Notes under the pieces: model-generated
The model's database searches: none
What the model saw: only the letters and a program-made list of their open reading frames with translations
Told to the model about the DNA's origin: nothing
Program-made: the position numbers and the translations under genes
NCBI GenBank assembly: GCA_002104535.1
Contig: NBOG01000006.1
Location: forward strand, 64,383-128,382
Source: Cognaticolwellia sediminilitoris
Lineage (GTDB): Bacteria > Pseudomonadota > Gammaproteobacteria > Enterobacterales > Alteromonadaceae
Direction of reading: 5' to 3'
DNA: 64,000 bases
Part shown: in pieces, positions 1-64,000 of the stretch
Position numbering within the stretch: the first letter of the stretch is position 1
Layout: each line of letters starts with the position of its first letter

Positions 1-520
1 TCCTAGAAATTAATAAAAAAGTGCGCCTAACAAATGAGGCGATTTAACAGGAAGAAAACATATATTTAACTGAGGATAACGCGAAGAATTACTACTAAAA
101 CAACGAGGTACTTACAAATAAACAGGGCTTTCTATCAACCCGATGTGAAGAATGATAGCAGTAAGCTCATCCCTGTAGCAAGCTTTATTTGTAAATCATT
201 TCAAACGCCAGTGCATTTTTTTAATCATTTAAACTTAAAATAAACAAAGATAAAGTGTTTGATTTATTTGCAAATTTAGCTATTGGGTTTAAGATAAAGT
301 TATTAAATTTCAATAGTGTTGGAAAAATATTAGCTAAATATCAGTCTATTTAATTTTTGTATTAAATGTAGGGTTAATTAGGCAAGGATTAATAGTTTGA
401 ATTATATAAATAAAGCTGTAATCAGGTTGATGTTTCGCAAGTATTTTAAATACTAAAGTATAAACACTAGAGATTAACTTGGTAGGTATAACAGTGAATG
501 AAGGGAGGACTCAGTCACCT
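1..520. other. AT-rich non-coding stretch at the window start
   Basis: No convincing coding region is visible on either strand. The stretch is very AT-rich. The only structure I see is a 15-base palindrome at 440-454 (AGTATTT, T, AAATACT), about 66 bases upstream of the next gene's ATG, which could be an operator but is also the kind of match that AT-rich DNA gives by chance. Confidence 0.5.
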
Positions 521-1237
521 ATGAAAAATAGCGTTATACTTTACTTTGTAATCCCTGTGCTGATGATATTTAGCTGCAGTATTTTAGCGAACACTAATTT
601 TGTTTTTGCAACTCATACAAAGCCCCCCTTAAGCGATAAAATTGCTGCTGTTTACCAAGAAGCATTTGAGCGGATGGGACACTCGGTTGAATTTATTACC
701 TTGCCAGGTAGAAGGATAATTTATTTTGTTAATGATTGTGTTATTGATGGTGATGCTTCAAGAATAAAAAACTTTCAACAAATAACTAGCGATAATACTG
801 AAAACTACTTATTAATTGATGAACCGATAATTACCATAGAGCTCGTTGTTATTGTTAAAAAAGGTGTTGATTTTGTTCCTGCCAGCTGGGCAACAATAAA
901 CACAGGGAGAGTTGCTTATATTGGCGGCTCCATGCATATCAAAAACAATGTTGCTGTTCATAATCGTGTGGCCTTACCCAAGGCGTCGACGGTATTAGAA
1001 ATGGTCAAAAGGGGGCGGGTTCAATCTGCAGTTTTATTTAAAGAGGTGGCGACCGAACTTATTAACAAAAATAAAGCTTACAACAATTATCTTAAAATTA
1101 TTGACGAGCCCATTGATCGTTTTTATTTATATCCATTCTTAAACAAAAAGCATATTGGATTACGCGCAAAATTAATAAAAGTCTTACAAGAAATGAAGCT
1201 TGATGGGTCTTACGAAGCCATCATAAATAAAGCTTAA
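521..1237 (+). CDS. Periplasmic solute-binding-like protein (SBP_bac_3 type)
   Basis: A secreted protein of 238 residues. The ATG at 521 is preferred over upstream GTG/TTG codons because GGGAGGA lies at 503-509 with normal spacing and because it gives a clean signal peptide: a lysine, a hydrophobic run, then probable cleavage after ILA near residue 23. The mature part begins with a strand followed by 'THTKPPLSDKIAAVYQEAFERMG', spread over the first lobe, and 'VKRGRVQSAVLFKE' in the second. This resembles family-3 extracellular solute-binding proteins, which bind amino acids or small ligands. No transporter permease or ATPase is nearby, so a sensory role with the response-regulator genes just downstream is possible (inference). 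The ligand cannot be predicted. Confidence 0.7.
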   Translation: MKNSVILYFVIPVLMIFSCSILANTNFVFATHTKPPLSDKIAAVYQEAFERMGHSVEFITLPGRRIIYFVNDCVIDGDASRIKNFQQITSDNTENYLLIDEPIITIELVVIVKKGVDFVPASWATINTGRVAYIGGSMHIKNNVAVHNRVALPKASTVLEMVKRGRVQSAVLFKEVATELINKNKAYNNYLKIIDEPIDRFYLYPFLNKKHIGLRAKLIKVLQEMKLDGSYEAIINKA

Positions 1238-1457
1238 TGACTCAACGTAGACCTTTTTTAAAATAAATGATGTATGGTAGATGAGTTTAATTATTAAGGA
1301 TTATTATTTAGTTTATCAAAAAAACAACTTTTAACTTAAAGCATTGTAGATGTTTGATAAAAATATAAGTAAATTAAATAATGAGAATATTTATTTAGTA
1401 CCCTAGCAAAAAATGTAGTGCAACCTACGGATAACTAACCTTAAAGCGAAAGAGTAT

Positions 1458-1847
1458 ATGCCTGATTTACAGAAAATTTTATATGCAGAAGATGAGCCAG
1501 ACATTCAACAGGTGGCTGAAATAGCCCTAGAAATGGTTGGTGGGTTTACGCTTAAAACCTGTTCTGACGGAAATGAAGCATTAAGTGAAGCCGTTGGCTT
1601 CGCGCCAGATTTATTTTTGTTTGATGTCATGATGCCAGGCATGGACGGCCCTACAACGTTAAAAAAACTTCGACAAGAGTCAAGTTTGGCTGATATTCCG
1701 GTAATATTTATGACCGCAAAAGTGCAACCAGATGAAGTTGCTGAGTTAAAAGCGTTAGGGGCAATTGAAGTCATTGCCAAACCTTTTGACCCCATGGAGC
1801 TAGCTAATCAAATTAAAGCTATATGGCAGCGATATCATGGTGGATAA
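1458..1847 (+). CDS. Single-domain response regulator (CheY-like receiver)
   Basis: The 129-residue protein is one receiver domain with no output domain. The acidic pocket is E11/D12, the phospho-acceptor is D56 in FLFDVMMPG, the conserved Thr is T86 in IFMTAK and the Lys is K108 in IAKPF, so it should be phosphorylatable. Its last 11 bases overlap the start of the next gene, an Hpt-REC-REC-GGDEF protein, so the two are almost certainly co-transcribed and translationally coupled. It may act as a phosphate shuttle or sink between the convergent hybrid kinase at 3535-6591 and the Hpt domain of its operon partner; this is inference. Confidence 0.93.
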   Translation: MPDLQKILYAEDEPDIQQVAEIALEMVGGFTLKTCSDGNEALSEAVGFAPDLFLFDVMMPGMDGPTTLKKLRQESSLADIPVIFMTAKVQPDEVAELKALGAIEVIAKPFDPMELANQIKAIWQRYHGG

Positions 1848-3495
1848 AAATACCAACGAGAATTTAGTAAAAAAATTAGCGCAACTTCAGGAAAAATACC
1901 TGCAATCATTGCCTGAAGAGTTAACTTATTTGGAAGGACTGTCTAAGACATTACAAGCTAATACGCTTGATGCGTTAACTATTAGTACTTTACATCAACG
2001 CTTGCATAAAATTACCGGTTCCGCAGGCACGTTTGGTTTACCAAAGCTTAGCCAAATGTCGCGCTCAATTGAGCAAAGATTGAAAAATTGGCAAGACCAA
2101 GAATTAGAAACTATTTCAACAGTACATTTGCAAGCCTTATGTGAAGATATTGAAGAACTTAAACAAAATATGACTGAAATAGAGTCAACGGTTCATTCTT
2201 ATTTACCGACAAAACAACGTCCTTCTTTTCAAGAAAAAGCCGAGCATATTTGGCTAGTCGAAGACGACCCTTTTTTAGGTCAAGAGTTGTCAGCGCAAAT
2301 AACATCTTTTGGCTATGAAGTTACCCTTTATAGTAGCTTGAAGAAAGTAGAAACAGCTATCAAGCAGGGCTTACCTGATTTGATGTTAGTAGACGTGATT
2401 TTTGCTGACGAAAATAAAAATTCAACCGATGTACTGCGATTAATGCCTGAATTTAATGCAAGGCATTGTCCCGTTATATTTATGTCTGCGCTTGATGACT
2501 TTCAATCAAGAATACAGGCAACACAATTAGGCGCTGAGGGTTTCTGTTTAAAACCTTTAGATGTTCCTAGGTTGATGAGTAAAATTGAAGATATATTTGC
2601 CAAGCGAACTGCGCCAGTACCTAGAGTGCTGATTGTTGATGATGATAGTAATTTAGCCAATCACTATAAGTTAGTACTTTTATCTGCCGGTATGGAAGCT
2701 GAAGTGCTAGAAAACCCAAAAGATATTCTGCAGGTTGTCATGTCATTTAATCCTGAGTTGGTGCTAATGGATGTTTATATGCCAGACTTTACTGGGCCAG
2801 AACTCGCAGGTGTTTTACGCCAACATGAAAATTGGGATAGTCTCCCGATCGTATTTTTATCTTCTGAAACAGACTTAGACAAACAGATTTCTGCCATGGA
2901 ATATGGTGCTGATGATTTTCTGACTAAGCCAATATCAGATAGTCAATTAATTTCAGCAGTTACTGTCCGTATACTTCGCTCTAGACAGCTTTCTGCATTA
3001 ATTAGTCGAGATAGTCTTACGGGGTTGCTAAAGCATTCTGCCATTAAGGATGCATTATCTGTAGAAGTTAATCGCAGTGAAAGAAGCAATACCAAGGTCG
3101 TTGTTGCGATGCTAGATATCGATCATTTTAAAGAAGTAAATGACACCTATGGCCACGCTGTTGGCGATGTGGTTATTAGCTCTGTCGCGGCAATTCTTAG
3201 ACAACGACTGCGACAATACGATATTGTTGGCCGCTACGGTGGCGAAGAGTTTGTCGTGGTATTGCCCGACTGTGAAATTGACTCAGCTTATACGATTATC
3301 GAAGAATTACGAGTACATTTCTCACAAGTTAAATTTCGCCATAATGACTTTTTCTTTAACTGTACTATTTCGGCAGGATTAGCGTCAACGTCAACATTTG
3401 AAGGTAGCAATGGTGCAGATTTACTTATCGAAGCTGATAAGGCGATGTACAAAGCTAAGCAGTTAGGAAGAAACCGTGTGGTAATCGCTAAGTAA
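1837..3495 (+). CDS. Hpt-REC-REC-GGDEF protein, predicted diguanylate cyclase
   Basis: A cytoplasmic protein of 552 residues with four domains. First is an N-terminal histidine phosphotransfer domain with H57 in LHKITGSAGTFG. A receiver follows (about 135-255, D186 in LVDVIF), then a second receiver (about 263-380, D312 in LMDVYMP). Last is a GGDEF domain with DIDHFKEVND and GGEEF at about 468-472. An RQYD motif lies five residues before GGEEF, matching the inhibitory c-di-GMP-binding I-site (RxxD), so the enzyme is predicted active and product-inhibited. It would make c-di-GMP from two GTP in response to phosphorelay input. The start overlaps the upstream receiver gene by 11 bases. The presence of Hpt and two receivers suggests it integrates more than one phosphate source. 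Confidence 0.92.
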   Translation: MVDKNTNENLVKKLAQLQEKYLQSLPEELTYLEGLSKTLQANTLDALTISTLHQRLHKITGSAGTFGLPKLSQMSRSIEQRLKNWQDQELETISTVHLQALCEDIEELKQNMTEIESTVHSYLPTKQRPSFQEKAEHIWLVEDDPFLGQELSAQITSFGYEVTLYSSLKKVETAIKQGLPDLMLVDVIFADENKNSTDVLRLMPEFNARHCPVIFMSALDDFQSRIQATQLGAEGFCLKPLDVPRLMSKIEDIFAKRTAPVPRVLIVDDDSNLANHYKLVLLSAGMEAEVLENPKDILQVVMSFNPELVLMDVYMPDFTGPELAGVLRQHENWDSLPIVFLSSETDLDKQISAMEYGADDFLTKPISDSQLISAVTVRILRSRQLSALISRDSLTGLLKHSAIKDALSVEVNRSERSNTKVVVAMLDIDHFKEVNDTYGHAVGDVVISSVAAILRQRLRQYDIVGRYGGEEFVVVLPDCEIDSAYTIIEELRVHFSQVKFRHNDFFFNCTISAGLASTSTFEGSNGADLLIEADKAMYKAKQLGRNRVVIAK

Positions 3496-3502
3496 AAGTA
3501 AA

Positions 3503-3530
3503 TAGGCATTGGCTATATAGCCACTGCCTA
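3503..3530. terminator. Palindromic hairpin between convergent genes
   Basis: A near-perfect inverted repeat fills the 39-base gap between two convergent genes: TAGGCA and TGCCTA outside, TGGCTA and TAGCCA inside, separated by one unpaired pair (T/C). There is no long T-run, so it may be a bidirectional barrier or weak terminator rather than a classical intrinsic terminator. Confidence 0.6.
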
Positions 3531-3534
3531 GTCA

Positions 3535-6500
3535 TTACTTATCTTTATTTACTTGATTAAGTTGTTTTTTGATTGACCGTACTAAACTCTCATTATTGAC
3601 ATTAGCTTTAACGACGCTGTCTGAAACCATTTCACTATATTCTTGTGGGATTTCCTGAGCAGAAAAAACCATAATAGGGGGTGGCTTGGGTAAAAGTGCG
3701 TTTATTGATGGAATTAAATCAAGACCAGAGCCATCAGGTAACTCTATATCTAAAATGACCAAGTCAAAATGGCCTTGCTCGATAGCTCGTAAGCCAGCTT
3801 TACAAGTGGTTTCTACCTGCAATGTAGCACTGTCTTTTAGCATTTCAGTTAATAGCAAACCAAGACTTACGTCATCTTCAACATAAAGAATTTTCACTTC
3901 GTTTTCACTTTCACTCAATAACAAGGTATTAAGTGTTGATACTAAACCTTCAACATCAATTGGTTTTTCTAACCAATCGAGGACATGAAAAACTTCTAGT
4001 TCTGGCTGTTGCTGTACTTCATTAGCGATAGCTGAAATAACAATAATGGGTAACTTGCGGGTTCTTTCGTCAGCACGTAATTCTTTTATCAGTGTTACAC
4101 CGCTCTTACCGGGTAAATTTAAGTCCAAAAATAAAGCATTAAATGAACTTTCAAATATTGCTTCTTTAGCCGCCTCTGCTGAGGTAACAATTTCGCTATC
4201 ACAATGTTGCTCTTTAGTAATCATAGATAAAAGTGTCGCGATATCAGGGTCGTCTTCACAGATTAAAATTCGCGCTTTTTCACCTTTAGTCAGAGAGCTA
4301 ATGTTTGTGAACACTTCATTTTCGATATCAGCTATCGCCGGTAAACTAAAATAAAAACGGCTGCCTTGTGGGCTAGTTTCAAAGCCAATTTCGCCATCAT
4401 GTTGTTCAACAATAGCTTTGGCAATACTTAGTCCAAGACCCGTTCCTCCTTTAGCCCGAGTAGCTGAAGAGTCGGCTTGATTGAATTTTTGAAATATCCT
4501 CGAAAGAAATTCATCAGGAATACCGGGCCCTTTATCCGAAATACTAAATATTAACTTGTCTAATTTTTTTTCAACATCAAGTTGCACTGCTTCACCTTTT
4601 GGCGAGTATTTTATAGCATTAGAGAGTAAGTTAGTGATGACCTGATTAATTCTATCGGCGTCAGCATCTAACTCTAAAGTCGGAGAAACCTCACCAAGTG
4701 TTAGTTTTACTTGGTGGCTAGTGGCCATACCTTCATTGCTATGTATTATTTGCTCTAAAAATTCAGCAACACCGAAACGCTTAGTTTTCAGTATAACGTT
4801 GCCAGATTCCATTTTTTCAATATCAAGAATATCATTAATTAAGCGAATTAATCTGTCGGTGCTTCTTACTGCTATATCAAGCATAGTATTAGCTTTAGCA
4901 CCTAAATCACCGGTTACACCACCCACTAATAAACCTAAAGAGCCACGTATAGAGGTTAATGGTGTACGTAATTCATGACTTACCACAGAAATGAATTCTG
5001 ACTTAGCTTTCTCTACTCGTTTTCTTTCTGTAATATCTCGCACTAAGCCGACAAATTTTTGTTGCCCGTCAACCCACATTTCATTGACAGATAATTCTGC
5101 TGGGAATTCATCTCCATTTGCACGACATGCGGTAATTTCACGATCTTGCCCGATGATTTTTCGAACATTAGTTTTGTGATAATTATTTAAGTAACCATCA
5201 TGCTCACCATGATATGGCTGTGGCATTAATGTTTTGACATTTTTACCTAAAAGTTGCTGTTCTTGATATTGAAATATTTTGCAGCCAGCTGGATTAATTG
5301 ATTCTATTATTCCGAGGTTATCAATGACAATAAGGGCATCGACGACGGTATCTATGGTTGTTTTTAATTGTACGGCGCTAGCCGCAACTTTTTGCTCCCT
5401 AGTCAACACTGCTTGACGCATTTCATCAAATGAATGAGCAAGTTCGCCAAATTCATCTTGGCTATCAATATTGAGCTTGAAATCCATATTGCCGTGAGCA
5501 AATTCGTTACTGGCCAGTACTAATGACTGGATTGGTTTCATTAATTTTGTGGTCCAGTAGCGGGCAATTAAAATTGCAGTGCAAATCATCAACAACAATA
5601 ATATTCCAAAAATCCAACGTGCTCTGTCGCTAATAGATTGAACATGGCTTGAGTTATTATTCATGGAGTTAAGTTGTACTTTGAGTAGCGTGTCAATGTC
5701 TTGCTGAATCGACAATGCTAAAGGCATAGCGTTATTTTTAAGCCAGTAGTTAGCAACATGCCAATTATCATTGTCACGTTTTGCTACTACCTGTTTTATC
5801 TGTATATCGTAACCGTTAAAAATTTTCTTTAGTTGCTGAACCTCTGCAGTAAAATTTTGGTCATTTTTATTACTCATATTAACTAAAGTGGTCAGCAATC
5901 GTTTTGATTGATTATCAGAGTCTAATACTGTTTGTTTTTCGGATTTTTCGCCATGTTGAACATAGATTGCTAGCGTCGCTTGTAAACCAGAAATTTCTTT
6001 TGAAAGGTGAAGCATAGTTTCTAAGTTAGCTGCTCGTAATAATAAATTAGGGTTTTTATTATTTTTATGAATCAAACGATTAAGGCTATCTTGTAAAGTG
6101 TGATATATCGGCGTGGCATAGCGCTGAAAGTGAAAGAACGCTGGTAAGTTACCTTCATTAGTTGATGCTTCAAATATATACCATTGCCATTCGTGAAGAT
6201 CTGCAAGTTGTTGTTTAATATTATGCAATTGTTGGAGGTTAACATGAGCTTTCCCTGCTTTAACTAAAGCTTCTAACTGATCAATGCTAGGGAAAATATC
6301 ATCGTTCCAAACGCTGTTATTGTTTTGACGTATAATAGGGTCTTGTATTGCTACCCATCCCCTTAATGATGATAGTGCTTGCTGTAAACTTGATTGTAAT
6401 TTTAACCACGTAACCGTTTCAGGAATTTCCTGCTCTATTAACTTGGTTGAGCTTGAGCGTAGTTGAGATGTCACCAACGTTGCTATTAATAATATAATTA

Positions 6501-6591
6501 AACCAATAGCCGCCAACCCAAGGTAAGATGAATATAATTGGCGCTTTAAAGCACTACTTTTTTGATTATTTTTCATGACGGGGGCTGCCAT
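3535..6591 (-). CDS. Membrane hybrid sensor histidine kinase (HAMP-PAS-HisKA-HATPase-REC-REC)
   Basis: The protein has 1018 residues. It has a first membrane helix at about 23-42, a helical periplasmic region at about 43-326, a second helix at about 327-345, HAMP at about 347-399 and a PAS domain at about 408-525 with FixL-like residues. HisKA carries the phospho-acceptor H539 in SVVSHELRTP, and HATPase_c has the N box NLLSNAIKYS, DKGPGIPD and GGTGLGLSIAK. Two receivers follow, with D823 (LFLDLNLPG) and D948 (VILDIELPDG). There is no C-terminal Hpt, but the convergent gene at 1837-3495 has one, suggesting a relay. Its first 26 bases overlap the 3' end of the PxDV-repeat gene, implying a two-gene operon. 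M6 is an alternative start; neither has a clear ribosome-binding site. Confidence 0.93.
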   Translation of the reverse strand: MAAPVMKNNQKSSALKRQLYSSYLGLAAIGLIILLIATLVTSQLRSSSTKLIEQEIPETVTWLKLQSSLQQALSSLRGWVAIQDPIIRQNNNSVWNDDIFPSIDQLEALVKAGKAHVNLQQLHNIKQQLADLHEWQWYIFEASTNEGNLPAFFHFQRYATPIYHTLQDSLNRLIHKNNKNPNLLLRAANLETMLHLSKEISGLQATLAIYVQHGEKSEKQTVLDSDNQSKRLLTTLVNMSNKNDQNFTAEVQQLKKIFNGYDIQIKQVVAKRDNDNWHVANYWLKNNAMPLALSIQQDIDTLLKVQLNSMNNNSSHVQSISDRARWIFGILLLLMICTAILIARYWTTKLMKPIQSLVLASNEFAHGNMDFKLNIDSQDEFGELAHSFDEMRQAVLTREQKVAASAVQLKTTIDTVVDALIVIDNLGIIESINPAGCKIFQYQEQQLLGKNVKTLMPQPYHGEHDGYLNNYHKTNVRKIIGQDREITACRANGDEFPAELSVNEMWVDGQQKFVGLVRDITERKRVEKAKSEFISVVSHELRTPLTSIRGSLGLLVGGVTGDLGAKANTMLDIAVRSTDRLIRLINDILDIEKMESGNVILKTKRFGVAEFLEQIIHSNEGMATSHQVKLTLGEVSPTLELDADADRINQVITNLLSNAIKYSPKGEAVQLDVEKKLDKLIFSISDKGPGIPDEFLSRIFQKFNQADSSATRAKGGTGLGLSIAKAIVEQHDGEIGFETSPQGSRFYFSLPAIADIENEVFTNISSLTKGEKARILICEDDPDIATLLSMITKEQHCDSEIVTSAEAAKEAIFESSFNALFLDLNLPGKSGVTLIKELRADERTRKLPIIVISAIANEVQQQPELEVFHVLDWLEKPIDVEGLVSTLNTLLLSESENEVKILYVEDDVSLGLLLTEMLKDSATLQVETTCKAGLRAIEQGHFDLVILDIELPDGSGLDLIPSINALLPKPPPIMVFSAQEIPQEYSEMVSDSVVKANVNNESLVRSIKKQLNQVNKDK

Positions 6592-7672
6592 TATTTTTAT
6601 GTGTTGTTGAAATCGACTTTAACTGTAAAAGTTGTTTGTGAAGTACCCCTACGCGTTGATAAACATCTGCTGGCAATTTATCGGTAACTTCGACCGTTGG
6701 GACAACCTCATCAATTTTATCTCTTAAAGTGTGCAAATAGGCTAATTCAGAAACCAGCAATGCGGCATATTGATATACATCTCCTGGGCGAATTGTATCA
6801 AAGACATTATTGTCGGCTTTGATAAGTAATGTTTTTTCACCATAATTTTGAGCAACGTCTCTCAGTAGATTAAAACTGTCTGCTAGCAATAACCAAACGT
6901 CAGAGGGTTTTTTATTGATGTTAAATTCAGGTGCTTCCGGTATGCGAGAGATAACCGAATAGCTTGAGAGTATTTTGGCCATATAATGCACACCTAATGT
7001 GACTTGCTGATATACATCATTAGGTGAATATGGCTGTTCAAGCATGACATCGAGTTGACGATTAATTTGTAACAAAGCCATAAAAACATCACTGGGCGAA
7101 GTTGTTTTTGCTACCTCTTGTTCTTTAAGAGTATCTGCTATGGATAAGTTATTGCTGATAGCCGATAGCTGTATTGAAGCTCTATCAGTTATCTGCCATA
7201 CATGGTAAGGCTTAAGTGCTTTGCCAGTAGCAAATGTAATGTTTGGTTCTTCATTAAAAACGCTTAAACGTTCAAAAGTAAATCGATTTACCCGGCCATA
7301 AAAAGCTAACGCCTGAAAGTATACTTCTCTAGGTTGAGCTTCACTGACCTCGATATTAAGCTGATTTGCTAACGGTAAATTAAGTGCTGTTCTAATTTGC
7401 TCCAGTTGTTTTGTTGCAAGATTCACTCTTGATAAAACATCGGCAGGGTTTATTGTTTCTAAAGTTATCGCATGGCCACTAATTGGAGGAATTGAATTTA
7501 CGTTGTCAGCATAAAGCTTGGGAGATATTGCTAATAATATCAATAAAATAAATGGCATAAAAAAGTACATCGTGTGTTTATTTAAAATTCGATTTAAGAG
7601 TAAGTTAGCACGATTCATAGTGAGAAAATAATTACCAAATTTGCTTGTTAACACTGCATTACTTTTGACCAT
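6566..7672 (-). CDS. Secreted PxDV-repeat protein of unknown function
   Basis: I do not recognise this protein as a named family. A signal peptide or anchor with a hydrophobic run at about 36-52 ends near LYA/DN at 55-57. The mature part carries eight copies of a P-x-[DEH]-V-aromatic/Leu motif, beginning at residues 76, 114, 155, 193, 217, 256, 296 and 334. Spacings are 38, 41, 38, 24, 39, 40 and 38, and each motif is followed by a predicted amphipathic helix. This suggests an alpha-helical repeat solenoid in the periplasm. The gene overlaps the following hybrid kinase by 26 bases, so it is probably co-expressed and may present a ligand to the kinase's periplasmic domain (inference). The true start may be Met19 (7618) or Met35 (7570); none has a good ribosome-binding site. 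Confidence 0.8.
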   Translation of the reverse strand: MVKSNAVLTSKFGNYFLTMNRANLLLNRILNKHTMYFFMPFILLILLAISPKLYADNVNSIPPISGHAITLETINPADVLSRVNLATKQLEQIRTALNLPLANQLNIEVSEAQPREVYFQALAFYGRVNRFTFERLSVFNEEPNITFATGKALKPYHVWQITDRASIQLSAISNNLSIADTLKEQEVAKTTSPSDVFMALLQINRQLDVMLEQPYSPNDVYQQVTLGVHYMAKILSSYSVISRIPEAPEFNINKKPSDVWLLLADSFNLLRDVAQNYGEKTLLIKADNNVFDTIRPGDVYQYAALLVSELAYLHTLRDKIDEVVPTVEVTDKLPADVYQRVGVLHKQLLQLKSISTTHKNNGSPRHEK

Positions 7673-8017
7673 TTTTTAAGTTATCGATGGTTTATTGTAA
7701 ATTCAGTATAACCACTAAATTCGGATTGTGAAAGCGAGTAATTTAGTGATTTGTTTTTATTGGTTAATTGCAAATATCGTTTATAACCTATTGTTGAACT
7801 TAACGAAAAATCTTATCAATAACATGGTGCTTCCTTTAACAATTCTTTAGTTTTAACGTTACATTGAGTAAGTAAAAAGGGTTAAAAGCACTATAGAAAA
7901 AGCGCAAAAAAATATATTTTTCGATGTGTTATGATGCCTCTTCTAATCATTATTTCTTACAAACAGAAAATGCATTGCGTTTAATGTGGTTTGTAATTGA
8001 TAAATAAGAGGTTTTTT
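7673..8017. other. Divergent intergenic region
   Basis: This 345-base region separates the minus-strand PxDV-repeat gene from the plus-strand DUF1328 gene and must hold both promoters. A TATGAT hexamer at 7930-7935, preceded by an A/T tract, is a candidate -10 box for the plus-strand genes, but no matching TTGACA-like -35 box is evident. No RNA gene or repeat is visible. Confidence 0.4.
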
Positions 8018-8194
8018 ATGTTAAACTGGGCACTTACTTTTTTCATTGTCGCTATAATTGCGGCAATATTAGGTTTTAGTGGTATAGCAGGAGCAGCTGC
8101 CAGTATCGCTAAAATTATCTTTTTTATTTTCGTTGTGTTGTTGGTTATCTCATTAATCTCCAACGCTATTCGTGGTAAATCACCAAAACTTTAA
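8018..8194 (+). CDS. Small DUF1328 (YtjA-type) membrane protein
   Basis: A 58-residue inner-membrane protein. The ATG at 8018 is chosen because a TAAGAGG ribosome-binding site lies six bases upstream and the N-terminus MLNWALTFF is the usual start of the DUF1328/UPF0391 family. It has two hydrophobic helices, about 4-24 and 28-48, the first with the family's [14 protein letters not shown] pattern, and a short basic tail. The molecular function of the family is unknown; in enterobacteria members are linked with envelope or general stress. The next gene, for a LEA-like lipoprotein, follows after nine bases, so the two form a small operon ending at the terminator near 8599. Confidence 0.88.
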
Positions 8195-8203
8195 GGAAAA
8201 AAT

Positions 8204-8572
8204 ATGACTTTTATTAAGAAATTATCTAGCACATTCATTATTTTAGTTGCTGTACTTGGCTTAACCGCCTGTAGCGAAAAAGAAGCAGAAACAACCGGTT
8301 CTAAAGTAGATGAAATGGTTAAAGATGCAGGGACGAAAGCAAAAGAAATGAAAGAAAGTGCAGGCAATACGCTTGAGTCTGCTGGCGAAAAAGCAAGTGA
8401 AATGGCTAGTGATGCAGGAGATGCCGTTGAAGATGCTGGTGAAAAAGTAAGTGAAATGGCAAGTGATGCTGGCGATAAATTAAGCGAAATAAAAACTGAT
8501 GCTGGTAATGCCGTTGAAGACGCTTGTGAAAAAGCTAAGAAACTAATGAAAACAGAAGATACTGATTGCTAA
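8204..8572 (+). CDS. LEA-like repeat lipoprotein
   Basis: The 122-residue precursor has a signal peptide ending in the lipobox LTAC, with the lipidated Cys at 23. The mature protein is Ala/Glu/Lys/Asp-rich, with no aromatic residues. It is built of repeated blocks of the type DAGxKxxExxx (11 residues) alternating with DAGxAVE (7 residues). This composition resembles late-embryogenesis-abundant or apolipoprotein-like amphipathic helices, often tied to desiccation or membrane stress. The last block reads DACEK where the earlier ones read DAGEK, and the chain ends in Cys, so two cysteines near the C-terminus could form a disulfide. The ribosome-binding site is TAAGGAAAA. It follows a DUF1328 gene. 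Function is unproven. Confidence 0.85.
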   Translation: MTFIKKLSSTFIILVAVLGLTACSEKEAETTGSKVDEMVKDAGTKAKEMKESAGNTLESAGEKASEMASDAGDAVEDAGEKVSEMASDAGDKLSEIKTDAGNAVEDACEKAKKLMKTEDTDC

Positions 8573-8598
8573 TCTAATCTGTTAGCAATATTTCATTT

Positions 8599-8627
8599 AA
8601 AGGCCTGTTTATCAGGCCTTTTTTTAT
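8599..8627 (+). terminator. Rho-independent terminator
   Basis: The stem AAAGGCCTG pairs with CAGGCCTTT around a five-base loop and is followed by a T-run. It lies 27 bases past the stop of the lipoprotein gene and should end the DUF1328-lipoprotein operon. Confidence 0.93.
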
Positions 8628-8792
8628 TTTTCAAAAAGCCTTTATAGTACTAAAGTACTACCGCTGCTTTGCTGTTATTCATTTATAGTGGCCAAGGTAT
8701 ATGGCTTATTAAGTAACCTAAAAACTTTTGTATTTCTATCATTCACCTCATACTGTAAATCTTAAAGTAACTGACTGTTGGCAAAATCATAA

Positions 8793-11700
8793 ATGTTAAG
8801 CATTGTTAATATTTCAATAATATCGCTACTTTATTTGCTGATTCTATTTGCGATTGCCTATTTTGGTGACAAATTTGTTGATCAAAATAACCATAGATTT
8901 AAACCTATAATTGTTGCCTTTTGCCTACCAATATTTTTTACCGCGTGGAGTTTTTACGGTACGGCGGCGCAAGCCTCGAATAACGGTTGGTTTATTCCAC
9001 CAACCACTATCGGCGCAATCTTAAGTATTACTTTTGCTATTCCGGTCATTAAACGTTTAATTACCTTAGGAAAACAGCACAGAAGTACATCAATCGTTGG
9101 CTTTATTTCAGCGCAATATCAGAACTCTAAAACAGTGTCGTTATTGATCACAACGGTGGTTATTGTCGGTACATTGCCTTATTTATCGTTGCAGTTAGAA
9201 GCAATATCTACCAGTTTTGATATTATTTCATCACCCTTCTCAACCGGTTTTCCAGTTAACAAATTACCGCCTAATGAATTACTGAGCTGGCAAGATACCA
9301 CGGCTATTGTGACCATTTTAATGGCTATTTTTAGTATTGTCTTTGGTACTCGACATATCGACTTAACTGAGCATCACAACGGACTAATGCTAGCCGTTGC
9401 ATTTGAGTCCTTGGTGAAATTGGTTTCAGTATGCGGTATAGGTATTTTTGTTGCTTATCAATTGTTTGATAGTCCAAGTGATGTTTTTTTACAGGCGATT
9501 AATAACGAACGCATTTTACAAGCACTTTCGAACCAAGACACCGGCGGTTATACCACCGCTATTATCTTAGGAATGGCGGCAATCATTTGTTTACCTTGGC
9601 TTTTTCATTTATTGGTCGTTGAAAGTAATAATCAATCGGATGCTGATACCGCACAGTGGTTTTTTCCATTGTACGCCATTGTTTTTTCTTTCTTTTTATT
9701 GATAGTTATTATCGTCGGCATGCTCTATTTTCAAACGAAATCTGTCAATACAGAAATGTTTTTCTTGGCAATTCCGTTAGCGGAAAAACAACCCTGGTTG
9801 GCGTTGCTGGCTTATTTGGGCGGTTTGTCGGCGGCAACGAGTATGGTTATTGTCGCTACAATCACGCTTTCCACTATGATTTGTAATGATATGATCATGG
9901 TACTAGTGCTACGACATAAACGCTTTTATTTGCAAACTACGGGATTTGGCAGCGCCTTACTTAAAATTAGGCGTTGGACAATAGTGCTGATTTTATTTAT
10001 GGCCTATATTTTCTATCGGCTCGTTGGCTCGTCAGGTAATCTGGGCGCGATGGGCTTAATTTCAATTACCCTACTTGTGCAACTTTTTCCGACCCTAATT
10101 GGCGCATTATATTGGTCTAAAAGACATCAAAATGGCGTTATTGCTGGCGTAGTTACCGGGGCAATAATATGGGCATATACTCTGCTAACGCCAACATTGG
10201 TTAAAGCCGGTTGGTTCTCACAGGACTTATTAACTAAAGGTTTGTTTGGTCTGACAGAATTAAGACCCGAAGCGTTATTTTATCTTGAAGGATTTGACCC
10301 TCTCACACATGGCGTTTTGTGGAGCTTAGGCTTAAATTGTTTAGTGTTTATTGTTGTTTCACTTTATTACAACAAACATAACGTGCCATCGCTTGAGCAA
10401 AGCAATCACCACTGTCTTTCTAATGCCTCGCTGTTGCATTTGATCAGTCGATTTTTAGGCGAAGAACAAGCCAAGCTAGCCTTGCTGCAACATTGTAATC
10501 AACACGGTAGTGGCTTTTGTCTGTCGCAAATGGCCCATGTTGAAACGGTGAAATTTGCAGAATCATTACTTGCTGGGATCATTGGTCCTTCGTCAGCTAA
10601 ACATATTATGACCTTAGCTCCACGGGATACGCCAGACGAAACAAATACCACCGAACGATTACTGCAAGAAGCGTCAAACGTATTGAAATTTAGTCGTGAG
10701 CTACTGCAAAGTAGTATTGATAATATGAGCCAAGGTATTACGGTCATCGATAATAATCAACGCCTAGTGGCTTGGAATAAACGTTGTATAGAGCTGTTTA
10801 GTTATCCTGAAAACTTATTTTATGTTGGTAATCCTATTGAAGAGTTAGTGCGCTATAACGCTTTACAAGAAGACTTAACTGAAGATGAAATAAAAGCTCG
10901 AATTGCTGACCAACTTGATAAATATACCAACCAACAATCGTATGTCTATCAAAGAACATCAGCCACTAGGCAAGTTATTGAAGTGCGTGTTGAGCCGATC
11001 CCAAACAATGGTCATGTTATTACATATACTGACATTACCAGTTATCAGCTGATGGTAGATGCGCTTAAAGAGTCGAATGAAACACTTGAGCATAGAGTGG
11101 CAGAGCGTACCAGCCAATTAACCAATATTAATCGACGTTTAGGCGTAGCTAAGTCTCAAGCTGAAGCAGCCAACCAAAGTAAAACACGATTTTTAGCCGC
11201 GGCCAGTCATGATTTAGCGCAACCACTGAATGCTGCAAGATTATTTGTGACTGCACTGCAGCATATTGATTTAGAACAAGATCCTGCGAACTTGATAAAT
11301 AATTTATCAGATTCACTGCAAAATGCTGAAAGCTTAATTTCTGAATTATTTGATATTGCTAAAATAGATGCCGGTGTTGTTAAAACTACGGTAAGTCACT
11401 TCCCTATCAAGCAAGTTTTTAATTTATTGAGTAATGATTTTGGTGTCTTAGCCGCTAAACAAAATATTGATTTTCGTTGTCATGACAGCGCATTGATTGT
11501 GCAAACGGATAGCGCGTTGCTATTGCGTATTTTGCAGAATTTATTAGCTAATGCCTTACGTTATACCCATAAAGGGAAAGTCATTATTGGTTGTAGGCGC
11601 AGCCAACATGGTATCAGAATTGAAGTTTGGGATTCTGGCATTGGTATTTTAGAAAAAGACTTAAAAGAAATATTTACTGAATTTAAACGTATTGGTCACA

Positions 11701-12260
11701 GCGGCAATAATGAAGGCTCTGGCTTAGGGTTGGCGACAGTGCATCGCTTATGCTTATTGCTTAATTTACCAATTGAAGTTGAATCAGTATTTGGCAAAGG
11801 CTCTGGCTTTAAAATAACGGTTCCTCGTGGTGTCGCTGCAAAAGTTGCTAATACCAAGTTGGTTAATAATGACAAAGCTTTAGATGACATGAAGCAATCG
11901 TCATTGACTATTTTATGTATTGATAATGAAACAAAAATTCTTACTGGCATGCAGGCTTTACTGAAAAAATGGCATCATAATGTCATTATCGCAACAAGCT
12001 TGGCTGATGTATCTTGCAGTAGTCCTCCTGATGTTATTTTGGCAGATTATCATTTAGAAGATAATGAAAGTGGGATCGACGTTGTGCAACAACTGTTTAA
12101 AACTTGGGGGAAATCAGTGCCATGTATTGTTATATCTGCCGATCAAACTGAACAAGTTAAAGCTGAAAGTAAAGCCTTAGGGTTTTTGTTTATACAAAAG
12201 CCGATCAAACCATTAGCTTTACGCGCAGCGCTTTCACGATTTTCGTCAAAAGAACGTTAA
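8793..12260 (+). CDS. crbS: CrbS-type sodium/solute symporter-fused hybrid histidine kinase
   Basis: The 1155-residue protein starts with a sodium:solute symporter-like (SLC5/PutP type) region of about 13 membrane helices (about 1-530). A linker region follows (about 555-625) in the position of the STAC domain, then PAS (about 640-750) and a coiled coil. HisKA carries H806 in AAASHDLAQP, the HATPase domain has NLLANALRYT and GSGLGLATV, and a C-terminal receiver has D1085 in ILADYHLED. Order and length match CrbS, which with the LuxR-type CrbR controls the acetate switch (acetyl-CoA synthetase) in Vibrio and Pseudomonas. The CrbR candidate is the next gene, convergent. Whether the transporter part moves solute or only senses it is not visible. 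The ATG at 8793 has only a weak ribosome-binding site. Confidence 0.88.
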   Translation: MLSIVNISIISLLYLLILFAIAYFGDKFVDQNNHRFKPIIVAFCLPIFFTAWSFYGTAAQASNNGWFIPPTTIGAILSITFAIPVIKRLITLGKQHRSTSIVGFISAQYQNSKTVSLLITTVVIVGTLPYLSLQLEAISTSFDIISSPFSTGFPVNKLPPNELLSWQDTTAIVTILMAIFSIVFGTRHIDLTEHHNGLMLAVAFESLVKLVSVCGIGIFVAYQLFDSPSDVFLQAINNERILQALSNQDTGGYTTAIILGMAAIICLPWLFHLLVVESNNQSDADTAQWFFPLYAIVFSFFLLIVIIVGMLYFQTKSVNTEMFFLAIPLAEKQPWLALLAYLGGLSAATSMVIVATITLSTMICNDMIMVLVLRHKRFYLQTTGFGSALLKIRRWTIVLILFMAYIFYRLVGSSGNLGAMGLISITLLVQLFPTLIGALYWSKRHQNGVIAGVVTGAIIWAYTLLTPTLVKAGWFSQDLLTKGLFGLTELRPEALFYLEGFDPLTHGVLWSLGLNCLVFIVVSLYYNKHNVPSLEQSNHHCLSNASLLHLISRFLGEEQAKLALLQHCNQHGSGFCLSQMAHVETVKFAESLLAGIIGPSSAKHIMTLAPRDTPDETNTTERLLQEASNVLKFSRELLQSSIDNMSQGITVIDNNQRLVAWNKRCIELFSYPENLFYVGNPIEELVRYNALQEDLTEDEIKARIADQLDKYTNQQSYVYQRTSATRQVIEVRVEPIPNNGHVITYTDITSYQLMVDALKESNETLEHRVAERTSQLTNINRRLGVAKSQAEAANQSKTRFLAAASHDLAQPLNAARLFVTALQHIDLEQDPANLINNLSDSLQNAESLISELFDIAKIDAGVVKTTVSHFPIKQVFNLLSNDFGVLAAKQNIDFRCHDSALIVQTDSALLLRILQNLLANALRYTHKGKVIIGCRRSQHGIRIEVWDSGIGILEKDLKEIFTEFKRIGHSGNNEGSGLGLATVHRLCLLLNLPIEVESVFGKGSGFKITVPRGVAAKVANTKLVNNDKALDDMKQSSLTILCIDNETKILTGMQALLKKWHHNVIIATSLADVSCSSPPDVILADYHLEDNESGIDVVQQLFKTWGKSVPCIVISADQTEQVKAESKALGFLFIQKPIKPLALRAALSRFSSKER

Positions 12261-12319
12261 TATTTAGAGGTTTATAACTTATAGCAATCGGATTAGCGGT
12301 TTAAAAAAATCGTGAGCTG

Positions 12320-12982
12320 TTAATTATTACCCGCGCTCAGTAAGTTACCTAAAACAATGAGGTTGGTGCGTTTTCTAACGTTAAATTTAACAAAGATATT
12401 ACTCATATGAGTTTTAACCGTGTTCTCCGAAATATTAAGCTCGTAAGCAATTTGCTTGTTCAATAGCCCTTCGCAAACCAAAGTAAATATACGAAATTGA
12501 TGTGGTGTTAAACTTGCCACTTTTTCTGCCACTTCAGTTATTTCTCGATCAATATTATCTTGTGGCTTTAAGCCTTGGTCAGGAAACCAATATTCTCCGG
12601 TGAGTAAGGTGTTAATTGAGTTGGCTATTTCTTCTGGCGCAGCGCTTTTAGAAAGAAAACCACAAGCCCCTAACCCTCGCGCTAATTCAATAATATCTGA
12701 CGAGTCGTTACCCGAAATCATTGCGACAGGCACTAAAGGGAAACATCCGCGTAAGTTTGCTAAACCTGATAAGCCATTAGTGCCTGGGAAATTAACATCA
12801 AGTAACACTAGGTCAAAATCATCGCTTGCTTCTAATACGCTATAAACTTCATCAACACTTTGTACTTCGGTGACTGTGACTTTTTGGTCTAGTACAGACA
12901 CTAAGTCTTCAATCGTGCGAGTTATAGCGCCACGAAATAGAGGGTGGTCGTCTGCGATTATAATTTTAATGTTCGCTGTCAT
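12320..12982 (-). CDS. crbR: CrbR-type LuxR/NarL response regulator
   Basis: This 220-residue regulator has an N-terminal receiver (pocket D11/D12, phospho-acceptor D62 in LVLLDVNFPG, Lys in FLSKSAA) and a C-terminal LuxR-type helix-turn-helix at about 153-215 with LTPHQFRIFTLVCEGLLNK and the recognition-helix segment ISENTVKTHM. It is convergent with the transporter-fused kinase and only 59 bases from its end. This is the expected genomic pairing for CrbS/CrbR, so it is predicted to be phosphorylated by that kinase and to activate acetate-use genes. An acs gene is not in the window. The GntP permease is divergently transcribed from its 5' side and could be a target (inference). Confidence 0.85.
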   Translation of the reverse strand: MTANIKIIIADDHPLFRGAITRTIEDLVSVLDQKVTVTEVQSVDEVYSVLEASDDFDLVLLDVNFPGTNGLSGLANLRGCFPLVPVAMISGNDSSDIIELARGLGACGFLSKSAAPEEIANSINTLLTGEYWFPDQGLKPQDNIDREITEVAEKVASLTPHQFRIFTLVCEGLLNKQIAYELNISENTVKTHMSNIFVKFNVRKRTNLIVLGNLLSAGNN

Positions 12983-13180
12983 AAGGATGAGTTTTAGGCC
13001 AGTACGTCGCTATAACATAGCAGAGTCAATCATGAAAATTCTAGCTAATTTTATCGATTCAAGCTACCTCACCCGAAAGTACTATATTTAAATGTTGCAA
13101 CTGTTCACATAATAAACATCAACAAGGTAGCCAATGTATTTGAGCGTTACTTTGCCTTTTTTTATGGAACAGGAATTTTT

Positions 13181-14488
13181 ATGATCAGTTTACTTGGCCT
13201 TATCGGTGCTTTAGCGCTGTTAATATATCTCACGATACGTGGGATGAATTTATTAATTGCCGCACCTTTAACCGCGATTATTGTGGCATTAACCGGCGGT
13301 TTAACGCTTTTCCCCGTTGACGATGCACAACAAAGCGCTAATTTTATTCAAAGTTATATGGCTGGGTTTTCAGGTTTTATCGCATCATGGTTTTTCATGT
13401 TTTTGTTGGGCGCTTTGTTCGGTAAGTTGATGGAAGATAGTGGTTCGGCTGATAGTATTGCACAGTGGATAGTCGGAAAAACAGGGGTTAAAAATGCCAG
13501 CTTTGCTGTTATCGCTGTGTGTGCCATTTTAACTTACGGTGGTGTTAGCGTATTTGTCGTAGCCTTTTCTGCGTATTCAATTGCCCTGAGTTTGTTTAAA
13601 CAAGCAAACTTACCCCGACGCTTTATTCCTGCGGTAATGGCTTTTGGTTCTGTTACCTTTACCATGACCTCTGCCGGTTCACCTGAAATTCAAAATTGGA
13701 TCCCTATCAAGTATTTAGGCACATCACCTTATGCCGGCTGGGAAGTTAGTTTAGTGGTTGCGATTTTAATGGCAGTGTTTGGCTATTGGTGGTTACAACG
13801 CATGCTTAATAAAGCGATAGCGCAAGGCGAAGTATTCGAATCACGTGAAAATGATCCCATTATTTCTGACAAAACACTACCTCATCCACTGTTAGCGGCT
13901 GTGCCAATTTTAACAGTGCTCTCGGTAACGTTTATAGGGCACGAAGCCTTATCACAATACGCTTTAGTACTGGCGCTGTTATCGGGATGTATTGCCGCAT
14001 GGTTAATAAACTTCCGCTTATTTACTAATCTTAGCAAAACAATTGGAGCAGGAACGGCCGGTTCATTATTGGCTATTGGTAATACGGCTGCCGTGGTTGG
14101 TTTTGGTGCTGTAGCGAAAGTATCGCCTGCATTTGCCATTGCAGTGAATCATTTAACGTCTATTCCAGGTAATGAATTAATCGGCGCCGCTGTCGCTGTC
14201 ACTGTGATCGCTGCGCTGACTGGCTCTTCTTCAGGAGGACAATCAATTGCTTTACCTGTTTTAGCACCACACTACCTTGATGCGGGTGTTGATCCAGAAG
14301 CTCTGCATCGAGTCATTGCTATTTCATCAGGTGCGCTCGATTCATTACCACACAATGGTTATGTCGTAACAACTATCCGCTCTATTTGTGGCGAAACACA
14401 TAAAGCGGCTTATGGGCCAATGGCGGCACTGACTGTGGTTGTGCCGGTGGTGGGTACAGCAGTCGCGGTTATGCTTTTTTTAATCTAA
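13181..14488 (+). CDS. GntP-family organic acid permease
   Basis: An inner-membrane transporter of 435 residues with about 11-13 hydrophobic segments. It belongs to the GntP family (gluconate/hydroxy acid:H+ symporters), as seen in the glycine-rich, hydrophobic regions 'TYGGVSVFVVAFSAY', 'TSAGSPEIQNWIP' and 'GSSSGGQSIALPVLAP'. Substrates of the family include gluconate, 3-hydroxybutyrate and related acids; the exact substrate is not clear from sequence. An AGGAA ribosome-binding site sits six bases before the ATG. It lies divergently from the CrbR-type regulator and directly upstream of a TonB receptor gene, so it may be part of an acid-uptake locus under that regulator, which is inference. 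Confidence 0.82.
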   Translation: MISLLGLIGALALLIYLTIRGMNLLIAAPLTAIIVALTGGLTLFPVDDAQQSANFIQSYMAGFSGFIASWFFMFLLGALFGKLMEDSGSADSIAQWIVGKTGVKNASFAVIAVCAILTYGGVSVFVVAFSAYSIALSLFKQANLPRRFIPAVMAFGSVTFTMTSAGSPEIQNWIPIKYLGTSPYAGWEVSLVVAILMAVFGYWWLQRMLNKAIAQGEVFESRENDPIISDKTLPHPLLAAVPILTVLSVTFIGHEALSQYALVLALLSGCIAAWLINFRLFTNLSKTIGAGTAGSLLAIGNTAAVVGFGAVAKVSPAFAIAVNHLTSIPGNELIGAAVAVTVIAALTGSSSGGQSIALPVLAPHYLDAGVDPEALHRVIAISSGALDSLPHNGYVVTTIRSICGETHKAAYGPMAALTVVVPVVGTAVAVMLFLI

Positions 14489-14579
14489 TAACCTACTGCT
14501 TAAGAATTAAGAATAAAAAAATTAACAACAATTAATACAACAAGATAAAAACTATAATAACACTATATTAGGAGCACAC

Positions 14580-17297
14580 ATGAAAACAACAAGTATGCCT
14601 TTTAAACTCAGTCAACTGGCAGTATTTGTCAGTTTGGCAATGAGTTCAACGTTGGCTTATTCTGCCGATGCTGCAGAGCAAGACGCTGAAGTGGCAAAAA
14701 AAGCAGATAAAACGGAAAAAATTCAAGTATTGGGTAGTTACATCAAAGGCGCTGATACGATTACAGCCAACCCAGTATCTATCGTAAATGCCGATGACAT
14801 GAAATATTCTGGCGCTGTAGACACCACAGATTTGGTCAACATTTTACCTATCAATAGTGGCGCAGAAAACCGCCCTGATACTTTTACCAGCTTTTACAAC
14901 CAAGGTACGTCGAATGTAAATTTACGTGGTTTAGGGCTTTCTTCTACATTGGTGCTAATCAATGGTAAACGTCAGGCGTTAAGTGGTGCAAAAGCGCAAG
15001 ACGGTAGTGTTTTTGTTGATACATCTTCAATACCCGCTATTGCACTTAAGCGTGTTGAAGTATTAAAAGAAGGCGCTGCAGCTTCTTACGGTTCTGATGC
15101 AATCGCTGGTGTAGTGAACTTTGTCACTAATGATACCTTTGAAGGCGTTAAAATTGACGGTGCTTATCACACGATTGATGGTTTTGATCAAAATGATAAA
15201 AACCTCAGTATATTATCGGGTATGAAATTATCTGATAGCACCAACGTTGTCTTCGCAGCATCGATTTTAAGACGTAGCAATTTACAAGGTTGGGAGCGTC
15301 CGGATTTAGTTCAGAATGCAGCAAGTAGTTTAGGTACTGGCTTCAAGTTAACTGAAGATTCAGTTGTTGACTCAGGACCATGGGCTGGAACATATGCTGC
15401 TGGTGAACAAGTAGGTAACCCAAATTGTGCTGGCGTAAATGGGGTTATTTTAGATCTTGACGGTGATGGTGATATTGACCGTTGTGGTTTTAAATATGGC
15501 CTTCATTACAATATCGTCAATGAAGAAGAACGTGAGCAATATTACTCTAGCTTAACGCACTTTTTTGATAACGAAATTAAATTAAATGTTTCTGCTTTTT
15601 ACAGTGATTACCGTATCGTAGACAACTTTTCTGTACCATCTTTGCCTAACTTAAGCTTCCCGGTTGTGTCAGCTGATAATCCGACAAACCCATTTGGTGT
15701 TGACGCCATAATTTTTGGCCGTCATAACCCAACTGTAGCCGACTTTAGTAAATCACGCGCAGCACCTAGAGATAATAAAACCTTTAGATTAGAAGCTGGC
15801 TTAACTGGCTACCTCGACAATGGTTGGGAGTGGGCATCATCAGTTGCATACAGTGGTAACACTTATAAAATTAGTCAGCCTGAAATGTCATTAGCGCGTT
15901 TAGATCTAGCAATGAATGGCCAAGGTGGACCATCGGGAGATATGACTTTTGATCACTTTAGTACTGATTTAAATCATGATCCGGTGTTACTAAACTGGTT
16001 AGAGACAGATTTTAAATCATCAACAACGACACGTTTGTTAGTTTGGGATGGTGTCGTTAATGGCGAATTGTTCGAGCTTTCATCAGGTACTGTTTATGGT
16101 GCAGTAGGCGCGCAATATCGCAGCGAGTCATATAAAGTGAATCCGGCAGCAAATAGTACTATTAGTTATAATGCTTTAGGAAACCCACTACCAAATGACT
16201 TTACCTTCTTAGGTAGTGTTAATGCTGTCGATGAGTCTCGTTCAGCAGCAGCTATTTTTGCTGAAGTTGAAATTCCAGTGTCTGACGACCTGACAGTTAA
16301 TGCAGCTTTACGTTATGAAAATTTAGACACAGATAGCAGCTTAGATCCGAAAATCTCTGTATTGTATAGTGCCACAGAAAACCTATCACTTAGAGCTTCT
16401 GCCAGTACTTCATTTAGAGAGCCTTCATTGTCACAGTTTAATGCTGACGTGACCAATACGGTGAATTTGGTCGATTACCAATTAAACCCTGATGGCACCC
16501 CGGTTCGTGACGCTAATGGCAACATGATCCCTAATTCTTCATCTTTGTTTATTCGCCAAGCCACAACAGGTAATGCTGACTTAAAACCTGAGCAAGCGAC
16601 TAACTATAACCTAGGTGCGTTATGGAGCAGTGATAGTTTTCAAGTTCGATTTGATTACTGGCGCATAGATTATAAAGACGTAATTACCATTGAGTCGGCA
16701 CAAGGTGTACTTGACCAAGATCCAAATGGTCCAACAATTGTTCGTCAAGACCCTAATGATCCAACCAGTACGCTTGCCGGTATTTCAACTGACTACTTTA
16801 ATGCCGCGACAATTGATGCTAGTGGTATTGATATAGAAACTAGCTATATGTTTGATTTAGATGGTAGTTCACTTGAGTTATCTGCTGGTTTTTCACGTTA
16901 CTTAAGTTACGACGTGCCTAATGCAGACGGCAGTACATATGACGCAGTAGGTAAGTTTAACTTTGGTAGTTTTGTGCGTTCAATGCCTGAAGATAAAGGT
17001 AACCTATCTGCACATTGGATGATGGATAATCACAGTGTTATGGCTCGTGTTGACTATGTTTCTAGCTATATTAACAACCGTCAAGGCGACACTATCGACT
17101 CATTCACGCCAGTTGAATTACAGTATCGTTATGTTACTACAATTCAGGGTTCAGAAGCAGCGTTCAGTGTTGGTGCTCAAAACTTGTTTGATAGTGCCGC
17201 GCCAGTAGTTGCCGATGGTGCAAACTTTAGCTACGACCCTAAACATCATGACCCTCGTGGTCGTGTGCTTTATATGAAAGCAAGTTATACATTCTAG
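14580..17297 (+). CDS. TonB-dependent outer-membrane receptor with a calcium-loop-like insertion
   Basis: The 905-residue precursor starts at an ATG with AGGAG nine bases upstream. A signal peptide ends near AYSADA at about 26-32. The plug domain (about 48-165) contains VNLRGLGLSSTLVLINGKR and ALKRVEVLKEGAAASYGSDAI split across its conserved strands, and a large beta-barrel ends in the terminal aromatic YTF. The plug style resembles receptors of marine Alteromonadales for polymers or large nutrients rather than siderophores. Residues 292-300 read DLDGDGDID, an EF-hand/dockerin-like loop, flanked by Cys283 and Cys302 in a predicted extracellular loop. The gene follows the GntP permease by 91 bases and ends before a strong terminator. 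Substrate unknown. Confidence 0.88.
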   Translation: MKTTSMPFKLSQLAVFVSLAMSSTLAYSADAAEQDAEVAKKADKTEKIQVLGSYIKGADTITANPVSIVNADDMKYSGAVDTTDLVNILPINSGAENRPDTFTSFYNQGTSNVNLRGLGLSSTLVLINGKRQALSGAKAQDGSVFVDTSSIPAIALKRVEVLKEGAAASYGSDAIAGVVNFVTNDTFEGVKIDGAYHTIDGFDQNDKNLSILSGMKLSDSTNVVFAASILRRSNLQGWERPDLVQNAASSLGTGFKLTEDSVVDSGPWAGTYAAGEQVGNPNCAGVNGVILDLDGDGDIDRCGFKYGLHYNIVNEEEREQYYSSLTHFFDNEIKLNVSAFYSDYRIVDNFSVPSLPNLSFPVVSADNPTNPFGVDAIIFGRHNPTVADFSKSRAAPRDNKTFRLEAGLTGYLDNGWEWASSVAYSGNTYKISQPEMSLARLDLAMNGQGGPSGDMTFDHFSTDLNHDPVLLNWLETDFKSSTTTRLLVWDGVVNGELFELSSGTVYGAVGAQYRSESYKVNPAANSTISYNALGNPLPNDFTFLGSVNAVDESRSAAAIFAEVEIPVSDDLTVNAALRYENLDTDSSLDPKISVLYSATENLSLRASASTSFREPSLSQFNADVTNTVNLVDYQLNPDGTPVRDANGNMIPNSSSLFIRQATTGNADLKPEQATNYNLGALWSSDSFQVRFDYWRIDYKDVITIESAQGVLDQDPNGPTIVRQDPNDPTSTLAGISTDYFNAATIDASGIDIETSYMFDLDGSSLELSAGFSRYLSYDVPNADGSTYDAVGKFNFGSFVRSMPEDKGNLSAHWMMDNHSVMARVDYVSSYINNRQGDTIDSFTPVELQYRYVTTIQGSEAAFSVGAQNLFDSAAPVVADGANFSYDPKHHDPRGRVLYMKASYTF

Positions 17298-17326
17298 ATA
17301 GATATAAATCTAGATAAGTAACTTTT

Positions 17327-17355
17327 AAAAACCACCTCACATCGAGGTGGTTTTT
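17327..17355 (+). terminator. Rho-independent terminator
   Basis: The hairpin AAAAACCACCTC / GAGGTGGTTTTT with a five-base loop and T-run begins 29 bases after the TonB receptor stop codon. Confidence 0.93.
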
Positions 17356-17392
17356 ATGTTCAGGATGAACGGTATGTCACGATCACATGGAT

Positions 17393-17455
17393 GTGAAAGA
17401 GTGACGATGTTCAGGATGAACGGTCAGGTTATTAGTTCCAGACATAACCTAAGTA
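17393..17455. repeat. 63-base direct repeat, copy 1
   Basis: This block starts GTGAAAGAGTGACGATG and includes the GTTCAGGATGAAC palindrome and the beginning of the 49-base unit. It recurs 249 bases downstream with one visible difference (C to T). Confidence 0.9.
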
Positions 17456-17575
17456 CATACATCCATGTATGCACAGATTATTAGTTCCAGACATAACCTA
17501 AGTACATACATCCATGTATGCACAGATTATTAGTTCCAGACATAACCTAAGTACATACATCCATGTATGCAATGT
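17429..17575. repeat. Tandem array of a 49-base unit, three copies
   Basis: Copies start at 17429, 17478 and 17527, giving an exact 49-base period, with the third copy running to about 17570 before diverging. Each begins TTATTAGTTCCAGACATAAC and ends with the hairpin CATACATCCATGTATG. The copies are identical over almost their whole length, suggesting recent expansion. A fourth, diverged copy begins at 17678. Confidence 0.92.
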
Positions 17576-17641
17576 CACGATCACATGGTCGTTCATTGCC
17601 ATCCGTGGCATCACGACATTAGTGCATCCTTGCACGTCGAA

Positions 17642-17704
17642 GTGAAAGAGTGACGATGTTCAGGATGAACGGTCAGGTTATTAGTTCCAGACATAATCTA
17701 AGTA
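17642..17704. repeat. 63-base direct repeat, copy 2
   Basis: The second copy of the block at 17393-17455. It leads into a diverged end in which the usual CATACATCCATGTATG hairpin is replaced by CCGACATCGCTATCGG. Confidence 0.9.
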
Positions 17705-17796
17705 CCGACATCGCTATCGGATTGTCATGTACATTTTTTATGAGAGATAAGAGTTAAGTGTAAGTACAGTTTTTGATATTGAAGTGAACTAAGTGG

Positions 17797-18270
17797 CTAT
17801 TTTTCGTATTGAATATCGCAAATGTACCAAATCTTTTCGCCAGACGGTGTTTTTACAATTACTTCATCATCAACTTCTTTTTTCAAACAAGCGCGTGAAA
17901 TGGGTGAGTCAATTGAGGAATAGTCATTACGACCATAAATTTCTTCCGGACCGACAATGCGAAATTTGAGGGTTTCATTGTCGTCATTTTCTAAACTAAC
18001 CCAAGCACCAAAAAATACTTTGCCTTCTTGCTGAGGGCCGTAATCAACAATTTTCAGTTCTTCAAGTATTTTACGTAAATACCGAACACGTCGGTCAATT
18101 TCGCGAAGTCGCTTTTTATTGTACTGATAATCTGCATTTTCACTTCGGTCACCTAAACTAGCGGCCCATGATACTTTGCGGGTAGTTTCTGGTCGGTCTT
18201 CGCGCCAGAGTTTATTCAACTCTTGTTGCAGTAAAACATAGCCTGGGCGGGTAATTAATTTTGTTTTCAT
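17797..18270 (-). CDS. greB: Transcription elongation factor GreB
   Basis: GreB binds the secondary channel of RNA polymerase and stimulates cleavage of backtracked transcripts. The 157-residue length is typical. The N-terminal coiled coil carries the acidic tip motif LGDRSENADY that reaches the active site, followed by basic residues NKKRLREIDRRVR that favour GreB over GreA. The C-terminal FKBP-like domain includes VGPEEIYGRNDYSSIDSPI. It is a single-gene unit on the minus strand. The repeat mosaic lies just past its 3' end and no clear terminator was found there. Confidence 0.96.
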   Translation of the reverse strand: MKTKLITRPGYVLLQQELNKLWREDRPETTRKVSWAASLGDRSENADYQYNKKRLREIDRRVRYLRKILEELKIVDYGPQQEGKVFFGAWVSLENDDNETLKFRIVGPEEIYGRNDYSSIDSPISRACLKKEVDDEVIVKTPSGEKIWYICDIQYEK

Positions 18271-18414
18271 AACCTAAAAGTCATATCAGTAACTTGGATA
18301 AACAGCGATATTTGCAATAAACATATGGCAAAATATATCGCTCATGTTTTCCTAATAATATAGTGAAACGCCAGCTCATAACAATAGTTGCTGTTGGTTT
18401 AGGTTAAAATGGGG

Positions 18415-18441
18415 ATAAAAAAACGGCGCATTAAGCGCCGT
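18415..18441 (-). terminator. Rho-independent terminator of the protease gene
   Basis: The stem ACGGCGC / GCGCCGT with loop ATTAA is followed, on the minus strand, by a seven-T run. It begins 27 bases past the stop codon of the subtilisin-like protease. Confidence 0.93.
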
Positions 18442-18467
18442 TATTAAAAGTTAATACTTTTGCAATA

Positions 18468-20525
18468 TTAGTTTGCGTACATATTAGAGGTTGTTGTATC
18501 AATGGTGTAATCAACAGAAGTCGAAATATAACCATTAACTCGTAACAAATAAGTACCTGCAGCTGTTGGGCGGAAACTAATTTCTTCAGGATTTTCTAAA
18601 GATGAGCTGTTAGCAACAACATCTCCATTTGGATCAACAAGTTCGAAGTCTAAATCAGCAACACCACCCCAAGATAACACAGCATTAATTAAAGTTGTGT
18701 TATCCATAACTTCAATCGGATGGTCATTTACTTGTAGGTTTTCAGCTGATGGACCAATATTTCCGGTGATTTGTCCTTCAACATTTTCAATTCTTGAATT
18801 TGGCTCAACTAATTGACCGTCCAGCTCAACGCCGTCGAAGCTAATTATGCCGTCAACATGTTTCAAGGTAACTGTATGCACTTGGTTAGGATCTAAATCT
18901 CTTACAGAGAAAGTATTAACAACTTTAGCAGGTGCATAGTAATCAATCATGCCTTTACTTTGTCCGTCAACAAACACTTCTGCGTGACCATTCTTTCTTG
19001 AGCTAACATAATTTATCTTGATGCTATCACCAATAAAGCTCAGCGCCACTTCAGACTTTTTACTTTTAGATATTTTATATGTACCATCGCTACCTGGGCC
19101 TCTGGTGATGTTTCTCCAACGGCTCATGTAATTAATTTCTTCAGCATTTTCGCCTGCTGCTTGCCATACACCTTGACTAGACCAGTCAGTATCACCAGTT
19201 AAGAAGTTACTGCGCTCGCCAGTGGTATTTCGTGCCATTTCAACGGCATTTTTCACATTGATATAACCAGCACCTACTTGATGAACTTGGTAATCAGGCA
19301 TTTCATCAGCTGATTGTTTTAAAATGCTTTCAACTTGATCTGGTGATAAGTTTGGATTTACTTCTAACAATAAACCAACAACACCAGCAACAAAAGGAGT
19401 CGCCATTGAAGTTCCGCTCATTGAGGCATAATAAACGTGATATTCAGGGTGATCTGGGTCAATGATTGGCCCTAATGCAGGTAAAGGCGTATTGATAGCT
19501 CGCGTTGATACGATACCGCTGCCAGGTGCTGTAATGTCAGGAGTTTTAATCCAGTCACCTTCTACACCGCGGCTTGAGAAATCAGCTAGACCTTTATCTG
19601 GTGTACCTGCCGCTACGTTGATAACCCAAGGTGCGATAGCATATTGGTTTAAAGTATTATCATCAGGGCCGCTATTTGAAGCAGCAAATGTAACTACGAT
19701 ACCTTTTTTATAGGCAGTGTATGATGCTTGGTTAATAGGGTTATTTGGATCGAAGTTGTTGCCATCGCCACCACCCCAACTATTGGTGATCACGTCAATG
19801 CTGTAACGGTCGCTATTCGCAATGGCGTAATCAAAACCAGCCAATGAGTAAAGAATTGAAATCGCTTCACCCGCACCTAAACCAACAAGTTTTGCGCCAG
19901 GTGCAATACCGTCGTGGTAAAAAGCACGTCTTTCGTCATCACGAGAAGCTTCACCTGAACCAGCTACCGTCCCACCAACGTGAGTACCATGACCTGAACT
20001 AGTGTCAGTATTTTGCTGACCTTCTAAAAATAAATTTACGCCGCCAGCAAGATCTAAATCGCCAGCAATTTTAACGTTTTGAATAGTTTTTTCACCCAAC
20101 TTTAAATCTGGATGAGTCGCATCAACGCCTGAATCAAGTACCGCGATAGTAGTGCCAGCACCGGTTACGCCTTCAACGTCGTGTACATAATGACCTTCAG
20201 TAATTTCACCTGAAGTGTAGTTGTAGTACTCAAGAGCTGCGTCGTAATAAATGCTTTTCACGCGTGAATCTGTCGCAAGTTGTTGAATTTGCGTTTTCGA
20301 AAGTGAAGCACCGGCCATCGGTAATGTAGTTAAAGAAAGGTATGGAACATTCAATGTAGCCATTACATGTGGCATTTCATCACGGTCGTACGTTGATACA
20401 ATGACTTTAGTTTGGCCAATAAGAGTCGGCATCATATTTTGCAGCTTTGAGCCTAAAATTGCATCTGCGTTGGCGTTAAAAGCTGTTAGTGCTGAAATAG
20501 TAATCGCTAATAATTTCTTGTTCAT
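18468..20525 (-). CDS. Secreted subtilisin-like serine protease (S8)
   Basis: The 685-residue preproprotein has a signal peptide (cleavage near NANA/DA, residue 20), a propeptide with an inhibitor I9-like fold (about 35-100) and an S8 catalytic domain of about 120-435. The catalytic triad is D131 (VLDSGVD), H179 (SGHGTHVGG) and S373 (SGTSMATP), with oxyanion N284 in AASNSGP, so it should be active. A C-terminal beta-rich part follows, including a pre-peptidase-type domain near 590-680 (DPNGDVVANSS, GTYLLRVNGY). Such enzymes are exported through the Sec and type II systems to degrade protein outside the cell. The ATG has an AGGAAA site seven bases upstream. It stands alone, with its own terminator. 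Confidence 0.95.
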   Translation of the reverse strand: MNKKLLAITISALTAFNANADAILGSKLQNMMPTLIGQTKVIVSTYDRDEMPHVMATLNVPYLSLTTLPMAGASLSKTQIQQLATDSRVKSIYYDAALEYYNYTSGEITEGHYVHDVEGVTGAGTTIAVLDSGVDATHPDLKLGEKTIQNVKIAGDLDLAGGVNLFLEGQQNTDTSSGHGTHVGGTVAGSGEASRDDERRAFYHDGIAPGAKLVGLGAGEAISILYSLAGFDYAIANSDRYSIDVITNSWGGGDGNNFDPNNPINQASYTAYKKGIVVTFAASNSGPDDNTLNQYAIAPWVINVAAGTPDKGLADFSSRGVEGDWIKTPDITAPGSGIVSTRAINTPLPALGPIIDPDHPEYHVYYASMSGTSMATPFVAGVVGLLLEVNPNLSPDQVESILKQSADEMPDYQVHQVGAGYINVKNAVEMARNTTGERSNFLTGDTDWSSQGVWQAAGENAEEINYMSRWRNITRGPGSDGTYKISKSKKSEVALSFIGDSIKINYVSSRKNGHAEVFVDGQSKGMIDYYAPAKVVNTFSVRDLDPNQVHTVTLKHVDGIISFDGVELDGQLVEPNSRIENVEGQITGNIGPSAENLQVNDHPIEVMDNTTLINAVLSWGGVADLDFELVDPNGDVVANSSSLENPEEISFRPTAAGTYLLRVNGYISTSVDYTIDTTTSNMYAN

Positions 20526-20587
20526 GGGACTTTCCTATATAGAATTAAGATAGTTGACCATGACACTGTCCCGAAAAGTAACCCTTT

Positions 20588-20607
20588 GGGGTATCCGGAT
20601 AAACCCC
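20588..20607. promoter_or_regulatory. Palindrome upstream of the protease gene
   Basis: GGGGT and ACCCC flank the self-complementary core ATCCGGAT (plus AA), 63-82 bases upstream of the protease start codon. It may be an operator or a leader hairpin. No regulator is known to me for this motif. Confidence 0.35.
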
Positions 20608-20670
20608 TATTTTTGCTGTTTTTTACCACCAGTTAATGATTGTTATAATTTTTTTAACAGAATTTAATGC

Positions 20671-20703
20671 AAAAAAGCCTGTGAAATTTAGCTTCACAGG
20701 CTT
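20671..20703 (-). terminator. Rho-independent terminator of the OmpA-like gene
   Basis: An 11-base-pair stem AAGCCTGTGAA / TTCACAGGCTT with a seven-base loop is followed on the minus strand by a T-run. It sits 33 bases past the stop of the OmpA-like lipoprotein gene. Confidence 0.92.
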
Positions 20704-20735
20704 CTTAATTCAATTTCGTTTACTTACAAGTAAAC

Positions 20736-21365
20736 TTAAGCTTTATTAGGAATAATTTGAATCTCAACGCGGCGATTTAACGCCCGTCCATCAGCACTAT
20801 TATTATCGGCGACGGCACGAGACTCGCCATAACCAATTGTTTGTAGACGACTCGCGAGAATGTTTTGATTGGTTAAGTATTGTTTTACACTGCCAGCTCG
20901 TTGTTCTGATAGGTTTTGATTAAATTCTGCCGCGCCTTGGCTATCAGTATGACCTTCAATACTTAATAATGTTTTTTCATACTTATTCAATACTCGCGCG
21001 ATATCATCTAGTGTCGGGTAAAAGCCAGAGGTTATGAACGCTTGTCCAGTGGCAAAAGTGATATTGGCTGGCATGATCAAACGTAAATTATCACCTTCAC
21101 GTACGATTTCGATGCCAGAGCCAGAAAGTTCATCACGAAACTCTTGTTCTTGCTTATCCATATAATCACCAATGGCAGCACCAGCAATAGCGCCAATAGC
21201 AGCACCCCAAACGGCACGTTTATTTTTATGGTTACTGGTCGATTTACCTAGTACAGCACCGGTAATTGCGCCAATCGCAGCACCCTTTTCTTGGTTGGTA
21301 CTTGCACAACCGGTAAACGCTAATGAAACAACAACTAAGCTAATAATCGATTTTTTAAACTGCAT
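20736..21365 (-). CDS. OmpA-family lipoprotein with glycine zipper (YiaD-like)
   Basis: The ATG at 21365 (MQFKKSIISL) is chosen over an upstream TTG because GAGGA precedes it by eight bases and it gives a standard signal peptide. The 209-residue protein has a lipobox FTGC (lipid Cys near 20). Two glycine-zipper stretches follow (GAAIGAITGAVLG and GAAIGAIAGAAIGDYMDKQ). The C-terminal OmpA domain (about 95-205) has the peptidoglycan-binding signature IEGHTDSQGAAEFNQNLSEQRA and NRRVEI. It is expected to be anchored in the outer membrane and to bind peptidoglycan, like E. coli YiaD. It is a single-gene unit with a terminator at 20671-20703. Confidence 0.93.
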   Translation of the reverse strand: MQFKKSIISLVVVSLAFTGCASTNQEKGAAIGAITGAVLGKSTSNHKNKRAVWGAAIGAIAGAAIGDYMDKQEQEFRDELSGSGIEIVREGDNLRLIMPANITFATGQAFITSGFYPTLDDIARVLNKYEKTLLSIEGHTDSQGAAEFNQNLSEQRAGSVKQYLTNQNILASRLQTIGYGESRAVADNNSADGRALNRRVEIQIIPNKA

Positions 21366-21740
21366 GGATAGAGTCCTCAAGAGAAATAATTATTTATAAC
21401 CTGAATTCGGGATAATGGCTGTGGAGTTCCTAGCTTATCCCACGTCAGGTAGTTACATCATACCAATGGAAAATGAATGGTTGATGAACAAGAAAGTGTC
21501 ATTGTACAAGTATTCATGACTATTCGGGGTTTTAAAGTTTGCTTGGTGAGTTTTTTAGTCAGAAAACAGTAATGTGTACCTGACCCCACTTTTTATCTTA
21601 CTAATTTAAGTATACATCGGTTGTTCATTACTAACTAAAGTAATAACTTATAAATAATATAGTGTATTGATAAACCGGTAATAAAAAGGACCTGCGTTGA
21701 ACAGGTCCTTGAGTGTTATTTGTACAAGATAACGGTTTTT
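21366..21740. other. Intergenic region with a terminator and a possible mobile-element remnant
   Basis: The 375 bases hold the promoter of the OmpA-like gene, the terminator of the M16 peptidase gene (21683-21710) and, near 21569-21590, the string GTAATGTGTACCTGACCCC. I recall similar strings beside REP-associated transposases in marine gammaproteobacteria, but no transposase is present here and the assignment is tentative. No open reading frame is credible. Confidence 0.4.
21683..21710 (-). terminator. Rho-independent terminator of the M16 peptidase gene
   Basis: The stem AAGGACCTG / CAGGTCCTT with a seven-base loop is followed on the minus strand by a T-rich run. It starts 31 bases past the peptidase stop codon. 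Confidence 0.9.
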
Positions 21741-24629
21741 TTATTTGAACACGTCATCAATGGCCATCACTTTAACATTTTTGTTTGGCAGTTTAAGTTT
21801 ATAGCTTTCGATAATTTTATCCTTGGCTAATAACTCAGCAGGCTTTTCAGAATTGTATTTCAATGGTGAAACTTGCTCTGACAATAAACGTTTTTTCATG
21901 TCTTCGCCGTCACCAGAAATAAAGACATAGTGGATGTTATCGGTTTGCAAATTGTCTTTTATTACGCGATTAACGTCAGCTAAAGATAGTTTAGCAAATT
22001 GTTCGCGGACGTATTTTACAAACTCATCAGTTTGATAAAACTCACTATCAAGCGCATAACCTAGCTGTTTATCTTGGCTAGCAACAAGCTGTGGTGCGTA
22101 GTTGGTTAGATAGTTACGCGTCGCTTGAAAGTCTTTTTCGCTCATGCCATTTTTAATCAGTTTATCTAATTCATAAAGCGCTGCGCGTGTTGCGAAATGT
22201 GCGTCATTATTTGAACGTAAAGGACGCAACCATACTTGAAATATTTGGCTTGAACGACCTAAGTTAGCGTCTGGCTTAGTTTGATACATTCCACGAGGGA
22301 AGTATTCGATATAAGCATAATCACCGTAGTTCATTCCACGTTCTTGGCGAATTTGTTGATACAAGTAGCTGTTTGAACTTCTGTGTTCACCGAAGTAAGA
22401 GCGCACTAGCCATAATGCCGCCCAATCTTGATGGTTACGAATAGTATCAATTGGGAAACCAAACGACACTGCCGTTGATTGTGCGTTCTTTTCAACGATC
22501 GTAGCATGATGGCCTTTTAATGTTGGTGCTTTAGCTAGGGTTAAGCGTTTTTCATTGCCAACAGGCAAGGTTGCTAAGTCTTTAAACATTTGTGCTTTTA
22601 AGTCACTTGGCAACGCACCGGTTATGCCTAAATGCAATTTAGCTTGAGTTAATTGTGCATCATAAAAGGCTTTAACATCATCGATTGTTATCGCGTCTAA
22701 ATCAGATAAGTCGCCGCTGTTAAAGCTCTGGTATGCGTGGCCTTGATAAAGTTCGCTATATAATACTTCTTTACCTAACTCTTCATCATTTGACGATTTC
22801 AGTCCTGATTTAATGCTATCAATTAATTCTTTTTTCAGGCGTTTAAAGTCATCTTCTCGCCAGCCAGGGTTTAATAATTGGTCACTGATCAATTGATACC
22901 ATTGTGCGGCGTTGTCTTTATGTACGCGACCAGTAAACGACATCATTTCTTTATCAAGTTGCGATGAGAACTGACCAGCTAAAGGATACATACTCTGCTG
23001 AATTTCTTTATAACTACGAGTTTTGGAACCACCTTGCGTTAGCATACGAGCAGTTAAAGCCGCTAGGCCTTTTTTGCCCGCTGGATCGGCAGCAGCCCCC
23101 GTATAAAAGAGAAAATTAACATCAATCAGTGGTGATTGATTGGTTTTATCAAGCACAGTAAATTGCGCTTTTTGAGGTGATTTTTGTTTCATTTCCAGTG
23201 CAGCTACTGCGGTATTTAATTCAACTTCTTTTTCAAAACCAGTAACTTTATCCAGAGCTGACAACGTCACTGTAGTGCGGTTTTCATCAATAAAATACTT
23301 ATTGGCGATACGCTTAATATCTTCAGCGGAAATATTGTCAAAGCTGTTGTAAAGATAGTTAATGGTTTCAGGATCACGATTAAAGTGCATATAACTGGCA
23401 AGCGTTGATGCGATTGACTCAGAAGAGTCTAGGCTGTTAACGAAGCTATATTTTAAATTTGATTTTAAATTATCGAGTTTTTCCGCTGAAACCAATTCAG
23501 TACGTGCTTTTGCGTATGTATTATTGATTGCGTCACGCACGGTTACTAAATCTTTTTCTTCATTAACTTTAATAAAGACATGACGTAAACCCGCATCTTT
23601 TGTTGCCGGGTTATAATTAAACATTTGGCTCGCTAATTGTTTTTCGACAACTAACTCTTGATATAACGCTGAGTTACTTGAAAAATATAACTCTGAGATT
23701 AAATCTAACGCGGCGCGATCTTTTTTCTTTGGTTGCCAATCAGTACCTTTATACGACACTAATAACCAATGGCCAGGTAAGCCATCAAACTTTTCGTGCA
23801 CATATTTAGCTGCTTGCTGTTTTGGCTCTGGGGTAATGTCATTAACAAAGTTACCTTTTTTCCAGTCACCCCAGTGTTTTTCTACCATCGCCATAGTAGC
23901 TTCTGGTTCAACATCACCAACAATCACTAACGAAACATACTCTGGTTTATAAAATTGTTTAAAAAACTTTTCGCCATAAGCAATTTGCTCAGGCATCGCT
24001 TCAACATCTTCAAAAAATCCCATGGTCGTGTGTTTATAAGTATGGGTATCAAAGGCTTCTTTACGCACTGCCGCCAATAGTTTTCGAATTGGACTAGCGT
24101 TATTTTTTAAATATTCACCCTTAACCGTTAATGCTTCCGTTTTAAATTGGGCATCGGTATAGCTGAGATTTTTAAAATGATCTGCTTGAATTTCTAATAC
24201 TTTTTCTAAGTGATCTTTAGAGAAGTCTAAATGATAATTTGTGTAGTCGTTAGTGGTGTATGCACCGTTATCAACACCGGCATTTTTAAATAAGTCGGCA
24301 TAAACATCCTGTGGAAATTTCTCTGAGCCTTTAAACATCATATGTTCAAAAAAATGAGCGAAGCCAGTTTTACCTACTTCATTTTCATCACGTGAACCAA
24401 CAGAAACAGGGATTTGAACCGAAACAAGATCAGGATAATCGGTTTTTACAATCAGTACGCGCAATCCATTAGCTAATTCTTTAAAGCTATAATCCTGACT
24501 AAAAACTTTGTTGCTATTAGTTTCAACTGCCGCATTATGCGCGGTTGAGTTTTGATGGGTTTGTGTTGCGACACAAGCTGATAGTGTAAAGCCTGCAACC
24601 ATGGCAGCCGCTAAGTATTTTAATTTCAT
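21741..24629 (-). CDS. M16 family zinc metallopeptidase lipoprotein
   Basis: The 962-residue precursor has a lipoprotein signal peptide with lipobox LSAC (Cys19). The first M16 domain contains the inverted zinc motif HFFEH (H92, E95, H96) and the downstream VKGEYLKN region that supplies the third ligand. Inactive-type M16_C domains follow, including a second M16-like half (about 500-940) lacking HxxEH. This two-half, clam-shell design is typical of pitrilysin-like proteases that degrade peptides, here in the periplasm or at the outer membrane. The AAGGACC ribosome-binding site lies close to the ATG. It is a single-gene unit. Substrate unknown. Confidence 0.94.
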   Translation of the reverse strand: MKLKYLAAAMVAGFTLSACVATQTHQNSTAHNAAVETNSNKVFSQDYSFKELANGLRVLIVKTDYPDLVSVQIPVSVGSRDENEVGKTGFAHFFEHMMFKGSEKFPQDVYADLFKNAGVDNGAYTTNDYTNYHLDFSKDHLEKVLEIQADHFKNLSYTDAQFKTEALTVKGEYLKNNASPIRKLLAAVRKEAFDTHTYKHTTMGFFEDVEAMPEQIAYGEKFFKQFYKPEYVSLVIVGDVEPEATMAMVEKHWGDWKKGNFVNDITPEPKQQAAKYVHEKFDGLPGHWLLVSYKGTDWQPKKKDRAALDLISELYFSSNSALYQELVVEKQLASQMFNYNPATKDAGLRHVFIKVNEEKDLVTVRDAINNTYAKARTELVSAEKLDNLKSNLKYSFVNSLDSSESIASTLASYMHFNRDPETINYLYNSFDNISAEDIKRIANKYFIDENRTTVTLSALDKVTGFEKEVELNTAVAALEMKQKSPQKAQFTVLDKTNQSPLIDVNFLFYTGAAADPAGKKGLAALTARMLTQGGSKTRSYKEIQQSMYPLAGQFSSQLDKEMMSFTGRVHKDNAAQWYQLISDQLLNPGWREDDFKRLKKELIDSIKSGLKSSNDEELGKEVLYSELYQGHAYQSFNSGDLSDLDAITIDDVKAFYDAQLTQAKLHLGITGALPSDLKAQMFKDLATLPVGNEKRLTLAKAPTLKGHHATIVEKNAQSTAVSFGFPIDTIRNHQDWAALWLVRSYFGEHRSSNSYLYQQIRQERGMNYGDYAYIEYFPRGMYQTKPDANLGRSSQIFQVWLRPLRSNNDAHFATRAALYELDKLIKNGMSEKDFQATRNYLTNYAPQLVASQDKQLGYALDSEFYQTDEFVKYVREQFAKLSLADVNRVIKDNLQTDNIHYVFISGDGEDMKKRLLSEQVSPLKYNSEKPAELLAKDKIIESYKLKLPNKNVKVMAIDDVFK

Positions 24630-24769
24630 TGTCGGTCCTTTTATAAATATGCTGCTATCTTATGAAACTATTGTTATCTTTTCACTAATTTAACATTTAT
24701 TTTACAAGTGGCGCTGTAAAAGATTAACTACAAAAACACGAGTCCTTTGACAAGTGAGAGAAATTTAGC

Positions 24770-25591
24770 ATGAATAATGATTTTAAAGGCAAAACGGTCA
24801 TCATTACTGGCGCGTCTGCTGGCGTGGGCGCAGCAACAGCGCGAACGTTTGCTCAGTTAGGGGCAAATCTTGTCTTAGTTGCTCGTGGTCAAGCTGCATT
24901 AGACAGCATAACCCAAGAGTTATCGACGATAACATCGGTCATCAATATTGCCATGGATATTAATGATGCGGCTGCAAACGAAGATCTGCTGTTAATAGCG
25001 GCACAAGCGTTTGGCTCAATTGATATCTTGGTGAACAATGCTGGTTTTCATCAACGCGGTGATGTTGAAAAAAACACCGCCAATGATCTCGCTAAAATGG
25101 TTGATGTTAACTTACGTGCACCGATTCAATTATGTACGTCAGTATTACCTTATCTGCGCGCTGCTGGTGGGGGAGCGATTGTTAATGTTGGTTCGTTAGC
25201 CGGGAGAACGCCTTTACAAGGTGCCGCAACGTATGCTGCAACTAAAGCAGGTTTGCGAGCATTTACTTATTCTTTGTCTGATGAATTAAGAGGGTCTGGG
25301 GTTTATGTTGGTTTGGTTTCGCCTGGACCTATTGATACCGGTTTTATCATGTCAGAGTTAGATAAGGTTGAAGATATTGTATTTTCACAACCGATGAGTA
25401 GTGCCCAACAAGTTGCTGATGCTATTGTCAGTTGTGCTCGAGGTGAACATGTTGAAATTTCGCTACCCCGAGCTAGTGGTTGGTTAACCACTATATCTTA
25501 TTTATTTCCAAGACTTAGACGCACCTTGCGGCCAGCACTGTATCGTAAAGGCCGTAAAGCGAAAGAAAAATACCGTCAAGGTAATAGTTAA
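24770..25591 (+). CDS. Short-chain dehydrogenase/reductase (SDR)
   Basis: The 273-residue cytoplasmic oxidoreductase has a classical SDR Rossmann fold: the nucleotide-binding motif TGASAGVGAAT near 13-23, NNAG near 88-91, the catalytic Ser in VNVGSLAGR and the YAATKAG catalytic Tyr/Lys (YxxxK). The tail is basic (RKGRKAKEKYRQ). It resembles SDRs that reduce keto groups using NAD(P)H. The substrate cannot be assigned. It is convergent with the cyclophilin gene, 15 bases apart, and divergent from the M16 peptidase gene. Confidence 0.92.
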   Translation: MNNDFKGKTVIITGASAGVGAATARTFAQLGANLVLVARGQAALDSITQELSTITSVINIAMDINDAAANEDLLLIAAQAFGSIDILVNNAGFHQRGDVEKNTANDLAKMVDVNLRAPIQLCTSVLPYLRAAGGGAIVNVGSLAGRTPLQGAATYAATKAGLRAFTYSLSDELRGSGVYVGLVSPGPIDTGFIMSELDKVEDIVFSQPMSSAQQVADAIVSCARGEHVEISLPRASGWLTTISYLFPRLRRTLRPALYRKGRKAKEKYRQGNS

Positions 25592-25606
25592 TGACTAGCT
25601 TGTAAG

Positions 25607-26524
25607 CTATTTTTGAATAAGCTTGGTTAAAACCGGCGTTTGACAGACATCTAGCACTTGCGGCGGTTTCTTAAAGAAAAACGCATTATCGCGCTTAATG
25701 CGTTCTGCTAATTTGTTGGCGAACAATTCACTTTCAGTATTTTTGACCGCTAAATGAATTTGTTCTTCTACTGCGACATCAGTCATCATTTTCATTGAGA
25801 TAATCGCCGTATGAGCAGAACTAGGTATTTCTGTTTCGCCTTCAATGGTGGCTGTACGGGTGATCGCTTGCACATGCTTCATGCCATAAATTACACGACC
25901 AAATATGCTCATAATACGGTCTAAATATCGTGGTGCTTGTCCGTTAGTAATATAAAAGTGACTAGAGCCAGAATCAGCTTCATTACCACGCGCCATGGCG
26001 ATAATACCTGGGCAATGTGTTAACCATGCTTTGTTTTCACTTGGGTTATGGCCAATGGCAAAACCGTCTTTGAAGCCAGTTTGCTCAGCAAATAAATCGT
26101 TATTTTGCACTAAAGTAAAAGACCAGTTTTTATCAGTAGACCATTCACCTTCAAGTGCCAATAAAGGAACTTCGCGATCTGCGCTACTGCCATCTTCAGG
26201 GCCTGCTTGGGCAACAAAGCCATCGATAACGCGGTAAAATTTATTACCGTTGTAGTGCCCTGATTTAGTTAAATTGATAAATTGACTGACATGTTTCGGC
26301 GAAAACTGTGGGGCTAATTCAATCACCACTTTGCCGTGAGGTAATGTTAATAGCACCATCTTTTCAATATCGACAGTGCGCCATTCGGCTGTTGAGTTAT
26401 TGCTGTTAGTGTTAGTCGCTTTTGCTGGGCTTTGCGCTTGCGTACTTTGCTCAGCATTTGCTACTGCATTTAGCGACACACTAAATACCAGTATTATGGT
26501 TGAAAACTTGTTTCGAAATTTCAT
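25607..26524 (-). CDS. Secreted cyclophilin-type peptidyl-prolyl isomerase
   Basis: The 305-residue protein has a signal peptide (cleavage near VANA/EQ, residue 24) and a Ser/Thr/Asn-rich linker. The cyclophilin domain of about 55-225 includes FYRVIDGFVAQAG (catalytic Arg of cyclophilins), IAMARGNEADSGSSHFYI and IFGRVIYG. It would catalyse cis-trans isomerisation of prolyl bonds in periplasmic proteins. A C-terminal extension of about 60 residues has no recognised domain. AAGGGA precedes the ATG by six bases. It is convergent with the SDR gene. Confidence 0.93.
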   Translation of the reverse strand: MKFRNKFSTIILVFSVSLNAVANAEQSTQAQSPAKATNTNSNNSTAEWRTVDIEKMVLLTLPHGKVVIELAPQFSPKHVSQFINLTKSGHYNGNKFYRVIDGFVAQAGPEDGSSADREVPLLALEGEWSTDKNWSFTLVQNNDLFAEQTGFKDGFAIGHNPSENKAWLTHCPGIIAMARGNEADSGSSHFYITNGQAPRYLDRIMSIFGRVIYGMKHVQAITRTATIEGETEIPSSAHTAIISMKMMTDVAVEEQIHLAVKNTESELFANKLAERIKRDNAFFFKKPPQVLDVCQTPVLTKLIQK

Positions 26525-26687
26525 ATGATCCCTTTATTATTTTTATTTGGATTTATCAATGATAGTGTTGCGGCTACTTTCGTCAAAGTAATTTCTAATA
26601 AATGAAATATTGGCGCAACTGCAGGCACTTGATACCATAACCAATATTAAACTAAAAATCACTGACCTTAACTTTGAAGGAGTTTTT

Positions 26688-27398
26688 GTGAACAAAAGCT
26701 TTATCACCAACTTTTTAGCGTTCAGCGCAATAATTATTGGCTATCTTAGCGCGAATAATATTGTTTTTACTGTCGGACTATTCGCTTTGTCTGGGGCAAT
26801 AACTAACTGGCTAGCCATTCACATGTTATTTGAACGTGTGCCATTTCTGTATGGTTCAGGCGTCATTCCAGCAAGGTTTGAAGATTTTAAACTTGCGATT
26901 CGCGCTTTAATGATGGAGCAGTTTTTTACCGAAGAAAATATTGACCGTTTTCTAGCTGGCAATGATAACCCGGCTAATGCTATCGATTTAGCACCCGTTA
27001 TCAATAAAGTCGATTTATCGCCCGCATTTGATAATTTAGTTAGCGTAATTGAACAATCATCTTTTGGCGGCATGCTAGCTATGGTAGGCGGTACAGAAGC
27101 ACTACAGCCAATGCGTGAACCTTTTATTGAAAAAATGCGTGCCTCGGTGATCGAAATTAGCCAGAGCGATGAATTCAATGCTATTCTTCGTGAAGAGTTA
27201 GAGCAGCCGAGTATTATGGCGGGTATGCGTGAAAAAGTGAGCGATATTATTGAAAAACGCCTAAATGAATTAACTCCTCAACTGGTGAAAGAAATAGTAC
27301 AAAAAATGATCCATGAACATTTAGGTTGGTTAGTGGTTTGGGGTGGAGTGTTTGGCGGAATTATCGGCTTTATCGCTGCTATATCGAAGACATTCTAA
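26688..27398 (+). CDS. DUF445 family membrane protein
   Basis: The GTG at 26688 is the best start because GAAGGAG lies five bases upstream, giving 236 residues beginning MNKSFITNF. Longer versions have no ribosome-binding site. The protein has two N-terminal hydrophobic helices (about 5-50) including GAITNWLAIHMLFERVP, a helical soluble part (about 60-205) and a C-terminal membrane helix with GGVFGGIIGFIAA. This is the pattern of DUF445 (YheB/YjiN-like) proteins, whose function is unknown. It is divergent from the cyclophilin gene. Confidence 0.85.
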   Translation: MNKSFITNFLAFSAIIIGYLSANNIVFTVGLFALSGAITNWLAIHMLFERVPFLYGSGVIPARFEDFKLAIRALMMEQFFTEENIDRFLAGNDNPANAIDLAPVINKVDLSPAFDNLVSVIEQSSFGGMLAMVGGTEALQPMREPFIEKMRASVIEISQSDEFNAILREELEQPSIMAGMREKVSDIIEKRLNELTPQLVKEIVQKMIHEHLGWLVVWGGVFGGIIGFIAAISKTF

Positions 27399-27620
27399 GC
27401 TAATTTTTTCTATTGTTAGTTGTGCTCCATAACTCTTTGATGTTTTTTGGTGGCTTAACTTTGATATGTATTTAAGCTTTTCAAGCTGATTGCTATAACT
27501 CACGGTTATCAGCTAGATTTTTTTTGGCTATTTAGGCGCATTTTTTTTGGTCTTTATGCTTTAATTCTAGCCTGATAGCCGTTATGCTTGCTGTTTAATC
27601 ACAGGGATCAATACGGCAAG

Positions 27621-27634
27621 CTCCAAGCTTGGAG
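27621..27634. promoter_or_regulatory. Palindrome upstream of the aminotransferase gene
   Basis: The perfect 14-base palindrome CTCCAAGCTTGGAG lies 44-57 bases before the aminotransferase start codon in a region containing several T-runs. It could be an operator or leader hairpin; the assignment is weak. Confidence 0.3.
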
Positions 27635-27677
27635 TTCAAATGCTTAGCTCCCTCTTTTCGTAAAAGGTAAACCCAAA

Positions 27678-28865
27678 ATGTTTGGTAGTTTAACGGCGTT
27701 GCCAGCCGATCCTATTTTAGGCTTGTTGGCTAAATATCGTGAAGATTCAAATCCTAAAAAAATTGATTTAGGTGTAGGTGTCTACAAAAATGAAGCAGGC
27801 CACACGGCTGTGCTCGATTGTGTAAAAGCCGCAGAAAAATATCGACTCGATACCGAAGACACCAAAGTTTATATTGGTCCAACAGGTTCATCACTTTTTA
27901 ATGAAGAAATGGCTAAATTAGTTTTCGGTCACCATAAAGTGTTGATTGAAAATCGTGCCCGCACTGTTTCTACTCCTGGTGGTACTGGTGCATTGCGTGT
28001 TGCTGCTGAATTTATCAATTCATGTAAAGCGGGCGCTACTATCTGGGTCAGTAATCCAACGTGGGCTAATCATACCGGTGTATTTGAAGCGGCGGGCTTA
28101 AAGGTAAAAACTTACCCTTATTACGATTATGAAAACAAAACCCTTGATTTTGACGGCATGCTTGCTGCTTTAAAAGAAGTTAAAGCAGACGATACCGTTT
28201 TGCTCCATGCTTGTTGTCATAACCCAAGTGGTATGGACTTAAATAAAGAGCAATGGCAACAAATTGCTGAAGTTGCGAAAGATATTGGTTTCTTACCATT
28301 AGTTGATATGGCTTACCAAGGTTTTGGTGAAGGCTTAGACGAAGACGCTTACGGCTTAAGATTAATGGCTGAAAGTGTTAAAGAAATGATCGTATGTAGT
28401 TCATGTTCTAAGAACTTTGGTCTATATCGTGAACGTATTGGTGCTTGTACTATTATTGGTGAATCATCACATAGCGTTGATGTGGCTAATTCGGTTTTAT
28501 TGACCGTTATCCGCTGTATTTACTCGATGCCGCCAGCACATGGTGCAGCTTTAGTGGAAACTATTTTGCATTCAGATGAGTTACGTAGTCAGTGGCACAG
28601 TGAACTTAAAACCATGCGCGATCGCATTAACGGTAATCGTCAATTATTGGTAGATAAGCTTATTGAAAATGGTGTTACACGCGACTTTAGCTTTATACCA
28701 CAGCAAAAGGGCATGTTCTCTTTCCTCGGTATTACGCCTGAGCAAGTACAACAGTTGCAAGACGAATATAGTATTTACATGGTTGGCTCAAGCCGTATGA
28801 GTATTGCTGGTATTGCTAACAGTAATGTTGACTACTTAGCGCAATCTATTGCGAAAGTACTTTAA
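27678..28865 (+). CDS. Aromatic/aspartate aminotransferase (class I PLP)
   Basis: The 395-residue cytoplasmic enzyme is a close match to the AspC/TyrB family. It has the substrate and PLP-binding residues in GVGVYKNE, YIGPTGSSLF, STPGGTGALR, SNPTWANH, HACCHNPSGMD and VDMAYQGFG, and PLP-binding Lys245 in SSCSKNFGLYRERIG. The substrate Arg lies in GSSRMSIAG near the C-terminus. It transfers the amino group between aspartate, phenylalanine or tyrosine and 2-oxoglutarate. Choosing between AspC and TyrB by eye is not reliable, so no symbol is given. An AAAGG site lies ten bases upstream. A strong terminator follows. Confidence 0.95.
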   Translation: MFGSLTALPADPILGLLAKYREDSNPKKIDLGVGVYKNEAGHTAVLDCVKAAEKYRLDTEDTKVYIGPTGSSLFNEEMAKLVFGHHKVLIENRARTVSTPGGTGALRVAAEFINSCKAGATIWVSNPTWANHTGVFEAAGLKVKTYPYYDYENKTLDFDGMLAALKEVKADDTVLLHACCHNPSGMDLNKEQWQQIAEVAKDIGFLPLVDMAYQGFGEGLDEDAYGLRLMAESVKEMIVCSSCSKNFGLYRERIGACTIIGESSHSVDVANSVLLTVIRCIYSMPPAHGAALVETILHSDELRSQWHSELKTMRDRINGNRQLLVDKLIENGVTRDFSFIPQQKGMFSFLGITPEQVQQLQDEYSIYMVGSSRMSIAGIANSNVDYLAQSIAKVL

Positions 28866-28894
28866 ACTATCGTACCTAGCTAATATTTGAAGTT

Positions 28895-28921
28895 AAAGCC
28901 GCTATTACTAGCGGCTTTTTT
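28895..28921 (+). terminator. Rho-independent terminator
   Basis: The stem AAAGCCGCTA / TAGCGGCTTT has a four-base loop and a T-run and follows the aminotransferase stop by 29 bases. Confidence 0.94.
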
Positions 28922-28953
28922 GATCTAACCCTATCAGTTAAAACAATCGTCCG

Positions 28954-29565
28954 TTAATGTATTGTTGAATTCACTTGCATCATTGCTTTTATTTTTCGTG
29001 TTATTAGTGAGTTAATGCGGGTGAATAATGCATACAAGCCAAAAAACAATAAAAATAGCCCTAAAATTATCAAGACACTTTTACCATTGCTGATATCCAC
29101 TAAAGTATCCCGAAAAACAATGATGGGTTGGTGAATTATGTCGCTGCTTTCTAAACGTTGAAATCGCCCTAAATAAACGCCTAACGCAGCAAGTAAATGA
29201 ACCGCAGGTATAAATATTTTATGCCAATAAGGTTGATGAAAATAAGCAATATACTTTTTGGCCCATTGAATTGAGATGACATAAAATTCAAAGTTTAAGG
29301 TTAAGAATATTAAGTAAAAAGGCACCAGTACAAATATCAAAAAGGGCAGCGAAATATTTGGTGACTCTACCGCGGCAATAAAATGAATAATATCCGTTAA
29401 TACGTAAGCACTGTTAGGGAGAAAGGCGATAAATACGAAGGCAATTAACCACCAAAGCACACTGCGGCGATGGCTTAATTTAAACAAGTAAAATGCCAAA
29501 ACTAACGGGATAAAAGCTAAAATAAAATTGATCACGACAGTGAAATGTACAGGAACGGAGTTCAT
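28954..29565 (-). CDS. DUF1361 membrane protein
   Basis: A 203-residue inner-membrane protein with about six hydrophobic segments. The conserved FLPNSAYVLTDIIHF and GRFQRLESSDII segments are the signature of DUF1361, whose function is unknown. It is followed in the same orientation, upstream on this strand, by a large membrane protein gene and a TonB receptor gene, though terminator-like hairpins separate them. Confidence in the family is good, in the role none. Confidence 0.85.
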   Translation of the reverse strand: MNSVPVHFTVVINFILAFIPLVLAFYLFKLSHRRSVLWWLIAFVFIAFLPNSAYVLTDIIHFIAAVESPNISLPFLIFVLVPFYLIFLTLNFEFYVISIQWAKKYIAYFHQPYWHKIFIPAVHLLAALGVYLGRFQRLESSDIIHQPIIVFRDTLVDISNGKSVLIILGLFLLFFGLYALFTRINSLITRKIKAMMQVNSTIH

Positions 29566-29620
29566 TTATTTACCTTGTTTTTTTGAGTCGAATAGGCTTT
29601 GCTGGCACTTAATGCTCAAT

Positions 29621-29660
29621 ATTTTCCTACCTTTGTCTATAGCGCTAAAGGTAAGAAAAT
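29621..29660 (-). terminator. Imperfect inverted repeat after the 401-residue membrane protein gene
   Basis: ATTTTCCTACCTTT pairs with AAAGGTAAGAAAAT (one mismatch) around a 12-base loop, 22 bases past the stop. No proper T-run follows on the minus strand, so it may be a processing or weak termination structure. Confidence 0.45.
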
Positions 29661-29681
29661 ATTTAAAAAATTATGATGATA

Positions 29682-30887
29682 TTAAGGCGTTACCGTGGTG
29701 GTAGCTTGGTTAACTATTTCATCGTTTACGCGCGGGATAGGCTTGACTAAAATTTCAGTATCGAAGCCAATGAATTTGCCGCTCCAAATGAAAAATTGCC
29801 AGACAAGCACACCGAACGGAATATAGCCAAAGTAGCCTAATAACGGCATTTCAGAGAAAATATGGATGACATTGACGTAAGGAATATCATAAATCCAATA
29901 GTTTGGATTAGTGATTGGTAATGCCGCATTAACATTGCTACCGTAATTCCACATCTCCCAAAACACACCATTGAATAAGGATGAAATACCAATAAGCACG
30001 CCTGCCGTCCAATTTCCTTGGGCTATGTCGGTAAATGGATTCCAAATATTTAAGCGCATTAAAATCCCCGTCATCACAGCAAATGGGCCAATCCATACCG
30101 CCCAAAATAAGGCGTAGGGCCAGTAAACCATCGCAGCGATTAATGCTGAACCAATGAAAATCATCTTATTGCCACTGAGCGCCATTTTAGGGCCGTTTTG
30201 ATATCTAACCTTCATTTTTGGGAAGGTATGCAATAGATTAAACCACTGAAACAACACCGGTGTGACGGTTGAATAAGTAATTAAGAATTCAATCGTTAGT
30301 AAGGTGTGTGACCATGGCATCTGCTCGGCATTTGGGTAGTACCAGTTACCCAAAACAAAATAGTCGTAGTACTCAAAATAGACCCATCCTAGAATTGAAA
30401 TGGCGCCGCTGATCAATAGCGTTAAAGGTTTTTTAGAAAATAGCGAAGCACCGTTGTTACGTTGATAAACAATGCCATCTAAGAAAAATATAAAGCCCCA
30501 CCATAACGGTGTAAATGCCCAATGCACTAAATCACCAAATACAGTGACCCGGGTCCACATTAACCACCAGAAAAATCCCATCACGATACCGCCTACCCAA
30601 AACCAATACGGTAGGGACTTAGTCGATTTTTCTCGCGGAACAACTGGCGCACCTTTAAAGCCAAAGTACTTCGGCATAATGATCAAACCGCCAATATAAA
30701 TAACACCAGCGAGCATGACTAAAAAATAAGGTAAGCTGAAGCCAGGAGCATCGGAGACAAATTGAGGCGGAAATTCACCAAATTGAGGCGGTAAATGTCC
30801 GGGATAAATAAACCAAGCGACGGCTAAAGGGATCAGAAGGGTCAGTAAAACAGGCCATAGTAATTGCCATTTCATTGCAGTTCTCAT
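29682..30887 (-). CDS. Multi-pass membrane protein of unknown family
   Basis: I do not recognise the family. The 401-residue protein begins with a hydrophobic segment (about 8-26), then alternates about ten hydrophobic helices with short loops. It is unusually rich in Trp, Tyr and Phe; examples are FFWWLMWTRVTVFGD, YFEYYDYFVLGNWYY and GVFWEMWNYGSN. Several acidic and aromatic residues lie inside or next to membrane segments, which could form a binding site. The tail after about 380 is polar. Neighbours on the same strand are a DUF1361 gene and a TonB receptor. Met5 is an alternative start. No transport or enzyme motif is evident. Confidence 0.75.
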   Translation of the reverse strand: MRTAMKWQLLWPVLLTLLIPLAVAWFIYPGHLPPQFGEFPPQFVSDAPGFSLPYFLVMLAGVIYIGGLIIMPKYFGFKGAPVVPREKSTKSLPYWFWVGGIVMGFFWWLMWTRVTVFGDLVHWAFTPLWWGFIFFLDGIVYQRNNGASLFSKKPLTLLISGAISILGWVYFEYYDYFVLGNWYYPNAEQMPWSHTLLTIEFLITYSTVTPVLFQWFNLLHTFPKMKVRYQNGPKMALSGNKMIFIGSALIAAMVYWPYALFWAVWIGPFAVMTGILMRLNIWNPFTDIAQGNWTAGVLIGISSLFNGVFWEMWNYGSNVNAALPITNPNYWIYDIPYVNVIHIFSEMPLLGYFGYIPFGVLVWQFFIWSGKFIGFDTEILVKPIPRVNDEIVNQATTTVTP

Positions 30888-30990
30888 TTTATTATTTTTA
30901 TTAGTAGAATTTATATCATTAAAACCTAAAAAAAATAAATTAAATAGTTAAAAATGACAGTAAACTCTTGAACTGTAAATAAAAGGCAAA

Positions 30991-31021
30991 AAAAATAGCT
31001 GAGATGTACTCAGCTATTTTT
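30991..31021 (-). terminator. Rho-independent terminator of the second TonB receptor gene
   Basis: A 13-base-pair stem AAAAATAGCTGAG / CTCAGCTATTTTT with loop ATGTA has A/T runs on both sides, so it could work on both strands; it lies 19 bases past the receptor stop. Confidence 0.92.
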
Positions 31022-31039
31022 ATTTGTTAGTGTTGCTTT

Positions 31040-33289
31040 TTAAAACTTATAATTTGCTGAAATACCAATTTGCCTAGCATTAGCTTTCAGTTCGGTTACG
31101 GCACCTAACGCAGCAATAGAGTTAAACCGCAGTTCACTGTATTCAGTGTTGGTTAAATTCTTAGCCCAAAGTGTCACGTTTAAATCAGCACTAATTGTAT
31201 AGTCAATATGACCATTAACGACAATAAAGTCAGTTTGTTGTGTATATGGATTTTCTTCTTGATCAAAATAAAACTCAGATTGATAATCAAAACTTAATTG
31301 TGCGGTTAAATCTCGTTCAAATACCACCATGTCATGAGTAATCGAACCACTGATATTCCATTTTGATGCAAAAGGTAATCGGTTATCTTCAACAATGACA
31401 CCATGTTGATTATAGCTGCCCATATTTGCTTTCGGTAAATAGCCAACATTTAAACGCATTTCCCAGTCTTTACTCGGCGTTAGCAAAAGCTCAGATTCGA
31501 AACCATAAATCGTCGAGTCGCCGGCGTTTTTTAAAACATGGTCAACAGCGACGCCTTGCGTTTGGTTAACAAAAACTTGTTGATCTTTATAGTCATAATA
31601 AAATGCTGCTAAATGTAAACGGGCATTTTTTTGCCAAAACTGTAAGTAGCTACCAATTTCATAGGCATCTAATTTTTCTGGCGCATATTCAGACTCCGCA
31701 GCTTGCTCAGGAGTGGTTGAGTAGCCGGCGTTATAACCACCACTTTTATAGCCGCGAGAGTAACTATAATAAACTGAACTTTGGTCATTAATTTTTTGAT
31801 TTAACGCTAGCTTTCCTGAAAATTCATCGTCTGTAACGCTACCCTTAATGTCCCATAAATCAGGAACAAAGAAACTTACCGTGTCTAGATCAGCATTAGC
31901 ATGATAATCGGTTGTTTCATCGGTATAGCGTACGCCAGCGGTTAATGTAAATGTATCATTCAATGGGTGATCAATTTGTGAATAAAGTGCAAAAGCTTGG
32001 TTTTCTAATTTGTTATCATAATAAAATTCTGCAGCAAAAGCGGCTAACGCAGGTACAGCTCTAAAATCGCGGAATAAATCAAAACTATTTAATTGTTCGA
32101 TAGTTTCACTGACGTAGAACAAACCACTTACCCAATGAGTATCGCCCATATCAACAGCTAAGCTCAGTTCTTGACTAAATATAGTGTTATCGGTGCCCAT
32201 GGTTCCTTCAATTAAATTACCAGGACCGTCAGCATCGAAAGAGTGAAAACGTTCTAAGTCTCGGTAACCGCTGATTGAGGTTAACAACATGTCTTCGTTA
32301 AATTGCCACGCTAGTTTAACGCTAGCCCCCCAACTTTCAGTGCTATGGGTACGATCAGCAGTATCAGAATTAACTGCCCAAAAGTCGTCACTGCCTATTT
32401 GGTTGCCAAAGTTGTCCATACACAAACTAGAGCCCGCTTGAGATGGTGTACAGCTGCCATTACCGTCTAATCGGTTTATCCCTAAACTGGCGATAGGTTT
32501 GGGTTTTCCAGACCAGTCTTCTAGATTAAATTTACTGGTGATGGTCAAGTTATCAAATTCTGATTTTACAATTAAACGTAAATTTGTTTGTTTTAAGCCG
32601 CCATCTGATTGATCTGGCATTTGATTTTCAGTTGAAAAACTATAATCTTGATGACTAAAGGCAAAGCGCATAGCGGTTGTATCGCTAACGGGAACATTAA
32701 TCGCGCCATTTAACGAACGTGTATCGAATTGCGCAACACCCGCATTTATGTAACCGCCAAAGTCCTTCTCTGGTTGCTTAGAGCGTAAGAGAATGGCGCC
32801 ACCTGTAGTATTACGGCCAAATAAAGTGCCTTGCGGTCCTCGTAAAACCTCAACCTGTTCTAGATCATAAAGGTTAATCGATAAATTGTTGGCACTGCCG
32901 GTTACAACGTCATCAGCATAAATTGAAATGGGTGAAATCGTCGAGGTATTGTAATCAATCATACCGACACCACGGATATTGAACGCTGGCGGTGTGCCTT
33001 CACCTGCGTTGTTGGTGATTTTTACATTCGGTACCAGTGCAGATAGTTGAGTGGTATCTTTTAATTGTTGGCGAGCAATGGCTTCACCTTCAATTGCGGT
33101 GACTGCGACAGTGACGTTATTGATGTTTTGCTTACGCTTTTGAGCATAAACTTCAATAACTTCTATGTTTTTTAATTGGTTATCAATGCTTGGTTGAGTT
33201 TTGTCAACATTTTCCGCGCATACATAAAGTGGTAGCAACGCGGATAAAACCGCAGAGATAGCGGTTGATAATAGCTTTGACCTAAACAT
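31040..33289 (-). CDS. TonB-dependent outer-membrane receptor
   Basis: The 749-residue precursor has an N-terminal signal peptide (cleavage near VCAEN, residue 25), a TonB box-like VIEVYAQKR at about 44-52, and a plug domain (about 55-170) with PAFNIRGVGM, DLEQVEVLRGPQGTLFGRNTTGGAI split across strands, and PEKDFGGYINAG. A 22-strand barrel follows and ends in the terminal Phe of ISANYKF. This plug style is common in sphingomonad and marine receptors for non-iron substrates as well as siderophores. A GAAGGGAAA ribosome-binding site lies five bases before the ATG. An inverted repeat in its promoter region (33371-33402) could be an operator. Substrate unknown. Confidence 0.95.
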   Translation of the reverse strand: MFRSKLLSTAISAVLSALLPLYVCAENVDKTQPSIDNQLKNIEVIEVYAQKRKQNINNVTVAVTAIEGEAIARQQLKDTTQLSALVPNVKITNNAGEGTPPAFNIRGVGMIDYNTSTISPISIYADDVVTGSANNLSINLYDLEQVEVLRGPQGTLFGRNTTGGAILLRSKQPEKDFGGYINAGVAQFDTRSLNGAINVPVSDTTAMRFAFSHQDYSFSTENQMPDQSDGGLKQTNLRLIVKSEFDNLTITSKFNLEDWSGKPKPIASLGINRLDGNGSCTPSQAGSSLCMDNFGNQIGSDDFWAVNSDTADRTHSTESWGASVKLAWQFNEDMLLTSISGYRDLERFHSFDADGPGNLIEGTMGTDNTIFSQELSLAVDMGDTHWVSGLFYVSETIEQLNSFDLFRDFRAVPALAAFAAEFYYDNKLENQAFALYSQIDHPLNDTFTLTAGVRYTDETTDYHANADLDTVSFFVPDLWDIKGSVTDDEFSGKLALNQKINDQSSVYYSYSRGYKSGGYNAGYSTTPEQAAESEYAPEKLDAYEIGSYLQFWQKNARLHLAAFYYDYKDQQVFVNQTQGVAVDHVLKNAGDSTIYGFESELLLTPSKDWEMRLNVGYLPKANMGSYNQHGVIVEDNRLPFASKWNISGSITHDMVVFERDLTAQLSFDYQSEFYFDQEENPYTQQTDFIVVNGHIDYTISADLNVTLWAKNLTNTEYSELRFNSIAALGAVTELKANARQIGISANYKF

Positions 33290-33687
33290 TTATTTCCCTT
33301 CAATAGTCTTATTTTTTACACCATGTCGATCATGGTTTAAAATTTTTATAATGTGTCCATGCCCACAATGAATATTAAAATCCTTGAGGTGATTTTAATA
33401 TTGTGAAGTGTCCTTTAAATTGTGAACAATTCCGGTTTGAAGGCGACAGCTCAGTGTTTTTATTATCAAAGTAAACAAGATTAATAGCAACTTTTGTCAT
33501 AAATAAGGACAATTTTTCTATATAAGTGATAAAAATCAACATTTTTACGTATAGAGGTTTAATTCATCTGTACATTAAATACCTCAGTGCTAAGCTAACA
33601 AACCATTACTATGATAAATCGTAAGTCATTTATCGTTAATCAACTGCATTGAATAAAGCTTTAATTTTTAAGGTTGGCGTTATAAAA
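33290..33687. other. Divergent intergenic region between a TonB receptor and the giant kinase
   Basis: Nearly 400 bases with no credible gene. It must hold the divergent promoters. The clear structure is the 12-base-pair inverted repeat at 33371-33402; the rest is AT-rich and featureless by eye. Confidence 0.5.
33371..33402. promoter_or_regulatory. Inverted repeat in the receptor promoter region
   Basis: AATATTAAAATC and GATTTTAATATT are a perfect 12-base inverted repeat separated by eight bases, 82-113 bases upstream of the TonB receptor start. It is a plausible binding site for a dimeric regulator or a leader hairpin; the AT richness means that chance cannot be excluded. Confidence 0.45.
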
Positions 33688-36600
33688 ATGGTAAAACTTA
33701 AAGGCTATACCTTAGTTAAGGAACAGCAAGAAATTTCAAGAACGGTGCAACTTTCTATTGTCAAAAATGATAAAGAACAGCACTTTGTAGTGAAGCGCCT
33801 AAAAAAAACAAATAATACCCAGCCACTTGTTATTAGATTTAAAAAATTTTTAGAGTTACAAAACAACTTATCTATTGATCAAGTTGTTGCAACCAGTGAA
33901 GTTCATGACGAAAGTAAATATTGTTATGCGTTATTTCCGTGCTCTTCTGAACTTAAATCTTTAGCTGAACTGTCGCTTTCTGAACTATCAGTAGCCCAAA
34001 AAATACAAATATCTATCAATATTTGTCAGCTTTATAAGCAGTTACATCAACAGGGTTTCATTGTAAATAACATATGCCCTGAGCATATTTTTCTTGATGA
34101 ACATTGGCAACCACATCTCTATGATTTAAGTTTTGCGACAAAAATTTCTGCACTGCATAAGAAAGCAAGCAACCTCAGTGTTGAACGACATTATTTAAAT
34201 ACCTTAGCCCCTGAAGCCAGTGGGCGGATGAATCGTCCAGTCGAAGTTTATTCAGATTTATATTCTATCGGTGCGAGCTTATTTTATTTATTCACCGGTC
34301 GTTTTCCTTTCAAATATGCTGACGAAATGGAATTAGTTCACGCTCATATTGCAAAAAGTCCTAAACTCGCAAACCACTATAATCATGAGGTTCCAGAAGT
34401 TATTGCTAATATTTTAGCTAAGCTATTAGAAAAAGAGCCTTACGAGCGCTATCACAATTTACAAGGAGTGGAAGCTGATTTCACTCGCTGTGAAACCGAT
34501 TTAAAGCGCTTTTCAACAATACCTACATTCGCTTTAGGTGAGAAAGATTTCAGCAATAAACTTATTTTCTCTTCTGCGCTTTATGGTCGTAAACTCGAGC
34601 ATAAAGCTTTGCTGAAAGCTTACAGCTATGTTGCTAAGAATAAAGACAGCCAAATTTGTGTGATCAGTGGTTATTCTGGGGTAGGTAAATCGCGACTGAT
34701 CAAAGAATTACATCGGCCTATAATTGAAAAACAAGGTTACTGTATTTCAGGTAAATTCGAACAATATAAAAAGACCACTGCCTACTTCGCGGTAATTCAA
34801 GCCTTAAGTAGCCTAGTTGAACAATTACTTGGGGAAAGTGAAGAGAGATTAGCGACTTGGCGAAAAGAGCTCAAAAAAGCATTGCAGGATAATGGTCAGT
34901 TATTGATTGAACTTGTACCTGAGCTCGCATTAATTATTGGTGACCAACCTCAACCCATTAGTTTACCTCCTGAAGAAGCTCGTAAGCGATTTTATGTAAC
35001 CCTTGAGCACTTCTTTCAAGCACTTGGCCAACAAAATAAAGTCGTTTCAATTTTTATTGATGACATGCAATGGGCTGATATTGCGACTATTCAACTATTG
35101 CAGTATTTGGTTGAACATCAAAAGAGTAAAAACTTACTGTTAATATTGGCTTACCGAGATAATGAAATTAGCAGTGCACATCCATTAAAACTGCTTCTAG
35201 CAGACATAAAACAAACCAGTAGCTTTAATTGCCATATTAATTTATTGCCACTTGATGCCCTCGCTATTGGTCAATTTATTGCGGCATCACTAGCCTTAAA
35301 ACTTGAAAAAATTCAACCGCTTGTTGATATCGTGATTAAAAAAACCGCGGGTAACCCGTTCTTTATTAAAGCGTTTATTAAATCGTTAAATGAACAAGGG
35401 ATTTTAACCAAGAACAATCAAAACAAGTGGCATTGGGATCAACGCTTATCTCATAAACTGACTGCAACTGATAATGTCATTGAGCTAATGGCATTGCGAT
35501 TAACTCATGTTACAAAAGCAGGACAAAATATTTTACATCATGCCGCTTGTATTGGCAGTACGGTTTCACTGAGCTTGCTAACACGAGTTATTGGTATTGC
35601 TGAGAAAGATATTGAGCGTGAGTTAAGGCCGTTGATTGCTGATGGACTATTGATTGCTTATTCTGAAAACGAACAAATGGATACGGTAGAATATGTGAAA
35701 TTTTCACATGATAAAATACAGCAAGCCGCTTATGTGCTTGCCAATCCTGTTCCTAAAACGCTTATTCATTACAAAGTAGTACAATTCTATTTGTCAGCAG
35801 AACATGAAAGGTCGCTAGCTAATGATAAAATATTTGAATATATCGAACATTTAAACTTAGCGGCGTCACTTTACCTCGAACAAGATAAACAAACGTTATT
35901 AGCACAATATAATAACATTGCCGGACAGAAGTCTTTAGAAGTCAATGATTACAATAGTGGCTTATATTATTTTGAACAAGCCGAAAAGTATTTAGACGCA
36001 CAACATTGGCAGCAAACGTATTCATTAAGTTTTGATATCGCGTTTGGTAAAGCTAAGGTGCTGTATTTTACTCAAGATTACGCTCAAGCGAATCTGCATT
36101 TTCAACAACATATGGCTTTGATATCAAATGTTGTTGATCAAGCTAACTTTACTAAAATTCAAGTCTTGTCGTTGATTGCACAAAATGAAATGCAAAAAGC
36201 CTTTGATTTAGGGATTGCGACGTTACAAACGATATCCATAGCGTTGCCAGAAATATCTCCAAGCTTTAATTATCTGGCGATAGAGCAACATTATCAACGT
36301 GACGATATTGCCAATTTAGCTGACTTACCGAAAATGACAGATGAGCGGCAATTGTTAGCTTTGGACATTCTTAACGCTATTCAGACACCGGCTTATTTAC
36401 TAAACCCTGCTGAGTATATGCGGATCGCATATGCATCACTCGAGTTGTGTTTAACGCAGGGACTTTCGGCACTAAGTGCTAAGGTATTTGTAACGCATGG
36501 CTTGTTATTGTGTGGTGCCTTTAGTCGTTTTGAAGAGGGTTTAGCTTTTGCTAATTTGGCGACTAAGGTCAACCAATTTTACCCTTCTGACTCTATACAT

Positions 36601-39600
36601 GTAGAAATCGAATTTACCCGTAATGTCTCTATCGCTCACTGGACATCGCCACTGAGTCAAACTTTAAAGCCCTTAGAGCATAACTTTTACCTTGGTATCG
36701 AAAATGGTGGTATCGAATATGCCTTTCATTCGGCCTTATTTCAAAGTAAGCATAGTGTATTTAGTGGTGTTGACCTCAAAACTTGCCAAGAAATTTTTAC
36801 TCGCCATATAGATACAATGAAAAGTAAAAAGCAGAATTATCAATTGGTAATAATGCAAATATGGCAGCAGTTTATACATAATTTAACAGTGCAAAATGCT
36901 GGCATTGGAAGTCTACAAGGCAGCCATTTTGATGAAGCAACTCTACTGCCGGTATTGATAGAAACTAAAAATGTGACCACGTTATTCACTTATCATTTAG
37001 CCCGCATGATGCAAGCTTATTTATTCAATAATATGACCTTGGCTCATGAGCAAATGCTACGTGCTGAATCTTATCAACATTCGGTTGTTTCTTTATATCA
37101 TTTCGGTGAATTTCATTTTTATGCGGCCTTAATTCGCGCGCAATATTGTCGTGAACAGTCATCACAACAGCAAGAAAAAAATTATCAGGAAAATTTAACA
37201 CAAATTAATAACAGCCTTGATTTAATTAAACATTGGGCAGTAAGCTCACCTAAAAACTATCAACATAAAGTATTATTGATTCAGGCTGAATTAAAGTGGT
37301 TACAGCAAGATAGTGCAGCATGGAAAAGCTATGATCTGGCGATAGAGCTTGCTAAAAAAAATACGTTGAACCACCACTTGGCGTTAGCCAATGAACTAGC
37401 GGGAAATTATTGGTTGGCTGCAGAAAAAGAATCGTTAGCTAAAGACTATTACCAGCAAGCCGTCAGTCATTATCAAAGTTGGGGTGCAGCGCATAAATCT
37501 CAGCAATTATTGCACCTACACCAATCTTTATTAAACCGGTCAAACCGAGATAAAAAAAGCTCGCTTCGTGCGCAACAACAAAGTGGCCAAGTGCTGGACC
37601 TTGCTTCTGTTCTGAAAGCCTCTGAAACGTTAAGTGGTGAGGTCGATTTATCGGCATTTTTACATCGCATGATGGTCATTATTATTGAGAATGCTGGCGC
37701 GCAAAGTGGCGCTTTCTTACTGCTTAGTGATGGCATTTTAAATGTTGAAATAGCCTTGTCTCGTGATCAAGTTGTCAGTACAAACCAGCCTCTACCGCTT
37801 ACTATAATTAATTTTGTATCTCGAAGTTTAAAGCCTCAGGTATTAAACCAAAAGAGTATTCAAGAAAGGTTTGGTGCTGATCCATATTTCGAGCATTCTC
37901 AACCCAAATCCATTATCTGTATCCCGAGTATTGTTAAAGGTAATCTTCAAGGTATTGTCTACCTAGAGCATTTTGATGTTGAAGGGGCTTTCAGTGAAGA
38001 AAGAGTTAATGTCTTGCAATTGCTTGCTGCTCAAACCGCCATTTCATTCGAAAACGCTAAACTGTATCAGCAAGTACTGAGTTATAATCGTAATCTTGAA
38101 AGCCAAATACATGAGCGGACCAAAGAATTAGCATCTGAAAAAATTAAAGCAGAACAAGCTAGCCAAGCTAAATCAAGTTTCTTAGCCAATATGAGCCACG
38201 AAATTAGAACACCAATGAACGCGGTTATTGGTCTTAGTCAATTAGCTTTGCGGACTAATCTCACGGAAACACAACAAGATTATTTAGAAAAAATACAAGA
38301 TGCTTCAAAATCATTATTAGGTTTAATTAACAATATCTTAGATTTTTCAAAAATTGAGGCTCAAAAACTAACCCTAGAACGTATTCAATTTTCTTTGGAT
38401 GAAATTCTGCAGCGGGTGGTCAATGTTTGCACCTTTAAATTGTACGAAAAAGGCCTAGAGTTTGTCGTTGATGTTGCTCCAGGTGTGCCGAAAGCTTTAG
38501 TTGGCGACCCTTTGCGTTTACAGCAAATAATCATCAATTTAGCTAATAATGCTGAGAAATTTACTCAGACAGGCACAATTCAAATTTGTGTTGAAAAGCA
38601 GAGTGAAAATAGTAATACCTGTCAGCTTCTATTTTCAGTGCATGATACTGGCATTGGTATGAGTGAAGAACAGCAAAAAGGATTATTTCAATCATTCACG
38701 CAAGCGGATGACTCCGTTACCCGTAAATATGGTGGTACAGGCCTTGGTTTAGCTATTTGTAAACAATTAACCGAGTTAATGGGGGGTGAAATTAGCGTTC
38801 AAAGTAAGTTGAACGTGGGATCAACATTTAGTTTTACCGCCACTTTTGAACATGCTGAAAAAGGTCTTGAAGTTATCCCTTCGTTAAATAAACAAGTATT
38901 AACTGATCTGAAAGTATTAGTGGCTGATGATATTGATATTGCAAGAAACGTGATAATTGAGGCGTTAAGTTATATTGAAATAGCGGCTGACGGTGTCGAA
39001 AATGGACAGCAAGCATTGGATGCGGTGCTATCTGCTGAAAAAAATGGCACACCTTATGACATCGTATTAATGGATTGGAAAATGCCTCAAATGGACGGCA
39101 TTGAAGCGGCGACTAAAATTCAAGCCCAGACAAAAGACAATCATCCTCATATTTTAATGGTTTCTGCCTACGATAAAGACCAAGCTAAAGAGTTGGCTAT
39201 TAATGCCGGTATTGATAAGTTTATAGAAAAACCTGTTAATCAATCTGCGTTAGTTGACGCGATCGTTGAACTGTTAAGTAAAGATAGTAAACGTATGACT
39301 TTTGACAACCCAAATATTGCAATCAGTGTGCCTGATTTAAGTGGATATAAAGTATTATTAGTCGAAGATAATATGATCAACCAGCAGGTGGCTAAAGAGT
39401 TTTTAGCAGATACAAATATCACGGTTGAATGTGCGGAAAATGGTCTGATTGCATTAGAAAAAGTAGCAACACAACCTTATGATTTAGTGCTAATGGATAT
39501 TCAAATGCCGGAAATGGACGGCTTAACGGCAACGAAAGAAATACGTCAGACTCTACAATTACAAGAGTTACCTATTATTGCGATGACCGCGCATGCTATG

Positions 39601-40371
39601 GAAGAGGATATCGAGAAAAGTGTGCTTGCCGGGATGAATCAACACCTGACTAAACCAATTGAGCCTGCACTTTTATATAGCACTATCACTCAATATTTAG
39701 GTAAGCCTCAAGGTGTAAATGCAAATACTTCGCTTGGAGTAACTTGTTCTGATGATGTTGCACAGAAAGTCATTAAACTTCGTCAAGAAACAAGCTTATC
39801 GGTTGATGAAGCCATTAAAAAAATTCAAGGAAAGGAAGCGCTATTTACAGAGTTGATTTATGACTTTTGGTTGAAGTATCAGAATTTAGCACATGAAATG
39901 GTATTATTTTATAAGTTAGGCCAAACTGATGATCTATATCGAGGGGCGCATTCATTAAAATCGACAGCACAATATATTGGTGCTTATGAGTTAGCTGAAT
40001 CAGCCAGTGCACTTGAAAATGAAATTCATCATCATGGCTTTAATGTCGAATTGAAACTAAATGATGTTACTACACAACTGGCTTTGATAATTGCTCAATT
40101 GAATCGAGTCTATCATCATGCTTTGCCGGTGAAAACGAACCAAATATTTGACGCTAAAAAGGCTCATAATATTATACAAAAGTTAAAGCCTTGTTTAACT
40201 ACTGCCAATATTCAAGCAGAAGATATCGCAAAAGAATTAATGATGATTGGCCATGAAACGCTTTACCATCAACAGATATTAGATATTCAAAAGCAGGTGA
40301 ATAATTTTGATTTTGAAGATGCATTGAATGCATTGTTAACTTTAGAGAAAAAAATAACGGGAACACTTTAA
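33688..40371 (+). CDS. Giant hybrid kinase: pseudokinase-AAA ATPase-TPR-GAF-HisKA-HATPase-REC-REC-Hpt
   Basis: About 2,227 residues from the ATG at 33688 (an upstream TTG has no ribosome-binding site; neither site is strong). A Ser/Thr kinase-like domain (about 10-275) keeps [17 protein letters not shown] and a VVK lysine, but the HRDxKxxN loop reads VNNICPEH: Asn128, Cys130 and His133 replace the catalytic Asp, Lys and Asn, so it is probably a pseudokinase. An AAA domain follows (Walker A GYSGVGKS at 328-335; Walker [10 protein letters not shown]). Next come MalT-like helical repeats (about 690-1270), GAF (about 1300-1465), HisKA with H1504, HATPase, receivers with D1796 and D1937, and an Hpt with H2088. 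It should be a cytosolic multistep phosphorelay sensor. A REC-GGDEF gene follows and is a likely target. Confidence 0.92.
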
Positions 40372-40463
40372 TTATTAGCTAAGGGCAAGCCATTTAGTTA
40401 GTAATAGTATCGTGTTAAGTAAGCCAATAGCATTGAGATTAGTTCCTATAGAGGTAGTGAGAA

Positions 40464-41441
40464 ATGCAGCTGTTCAACATGGAAGAAGGCCGCAGGGCAA
40501 ATGAACAAAACTACACCATAATGTGTATTGATGATGAGAGCGTTAATTTAAAAGTATTAGCATCAATTTTTAAAGATCATTACAACGTTGTCGCTTGTAA
40601 AAACGCCAAACAAGGCTTTCATCACGCTTTAAAAGTAAAGCCTGACATTATTCTACTGGATGTTTTAATGCCAGAAGAAAGCGGTTTTGAATTAATGGAA
40701 AAATTTAAGCAACACCCTGTTTTAGCTGATATCCCTGTGATTTTTATTACGGGTTTACAAGATGTTGAAGATGAAGAGAAAGGTTTGTTGCTTGGTGCTT
40801 GTGATTATATTCATAAACCCTTTACTTACGGTATTGTTAGAGCTCGAGTGAACACCCATTTAGAAATCATTCGTCAACGTAACTTATTACAAAAGTTTGC
40901 CTTATTCGACAGCCTGACAGAGTTGCCTAACAGACGTAAATGGCAACAAGATAGCGTAGACTCTTGGTTTTCAGCTCAGCAAGAGCATAGCCCAATGGTT
41001 TTCGGTATTATTGATGTTGACCACTTCAAAAAATACAATGATCATTACGGGCATCAATCTGGTGATGTTGTCCTGCGTAAAATAGCCAATACCATTAAAC
41101 GTAAACTCTATGAATTTAACGGCGCTATTTTTCGTTGTGGCGGAGAAGAGTTTTATTTTTACTTTCCGGTTGAAGATGCGTGTGCTGCGTCAATCGTGTT
41201 AGCTACTTGTTTGCAAAGTATTACAGATCTGGCTATCCCGCATCAAGCGGTAGGTGCTAATTGCTTAGTCTCGGTAAGTATCGGAGCAGTACAAATAATT
41301 CCCAACGAGAATATTGCTTTAGAGCAAGTGATGAAGCAAGCCGATGAAAGGCTATATATAGTAAAAAATAGCACAAGAAATGCGGTTAGTTTGTTAGAGC
41401 TGAATCAGGACAATCAGCAAATTCCGTTAGATATTAGCTAA
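40464..41441 (+). CDS. REC-GGDEF response regulator, predicted diguanylate cyclase
   Basis: The 325-residue cytoplasmic protein has an N-terminal receiver (about 19-140; phospho-acceptor D66 in ILLDVLMPEESG; Lys in IHKPF) and a GGDEF domain with IIDVDHFKKYND and GGEEF at 226-230, so it should make c-di-GMP. No RxxD I-site is found five residues before GGEEF, so product inhibition of that kind is not expected. It starts 92 bases after the giant hybrid kinase, in the same direction, and a GAGG site precedes the ATG. The kinase's Hpt domain could phosphorylate this receiver (inference). Confidence 0.93.
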   Translation: MQLFNMEEGRRANEQNYTIMCIDDESVNLKVLASIFKDHYNVVACKNAKQGFHHALKVKPDIILLDVLMPEESGFELMEKFKQHPVLADIPVIFITGLQDVEDEEKGLLLGACDYIHKPFTYGIVRARVNTHLEIIRQRNLLQKFALFDSLTELPNRRKWQQDSVDSWFSAQQEHSPMVFGIIDVDHFKKYNDHYGHQSGDVVLRKIANTIKRKLYEFNGAIFRCGGEEFYFYFPVEDACAASIVLATCLQSITDLAIPHQAVGANCLVSVSIGAVQIIPNENIALEQVMKQADERLYIVKNSTRNAVSLLELNQDNQQIPLDIS

Positions 41442-41554
41442 ACTGGGCTTTATTGACGCAAGCGCTAGGACAAAGTTATGGGAAAAACAACTAGCATTCG
41501 GTATAGTGCGCGCCATTAAAACTGAATAAATTATATCGCTACAGAGGATAAATT

Positions 41555-42178
41555 GTGACAACTAAAGGCAACCTTTTCATACTTTCTGCCCCCAGTGGCG
41601 CGGGCAAGTCTAGCTTGATTTCTGCTTTGCTTAAGCAAGAGACAACAAGACCTATGCAAGTATCTGTTTCTCACACGACTCGTGACCCTCGCCCCGGCGA
41701 AGTTAATGGCCAGCATTACCACTTTGTGAGTAAAGAGCAGTTTAAACAAGCCATTGCAGACAAACATTTTTATGAACACGCAGAAGTATTCGGAAATTTT
41801 TATGGCACTAGTGAAGTTGCGATTGATCAGCAACTTGCCCAAGGTATTGATGTTTTCCTTGATATTGACTGGCAAGGTGCGCAACAAGTAAGAATGAAAA
41901 AACCAGAAGTGACGACGATCTTTATTAGCCCGCCGTCAAAACAAGAATTAGAGAATCGTTTACGCGGACGTGGTCAAGACAGTGAAGCAGTTATTCAAGA
42001 CAGAATGGCTCAAGCTCAGGCTGAATGTTCGCACTATCAGGAGTTTGATTACATCATTATCAATGATGATTTTGAACAAGCGTTAGCTGATTTGACTACG
42101 GTCGTGAATAACCAAAGGTTAAAACGCAGTCAGCAAGTCTGTGAGCATCAAGATTTATTTGCAGAATTATTAGCCTAG
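41555..42178 (+). CDS. gmk: Guanylate kinase
   Basis: Gmk phosphorylates GMP to GDP with ATP. The 207-residue protein has the P-loop [11 protein letters not shown] near 10-20, the GMP-binding region [16 protein letters not shown] and the YGTS segment, and [10 protein letters not shown]. The start is a GTG preceded by an AGAGGA site; the family length of about 205-207 fits. It heads the conserved gmk-rpoZ-spoT cluster, linking guanine nucleotide supply to ppGpp metabolism. The giant kinase and DGC genes upstream are unlikely to be part of its operon, as a gap of 113 bases intervenes. Confidence 0.97.
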
Positions 42179-42253
42179 AGCGCTTGCTTACTTGTACGTG
42201 GATCAAGTAAACTACGCCACTATTTTATAAATTTTAATTGTTGGAGTGACCAA

Positions 42254-42529
42254 ATGGCTCGCGTAACTGTTGAAGATGCCGTAGAAAAAGTCGGTAATCG
42301 TTTTGACTTGGTGCTAATCGCATCTCGTCGTGCTCGTCAAATTGCTACGGGCGGTAAAGAACCATTGGTTGAAGCTGAAAATGACAAACCAACAGTAATC
42401 GCTTTGCGTGAAATCGAAGCGGGTCTGATTACTACTGCAGTAATGGATACTTCTGATCGTCATGAACAAGTTCAACAAGATACTGCTGAATTAGCAGCTG
42501 TTGCAGCAATTGTTGGTGGAAACCAATAG
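42254..42529 (+). CDS. rpoZ: RNA polymerase omega subunit
   Basis: The 91-residue protein has the hallmark N-terminus [19 protein letters not shown] and the omega motif SRRARQ, with [10 protein letters not shown] later. Omega binds the beta-prime C-terminal tail, helps assemble RNA polymerase and contributes to the ppGpp site 1. It lies between gmk and spoT, as in E. coli. A strong terminator follows before spoT, so spoT probably also has its own promoter. Confidence 0.97.
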
Positions 42530-42557
42530 TTATTGATTAAACATCAGCAGCAACATT

Positions 42558-42597
42558 AAAACGCGTAAATTGCATCACTGTGGTTTACGCGTTTTTT
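42558..42597 (+). terminator. Rho-independent terminator after rpoZ
   Basis: The 12-base-pair stem AAAACGCGTAAA / TTTACGCGTTTT has a 14-base loop and a T-run, and starts 29 bases after the rpoZ stop. Confidence 0.9.
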
Positions 42598-42745
42598 ATT
42601 ATCTGGCCTTTTTTGTACATTTTTTAACGGATTAATAACAAAATGTCACGCAAGTGCGCTTAAACATTGGCATTGCAGCAAAATAATCGTATTCTAATCT
42701 TATCGCTGAAGCCATAAGCACGAATAATCATTAAGGAAATACTGG

Positions 42746-44854
42746 GTGTACCTTTTTGAACCATTAAAAGAACTCGTATCGAGTTACCTATCAAAAGTAC
42801 AAGTTGACTTGCTAAAGCAGGCTTACATTGTTGCGCGTGAAGCGCACGATGGACAAATGCGCTCGAGTGGCGAACCCTATATCACACATCCGGTTGCTGT
42901 TGCACTTAATCTGGCAAAAATGCATTTAGACCACGAAACATTGATGGCTGCTTTGCTACATGACGTTATTGAAGATACTGCGACCACCAAAGATCAGTTA
43001 GCTGAGCTTTTTGGCCACACAGTCGCTGAGTTGGTTGAAGGTGTTAGTAAGCTCGACAAGTTAAAGTTTGATAACAAAGAAGAAATGCAAGCGGAAAACT
43101 TCCGTAAAATGGTCTTGGCAATGGTGCAAGACATTCGCGTTATTTTGATCAAGCTTGCAGACAGAACTCATAATATGCGCACTTTAGGGTCATTACGACC
43201 TGATAAGCGTCGCCGCATTGCTCGTGAAACTTTAGATATTTACGCGCCAATCGCCAACCGTCTTGGTATTCATGATGTTAAAAATGAACTTGAAGTATTA
43301 GGTTTTGAAGCACTTTACCCAATGCGCTCGCGGGCGTTAAAGTCAGCTGTAAAACAAGCGCGTGGTAACCGCAAAGAAATAATCAACAATATTCAAGAAG
43401 AAGTGACGAACCGTTTAGCTGAAAGTGGTATTAAAGCTGAGGTTATCGGTCGAGAAAAACACCTTTATTCTATCTATCGTAAAATGCAAAACAAAGAGCT
43501 AATGTTCAATGAAGTCATGGACATTTATGCTTTTAGAATTATTGTTGGTGATAAAATTGATGATTGTTATCGTGCTTTGGGCGCGGCTCATAATTTATAT
43601 AAACCGATAGAGTCACGTTTTAAAGACTATATTGCGATACCAAAAACTAACGGTTATCAATCACTGCACACTTCTTTGATTGGACCACATGGTATTCCCG
43701 TTGAAATCCAAATTCGAACTCGTGATATGGATCAAATGGCAGATAAAGGTGTTGCTGCGCACTGGCTTTATAAACAAGATGGCGATGACACTGGCACTAC
43801 AGCACAAATGAAAGCGCGTCGCTGGATGCAAAGTTTATTAGAGTTACAGCAAAGCGCCGGTAGCTCTTTCGAATTTATCGAAAATGTAAAATCAGATCTG
43901 TTTCCAGAAGAAATTTACGTGTTTACCCCCGATGGACGAATTATCGAATTACCCATGGGCGCAACCGCGGTTGATTTTGCATATGCCGTTCATACCGATG
44001 TCGGTAACTCTTGTGTTGGTGTAAAAGTTGACCGTAAGCCGTTCCCCTTAAGTCAACCGCTTGACTCTGGCCAAACAATTGAAGTGGTCACTTCTTCAGC
44101 AGCACGACCTAATGCGACTTGGCTTAACTTTGTTGTTACTTCAAAAGCCCGCTTACAAATTCGTACTTATTTACGTTCTCAAGAGAAAACAGAATCTCTT
44201 GCCCTCGGTCGTCGCTTATTGAGTCATGCGCTGGGTTCGACGAAATTAGAAGATATTGCCGAAGCAAAATTGACCGAAGTAGTTAAAGACACTGGTAATA
44301 AAACCATTGAAGAATTATTGATTAATATTGGTTTAGGTAACGCACTCAGTATTGGTATTGCTAAACGCTTAAAAGACGAATTTACCGAAGAGTCTGAGCT
44401 AAAACTGACCGCTACCAAAAGTAAAATGCCAATTAAAGGCACCGAAGGCATGATGGTAAGTTATGGTAAGTGTTGTCGACCTATTCCAGGTGACTCTATC
44501 TTAGCTTACTTGAGCCCAGGTAAAGGTTTGATGGTGCATCAGCATGGCTGTAGAAATAACAAAGGTCATGAACAAGGTAGCTTATTCCCTGTCCGTTGGG
44601 ATACCGATATCGATAGAGATTTTATTGCCAAACTACGCATTGAAATTCTCAATCATCAAGGCGCATTAGCGGCGTTAACCAGTGTAGTTGCGCGTTGTGG
44701 TTCTAACGTACATTCACTGAACTCAGGTGAAAAAGATTCTGGTCTGTATCTTATTGATATGGAAATTACGTGTCGAAATAGGGTACACCTAGCCGACATT
44801 ATTCGAAAAATTAAAGTCATGGGCGATGTTCAACGCGTTGTTCGTAACAAATAG
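42746..44854 (+). CDS. spoT: Bifunctional (p)ppGpp synthetase/hydrolase
   Basis: SpoT hydrolyses and can synthesise the alarmone (p)ppGpp. The 702-residue protein has an N-terminal HD hydrolase domain with H72-D73 in LLHDVIEDT, intact unlike in RelA. A synthetase domain of about 240-360 follows, with EIQIRTRDMDQMADKG, then TGS (IYVFTPDGRIIELP) and a C-terminal ACT domain. The GTG start has TAAGGAA eight bases upstream and gives a family-typical length. It is followed by ridA after 17 bases. Confidence 0.97.
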   Translation: MYLFEPLKELVSSYLSKVQVDLLKQAYIVAREAHDGQMRSSGEPYITHPVAVALNLAKMHLDHETLMAALLHDVIEDTATTKDQLAELFGHTVAELVEGVSKLDKLKFDNKEEMQAENFRKMVLAMVQDIRVILIKLADRTHNMRTLGSLRPDKRRRIARETLDIYAPIANRLGIHDVKNELEVLGFEALYPMRSRALKSAVKQARGNRKEIINNIQEEVTNRLAESGIKAEVIGREKHLYSIYRKMQNKELMFNEVMDIYAFRIIVGDKIDDCYRALGAAHNLYKPIESRFKDYIAIPKTNGYQSLHTSLIGPHGIPVEIQIRTRDMDQMADKGVAAHWLYKQDGDDTGTTAQMKARRWMQSLLELQQSAGSSFEFIENVKSDLFPEEIYVFTPDGRIIELPMGATAVDFAYAVHTDVGNSCVGVKVDRKPFPLSQPLDSGQTIEVVTSSAARPNATWLNFVVTSKARLQIRTYLRSQEKTESLALGRRLLSHALGSTKLEDIAEAKLTEVVKDTGNKTIEELLINIGLGNALSIGIAKRLKDEFTEESELKLTATKSKMPIKGTEGMMVSYGKCCRPIPGDSILAYLSPGKGLMVHQHGCRNNKGHEQGSLFPVRWDTDIDRDFIAKLRIEILNHQGALAALTSVVARCGSNVHSLNSGEKDSGLYLIDMEITCRNRVHLADIIRKIKVMGDVQRVVRNK

Positions 44855-44871
44855 CATAATTTAGGAAAAAT

Positions 44872-45261
44872 ATGAAAACGATTATTAGTACAGACAACGC
44901 GCCTAGTGCGATTGGTACCTATAGCCAAGCGGTAAAAGTAAATAATACTGTCTACCTTTCAGGGCAAATACCCTTAGTACCAGAGACCATGGAAATTATT
45001 TCTGAAGACTTTACTGAACAGACGCAACAAGTATTTAAAAACCTCGTTGCTGTATGTGAAGCAGCCGGCGGTAATATTAATGACATGGTAAAAGTGAATA
45101 TCTTTTTACAAGATCTTGCTAATTTCGCTACAGTTAATGAAATCATGAGTCAATACTTTCAACAGCCTTACCCAGCTAGAGCTGCGGTACAAGTAGCGCG
45201 TTTACCAAAAGATGTTGCTATTGAAATTGATGGCATTATGGAATTACCCAACTACAGCTAG
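44872..45261 (+). CDS. ridA: RidA family reactive intermediate deaminase
   Basis: RidA hydrolyses reactive enamine/imine intermediates made by PLP enzymes such as threonine ammonia-lyase (IlvA), which is encoded elsewhere in this window. The 129-residue protein has the family motifs [22 protein letters not shown] and [20 protein letters not shown], including the substrate-binding Arg. The ATG has an AGGAAAAAT site. It lies 17 bases after spoT, in the same direction, and is likely co-transcribed. Confidence 0.96.
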
Positions 45262-45344
45262 TTTTGGCAGTAGCGCAACAAATTTTACCAGCAAGCTATA
45301 ATGAGCATAGCTTGCCTATATTCAACTAACGTTAGAACCAATAT

Positions 45345-46055
45345 ATGACCCCGGATAGACTACAACGAATAAATAGCATGTTAGATCAACGCCAACCTGA
45401 TTTAACCGTATGTATGGAAGGTGTGCACAAAAGCCATAACTTAGCCGCCGTCGTTCGCACAGCAGATGCTATTGGTGTCAGTGATGTACATGCGGTATGG
45501 AAAAATGAAACCATGCGCGTTTCTGGTGGTAGTGCTGCCGGAAGTCAAAACTGGATAGATGTTCATAATTACTCGAAAACTGAAGACGCAATAAACGCCT
45601 TAAAAAATCAAGGTATGCAGGTGCTAGTGACTAACTTATCAGCAACGGCAGTCGATTTTCGCGAAATTGATTACACCAAGCCAACAGCTATTATTTTGGG
45701 GCAAGAAAAATTTGGCGCTTCAGAAAAAGCGCTAGAAATGGCCGACCAAGATATCATTATTCCTATGGTGGGTATGGTGCAATCATTAAATGTTTCTGTC
45801 GCATGTTCTGTAGTGCTTTATGAAGCACAACGTCAGCGACAAGCTGCTGGCTTATATCAACAGCCAAGAATAAGTCATCAACGCCGTCAACGGATTTTAT
45901 TTGAAGGTGGTCATCCAATATTTGCTCAAGCATGTCAGCGTAAAGGCTTACCATATCCTGCAATTGACGATGAAGGACAAATTGTCGCATCAGAGCAATG
46001 GTGGCAACAAATGCAAATGACTCAAGATGCGTGGCAAAAAATAGACGACGAGTAG
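45345..46055 (+). CDS. trmH: tRNA (guanosine-18-2'-O)-methyltransferase
   Basis: TrmH methylates the ribose 2'-O of G18 in tRNAs using S-adenosylmethionine. The 236-residue protein belongs to the SPOUT (trefoil-knot) class: motif 1 NLAAVVRTADAIG, motif 2 IILGQEKFGAS and motif 3 MVQSLNVSVACSVVLYE, with the catalytic Arg in motif 1. A C-terminal tail is rich in Gln/Arg. It sits between ridA and recG, consistent with the spoT-trmH-recG order of E. coli. Confidence 0.96.
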   Translation: MTPDRLQRINSMLDQRQPDLTVCMEGVHKSHNLAAVVRTADAIGVSDVHAVWKNETMRVSGGSAAGSQNWIDVHNYSKTEDAINALKNQGMQVLVTNLSATAVDFREIDYTKPTAIILGQEKFGASEKALEMADQDIIIPMVGMVQSLNVSVACSVVLYEAQRQRQAAGLYQQPRISHQRRQRILFEGGHPIFAQACQRKGLPYPAIDDEGQIVASEQWWQQMQMTQDAWQKIDDE

Positions 46056-46092
46056 TCATACGATATTTCAACCTACAGTAAGGAATTCTGCA

Positions 46093-48192
46093 GTGTCTCG
46101 CCAAATGGAAGCGTTAACTAATTTAGCTCAAATTCCGGTGACCAGCTTAAAAGGTGTTGGTCCAGGGATGGCGACTAAGTTGGAAAAAATCGGCTTGGTG
46201 TCATTGCAAGATTTATTGTTTCATCTCCCGCTCCGCTATGAAGACCGAACGCGCGTTACCGCCATTCGCGATTTAGTACCTGGTATCTACACCAATATTA
46301 TTGGTGAAATCACTCAAAATGAGATAATTCAAGGCAAACGGAGAATGATGCTGGTGACTGTCAATGACGGTAGCGGCAGTATCAACCTACGTTTCTTTCA
46401 CTTTTCTGCTAGCCAAAAAAACAACCTTGCCGTTGGGCTTAATATTCGCTGTTATGGTGAAATTAATCGTGGCATGCGCAGTTTTGAAATCGTACATCCA
46501 GAATATAAAGCCCTTGATCAAGATAAACCGTTAACCCCTATGGAAGAAACCTTAACACCGGTTTATTCCACCACTGACGGCCTACGACAAATATCATTAC
46601 GCAACCTTACCGAACAAGCGTTAATCCGTTTGCAACGCGGTAAGGTAGAAGAATTATTACCTGCAGAAATTAGTCAGCAAGAATATACCTTAGAAGATGC
46701 CTTAGCACTGATCCACCGCCCACCGCCTGATACCTCAGTGACTTTGATGGAGGCAGGACAGCACCCAGCGCAGCTTAGACTGATCAAAGAAGAGTTATTA
46801 GCACATAACCTAAGTATGCTGAAGCTAAGGGCGTCGAGTGATCATCACCCCGCGGTTGCCTTAGCTATCGATGAGCAATTAGAGAAAAAGTTTTTATCAT
46901 CATTACCTTTTTCACCCACAGGCGCACAAGCAAAAGTTACCGCTGAAATCCGCCGAGATTTACTAAAAGCTATGCCGATGATGCGCTTGGTTCAAGGTGA
47001 TGTTGGCTCAGGAAAAACCTTAGTGGCGGCATTAGCGGCGTTAACGGCTATAGGTCAGGGCTTTCAGGTGGCCTTAATGGCACCCACGGAAATATTGGCT
47101 GAGCAACATGCCATCAACTTTCAGAAATGGTTTCAACCCCTTGGAATTTCGGTGGGTTGGTTAGCAGGAAAAACCAAAGCAAAAGCGAGAAGGTTGGCAT
47201 TAGAGCAGATCGAAAATGGCGATATGCAAATGGTCATTGGCACCCATGCCTTGTTTCAAGAGCAAGTTATCTTCAATAAGCTGGCGTTAATTATTATTGA
47301 TGAACAACACCGATTTGGCGTCCATCAGCGTTTATCTTTGCGTGAAAAGGGCGCATGGCAGGGTAACTATCCACATCAACTGATCATGACCGCAACACCG
47401 ATACCGCGTACCTTAGCAATGACAGCTTATGCAGATTTAGATACCTCAGTGATTGACGAGTTACCGCCGGGTCGAACACCCATTACCACTATTGCTTTGC
47501 CAGATAGCCGCCGAGAAGATGTTATTGAACGCATTCGACAAGGTTGCACCAATGATAACCGTCAAGCGTATTGGGTATGTACGTTGATTGAGGAATCTGA
47601 AGTACTAGAGTGTCAAGCGGCAGAAGATACCGCGGTATATTTGCAAGCACAACTAAGTGCGCTAAAAGTTGGTTTAGTGCACGGTCGGATGAAAGCCGAT
47701 GAAAAGCAAACAGTGATGGAGCAATTTAAGCTGGGTGAACTAGATTTATTAGTGGCCACAACGGTAATTGAGGTCGGTGTTGATGTCCCTAATGCGAGTT
47801 TGATGGTCATTGAAAATCCAGAACGTTTAGGTTTAGCACAATTGCATCAATTACGTGGTCGCGTTGGCCGTGGTTCAGTCGCTTCACATTGTGTCTTAAT
47901 GTATAAAGCGCCATTGTCTAAAACGGCGACTAAGCGATTAAATGTACTGCGAGAAAGTAATGATGGTTTCGTTATCGCGCAAAAAGATCTCGAAATACGC
48001 GGGCCTGGTGAGTTGTTAGGAACTAAGCAAACCGGTTTAGCCGATTTAAAAATTGCCGACTTGCAACGAGACGCGCATTTAATACCGCAAGTACAGCAAC
48101 AAGCACGTTTAATTTGGCAAAAATATCCTGAACTTGCCAATGCGTTGATCAACCGATGGTTAGCTAATCGTGAAAAATATTCAAATGCTTAA
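46093..48192 (+). CDS. recG: ATP-dependent DNA helicase RecG
   Basis: RecG remodels stalled replication forks and Holliday junctions. The 699-residue protein has an N-terminal wedge/OB domain (about 15-200) and helicase motifs: Walker A GDVGSGKT, DEQH box IIDEQHRFG, TATPIPRTLAMT, and motif VI with LRGRVGRGS. The start is a GTG with AAGGA eight bases upstream. It follows trmH by 37 bases. The next gene, ubiE, begins 145 bases downstream without an evident terminator. Confidence 0.97.
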   Translation: MSRQMEALTNLAQIPVTSLKGVGPGMATKLEKIGLVSLQDLLFHLPLRYEDRTRVTAIRDLVPGIYTNIIGEITQNEIIQGKRRMMLVTVNDGSGSINLRFFHFSASQKNNLAVGLNIRCYGEINRGMRSFEIVHPEYKALDQDKPLTPMEETLTPVYSTTDGLRQISLRNLTEQALIRLQRGKVEELLPAEISQQEYTLEDALALIHRPPPDTSVTLMEAGQHPAQLRLIKEELLAHNLSMLKLRASSDHHPAVALAIDEQLEKKFLSSLPFSPTGAQAKVTAEIRRDLLKAMPMMRLVQGDVGSGKTLVAALAALTAIGQGFQVALMAPTEILAEQHAINFQKWFQPLGISVGWLAGKTKAKARRLALEQIENGDMQMVIGTHALFQEQVIFNKLALIIIDEQHRFGVHQRLSLREKGAWQGNYPHQLIMTATPIPRTLAMTAYADLDTSVIDELPPGRTPITTIALPDSRREDVIERIRQGCTNDNRQAYWVCTLIEESEVLECQAAEDTAVYLQAQLSALKVGLVHGRMKADEKQTVMEQFKLGELDLLVATTVIEVGVDVPNASLMVIENPERLGLAQLHQLRGRVGRGSVASHCVLMYKAPLSKTATKRLNVLRESNDGFVIAQKDLEIRGPGELLGTKQTGLADLKIADLQRDAHLIPQVQQQARLIWQKYPELANALINRWLANREKYSNA

Positions 48193-48337
48193 TAGACGAT
48201 AACTTTAGGTAATACCAGTGCAAGGCTAGCGCTTGTCAGACTTAAGCTTAGGTTTATACCAATCAGCTTGATTTGAAGTGTTAATAAATCTAAAAAAATG
48301 CGGTAAACTAGCTGCAATTACAGTTAATAGCGAAACC

Positions 48338-49129
48338 ATGATGTCTGCACACGATCAAAATCATCAGATTAACAACGATAAAAACAATGAGAACACTACC
48401 CATTTTGGCTTTCAAACCGTTGAGAAAAAAGAAAAAGAGTCAAAAGTTGCTAGCGTGTTCCATTCTGTTGCCCAACAATACGATGTGATGAATGATTTGA
48501 TGTCATTTGGTATTCATCGTTTATGGAAACGGTTTACTATTGATGCCAGTGGTGTACGTCCAGGCAATAAGGTTTTAGATTTAGCTGGTGGTACCGGGGA
48601 TTTAACCGCAAAGTTTTCCCAACTTGTCGGCCGTGAAGGTAAAGTCATTTTAGCTGATATCAATAGCTCAATGCTCAATGTCGGTCGTGATAAGTTACGT
48701 GATCGTGGCTTAGTACAAAATATTGAATACGTCCAAGCGAACGCACAATATTTACCGTTTGAAGATAACACTTTTGATGTCATTACGATTGCTTTTGGTT
48801 TACGCAATGTTACCGATAAAGATATGGCATTACGTTCAATGTATCGTGTATTAAAGCCTGGCGGACGCTTGTTAGTACTAGAGTTTTCTAAGCCTGAGCA
48901 TGAACTTGTAAACAAAGCTTACGATTTTTATTCGTTCAATATTTTGCCTAAAATGGGCGAGTTAGTGGCGAAAGATGGCGACAGTTATCAGTATTTGGCG
49001 GAGTCAATTCGCATGCACCCAGATCAAGAAACACTGAAAGCTATGATGGACAGTGCAGGGTTTGAGCAAACAAGTTTTAAAAACCTCACCGGTGGCGTTG
49101 TTGCATTACACAAAGGCTATAAGTTTTAA
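48338..49129 (+). CDS. ubiE: Ubiquinone/menaquinone biosynthesis C-methyltransferase
   Basis: UbiE methylates the quinone ring using S-adenosylmethionine in the ubiquinone (and, where present, menaquinone) pathway. The ATG at 48338 gives 263 residues, close to the usual length of about 250; an upstream in-frame GTG at 48278 would add a 20-residue tail with no homology. Conserved parts are [28 protein letters not shown], the SAM motif [30 protein letters not shown] and [13 protein letters not shown]. The start is weakly supported by a ribosome-binding site. ubiJ starts five bases after its stop. Confidence 0.96.
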
Positions 49130-49133
49130 TCTT

Positions 49134-49775
49134 ATGACCTCGACTCTCAGTCAACAACTGATGTTTGCACAAGCGTTAAGTGCGATGCTTGAAACGCTTA
49201 TTAATCAGTTTTTACGTTATAACCTTTATGGTACGAAGGCGTTAAAACCTTTGTCAGAAAAAACCTTAACCGTAAAACTGGCTGAATTACCTTTTCCATT
49301 AAGTTTTACTATCAGTCATGAGAAAGTGCATGTCACGGCTAGTGATACGCATAATGATTGCTGCCTAATTACCAGTATTAGTACCTTAATTGAGTTTAAA
49401 AAAGATCAGCAACTGACTGATTTAATCAAAAATGACAAACTTGATATTCAGGGTGATTTAAAAGTGGCTCAACGCTTTGCTGAAATTGCCCAGTCACTTG
49501 ATATTGATTGGCAAAGCGAATTAGCTAAGCGCATTGGCGATATTCCAACCTATAAGCTTGGCCAATTGGGTCGCCAACTGTTGAATAAATTTAACTTTGC
49601 TAGACAGCAGATTCAAGCAGACGCAAGCGAGTGGTTAGTGCACGAAAAACGATTAACAGTAACAACTGCAGAGCTATCATATTTCAGTCAAGATGTTGCA
49701 GATGTAAAACAACAAGTCGGTGCGTTAAGTCAACGCATTGATGATTTAATTCAGCAACCTAGCAAAATATCCTAA
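49134..49775 (+). CDS. ubiJ: Ubiquinone biosynthesis accessory factor UbiJ (SCP2 domain)
   Basis: UbiJ (formerly YigP) carries an SCP2 lipid-binding domain that binds ubiquinone intermediates and is part of the Ubi complex with UbiK. The 213-residue protein begins at ATG 49134, with the SCP2 part of about 15-120 (LPFPLSFTISHEKVHV, KNDKLDIQGDLKVAQRFAE). A C-terminal helical part follows. It is flanked by ubiE and ubiB, in the same order as in E. coli. A longer reading frame starting inside ubiE is an artefact. Confidence 0.95.
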   Translation: MTSTLSQQLMFAQALSAMLETLINQFLRYNLYGTKALKPLSEKTLTVKLAELPFPLSFTISHEKVHVTASDTHNDCCLITSISTLIEFKKDQQLTDLIKNDKLDIQGDLKVAQRFAEIAQSLDIDWQSELAKRIGDIPTYKLGQLGRQLLNKFNFARQQIQADASEWLVHEKRLTVTTAELSYFSQDVADVKQQVGALSQRIDDLIQQPSKIS

Positions 49776-49784
49776 GGCCATGCG

Positions 49785-51350
49785 GTGAGTAGCAAACGTT
49801 TATACAAGATAGTAAAAACATTCCTTCAATTTGGGCTTGATGAGCTTTTGCCGGAAAAATATCTACCGTGGTATATTAAAATTGCCCGCAGTTCATTATT
49901 TTGGTTAAGAAATAAACACAAAGATAAAACTAAGGCACAGCGCTTCCGATTAGCGATAGAGTCATTAGGACCGGTGTTTGTTAAGTTTGGTCAGATGCTC
50001 TCCACACGCCGCGATTTATTACCTGAAGATTTCGCTAATGAATTAACGTTATTACAAGATAAAGTACCGGCATTTGCTGGTGAAGAGGCTGAAGCCATTA
50101 TTATCGCTGCAATTGGCGAAGAAGTTTTCACGCAATACTTCAAAGACTTTGATCTCACACCTTTAGCGTCAGCTTCTATCGCACAAGTACATACTGCAAC
50201 TATGCTGCAAGAAAACAGCGAACAAGAAGTGGTGTTAAAAGTTTTACGCCCTAATATTGCAGAAACTATCATTGCAGACATAAAAGTGATGTCGCTATTT
50301 GCAGGTATTGTTGCGCGCTGGTTACCTGATGGAAAACGCTTAAGGCCGGTAGAGGTTGTCGCCGAGTACGAAAAAACAATTCTAGAAGAATTAGATTTAA
50401 ACCGCGAAGCAAGCAATGCTATCCAATTAAAGCGTAATTTTAGTCAAGGACGAGACAGCGATAAAGTACTATACGTGCCCGAAGTCTATAGTGAGTATTC
50501 TTCTAAAAACGTGATGGTGATGGAGCGCATCTATGGTATTGGTGTTGGCGATGTTGATGTTTTACAGGCTGAGAATGTCGACATGAAGTTATTGGCCGAA
50601 CGCGGCGTTGAAGTATTTTTCACGCAAGTATTCCGCGATAGCTTTTTTCATGCTGACATGCATCCAGGGAACGTTTTTGTTGATGCAACCAATCCGCAAG
50701 ACCCTACTTGGATCGCCATTGATTGCGGCATAGTCGGGACGTTAAACCGTGAAGATAAACGTTATTTAGCGGAAAACTTTGTCGCCTTTTTTAATCGAGA
50801 CTATCGTAAAGTTGCACAATTGCATGTTGATTCTGGTTGGGTGCCAAGTGATACCAGTGTCGATGAATTTGAGTTTGCTATTCGCACCGTGTGTGAACCG
50901 ATATTTAATAAACCACTGGCTGAAATATCATTTGGACAGGTGCTGGTTAACCTCTTTAATACAGCCCGTCGCTTCAATATGGAAGTACAACCACAATTAG
51001 TGCTATTACAGAAAACACTACTTTATATTGAAGGCTTAGGTCGTCAACTTTATCCAGCACTCGATCTTTGGCAAACCGCTAAACCGTTTTTAGAAAACTG
51101 GGTTAAAGAACAAATGGGTGTCAAAGCGGTCTTTAGTAAAATCAAAGACAACCTGCCTTTTTGGAATGAAAAATTGCCTGAAATCCCGGATTTGGTCTAC
51201 GATTATTTAAAAACGAATCGAGAAGCGCAGCGTGATCAATTAATGACATTGAAACAAATACAGCTACAACAGCAACAGAATAATAAGCAAATAACAAAAC
51301 TGGTTATTATTGCCACTCTCGCCATTTGCTTAACCCTTAGCTTTACTTAA
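49785..51350 (+). CDS. ubiB: UbiB atypical kinase/ATPase for ubiquinone biosynthesis
   Basis: UbiB is a member of the ABC1/ADCK (UbiB) family of protein kinase-like ATPases needed for ubiquinone hydroxylation and assembly. The 521-residue protein has the KxGQ motif in [15 protein letters not shown], the A-rich loop ASIAQVH and HADMHPGN as the catalytic loop. The C-terminal hydrophobic segment (about 502-520) is a membrane anchor. The GTG start is nine bases after ubiJ. A strong hairpin follows the stop. Confidence 0.97.
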
Positions 51351-51370
51351 TGGCTTTATTTTAAGACTTT

Positions 51371-51404
51371 TTAAGCCGCGAGTATTGAAATACTCGCGGC
51401 TTAA
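51371..51404 (+). terminator. Strong hairpin after ubiB
   Basis: A perfect 14-base-pair stem (TTAAGCCGCGAGTA / TACTCGCGGCTTAA) has a six-base loop and lies 21 bases after the ubiB stop. No T-run follows on the plus strand, only TTAAAAG, so termination may depend on Rho or on the preceding T-rich tract. Confidence 0.7.
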
Positions 51405-51450
51405 AAGCCTTAATAAATAAAATACTTTGCAAGAATTAATAGGAAAACAC

Positions 51451-51930
51451 ATGACTAACAACGAAGTTTTACAACATATTCGTTATATATTTGCCCTTGA
51501 TAATGAAAAAATAGCGGCTATTTTTCAGCAAGCACAATGCCCAAAAACGGATGAAGAAATTAATGATTTTTTCCGTAAAAATGGCGAACCTTCATTTAGT
51601 CGTATTGCTGATAATGTTTTAGCGAGCTTTCTTGATGGTTTAATTATAGCGCTTCGAGGCGCAAAAGAAGGTTTACAAGCGCAGTTAGATCAAACGATAA
51701 ATAACAATGTTATTTTCAACAAAGTTAAAATAGCGTTAGCATTAAAAGCAGATGAAATTATTACCATACTTAGCGCTGGTGAATTAACCTTAAGTAAGCA
51801 TGAACTCAGTGCTTTTTTCCGCAAACCAGAGCATAAAAATTTCCGCGCCTGTAATGATGACACGTTATTGAAGTTTTTTAACGGCTTACATTTAAAAAAT
51901 CAACAGGTCATTAAAGTAATAAAAGAATAA
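51451..51930 (+). CDS. yehS: DUF1456 protein, YehS-like
   Basis: The ATG at 51451 is chosen because AGGAAAA lies six bases upstream, giving 159 residues starting MTNNEVLQHIRY. The protein has two tandem DUF1456 repeats: NEVLQHIRYIFALDNEKIAAIF with INDFFRKNGEPSF, and VIFNKVKIALALKADEIITIL with LSAFFRKPEHKNF. E. coli YehS shows the same design; function is unknown. It starts 50 bases after the ubiB hairpin. Confidence 0.9.
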   Translation: MTNNEVLQHIRYIFALDNEKIAAIFQQAQCPKTDEEINDFFRKNGEPSFSRIADNVLASFLDGLIIALRGAKEGLQAQLDQTINNNVIFNKVKIALALKADEIITILSAGELTLSKHELSAFFRKPEHKNFRACNDDTLLKFFNGLHLKNQQVIKVIKE

Positions 51931-52069
51931 TAATACTGAGTTAGGCTGTGTTCAGTCTAGCTCACTTTTCTTAGCTCCTGCCATTTCTAAATTACAGCCG
52001 TAATATCGGTTTACCTTAGCTTTGCTCTGCGTTATATTGCCACTAAAAGCCATTTGTTGTAGTTATAAA

Positions 52070-52843
52070 ATGTCGACTTTAAGAAATCTTGCTTTATTTT
52101 TAGCCTTATTCATTTCGTTCTCATCGACTTTGATAACTAGTTATGTGTATGCTCAAGAACCACCATTAATTTTTCTTGCCGAAGATTTACCACCGTATCA
52201 TTTTATCGGTAATGATGGCCAAGTTACGGGGGCATTAGTAGAAATTTTACAGGCTTTACTAGCTCAATCAAACTTGGTCGGGCAAATCGAGATTCAACCC
52301 TTCGCTCGTAGCTATAAAACAACTCAAAGCAAGAAAAATACTTTCATGTTTTCATTGTTAAAAACGCCTGATCGTGAAGATAAATTTCAATGGATTGGGC
52401 AAACTTATCAGAGTTCAGCGGTACTGGTTGGGTTAAATGATAGCAAAGATATAAAGTTATCTACTTTGGAAGATGCAAAAGCTTTTACGGTGGGCACAAT
52501 TAGAGGTTATCATTCTGATCATTTTTTGCAGGAAAACGGCTTTCTAGAAAACAAAAACTTATCACTAAGTGTAAACAATAAACAAATGTGGGGTATGTTG
52601 TTTAATAATCGAATCGACTTGGTATTAACTAATAATATGGCGATAGATATAGAGATAAAAAAAGCCGGATTTGATGCAGAGAAGGTCACTTCATATTTAT
52701 CTTTATCGAACTTCCCCAGTGAGCTCTATATTGCGACAGGATTAAAAACATCGAAAGTGATAAATGAGCAGTTATCAACTGCGCTATTAGCGATTAAAAA
52801 ATCAGGCGTACATCAAGCGATATTAGCTAATTACAACCTTTAA
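52070..52843 (+). CDS. Orphan periplasmic solute-binding-like protein (SBP_bac_3 type)
   Basis: The ATG at 52070 gives 257 residues with a signal peptide ending near YVYA/QEPP (about residue 29). The mature part has the family-3 features IFLAEDLPPYHFIGNDGQVTG, and IQPFARSY and LKTPDREDKFQWIG in the first lobe, with the inter-lobe cleft near GTIRGYHSDHFL. It lacks a transporter partner; the nearest gene is a convergent membrane diguanylate cyclase only six bases away. A sensory or c-di-GMP-linked role is possible (inference). The ligand is unknown, as is the basis of the start: no strong ribosome-binding site is visible. Confidence 0.82.
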   Translation: MSTLRNLALFLALFISFSSTLITSYVYAQEPPLIFLAEDLPPYHFIGNDGQVTGALVEILQALLAQSNLVGQIEIQPFARSYKTTQSKKNTFMFSLLKTPDREDKFQWIGQTYQSSAVLVGLNDSKDIKLSTLEDAKAFTVGTIRGYHSDHFLQENGFLENKNLSLSVNNKQMWGMLFNNRIDLVLTNNMAIDIEIKKAGFDAEKVTSYLSLSNFPSELYIATGLKTSKVINEQLSTALLAIKKSGVHQAILANYNL

Positions 52844-52849
52844 GATATT

Positions 52850-53863
52850 TTAAATATCAAAACTCATAGACGATTTTTCATTCGTGAATGATTCTATCGG
52901 AGTTTCAGTTACAACGCGATTACGGCCAGTATCTTTTGCTACATATAGTGCTGCGTCTGCGCGACTTATCCATGCTTCTGCGCTTTCTCCTTGTCGATAT
53001 TGTGCTACTCCAATTGAAACGGTGACTGGTATATTATCGGCAAAAGTAGTTTCGTTGATTAAAGCACGTAATTTTTCGGCAACTTGTTTAGCTTCCTGTA
53101 AATCGACTTTTAACGGTAAAATAATAAACTCTTCACCACCATAGCGATATAAATCATCGAGTGAGCGGGTGTATTTTTGAATTAACTCAACTAATTCGAT
53201 TAACACAATATCGCCGTTTGCATGACCATAGTTATCGTTAATCTTTTTAAAATGATCTAAGTCTAATAACAGTAAAGATACTTTAGAGGTTGCTCTGTCT
53301 TGGTCGGCAAGAATTCGCTCTAACTGTTTATCCAAGGCTCTGCGGTTACCCGATGAAGTTAACGGGTCAATACTGGCTAGCAAGGCCAATTGTTTATTGG
53401 TTTTGCTATAGTTACTGAAAATAACATAAGAGAATAATGCGGTTAAAAATAGCGTAAAAACGATGGTTAGTAGTTCTACAGTATTAGCAGTAGCAGATAA
53501 TATTGTTCCTATTAACACAATAGCGATGAAGCAAATGATACCTGCAGGCCGCGCGGGTAAGATATAATAGAAGGCTATCATGCAGGGATATAGCCAAAAT
53601 AAATGTGATTGTCCACGAATAGCGACAATAGTCACAATAGCAATGGTGAAAAAGCAGGCGAGGATAAGTTTAGCAGTATTCACTTTTCTAGTGCGGTAAA
53701 CAAAAAAGAAAAAAGCTGATGTCACCAGTACTAAAGTGGCATCGATAAACGCCATTACTAAATCACCCTCCTGCCAACGCAAGAAAACAAATGGCGAAAT
53801 GGTGATAACAGCAAATGCACTCAAGATCAGTAACATTTTTTCAGCTGCTGAACGTTTAATCAT
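52850..53863 (-). CDS. Membrane-bound GGDEF diguanylate cyclase
   Basis: The 337-residue inner-membrane protein has about six hydrophobic segments in the first 150 residues, like a MASE-type sensor (specific class not recognised), and a GGDEF domain: ASIDPLTSSGNRRAL, LLDLDHFKKINDNYGH, and GGEEF at 242-246. RSLD five residues earlier fits the c-di-GMP I-site, so product inhibition is predicted. The C-terminus is a Thr/Ser-rich tail. It is convergent with the orphan binding protein, six bases apart. Confidence 0.93.
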   Translation of the reverse strand: MIKRSAAEKMLLILSAFAVITISPFVFLRWQEGDLVMAFIDATLVLVTSAFFFFVYRTRKVNTAKLILACFFTIAIVTIVAIRGQSHLFWLYPCMIAFYYILPARPAGIICFIAIVLIGTILSATANTVELLTIVFTLFLTALFSYVIFSNYSKTNKQLALLASIDPLTSSGNRRALDKQLERILADQDRATSKVSLLLLDLDHFKKINDNYGHANGDIVLIELVELIQKYTRSLDDLYRYGGEEFIILPLKVDLQEAKQVAEKLRALINETTFADNIPVTVSIGVAQYRQGESAEAWISRADAALYVAKDTGRNRVVTETPIESFTNEKSSMSFDI

Positions 53864-54078
53864 TTTATCTTCCCTTTACTAATAGATATAAACATGAAGT
53901 TACTCACTTAACTCTCAACCCTTAATATAGAAAACTCTTAGTTAATATTCAAATAGATAATGTAACTCAATTGTGAATTTTTAAGTTACATTTTTTGTTT
54001 AAAGAAAATGCAATTCTATAAAGTATGGCGTCTGATAAAATAAAATCTATATTTCGTTGTTTCCTATAACGATGGACA

Positions 54079-56097
54079 TTATTTTTTATGTTTTAACATC
54101 TCTCGTAAGTTTGCTACGCCCATTTTTGCCGTTGCTTGTTTTTTCTCTACGCTTTGTTTAGTTTGAGTCAATTCCCAGCTTAAATCATCTTGCGGTAATT
54201 CGTGCAAAAATCGACTGGCTTCTGTGCGAGAAACTTCGCCAAATTGGCGCCGTTCTCTGGCATAAGTAAATATTAATTCGCGTTGAGCACGGGTAATGCC
54301 AACATAGGCTAAGCGCCTTTCTTCTTCTACGTTACCTTCATCCATACTGGTTTGGTGTGGTAATAAACCCTCTTCCATCCCAATGAGGAAAACATACGGA
54401 AACTCTAACCCTTTAGAAGCATGAAGTGTCATTAACTGTACTTGGTCGGTGTCTTCTTCATCTTCATTGCGTTCCATCATGTCACGTAATGTTAAGCGTG
54501 TAACTACTTGTGCTAAGGTCATCGGTTCTTCATCATCCTCGCCTTCGAGCATTTGAGTGACCCAACTAAACAGTTGTGTGACATTTTTCATACGCATTTC
54601 GGCTGCTTTTGCACTTGGCGAGGTATCGTAAAGCCAATCTTCGTAATTTATTTCTCGCACCATTGAGCGCAATACTGCTGAAGTATCTCCTCGTTCGGCA
54701 TGATCGGCTGTTTCAACTAACCAGCGAGTAAACTTTTGCACACTGACTAAACCACGACCCGTTAAGTGTTGCTCTAAACCGAGCTCAAAACTAGCGGCAA
54801 ACATACTAATTTGACGCATATTTGCATAGCTACCTAACTTCTCTAACGTGGTTGGTCCTATTTCCCTGCGTGGCACATTCACAATGCGCAAAAAGGCATT
54901 ATCATCATCAGGGTTAACCAGTACGCGTAAAAATGCCATCATGTCTTTAATTTCAGCGCGTGAGAAAAATGAGGTGCCGCCATTTATTTTGTAAGGAATG
55001 CGGTTAGTCATGAGCGCTTTTTCAAGTAAACGTGATTGGTGGTTACCGCGATATAAAATCGCATAATCTTTAAATTTACTTTTATTTAAGAAGCGATGGC
55101 CAATTAATTCACCAACAACTCGCTCAACTTCATGATCTTCATTTTTAGTTTGCAATACGCGCAGTTCAACACCGTAATTTAGTTCACTAAATAGTGCTTT
55201 GTCATAAACATGGGGATTATTGGCGATGAGTGTATTTGCACATTTTAAAATACGACCACTTGAGCGATAATTTTGCTCAAGCTTAATCAATTTAAGGTTT
55301 GGATAATCTTGGCCTAATAACACTAAGTTTTGTGGCTTAGCACCACGCCATGAGTAGATTGACTGATCGTCATCTCCAACCACCGTTAATAGCCCTTTTT
55401 CACCCGTGATCAGCTTAACTAATTCATATTGGCTAGCATTGGTATCTTGGTATTCATCAACCAACATATATTGAATTTTTTCTTGCCAACGCGTACGAAC
55501 TTCGGGGTAATTTCGCATTAATAAAGTAGGAATTAGGATCAAGTCATCAAAGTCTAATGCGTTATATGCCTTCATGTGTTTTTGATACATAGCATAAAAT
55601 TCTGCGTATAGTCGTGCATCGGCATCAACAGCTTGATTAATGGCGGCATCAGGTAATAACAAATCATTTTTCCAATTGGAAATCATCATTTGCAATCTAT
55701 TTAATAAGTCTTTATCGCCATCAAGTTGCTCTTGGGTTAGCTCTTTCAATAATGCCAAGCTGTCTTGATCATCAAATAAAGTAAAACCCGGTTTATAACC
55801 TAAGGTTTTTAATTCTCGGCGAATGATATCCAAACCCAAAGAGTGAAATGTACAAACGGTAAGGCCTCGTGTTAGTGACTTGTCGAGCATTTTCACTACG
55901 CGCTCTTTCATTTCACGTGCGGCTTTATTGGTAAAGGTTACCGCGGCAATATTTTTGGCTTTATAGCCACAATTTTGAATTAAATAGGCAATTTTCTGAC
56001 AAATAACCCCAGTTTTACCACTGCCCGCTCCTGCTAATACTAAGCATGGACCGTTGACATATTTTTTAGCTTCATTTTGGCCTGGGTTTAATTTCAT
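54079..56097 (-). CDS. rep: ATP-dependent DNA helicase Rep
   Basis: Rep is a 3'-5' UvrD-superfamily helicase that removes proteins ahead of replication forks. The 672-residue length equals the E. coli protein. It has Walker A GAGSGKTG near 22-29, motif Ia FTNKAAREM, motif [10 protein letters not shown], motif [16 protein letters not shown], motif [10 protein letters not shown], motif [11 protein letters not shown] and motif [12 protein letters not shown]. The gene is alone and divergent from ubiK. Confidence 0.97.
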
Positions 56098-56275
56098 CGC
56101 TGTGTTGTAACTCTAATTCATAATTCAGGTAATCGGTTGACGATTTTACCTGTTTTTATCTCAAGACTACATCTACTTTAAGTGCATTAGAGTAATTTCT
56201 TCTGCGTATTGCTCTCGATATTGTTCACAATAGTGCTTACAATAACCATATCGCATTCTAAAAACGAAAATTCAG

Positions 56276-56527
56276 ATGATTAATGCTAAAAAAATAGAAG
56301 ATATCGCTAAACAAGTAACTGATTCAATTCCTGCTGGTTTGAAAGATTTTGCTAATGAAATGGAAGATAGAACAAAAGTTGTTTTACAACGTAAATTGTC
56401 TCAACTTGATGTGGTATCACGCGAAGAATTTGACGTGCAAACTCAAGTGTTGATTAAAACACGGACTAAGTTGGCTGAACTTGAAGCTAAAGTAGCCGAA
56501 CTAGAAGCAAAGTTTACCGCAGAGTAA
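56276..56527 (+). CDS. ubiK: Ubiquinone biosynthesis accessory factor UbiK (BMFP domain)
   Basis: UbiK (YqiC) partners UbiJ in the late ubiquinone complex. The 83-residue protein has the family's membrane-fusogenic pattern: an amphipathic N-terminal helix (MINAKKIEDIAKQVTDSIP), then VSREEFDVQTQVL and a C-terminal coiled coil with TRTKLAELEAKVAELEAK. It is about 4.9 kb away from ubiB, so both halves of the UbiJ/UbiK pair lie within this window. Confidence 0.94.
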   Translation: MINAKKIEDIAKQVTDSIPAGLKDFANEMEDRTKVVLQRKLSQLDVVSREEFDVQTQVLIKTRTKLAELEAKVAELEAKFTAE

Positions 56528-56534
56528 TACTTTC

Positions 56535-56562
56535 AATAAGGCCTTACCTTAAAGGCCTTATT
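56535..56562. terminator. Palindromic hairpin between convergent ubiK and DUF418 genes
   Basis: The 11-base-pair stem AATAAGGCCTT / AAGGCCTTATT has a six-base loop, seven bases past the ubiK stop and 12 bases before the DUF418 stop. T-runs are short; it may serve both convergent genes. Confidence 0.75.
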
Positions 56563-56573
56563 CTATGGTTACG

Positions 56574-58115
56574 TTATTGAATGCGCATGGGTTGTAATTT
56601 TTTATATGATAAACAACGCCATAGCCATTCTAATGGACCAAAGGCGTAGGTATTTAACCACCACCGTGAAAACACTAATTGAAATGCAATAATTGCAACA
56701 ACAATTAACATTTGTGGTGCCCGAGAGATTTCACCAAAATATCCACCGGCGTAGCCATAAAAAATACTGCTTAAAATCACCGAGTGCATAATGTAATTTG
56801 TTAAGGCCATTCTGCCCATAGGCGAGAACAGCGTTAAACGTTTAAGCCATTTTTCATGACTTAATAAGCGCATGATGAGTCCAAAGTAGCCAACCGTCAT
56901 GACAAACTGCCCAATAAAAAATAAGGCTTGTCCAACACCTTGCAATAACATTACTTGATGAGCTACAGGGTGTTGTGCAACGAGTAAACCACCGGTTTCT
57001 AATACCATTCCAAGACCAATACCTACATATGCCATAATTTTAAATGCGACTGCATGCTGTTGATAGTTTTTCATGATACCGCTTGATACAAGCCAGTAGC
57101 CTAAAATAAAAATGGGTAATAGCATGCTTAAAGAAAAAGGTATGGTGAACATCAACATAAATAAGGCGAAGTTAAAACGAAACTCTGTTGCTTGCCAATA
57201 ACTATTTTGAGTAAAAGCAATGATTTCTTTATCCACTTCTTGCTGCATCTCAGCTTGCTGATTAACTATCGCTTGCGCTTGTAATTCAATTAGCTCTTCA
57301 TCAGTGTTTTGAGCTTCTTCAATTGCTGCATTGGCGAATAATTTATCTTCTTCAGTGGAGATATCCTCGATAAGCTCGGCTTCTGCCATTAACTCAGCTG
57401 CTGATTTTACGGCTAATAAATCACTATCTTGTAATGCTGAGGCTTGATTGGTTAAATTAATTTCTTCAACACGCTTAGCGACTAGTATTTGCTCTTGCCA
57501 CTGAGCTGTTAAGTCTTCAGTGTCGTTAAATAAGCCAAAACCGATTCCTGCAAATACAGACATTACGATTGGAATGGATAACCAGACGACTGAGAGTTTA
57601 AAAAATGATTTTGGGTTATCGTATTTTTGAAACCGGGGCTTTTTAAGTAATGTGATCCAAGCTAAAAGTAATAAGCCCGCAACACCATAATCATGCAGAA
57701 TATCGCCACTCCATAAAAATACCATGTGTAAAAAGCCTAATGCAATTAACACTAACATTCGACGAGAAAACCAAGCACCAAAAGGGCGATTTGCCTCTTT
57801 TGCTCGGATCAGCATGACAGCAAAACCCATACCGAATAACAAAGCAAATAGTTTGTAGAATTTACCTTCTACGAAGCATCGAATTAGCCAACCAATCGCA
57901 TGATCTAGACCGGTTAAACTGGTATCTTGACTACCTAAACTAGCAATTGCACGATTGAACCATTCAATATTCATTAGCAAAATGCCAATCAGAGCCATGC
58001 CGCGAAGAATATCCATGGCATCAAGACGTTCGCTAATAGAAATGGGCGCTAATTTTTCAATTGCTGGTGGGACAGTAAGTCTTTGTTCAAGCACATCTGC
58101 TGGAATATCTGACAT
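56574..58115 (-). CDS. DUF418 membrane protein (YeiB-like) with a long acidic insertion
   Basis: The ATG at 58115 is chosen because AGGAAG lies upstream and the N-terminus MSDIPADVLE is typical; upstream codons lack a ribosome-binding site. The 513-residue protein is an acyltransferase-like membrane protein with the N-terminal region RLDAMDILRGMALIGILLMNI and a C-terminal DUF418 domain (about 330-505) with FSPMGRMALTNYIMHS. The segment of about 200-302 is an unusual hydrophilic, Glu/Ala-rich helical loop between membrane helices, making the protein longer than YeiB of E. coli (about 385). Function unknown. Confidence 0.9.
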   Translation of the reverse strand: MSDIPADVLEQRLTVPPAIEKLAPISISERLDAMDILRGMALIGILLMNIEWFNRAIASLGSQDTSLTGLDHAIGWLIRCFVEGKFYKLFALLFGMGFAVMLIRAKEANRPFGAWFSRRMLVLIALGFLHMVFLWSGDILHDYGVAGLLLLAWITLLKKPRFQKYDNPKSFFKLSVVWLSIPIVMSVFAGIGFGLFNDTEDLTAQWQEQILVAKRVEEINLTNQASALQDSDLLAVKSAAELMAEAELIEDISTEEDKLFANAAIEEAQNTDEELIELQAQAIVNQQAEMQQEVDKEIIAFTQNSYWQATEFRFNFALFMLMFTIPFSLSMLLPIFILGYWLVSSGIMKNYQQHAVAFKIMAYVGIGLGMVLETGGLLVAQHPVAHQVMLLQGVGQALFFIGQFVMTVGYFGLIMRLLSHEKWLKRLTLFSPMGRMALTNYIMHSVILSSIFYGYAGGYFGEISRAPQMLIVVAIIAFQLVFSRWWLNTYAFGPLEWLWRCLSYKKLQPMRIQ

Positions 58116-58219
58116 TAAACTTCCTTTTTTATTATTGTATTTATCATTGTTTTTGAAGAGGCTAAAATGAGTATTCAAGCTTCCATGCGTGAGAGCTAAT
58201 ATAGAGCATTTAAAAACAA

Positions 58220-58241
58220 AAAAGCAGCTAAAGCTGCTTTT
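58220..58241 (-). terminator. Rho-independent terminator after ilvA
   Basis: AAAAGCAGC / GCTGCTTTT with a four-base loop and flanking A/T runs lies 29 bases past the ilvA stop on the minus strand, ending the ilv operon. Confidence 0.92.
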
Positions 58242-58269
58242 ATTTACAAAAAATTTACAAATAGATTTT

Positions 58270-59850
58270 TTAAGTGAGAAAAGCTCTATAAGCTTCATTG
58301 CTAGTTTCTTCTTGCCACTCATAATCCAATGCTTTTAAATGAGCAAAAAAATCACTATCGTCCCGATCTTTTACTTCAAATCCGGCTAATACCTGACCAA
58401 ATGCCGCACCGTGGTTTCGATAATGGAATAAAGTAATATTGTAATGTTCGCCAAGTGTATCAAGAAATTTTTCGAGAGCGCCGGGATATTCAGGAAACTG
58501 AAAGCGAAAAATTCGCTCTTGAGCTGATAATGAATTTTTTCCACCAATCATGTATCTCACATGGAGTTTAGCTAACTCATTTTCAGTAAAATCCGTTATT
58601 TTATAGGCTTGTTCTTGCAAGCTTTGAGTTAATTTATCGCGGTCATTTAACTCTGAACTTAAACGTACGCCGACAAAAATATTAGCTTGTTGTATTTCTG
58701 GTAAAACAGCAGAGGTATCGGCATAACGATAATTAAATTCTGTGATAACACGACCTGCAAGTGCATGGCAAAACTTTCTAAAGCTGCCTTTTTCTTCCGG
58801 AATTTTAACGGCTAATACCGCTTCTTTCTGCTCGCCTAACTCGCAACGTTCAGAGATATAGCGCAAGGTATGAAAATTCATATTAGCGCCAGAAAGAATC
58901 GCCACTAAAGACTCATCACCTTCACTAGTTTGACAATATTTTTGTAATCCGGCTAAAGATAGTGCTCCTGCAGGCTCTGAAATAACCCGAGTTTGCTCAA
59001 AAATGTCTTTTATTGAGGTGCAAATTTCATCGGTTGAAACCGTGATCACGTCATCACAATAATGTTGAATTAAGTCAAAAGTATGTTCGCCAATGCGTTT
59101 TACTGCTACGCCATCGGCGAAAAGGCCCACTTGAGCTAAATCTACCGGTTTACCAGCCGCTAAGGCAGCTTTTAAACAGGCTGAGTCTTCCGCTTCAACG
59201 CCAATAACTTTAATTTTCGGATTTAACTGTTTGAGATAAACCGCCATACCCGCTAACAAGCCGCCGCCGCCAACAGGAATGAATACTACATCGGTGTGAG
59301 GATGCTGCTGCAGTAACTCTTTTGCAACAGTGCCTTGACCAGCAATAACATCAACATCATCAAACGGGTGAATAATGGTTTTATTTTCTGCTTCAGCATA
59401 TTCCATTGAAGCTTGTTGAGCCTCGTTAAAACTTTTACCGACTAAACGTACGTCAGCGCCATAGCGCCTAACATTATCGACCTTGATATCAGGCGTCGTA
59501 ATTGGCATCACTATGGTAGCTTTAATGCCTAATTTATGCGCTGCTAACGCTAAACCTTGTGCATGATTACCAGCAGAAGCTGCAATAACACCGTGTAAAC
59601 ATTGCTGTTCAGACAAGTTAACTAATTTGTTATAAGCACCACGTAACTTAAATGAATGAACCGGTTGTTGATCTTCACGCTTAAGAAAAATTTGATTGCT
59701 TAAGCGTGACGAAAGCTTTGTTAATGGTGTAAGCGCCGTTTCAACCGCAACATCATAAACGGGTGCAAGTAATATTTTACGTAAATAGTCGAGTCCCTGC
59801 CCTTGTATTGCTTTGGCTTTGACTAACGCTTGTTGTTCAGCTTCAGTCAT
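58270..59850 (-). CDS. ilvA: Threonine ammonia-lyase (threonine dehydratase), biosynthetic
   Basis: IlvA converts threonine to 2-oxobutanoate, the first step to isoleucine. The ATG at 59850 gives 526 residues and the expected N-terminus [14 protein letters not shown] longer frame into ilvD has no support. PLP-binding K68 lies in [18 protein letters not shown] is the phosphate-binding glycine loop. Two regulatory ACT-like domains in the last 180 residues mediate isoleucine inhibition in this family. The start overlaps the ilvD stop by eight bases (ATGACTGA), implying translational coupling. RidA, in this window, clears the reactive by-products of this enzyme. Confidence 0.96.
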
Positions 59851-61714
59851 TGCTGTCACCAACAAAATTATCAAGTAATTCACGATTACGTACCGCACCT
59901 TTATCAGCACTGGTAGCGAGCATGGCATAATTCTTAAGCGCATAACTGATCGGACGTACTCGGTCTAAAGGTTTCCAGGCTTTTTTACCTTTCGCTTGCA
60001 TAGCCGTTCGGCGTTCAGCTAGTTCTTTTTCACTAACATTTAAAGTGATTTCACGGCTCGGAATATCGATATGAATAATGTCACCTTGTTCAACTAGTGC
60101 GATGGTACCGCCGTCAGCTGCTTCAGGTGAGACATGACCGATAGACAAGCCTGATGTGCCACCAGAAAATCGACCATCAGTTAATAATGCACAAGCTTTG
60201 CCTAATCCCATCGATTTTAAATAAGTGGTTGGATACAACATTTCTTGCATGCCAGGTCCACCTTTAGGGCCTTCATAGCAAATAACAACTACTTCACCGG
60301 CAACAACTTTACCGGCTAAAATGCCGGCGACTGCATCATCTTGGCTTTCAAAAATATGCGCAGGGCCAGTAAACGTTAAGTTATCGTCACTTACGCCTGC
60401 GGTTTTAACTACACAACCATCAACGGCAATATTACCTGAAAGTACCGCTAAGCCGCCTTCAGTAGAAAATGCATGCTCAATGCTACGAATACAACCGTTT
60501 GCTCGGTCATCGTCTAAGGTATCCCAGCGACAATCTTGACTAAACGCTTTAGTCGTGCGGATACCGGCAGGACCAGCACGATAGAATTTTTTAACCTCTT
60601 CATCGTCAGTGACTTTAATATCATATTGAGCGATCACATCTGCGAGTGTTGTACCTAGCACATTAGGAACATCAGTTTTAAGCAAGTTAGCTCGAGCCAA
60701 TTCACCTAAAATCGCAATAACACCACCGGCGCGATGAACATCTTCCATATGATATTCTGGTGTTGACGGCGCAACTTTACATAACTGCGGCACAATACGT
60801 GACAGTTTATCCATATCAGCCATGGTGTAATCTATTTCCGCCTCTTGGGCGGTGGCTAATAAATGCAAGATGGTGTTAGTTGAGCCACCCATCGCGATAT
60901 CTAGACACATGGCGTTTGAAAATGAGTCTTTGTTGGCAATATTTCGTGGCAGGGCTGACTCGTCATTGTCTTGGTAATAACGTTTAGTTAACTCAACAAT
61001 TTGTGCCCCTGCTTTTAAAAATAATTGCTCACGATCAGCATGGGTGGCCAGCATTGAGCCGTTACCCGGCAAGGCTAAACCTAACGCTTCTGCTAAACAG
61101 TTCATTGAGTTAGCCGTGAACATACCAGAACATGAACCGCACGTTGGACAAGCAGAGCGTTCGACTTGATCGGATTGTTCGTCAGATACTTTAGGGTCAG
61201 CACCTTGGATCATGGCATCAACTAAATCTAGTTTGATAATTTGATCAGAAAGTTTCGTTTTACCCGCTTCCATCGGGCCACCAGAAACAAATATCACTGG
61301 AATGTTAAGGCGCATTGCGGCCATCAGCATACCTGGGGTAATTTTGTCACAGTTTGAAATACATACCATCGCATCGGCGCAATGCGCATTGACCATGTAT
61401 TCTACTGAGTCGGCAATTAAATCGCGTGAAGGTAGGCTGTACAACATGCCGGAGTGACCCATGGCAATACCGTCATCAACGGCAATGGTATTAAACTCTT
61501 TTGCAACGCCACCAGCTTTTTCTATAGCACCGGCAACTAATTGGCCCATATCTTTTAAATGCACGTGACCAGGGACGAACTGAGTAAACGAATTGACCAC
61601 CGCGATAATTGGCTTACCAAAGTCACCATCAGTCATGCCTGTAGCTCTCCAGAGCGCTCGGGCGCCTGCCATGTTTCGACCTTGAGTTGAGGTTGCTGAG
61701 CGTAATTTTGGCAT
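59843..61714 (-). CDS. ilvD: Dihydroxy-acid dehydratase
   Basis: IlvD dehydrates 2,3-dihydroxy acids to 2-keto acids in isoleucine and valine synthesis, using an Fe-S cluster. The 623-residue protein has the cluster and substrate region cysteines in [10 protein letters not shown] and [11 protein letters not shown], the EAGKTKL and [10 protein letters not shown] motifs and the C-terminal [20 protein letters not shown]. Length is close to the 616 residues of E. coli. The 3' end overlaps ilvA by eight bases; a gap of 231 bases separates it from ilvE. Confidence 0.97.
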
Positions 61715-61879
61715 GACAAATTCCCTAAATGCGTTAAGTGCGTGATGAGTTGATATTAAGTGGTTTAGTTATTTTAAAAACACACTTATTAAATGTGCTG
61801 TTAAAATAATATTAACTTTCGCAATTATTAATGCGTTAAAAATCCAGAGTTGAAGCTAATTCAACTAAACTTCAAGGCA

Positions 61880-61910
61880 GGAAGTACACAGCTTATAAGT
61901 GAGTACTTCC
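61880..61910. repeat. Inverted repeat in the ilvE-ilvD gap
   Basis: GGAAGTAC and GTACTTCC form a perfect eight-base-pair stem with a 15-base loop, in the 231-base gap between ilvD and ilvE. It is followed by GACGAAGAAG. It may be a small intergenic repeat or an mRNA-processing or internal regulatory element. No T-run is attached. Confidence 0.55.
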
Positions 61911-61945
61911 GACGAAGAAGTTTAGTGAAATAGCTAAGAACTAGC

Positions 61946-62872
61946 CTATAAAACTGGATCTAACCAGTTGTCAGGTACGGTAGTGCTACCATCAAAAATA
62001 CCAAAAAATGCTTCTTGCAAAGCTTTAGTCATTGGCCCACGAGTACCGTTGCCCACCGCAATACCATCAACTGATTTTACTGGTACAATTTCAGTCGCTG
62101 TTCCACACATAAAGAATTCGTCTGCAAGGTATAAACCTTCTCGTGCAATTGACTCTTCACGTACTTCGTAACCTAGCTGTTTGGCAAGGAAGAATACTGT
62201 GTCACGTGTTAAACCTTGAAGAATTGAAGCAGTACCCGGTGGAGTGTAAATAACACCATTTCGGATTAAAAATAAATTTTGTCCAGCACCTTCACTGACC
62301 ATATTATTAATATCTAAGGCAACACCTTCAGCATAACCATGACGAGCGGCTTCAGTAGAAATCAATTGTGAAGACAGATAGTTACCACCTGCTTTTGCTG
62401 CCGTCGGCATAGTATTAGGTGCTAGTCTATTCCAGCTTGATACGCCAACTTCAACACCATTTTCTACAGCGTCTGCACCTAAGTATGCTTCCCAGCTAAA
62501 CGCGGCGATCATAACATCGGCTACAGCGTCAATAGGTGGACGAAGGCCCATGCCAATATCACCTAAAAAGGCTAATGGACGTAAATAGGCTGACTTTAAG
62601 TTGTTTTTTACTACTGCATCTTTACAGGCTTGTACTACTTGCTCTTCTGTAAAAGGGATGTTCATGCGGTATATCTTTGCCGATTCAAATAAACGTTTAA
62701 TATGCTCTTCTAAACGAAAGATACAGGTACCTTTATGAGTATCGTAAGCACGGATACCTTCAAAAACTGATGAACCGTAATGTAAGGCGTGACTCATTAC
62801 ATGCACTGTAGCATTTTGCCACGGCATGAGTTCCCCATTAAACCAAATTAGTTCTGCGTTAACTTTAGCCAT
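61946..62872 (-). CDS. ilvE: Branched-chain amino acid aminotransferase
   Basis: IlvE catalyses the last transamination to valine, leucine and isoleucine with glutamate. The 308-residue protein is a fold-type IV PLP enzyme with the PLP Lys160 in PTAAKAGGNYLSSQ, VMSHALHYGSSVFEGIRAY and SEGAGQNLFLIRNGVIYTP split across the active site. Family length is about 309. It lies 74 bases from ilvM on the same strand. Confidence 0.97.
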   Translation of the reverse strand: MAKVNAELIWFNGELMPWQNATVHVMSHALHYGSSVFEGIRAYDTHKGTCIFRLEEHIKRLFESAKIYRMNIPFTEEQVVQACKDAVVKNNLKSAYLRPLAFLGDIGMGLRPPIDAVADVMIAAFSWEAYLGADAVENGVEVGVSSWNRLAPNTMPTAAKAGGNYLSSQLISTEAARHGYAEGVALDINNMVSEGAGQNLFLIRNGVIYTPPGTASILQGLTRDTVFFLAKQLGYEVREESIAREGLYLADEFFMCGTATEIVPVKSVDGIAVGNGTRGPMTKALQEAFFGIFDGSTTVPDNWLDPVL

Positions 62873-62946
62873 TTTTATTCCTAAATTTTATTGCGTTTCA
62901 ACCAGTAAACTTAGTGCTACTGATTAAGTTTAAATATGTTTGATCG

Positions 62947-63213
62947 TTATGTTAATCCAGCATTGTTTTGCTGCGATGTACTATTGTCTACTCTGACTTC
63001 TTTGATGTCGATCAGTTTATTAATTTGATCGACTAAAAGTTCAATTGGCCGCTCACTTCTGACCATTAATTCAATCGTGCCGATGTTTGTACCGGTATTT
63101 ACTTTTGCTTTGATACCATTGATCAAAAAACCGCGATAACGAGTGACTTGTAATATGCGCTCAAGTACGACCTGTTTATCATCCGCTTTTATCTTTAATT
63201 GATAGTAGTTCAT
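62947..63213 (-). CDS. ilvM: Acetolactate synthase II small subunit (ACT domain)
   Basis: IlvM is the small regulatory subunit paired with the IlvG catalytic subunit. The 88-residue protein has one ACT-like fold: YYQLKIKADDKQVVLERILQV, with the strand ending GFLINGIKAK and SERPIELLVDQI. The ATG follows directly on the ilvG stop (TAAATG), so the pair is translationally coupled. Confidence 0.94.
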   Translation of the reverse strand: MNYYQLKIKADDKQVVLERILQVTRYRGFLINGIKAKVNTGTNIGTIELMVRSERPIELLVDQINKLIDIKEVRVDNSTSQQNNAGLT

Positions 63214-64000
63214 TTACGTGCTCTCCATCATTTTGTCATTAGCGGTATTCGGCGGTACTAATGGCCAAACATTATCCTGTGCATCTATTTTCACTTGCAG
63301 TAAATAAGGACCGTCATGTTCAAGCATTTCTTCAATCGCAGCTGTAACCTGTGACTTATTGGTGATCATTTTGGCTTTAATATCAAAGGCATTAGCTAGC
63401 ATGACAAAGTCAGGGTTATCGGCTAAATCTGTTTCACTTAAGCGGCCATTGAAAAATAAATCTTGCCACTGGCGCACCATACCTAACTTAGCATTATCAA
63501 TTAAAACGATTTTTACCGGTAACTGAAAACGTTTAATAGTGGAAAGCTCTTGTACATTCATCATGAACGAGCCATCACCTGAAACAGCAATGATACAATC
63601 GGTCGGCCGACTGACCTGAGCACCAACGGCTGCAGGAACGCCAAAGCCCATAGTACCCATACCGCCACTGGTTAAAAAGTTACTGGGATCATCAAATGCC
63701 ATGTGCTGAGCGGTCCACATTTGATGCTGGCCAACATCGGTGGTTACACAAGTATTTTTGGGCATGTTATCGCTAATTTCTTTTAATACAGCCGGGGCAA
63801 AAATAGACTCACCTGGGTGATTATAATCCCAAGCAAACTCGGTATTCATTTGTTGGCATTTTTCTTGCCATACTTCGATAGATAAAGGGATGGCAAGCGC
63901 TGGTAAATTAACTTTTAAATCACCTAAAATTGACGAGTCAGCCTTGCGGCGTTTGTTGATCTCTGCCGTATCAATATCAAAATGGATGATCTTTGCATTT
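63214..64000 (-). CDS. ilvG: Acetolactate synthase II large subunit, 3' part (cut by window end)
   Basis: The reading frame is open to the right end of the window; residues before the internal ATG at 63849 read AKIIHFDID, as in the middle of acetolactate synthases. So about 261 C-terminal residues are visible of about 550. The ThDP domain is seen in VSGDGSFMMNVQEL (GDGS motif) and IDNAKLGMVRQWQ. It condenses pyruvate into acetolactate or 2-acetohydroxybutyrate with FAD and ThDP. The usual attenuator/leader upstream of ilvG lies outside the window. It is the most upstream gene seen of the ilvGMEDA operon. Confidence 0.96.
   Translation of the reverse strand, partial: NAKIIHFDIDTAEINKRRKADSSILGDLKVNLPALAIPLSIEVWQEKCQQMNTEFAWDYNHPGESIFAPAVLKEISDNMPKNTCVTTDVGQHQMWTAQHMAFDDPSNFLTSGGMGTMGFGVPAAVGAQVSRPTDCIIAVSGDGSFMMNVQELSTIKRFQLPVKIVLIDNAKLGMVRQWQDLFFNGRLSETDLADNPDFVMLANAFDIKAKMITNKSQVTAAIEEMLEHDGPYLLQVKIDAQDNVWPLVPPNTANDKMMEST

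Follow-up and report, generated by a model that had tools for sequence, protein, structure and literature searches.

What does a secreted protein do when its gene runs into that of a hybrid histidine kinase? We addressed this question at a locus within a 64,000-nucleotide stretch of the Cognaticolwellia sediminilitoris genome (contig NBOG01000006.1), referred to below as the window. The gene (6566..7672, minus strand) is an open reading frame of 368 amino acids with candidate start codons at residue 1, 19 or 35, and a likely signal peptide could be read from its sequence at residues 35-55 (7508..7570, minus strand). Its end overlaps the start of the kinase gene by the predicted 26 bases (6566-6591, minus strand), if the kinase is taken to start at its first ATG. 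The kinase itself (3535..6591, minus strand; 1018 amino acids) has two transmembrane segments, near residues 18 and 323, followed by HAMP, PAS, HisKA, HATPase_c and two receiver domains. Between the two segments lies an extracytoplasmic region of about 285 residues (about residues 43-322; 5626..6465, minus strand), which is the presumed docking site for the secreted protein and which matched no PDB sequence. Our main reading, to which we assign a probability of about 0.7, is that the 368-residue protein is secreted and acts in the periplasm as an accessory subunit of the transmembrane receptor.

The protein contains eight motifs of the form P-x-[DEH]-V-[YWFL]. They start at residues 76, 114, 155, 193, 217, 256, 296 and 334, with spacings of 38, 41, 38, 24, 39, 40 and 38, and all eight were recovered at exactly the residues given in the original prediction. 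That prediction had described the last motif residue as aromatic; this held for seven of the eight, which fit P-x-[DEH]-V-[YWF], and failed at residue 76, where the motif is PADVL and ends in leucine. A count of two was the maximum reached when the protein was shuffled 100,000 times, whether by the strict (YWF) or the loose (YWFL) definition, compared with seven and eight in the real protein.

Searches for a known family covered the window protein and its relatives. The protein matched no Pfam or NCBIfam family at E values up to 10, TPR and other repeat models in Pfam included; there was likewise no match among the Pfam binding-protein families, none in PHROGs at E up to 0.01, and none among PDB sequences, either with the protein itself or with a 24-member profile. 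When the 24 members were searched individually at E up to 0.01, NCBIfam yielded nothing and Pfam a weak, stray match of one member to DUF1512 (E 0.0025). Four further members were compared with Pfam: L116 had no match, and L063 (0.015), L136 (0.069) and L028 (0.083) had only weak ones. The literature searched, outside of which most subscription papers lie, held no description of this secreted eight-motif family. The 368-residue protein belongs to a family without a name and without a matching solved fold. It had been stated beforehand that no named family was known to carry this signature, and Pfam, NCBIfam, PDB sequences and the fold searches described below gave no clear match to a known domain, the outcome that had been named as contrary to the prediction.

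We then considered how the protein is built. Two AlphaFold2 models were confident (pLDDT 83 and 92; pTM 0.82 and 0.89) and nearly all-helical, with single helices at the motifs; they do not have the bilobal fold of binding proteins. In the model, a helix of 19-27 residues starts exactly at every motif proline, in agreement with the earlier expectation of a helix after each motif. The expected architecture of eight equal repeats was abandoned in favor of two four-helix units. Repeat i paired with repeat i+4 was the top of 105 pairings, even with the motif columns left out, with similarities of 0.69, 0.45, 0.54 and 0.29 for the four pairs (repeat 1 versus repeat 3 also reached 0.66). At the family level, repeats 1-4 and repeats 5-8 gave an in-register hhalign alignment of 138 columns (probability 99.8, E 3.3e-28), as against probabilities of 0.09-0.16 for five column-shuffled halves, 0.08-0.28 for three ectodomain profiles, and 5.4 (E 0.0071) for a reversed half. 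The true repeat is a unit of about 139 amino acids and four helices, present twice: unit 1 spans approximate residues 72-211 (7040..7459, minus strand) with the motifs at 76 (PADVL), 114, 155 and 193, and unit 2, its in-register homologue by hhalign, spans approximate residues 212-355 (6608..7039, minus strand) with those at 217, 256, 296 and 334. The odd spacing of 24 residues is explained by the junction between the two units. A bundle in which helices 1-4 run in one direction and helices 5-8 in the opposite one, with extended crossovers between them, would fit the linker lengths. Fold searches of the PDB with the models found no convincing match, and the modelled fold may be new to that database.

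The pattern was kept to different degrees within the family. Distant members such as L116 and L136 have the same eight motif positions with near-identical spacings, in many others just part of the set is present, and six chemoreceptor-linked members (L028-L033) have none in strict form. An alignment of 59 members revealed that each motif position has a consensus of its own and that the most conserved positions are the P, D and V of the motif. Cysteine did not exceed 19% in any column and was absent from 18 of the 59 members; none is conserved. Some members are of double length, about 617-638 amino acids, and five of their genomes contain two adjacent profile matches.

Relatives were sought at increasing taxonomic depth. 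A single-sequence search detected them in 2 of 60 genomes and then in 5 of 295 genomes of the same taxonomic family, the window's own genome counted. Profiles were needed for the other relatives; built from those first ones, they gave 11/394 genomes at the order level, 23/369 at the class level and 30/299 at the phylum level, counts in all of which the own genome and genome G017 recur. The resulting set comprised 72 family ORFs in 71 loci, window included (profile E up to 1e-3). Scanning named genomes yielded 26 loci in Magnetococcales, Propionivibrio, Sulfuritalea, gammaproteobacteria, Sulfurimonas, Arcobacteraceae and other Campylobacterales; these apparently repeat some of the 71, and the neighbor counts below refer to the 71-locus set alone unless named genomes are mentioned. 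Members occur in numerous proteobacteria and in some of the Campylobacterota, and the mean identities are about 18-31% for the subfamilies. Viral contigs contained one relative, and a plasmid search with the single member L116 as query had no match. An export-like hydrophobic stretch was found at the N-terminus of 66 of the 67 members tested and a lipobox in none of the 67; periplasmic export is predicted from the signal peptide and these N-termini. The own genome contains a second, divergent member (locus L024, contig C3, 6094-13000; a partial match with E 3.4e-8), immediately ahead of a hybrid kinase gene, which is followed by genes for CheR, CheB and an RR-GGDEF protein.

Evidence for a receptor partner came from the genes beside family members. 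In 54 of 72 cases the next same-strand gene within 100 bp encoded a receptor (37 histidine kinases, 14 chemoreceptors and three GGDEF proteins), and all 54 of these downstream partners have a transmembrane segment. The downstream gene was a membrane ORF without a recognized domain in a further two; a receptor gene lay immediately upstream in six (five MCP, one kinase), two ORFs were at a contig end, and eight lacked a receptor neighbor (L010, beside a porin gene; L026 and L027, beside a TonB receptor gene; L064, L067, L139, L140 and L141). L140 and L141 are weak partial matches and L139 is one half of a split ORF; L139 is also one of the three GGDEF cases, in which a split, weak match precedes a protein with several transmembrane segments. 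Merging members above 60% identity left 57, with 41 downstream receptors (29 kinases, nine chemoreceptors, three GGDEF proteins), two membrane ORFs, five upstream receptors, two contig ends and seven without any. In a matched control consisting of the other ORFs of at least 150 amino acids in the same loci, a transmembrane signaling gene was downstream in only 5 of 467, or 18 of 467 if no transmembrane segment was demanded; this control is fairer than our first one (5/468, transmembrane segment demanded). Counting either side without that demand, the values were 60/72 for the family and 52/526 for the control, the latter indicating surroundings rich in signaling genes as such. Because the search used protein profiles without context, adjacency was not selected for.

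Gaps to the downstream receptor gene ranged from -68 to +52 bp; 15 were exactly -4, and 25 of 54 genes overlapped, a maximum count because each gene was taken from its earliest candidate start codon. In the named genomes, 22 of 25 located members were directly before a kinase gene and the other three before a transmembrane ORF, and a GGDEF gene belonged to the gene run of six. Among 34 kinase-type loci with a traceable gene run, CheB and/or CheR was present in 17 and a GGDEF gene in two. The original prediction had asked whether homologues always sit beside a HAMP-PAS hybrid kinase. They do not, as chemoreceptor and GGDEF partners exist and 8 of 72 have none; homologues lacking any link to kinases, the result that would have spoken against it, are likewise not what we found, given the 54 of 72 with a downstream membrane receptor against 5 of 467.

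Several other features of these loci were observed. At L007, L009, L011 and L025, the family and receptor ORFs are in one frame with a single stop codon between them. At L112, the ORF directly before the family gene (5108-6151) encodes a membrane protein that has two CHASE3 stretches but lacks a kinase part, and ORFs of the same length and place occur at L114 and L119. Pfam matches placed alginate-export-type porin genes next to the family members L010, L011 and L025. The next gene was that of a TonB-dependent receptor at L026 (Pfam) and at L027 (by like sequence alone), two loci that have no adjacent signaling receptor gene.

The 60 partner N-termini fell into groups of 31 kinases, 18 chemoreceptors and seven that include the window kinase, plus four singles; clusters were formed from the first 345 residues, so that short MCP ectodomains may be linked through their HAMP or signaling part. 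The group of the window kinase also holds two GGDEF partners (L072, L073) and the kinases L007, L074, L075 and L076. Four partners that we place in the group of 31, those of L008, L144, L163 and L164, score above the cut-off of the kinase sensor domain PF21623 and have Cache matches. In hhalign comparisons, the Cache-type profile scored a probability of 0.15 against the window type and 0.07 against the chemoreceptor type, while a relationship between the latter two is possible (probability 80.6, E 1.3e-5, 131 columns). The secreted-family profile resembled none of the three ectodomain profiles. Judged by these alignments, the partners carry ectodomains of no fewer than two unrelated types, Cache and non-Cache. 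L175, a relative of the window ectodomain, matches 4HB_MCP_1, and for this reason we take the window ectodomain to be helical. Among 15 loci with a window-type ectodomain (about 1.5 kb inspected on either side), a secreted-family gene was present in just two. Because this ectodomain also occurs without the secreted gene, the secreted protein seems to be added to the receptor rather than demanded by one ectodomain type.

Co-evolution of the secreted protein with its partner was estimated from 37/48 pairs after near-identical ones were dropped. A signal was present (partial Mantel, 2/5000), with a partial correlation of 0.300 for the ectodomain and 0.305 for the kinase core. We discarded ectodomain-specific co-evolution as evidence, since the kinase core correlates as highly.

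Three other explanations of this association were weighed against that of an accessory subunit. The protein might be a structural or tethering factor, bridging the ectodomain to an outer-membrane porin or the cell wall and relaying the state of the envelope or of transport instead of a soluble ligand. The porin genes by L010, L011 and L025 and the TonB receptor by L026, with the similar gene by L027, are consistent with such a bridge, as is conservation that centers on the P, D and V of the motif, with cysteine at 19% or below in every column. A porin model nevertheless detected no other porin among the loci retrieved, although this model was poor and held an unrelated ORF (L010_4) chosen by length; the TonB model was built from L026 and L027 themselves and hence is no test of either. 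We consider a tether improbable. Slightly less probable still is a chaperone or stability factor that helps the receptor to fold or insert and carries no signal. In its favor, the short gaps and overlaps suggest translational coupling (25 of 54 overlapping, as an upper bound), but the partner ectodomains differ, relatives of the window ectodomain occur without the secreted protein, the length of some members is roughly doubled, and in 6 of 72 the receptor gene precedes that of the secreted protein.

The adjacency could also reflect shared regulation alone, with the protein being a passenger that has some other periplasmic role. Eight of the 72 genes have no receptor neighbor and the co-evolution signal is not ectodomain-specific, both of which speak for a passenger. 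This explanation is nonetheless very unlikely, because the downstream association of 54/72 versus 5/467 (or 18/467) persists across subfamilies of about 18-31% identity and three output types.

We return to the accessory subunit. The secreted neighbor stays constant while the output (histidine kinase, MCP, GGDEF) and the ectodomain type vary. Export, adjacency to receptors with large ectodomains, and this free variation of receptor output place the likely site of action on the periplasmic face. An N-terminal signal peptide would export the protein, and the mature chain is predicted to fold as two homologous four-helix units with a P-x-D-V-Y-type motif at each helix start. It would then dock on the extracytoplasmic domain of whichever receptor the adjacent gene encodes, here the hybrid kinase, and a ligand or envelope component bound by it would change kinase output. 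That output may pass by phosphorelay to c-di-GMP, probably through a nearby Hpt-REC-REC-GGDEF protein (1837..3495, plus strand), whose gene is convergent with that of the kinase; the proximity of this possible output gene is what suggests the route. Counting against the accessory-subunit reading are the eight family ORFs that lack a receptor neighbor, the window-type ectodomains that occur without a secreted-family gene, the co-evolution signal that is as high for the kinase core, and the general density of signaling genes at these loci.

Other genes of the window were also noted. A single receiver protein (1458-1847) precedes the Hpt-REC-REC-GGDEF gene. An SBP_bac_3-like exported protein is encoded at 479-1237 (E 3.9e-5; 23.9 bits versus a cut-off of 26.4), and at 8204-8572 lies a small lipoprotein-like ORF with K/E/A-rich repeats, whose apolipoprotein match is below the cut-off.

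The suggestion that the protein is a periplasmic partner of the kinase, and possibly a new accessory-sensor class, is supported by the lack of a known domain and by the 54/72 downstream receptors versus 5/467. We propose, more tentatively and at somewhat less than even odds, that the family represents a novel class of periplasmic co-receptors and a novel fold. Its members would be all-helical, internally duplicated sensing subunits of general purpose, serving kinases, chemoreceptors and diguanylate cyclases whose ectodomains differ, across Pseudomonadota and Campylobacterota. If this is true, a separate exported protein would show, for dozens of receptors that differ in ectodomain and output, where part of the sensing happens, and it would offer a single gene for deletion studies and a single protein for purification and ligand screening. 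In most bacterial receptor systems, a large majority, the signals are not known, according to PMC6321045.

How does the family compare with known systems? With helical repeat proteins such as TPR it shares repeated helices and a motif spacing of about 40 residues. The window protein differs from them in having one helix per 38-41 residues, a four-helix unit occurring twice, and no Pfam family matched even at E up to 10. A second comparison is with HmsC-HmsD, in which a periplasmic protein controls a membrane diguanylate cyclase (PMC8846402). HmsC is described there as having several cysteine pairs, whereas the secreted family has no conserved cysteine and 18 of 59 members have none at all. Further parallels are TorT-TorS, LuxP-LuxQ, XylFII-LytS and other pairs in which a separate periplasmic binding protein acts with the receptor ectodomain (PMC6321045, PMC8534201). 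According to PMC6321045, receptors using such binding proteins include ones that have 4HB, HBM, sCACHE or dCACHE ectodomains, indirect sensing is not tied to a single ectodomain type, and the ligand-binding proteins are bilobal. The secreted family is like the TorT/LuxP class in its predicted export and in having its gene beside that of a transmembrane receptor (54/72 downstream, 60/72 on either side). It differs in its modelled fold, which is all-helical and made of two four-helix units, whereas the TorT/LuxP class is described as bilobal. The best reading of these comparisons is that the window protein would work like the periplasmic accessory sensors TorT and LuxP, from outside their bilobal class.
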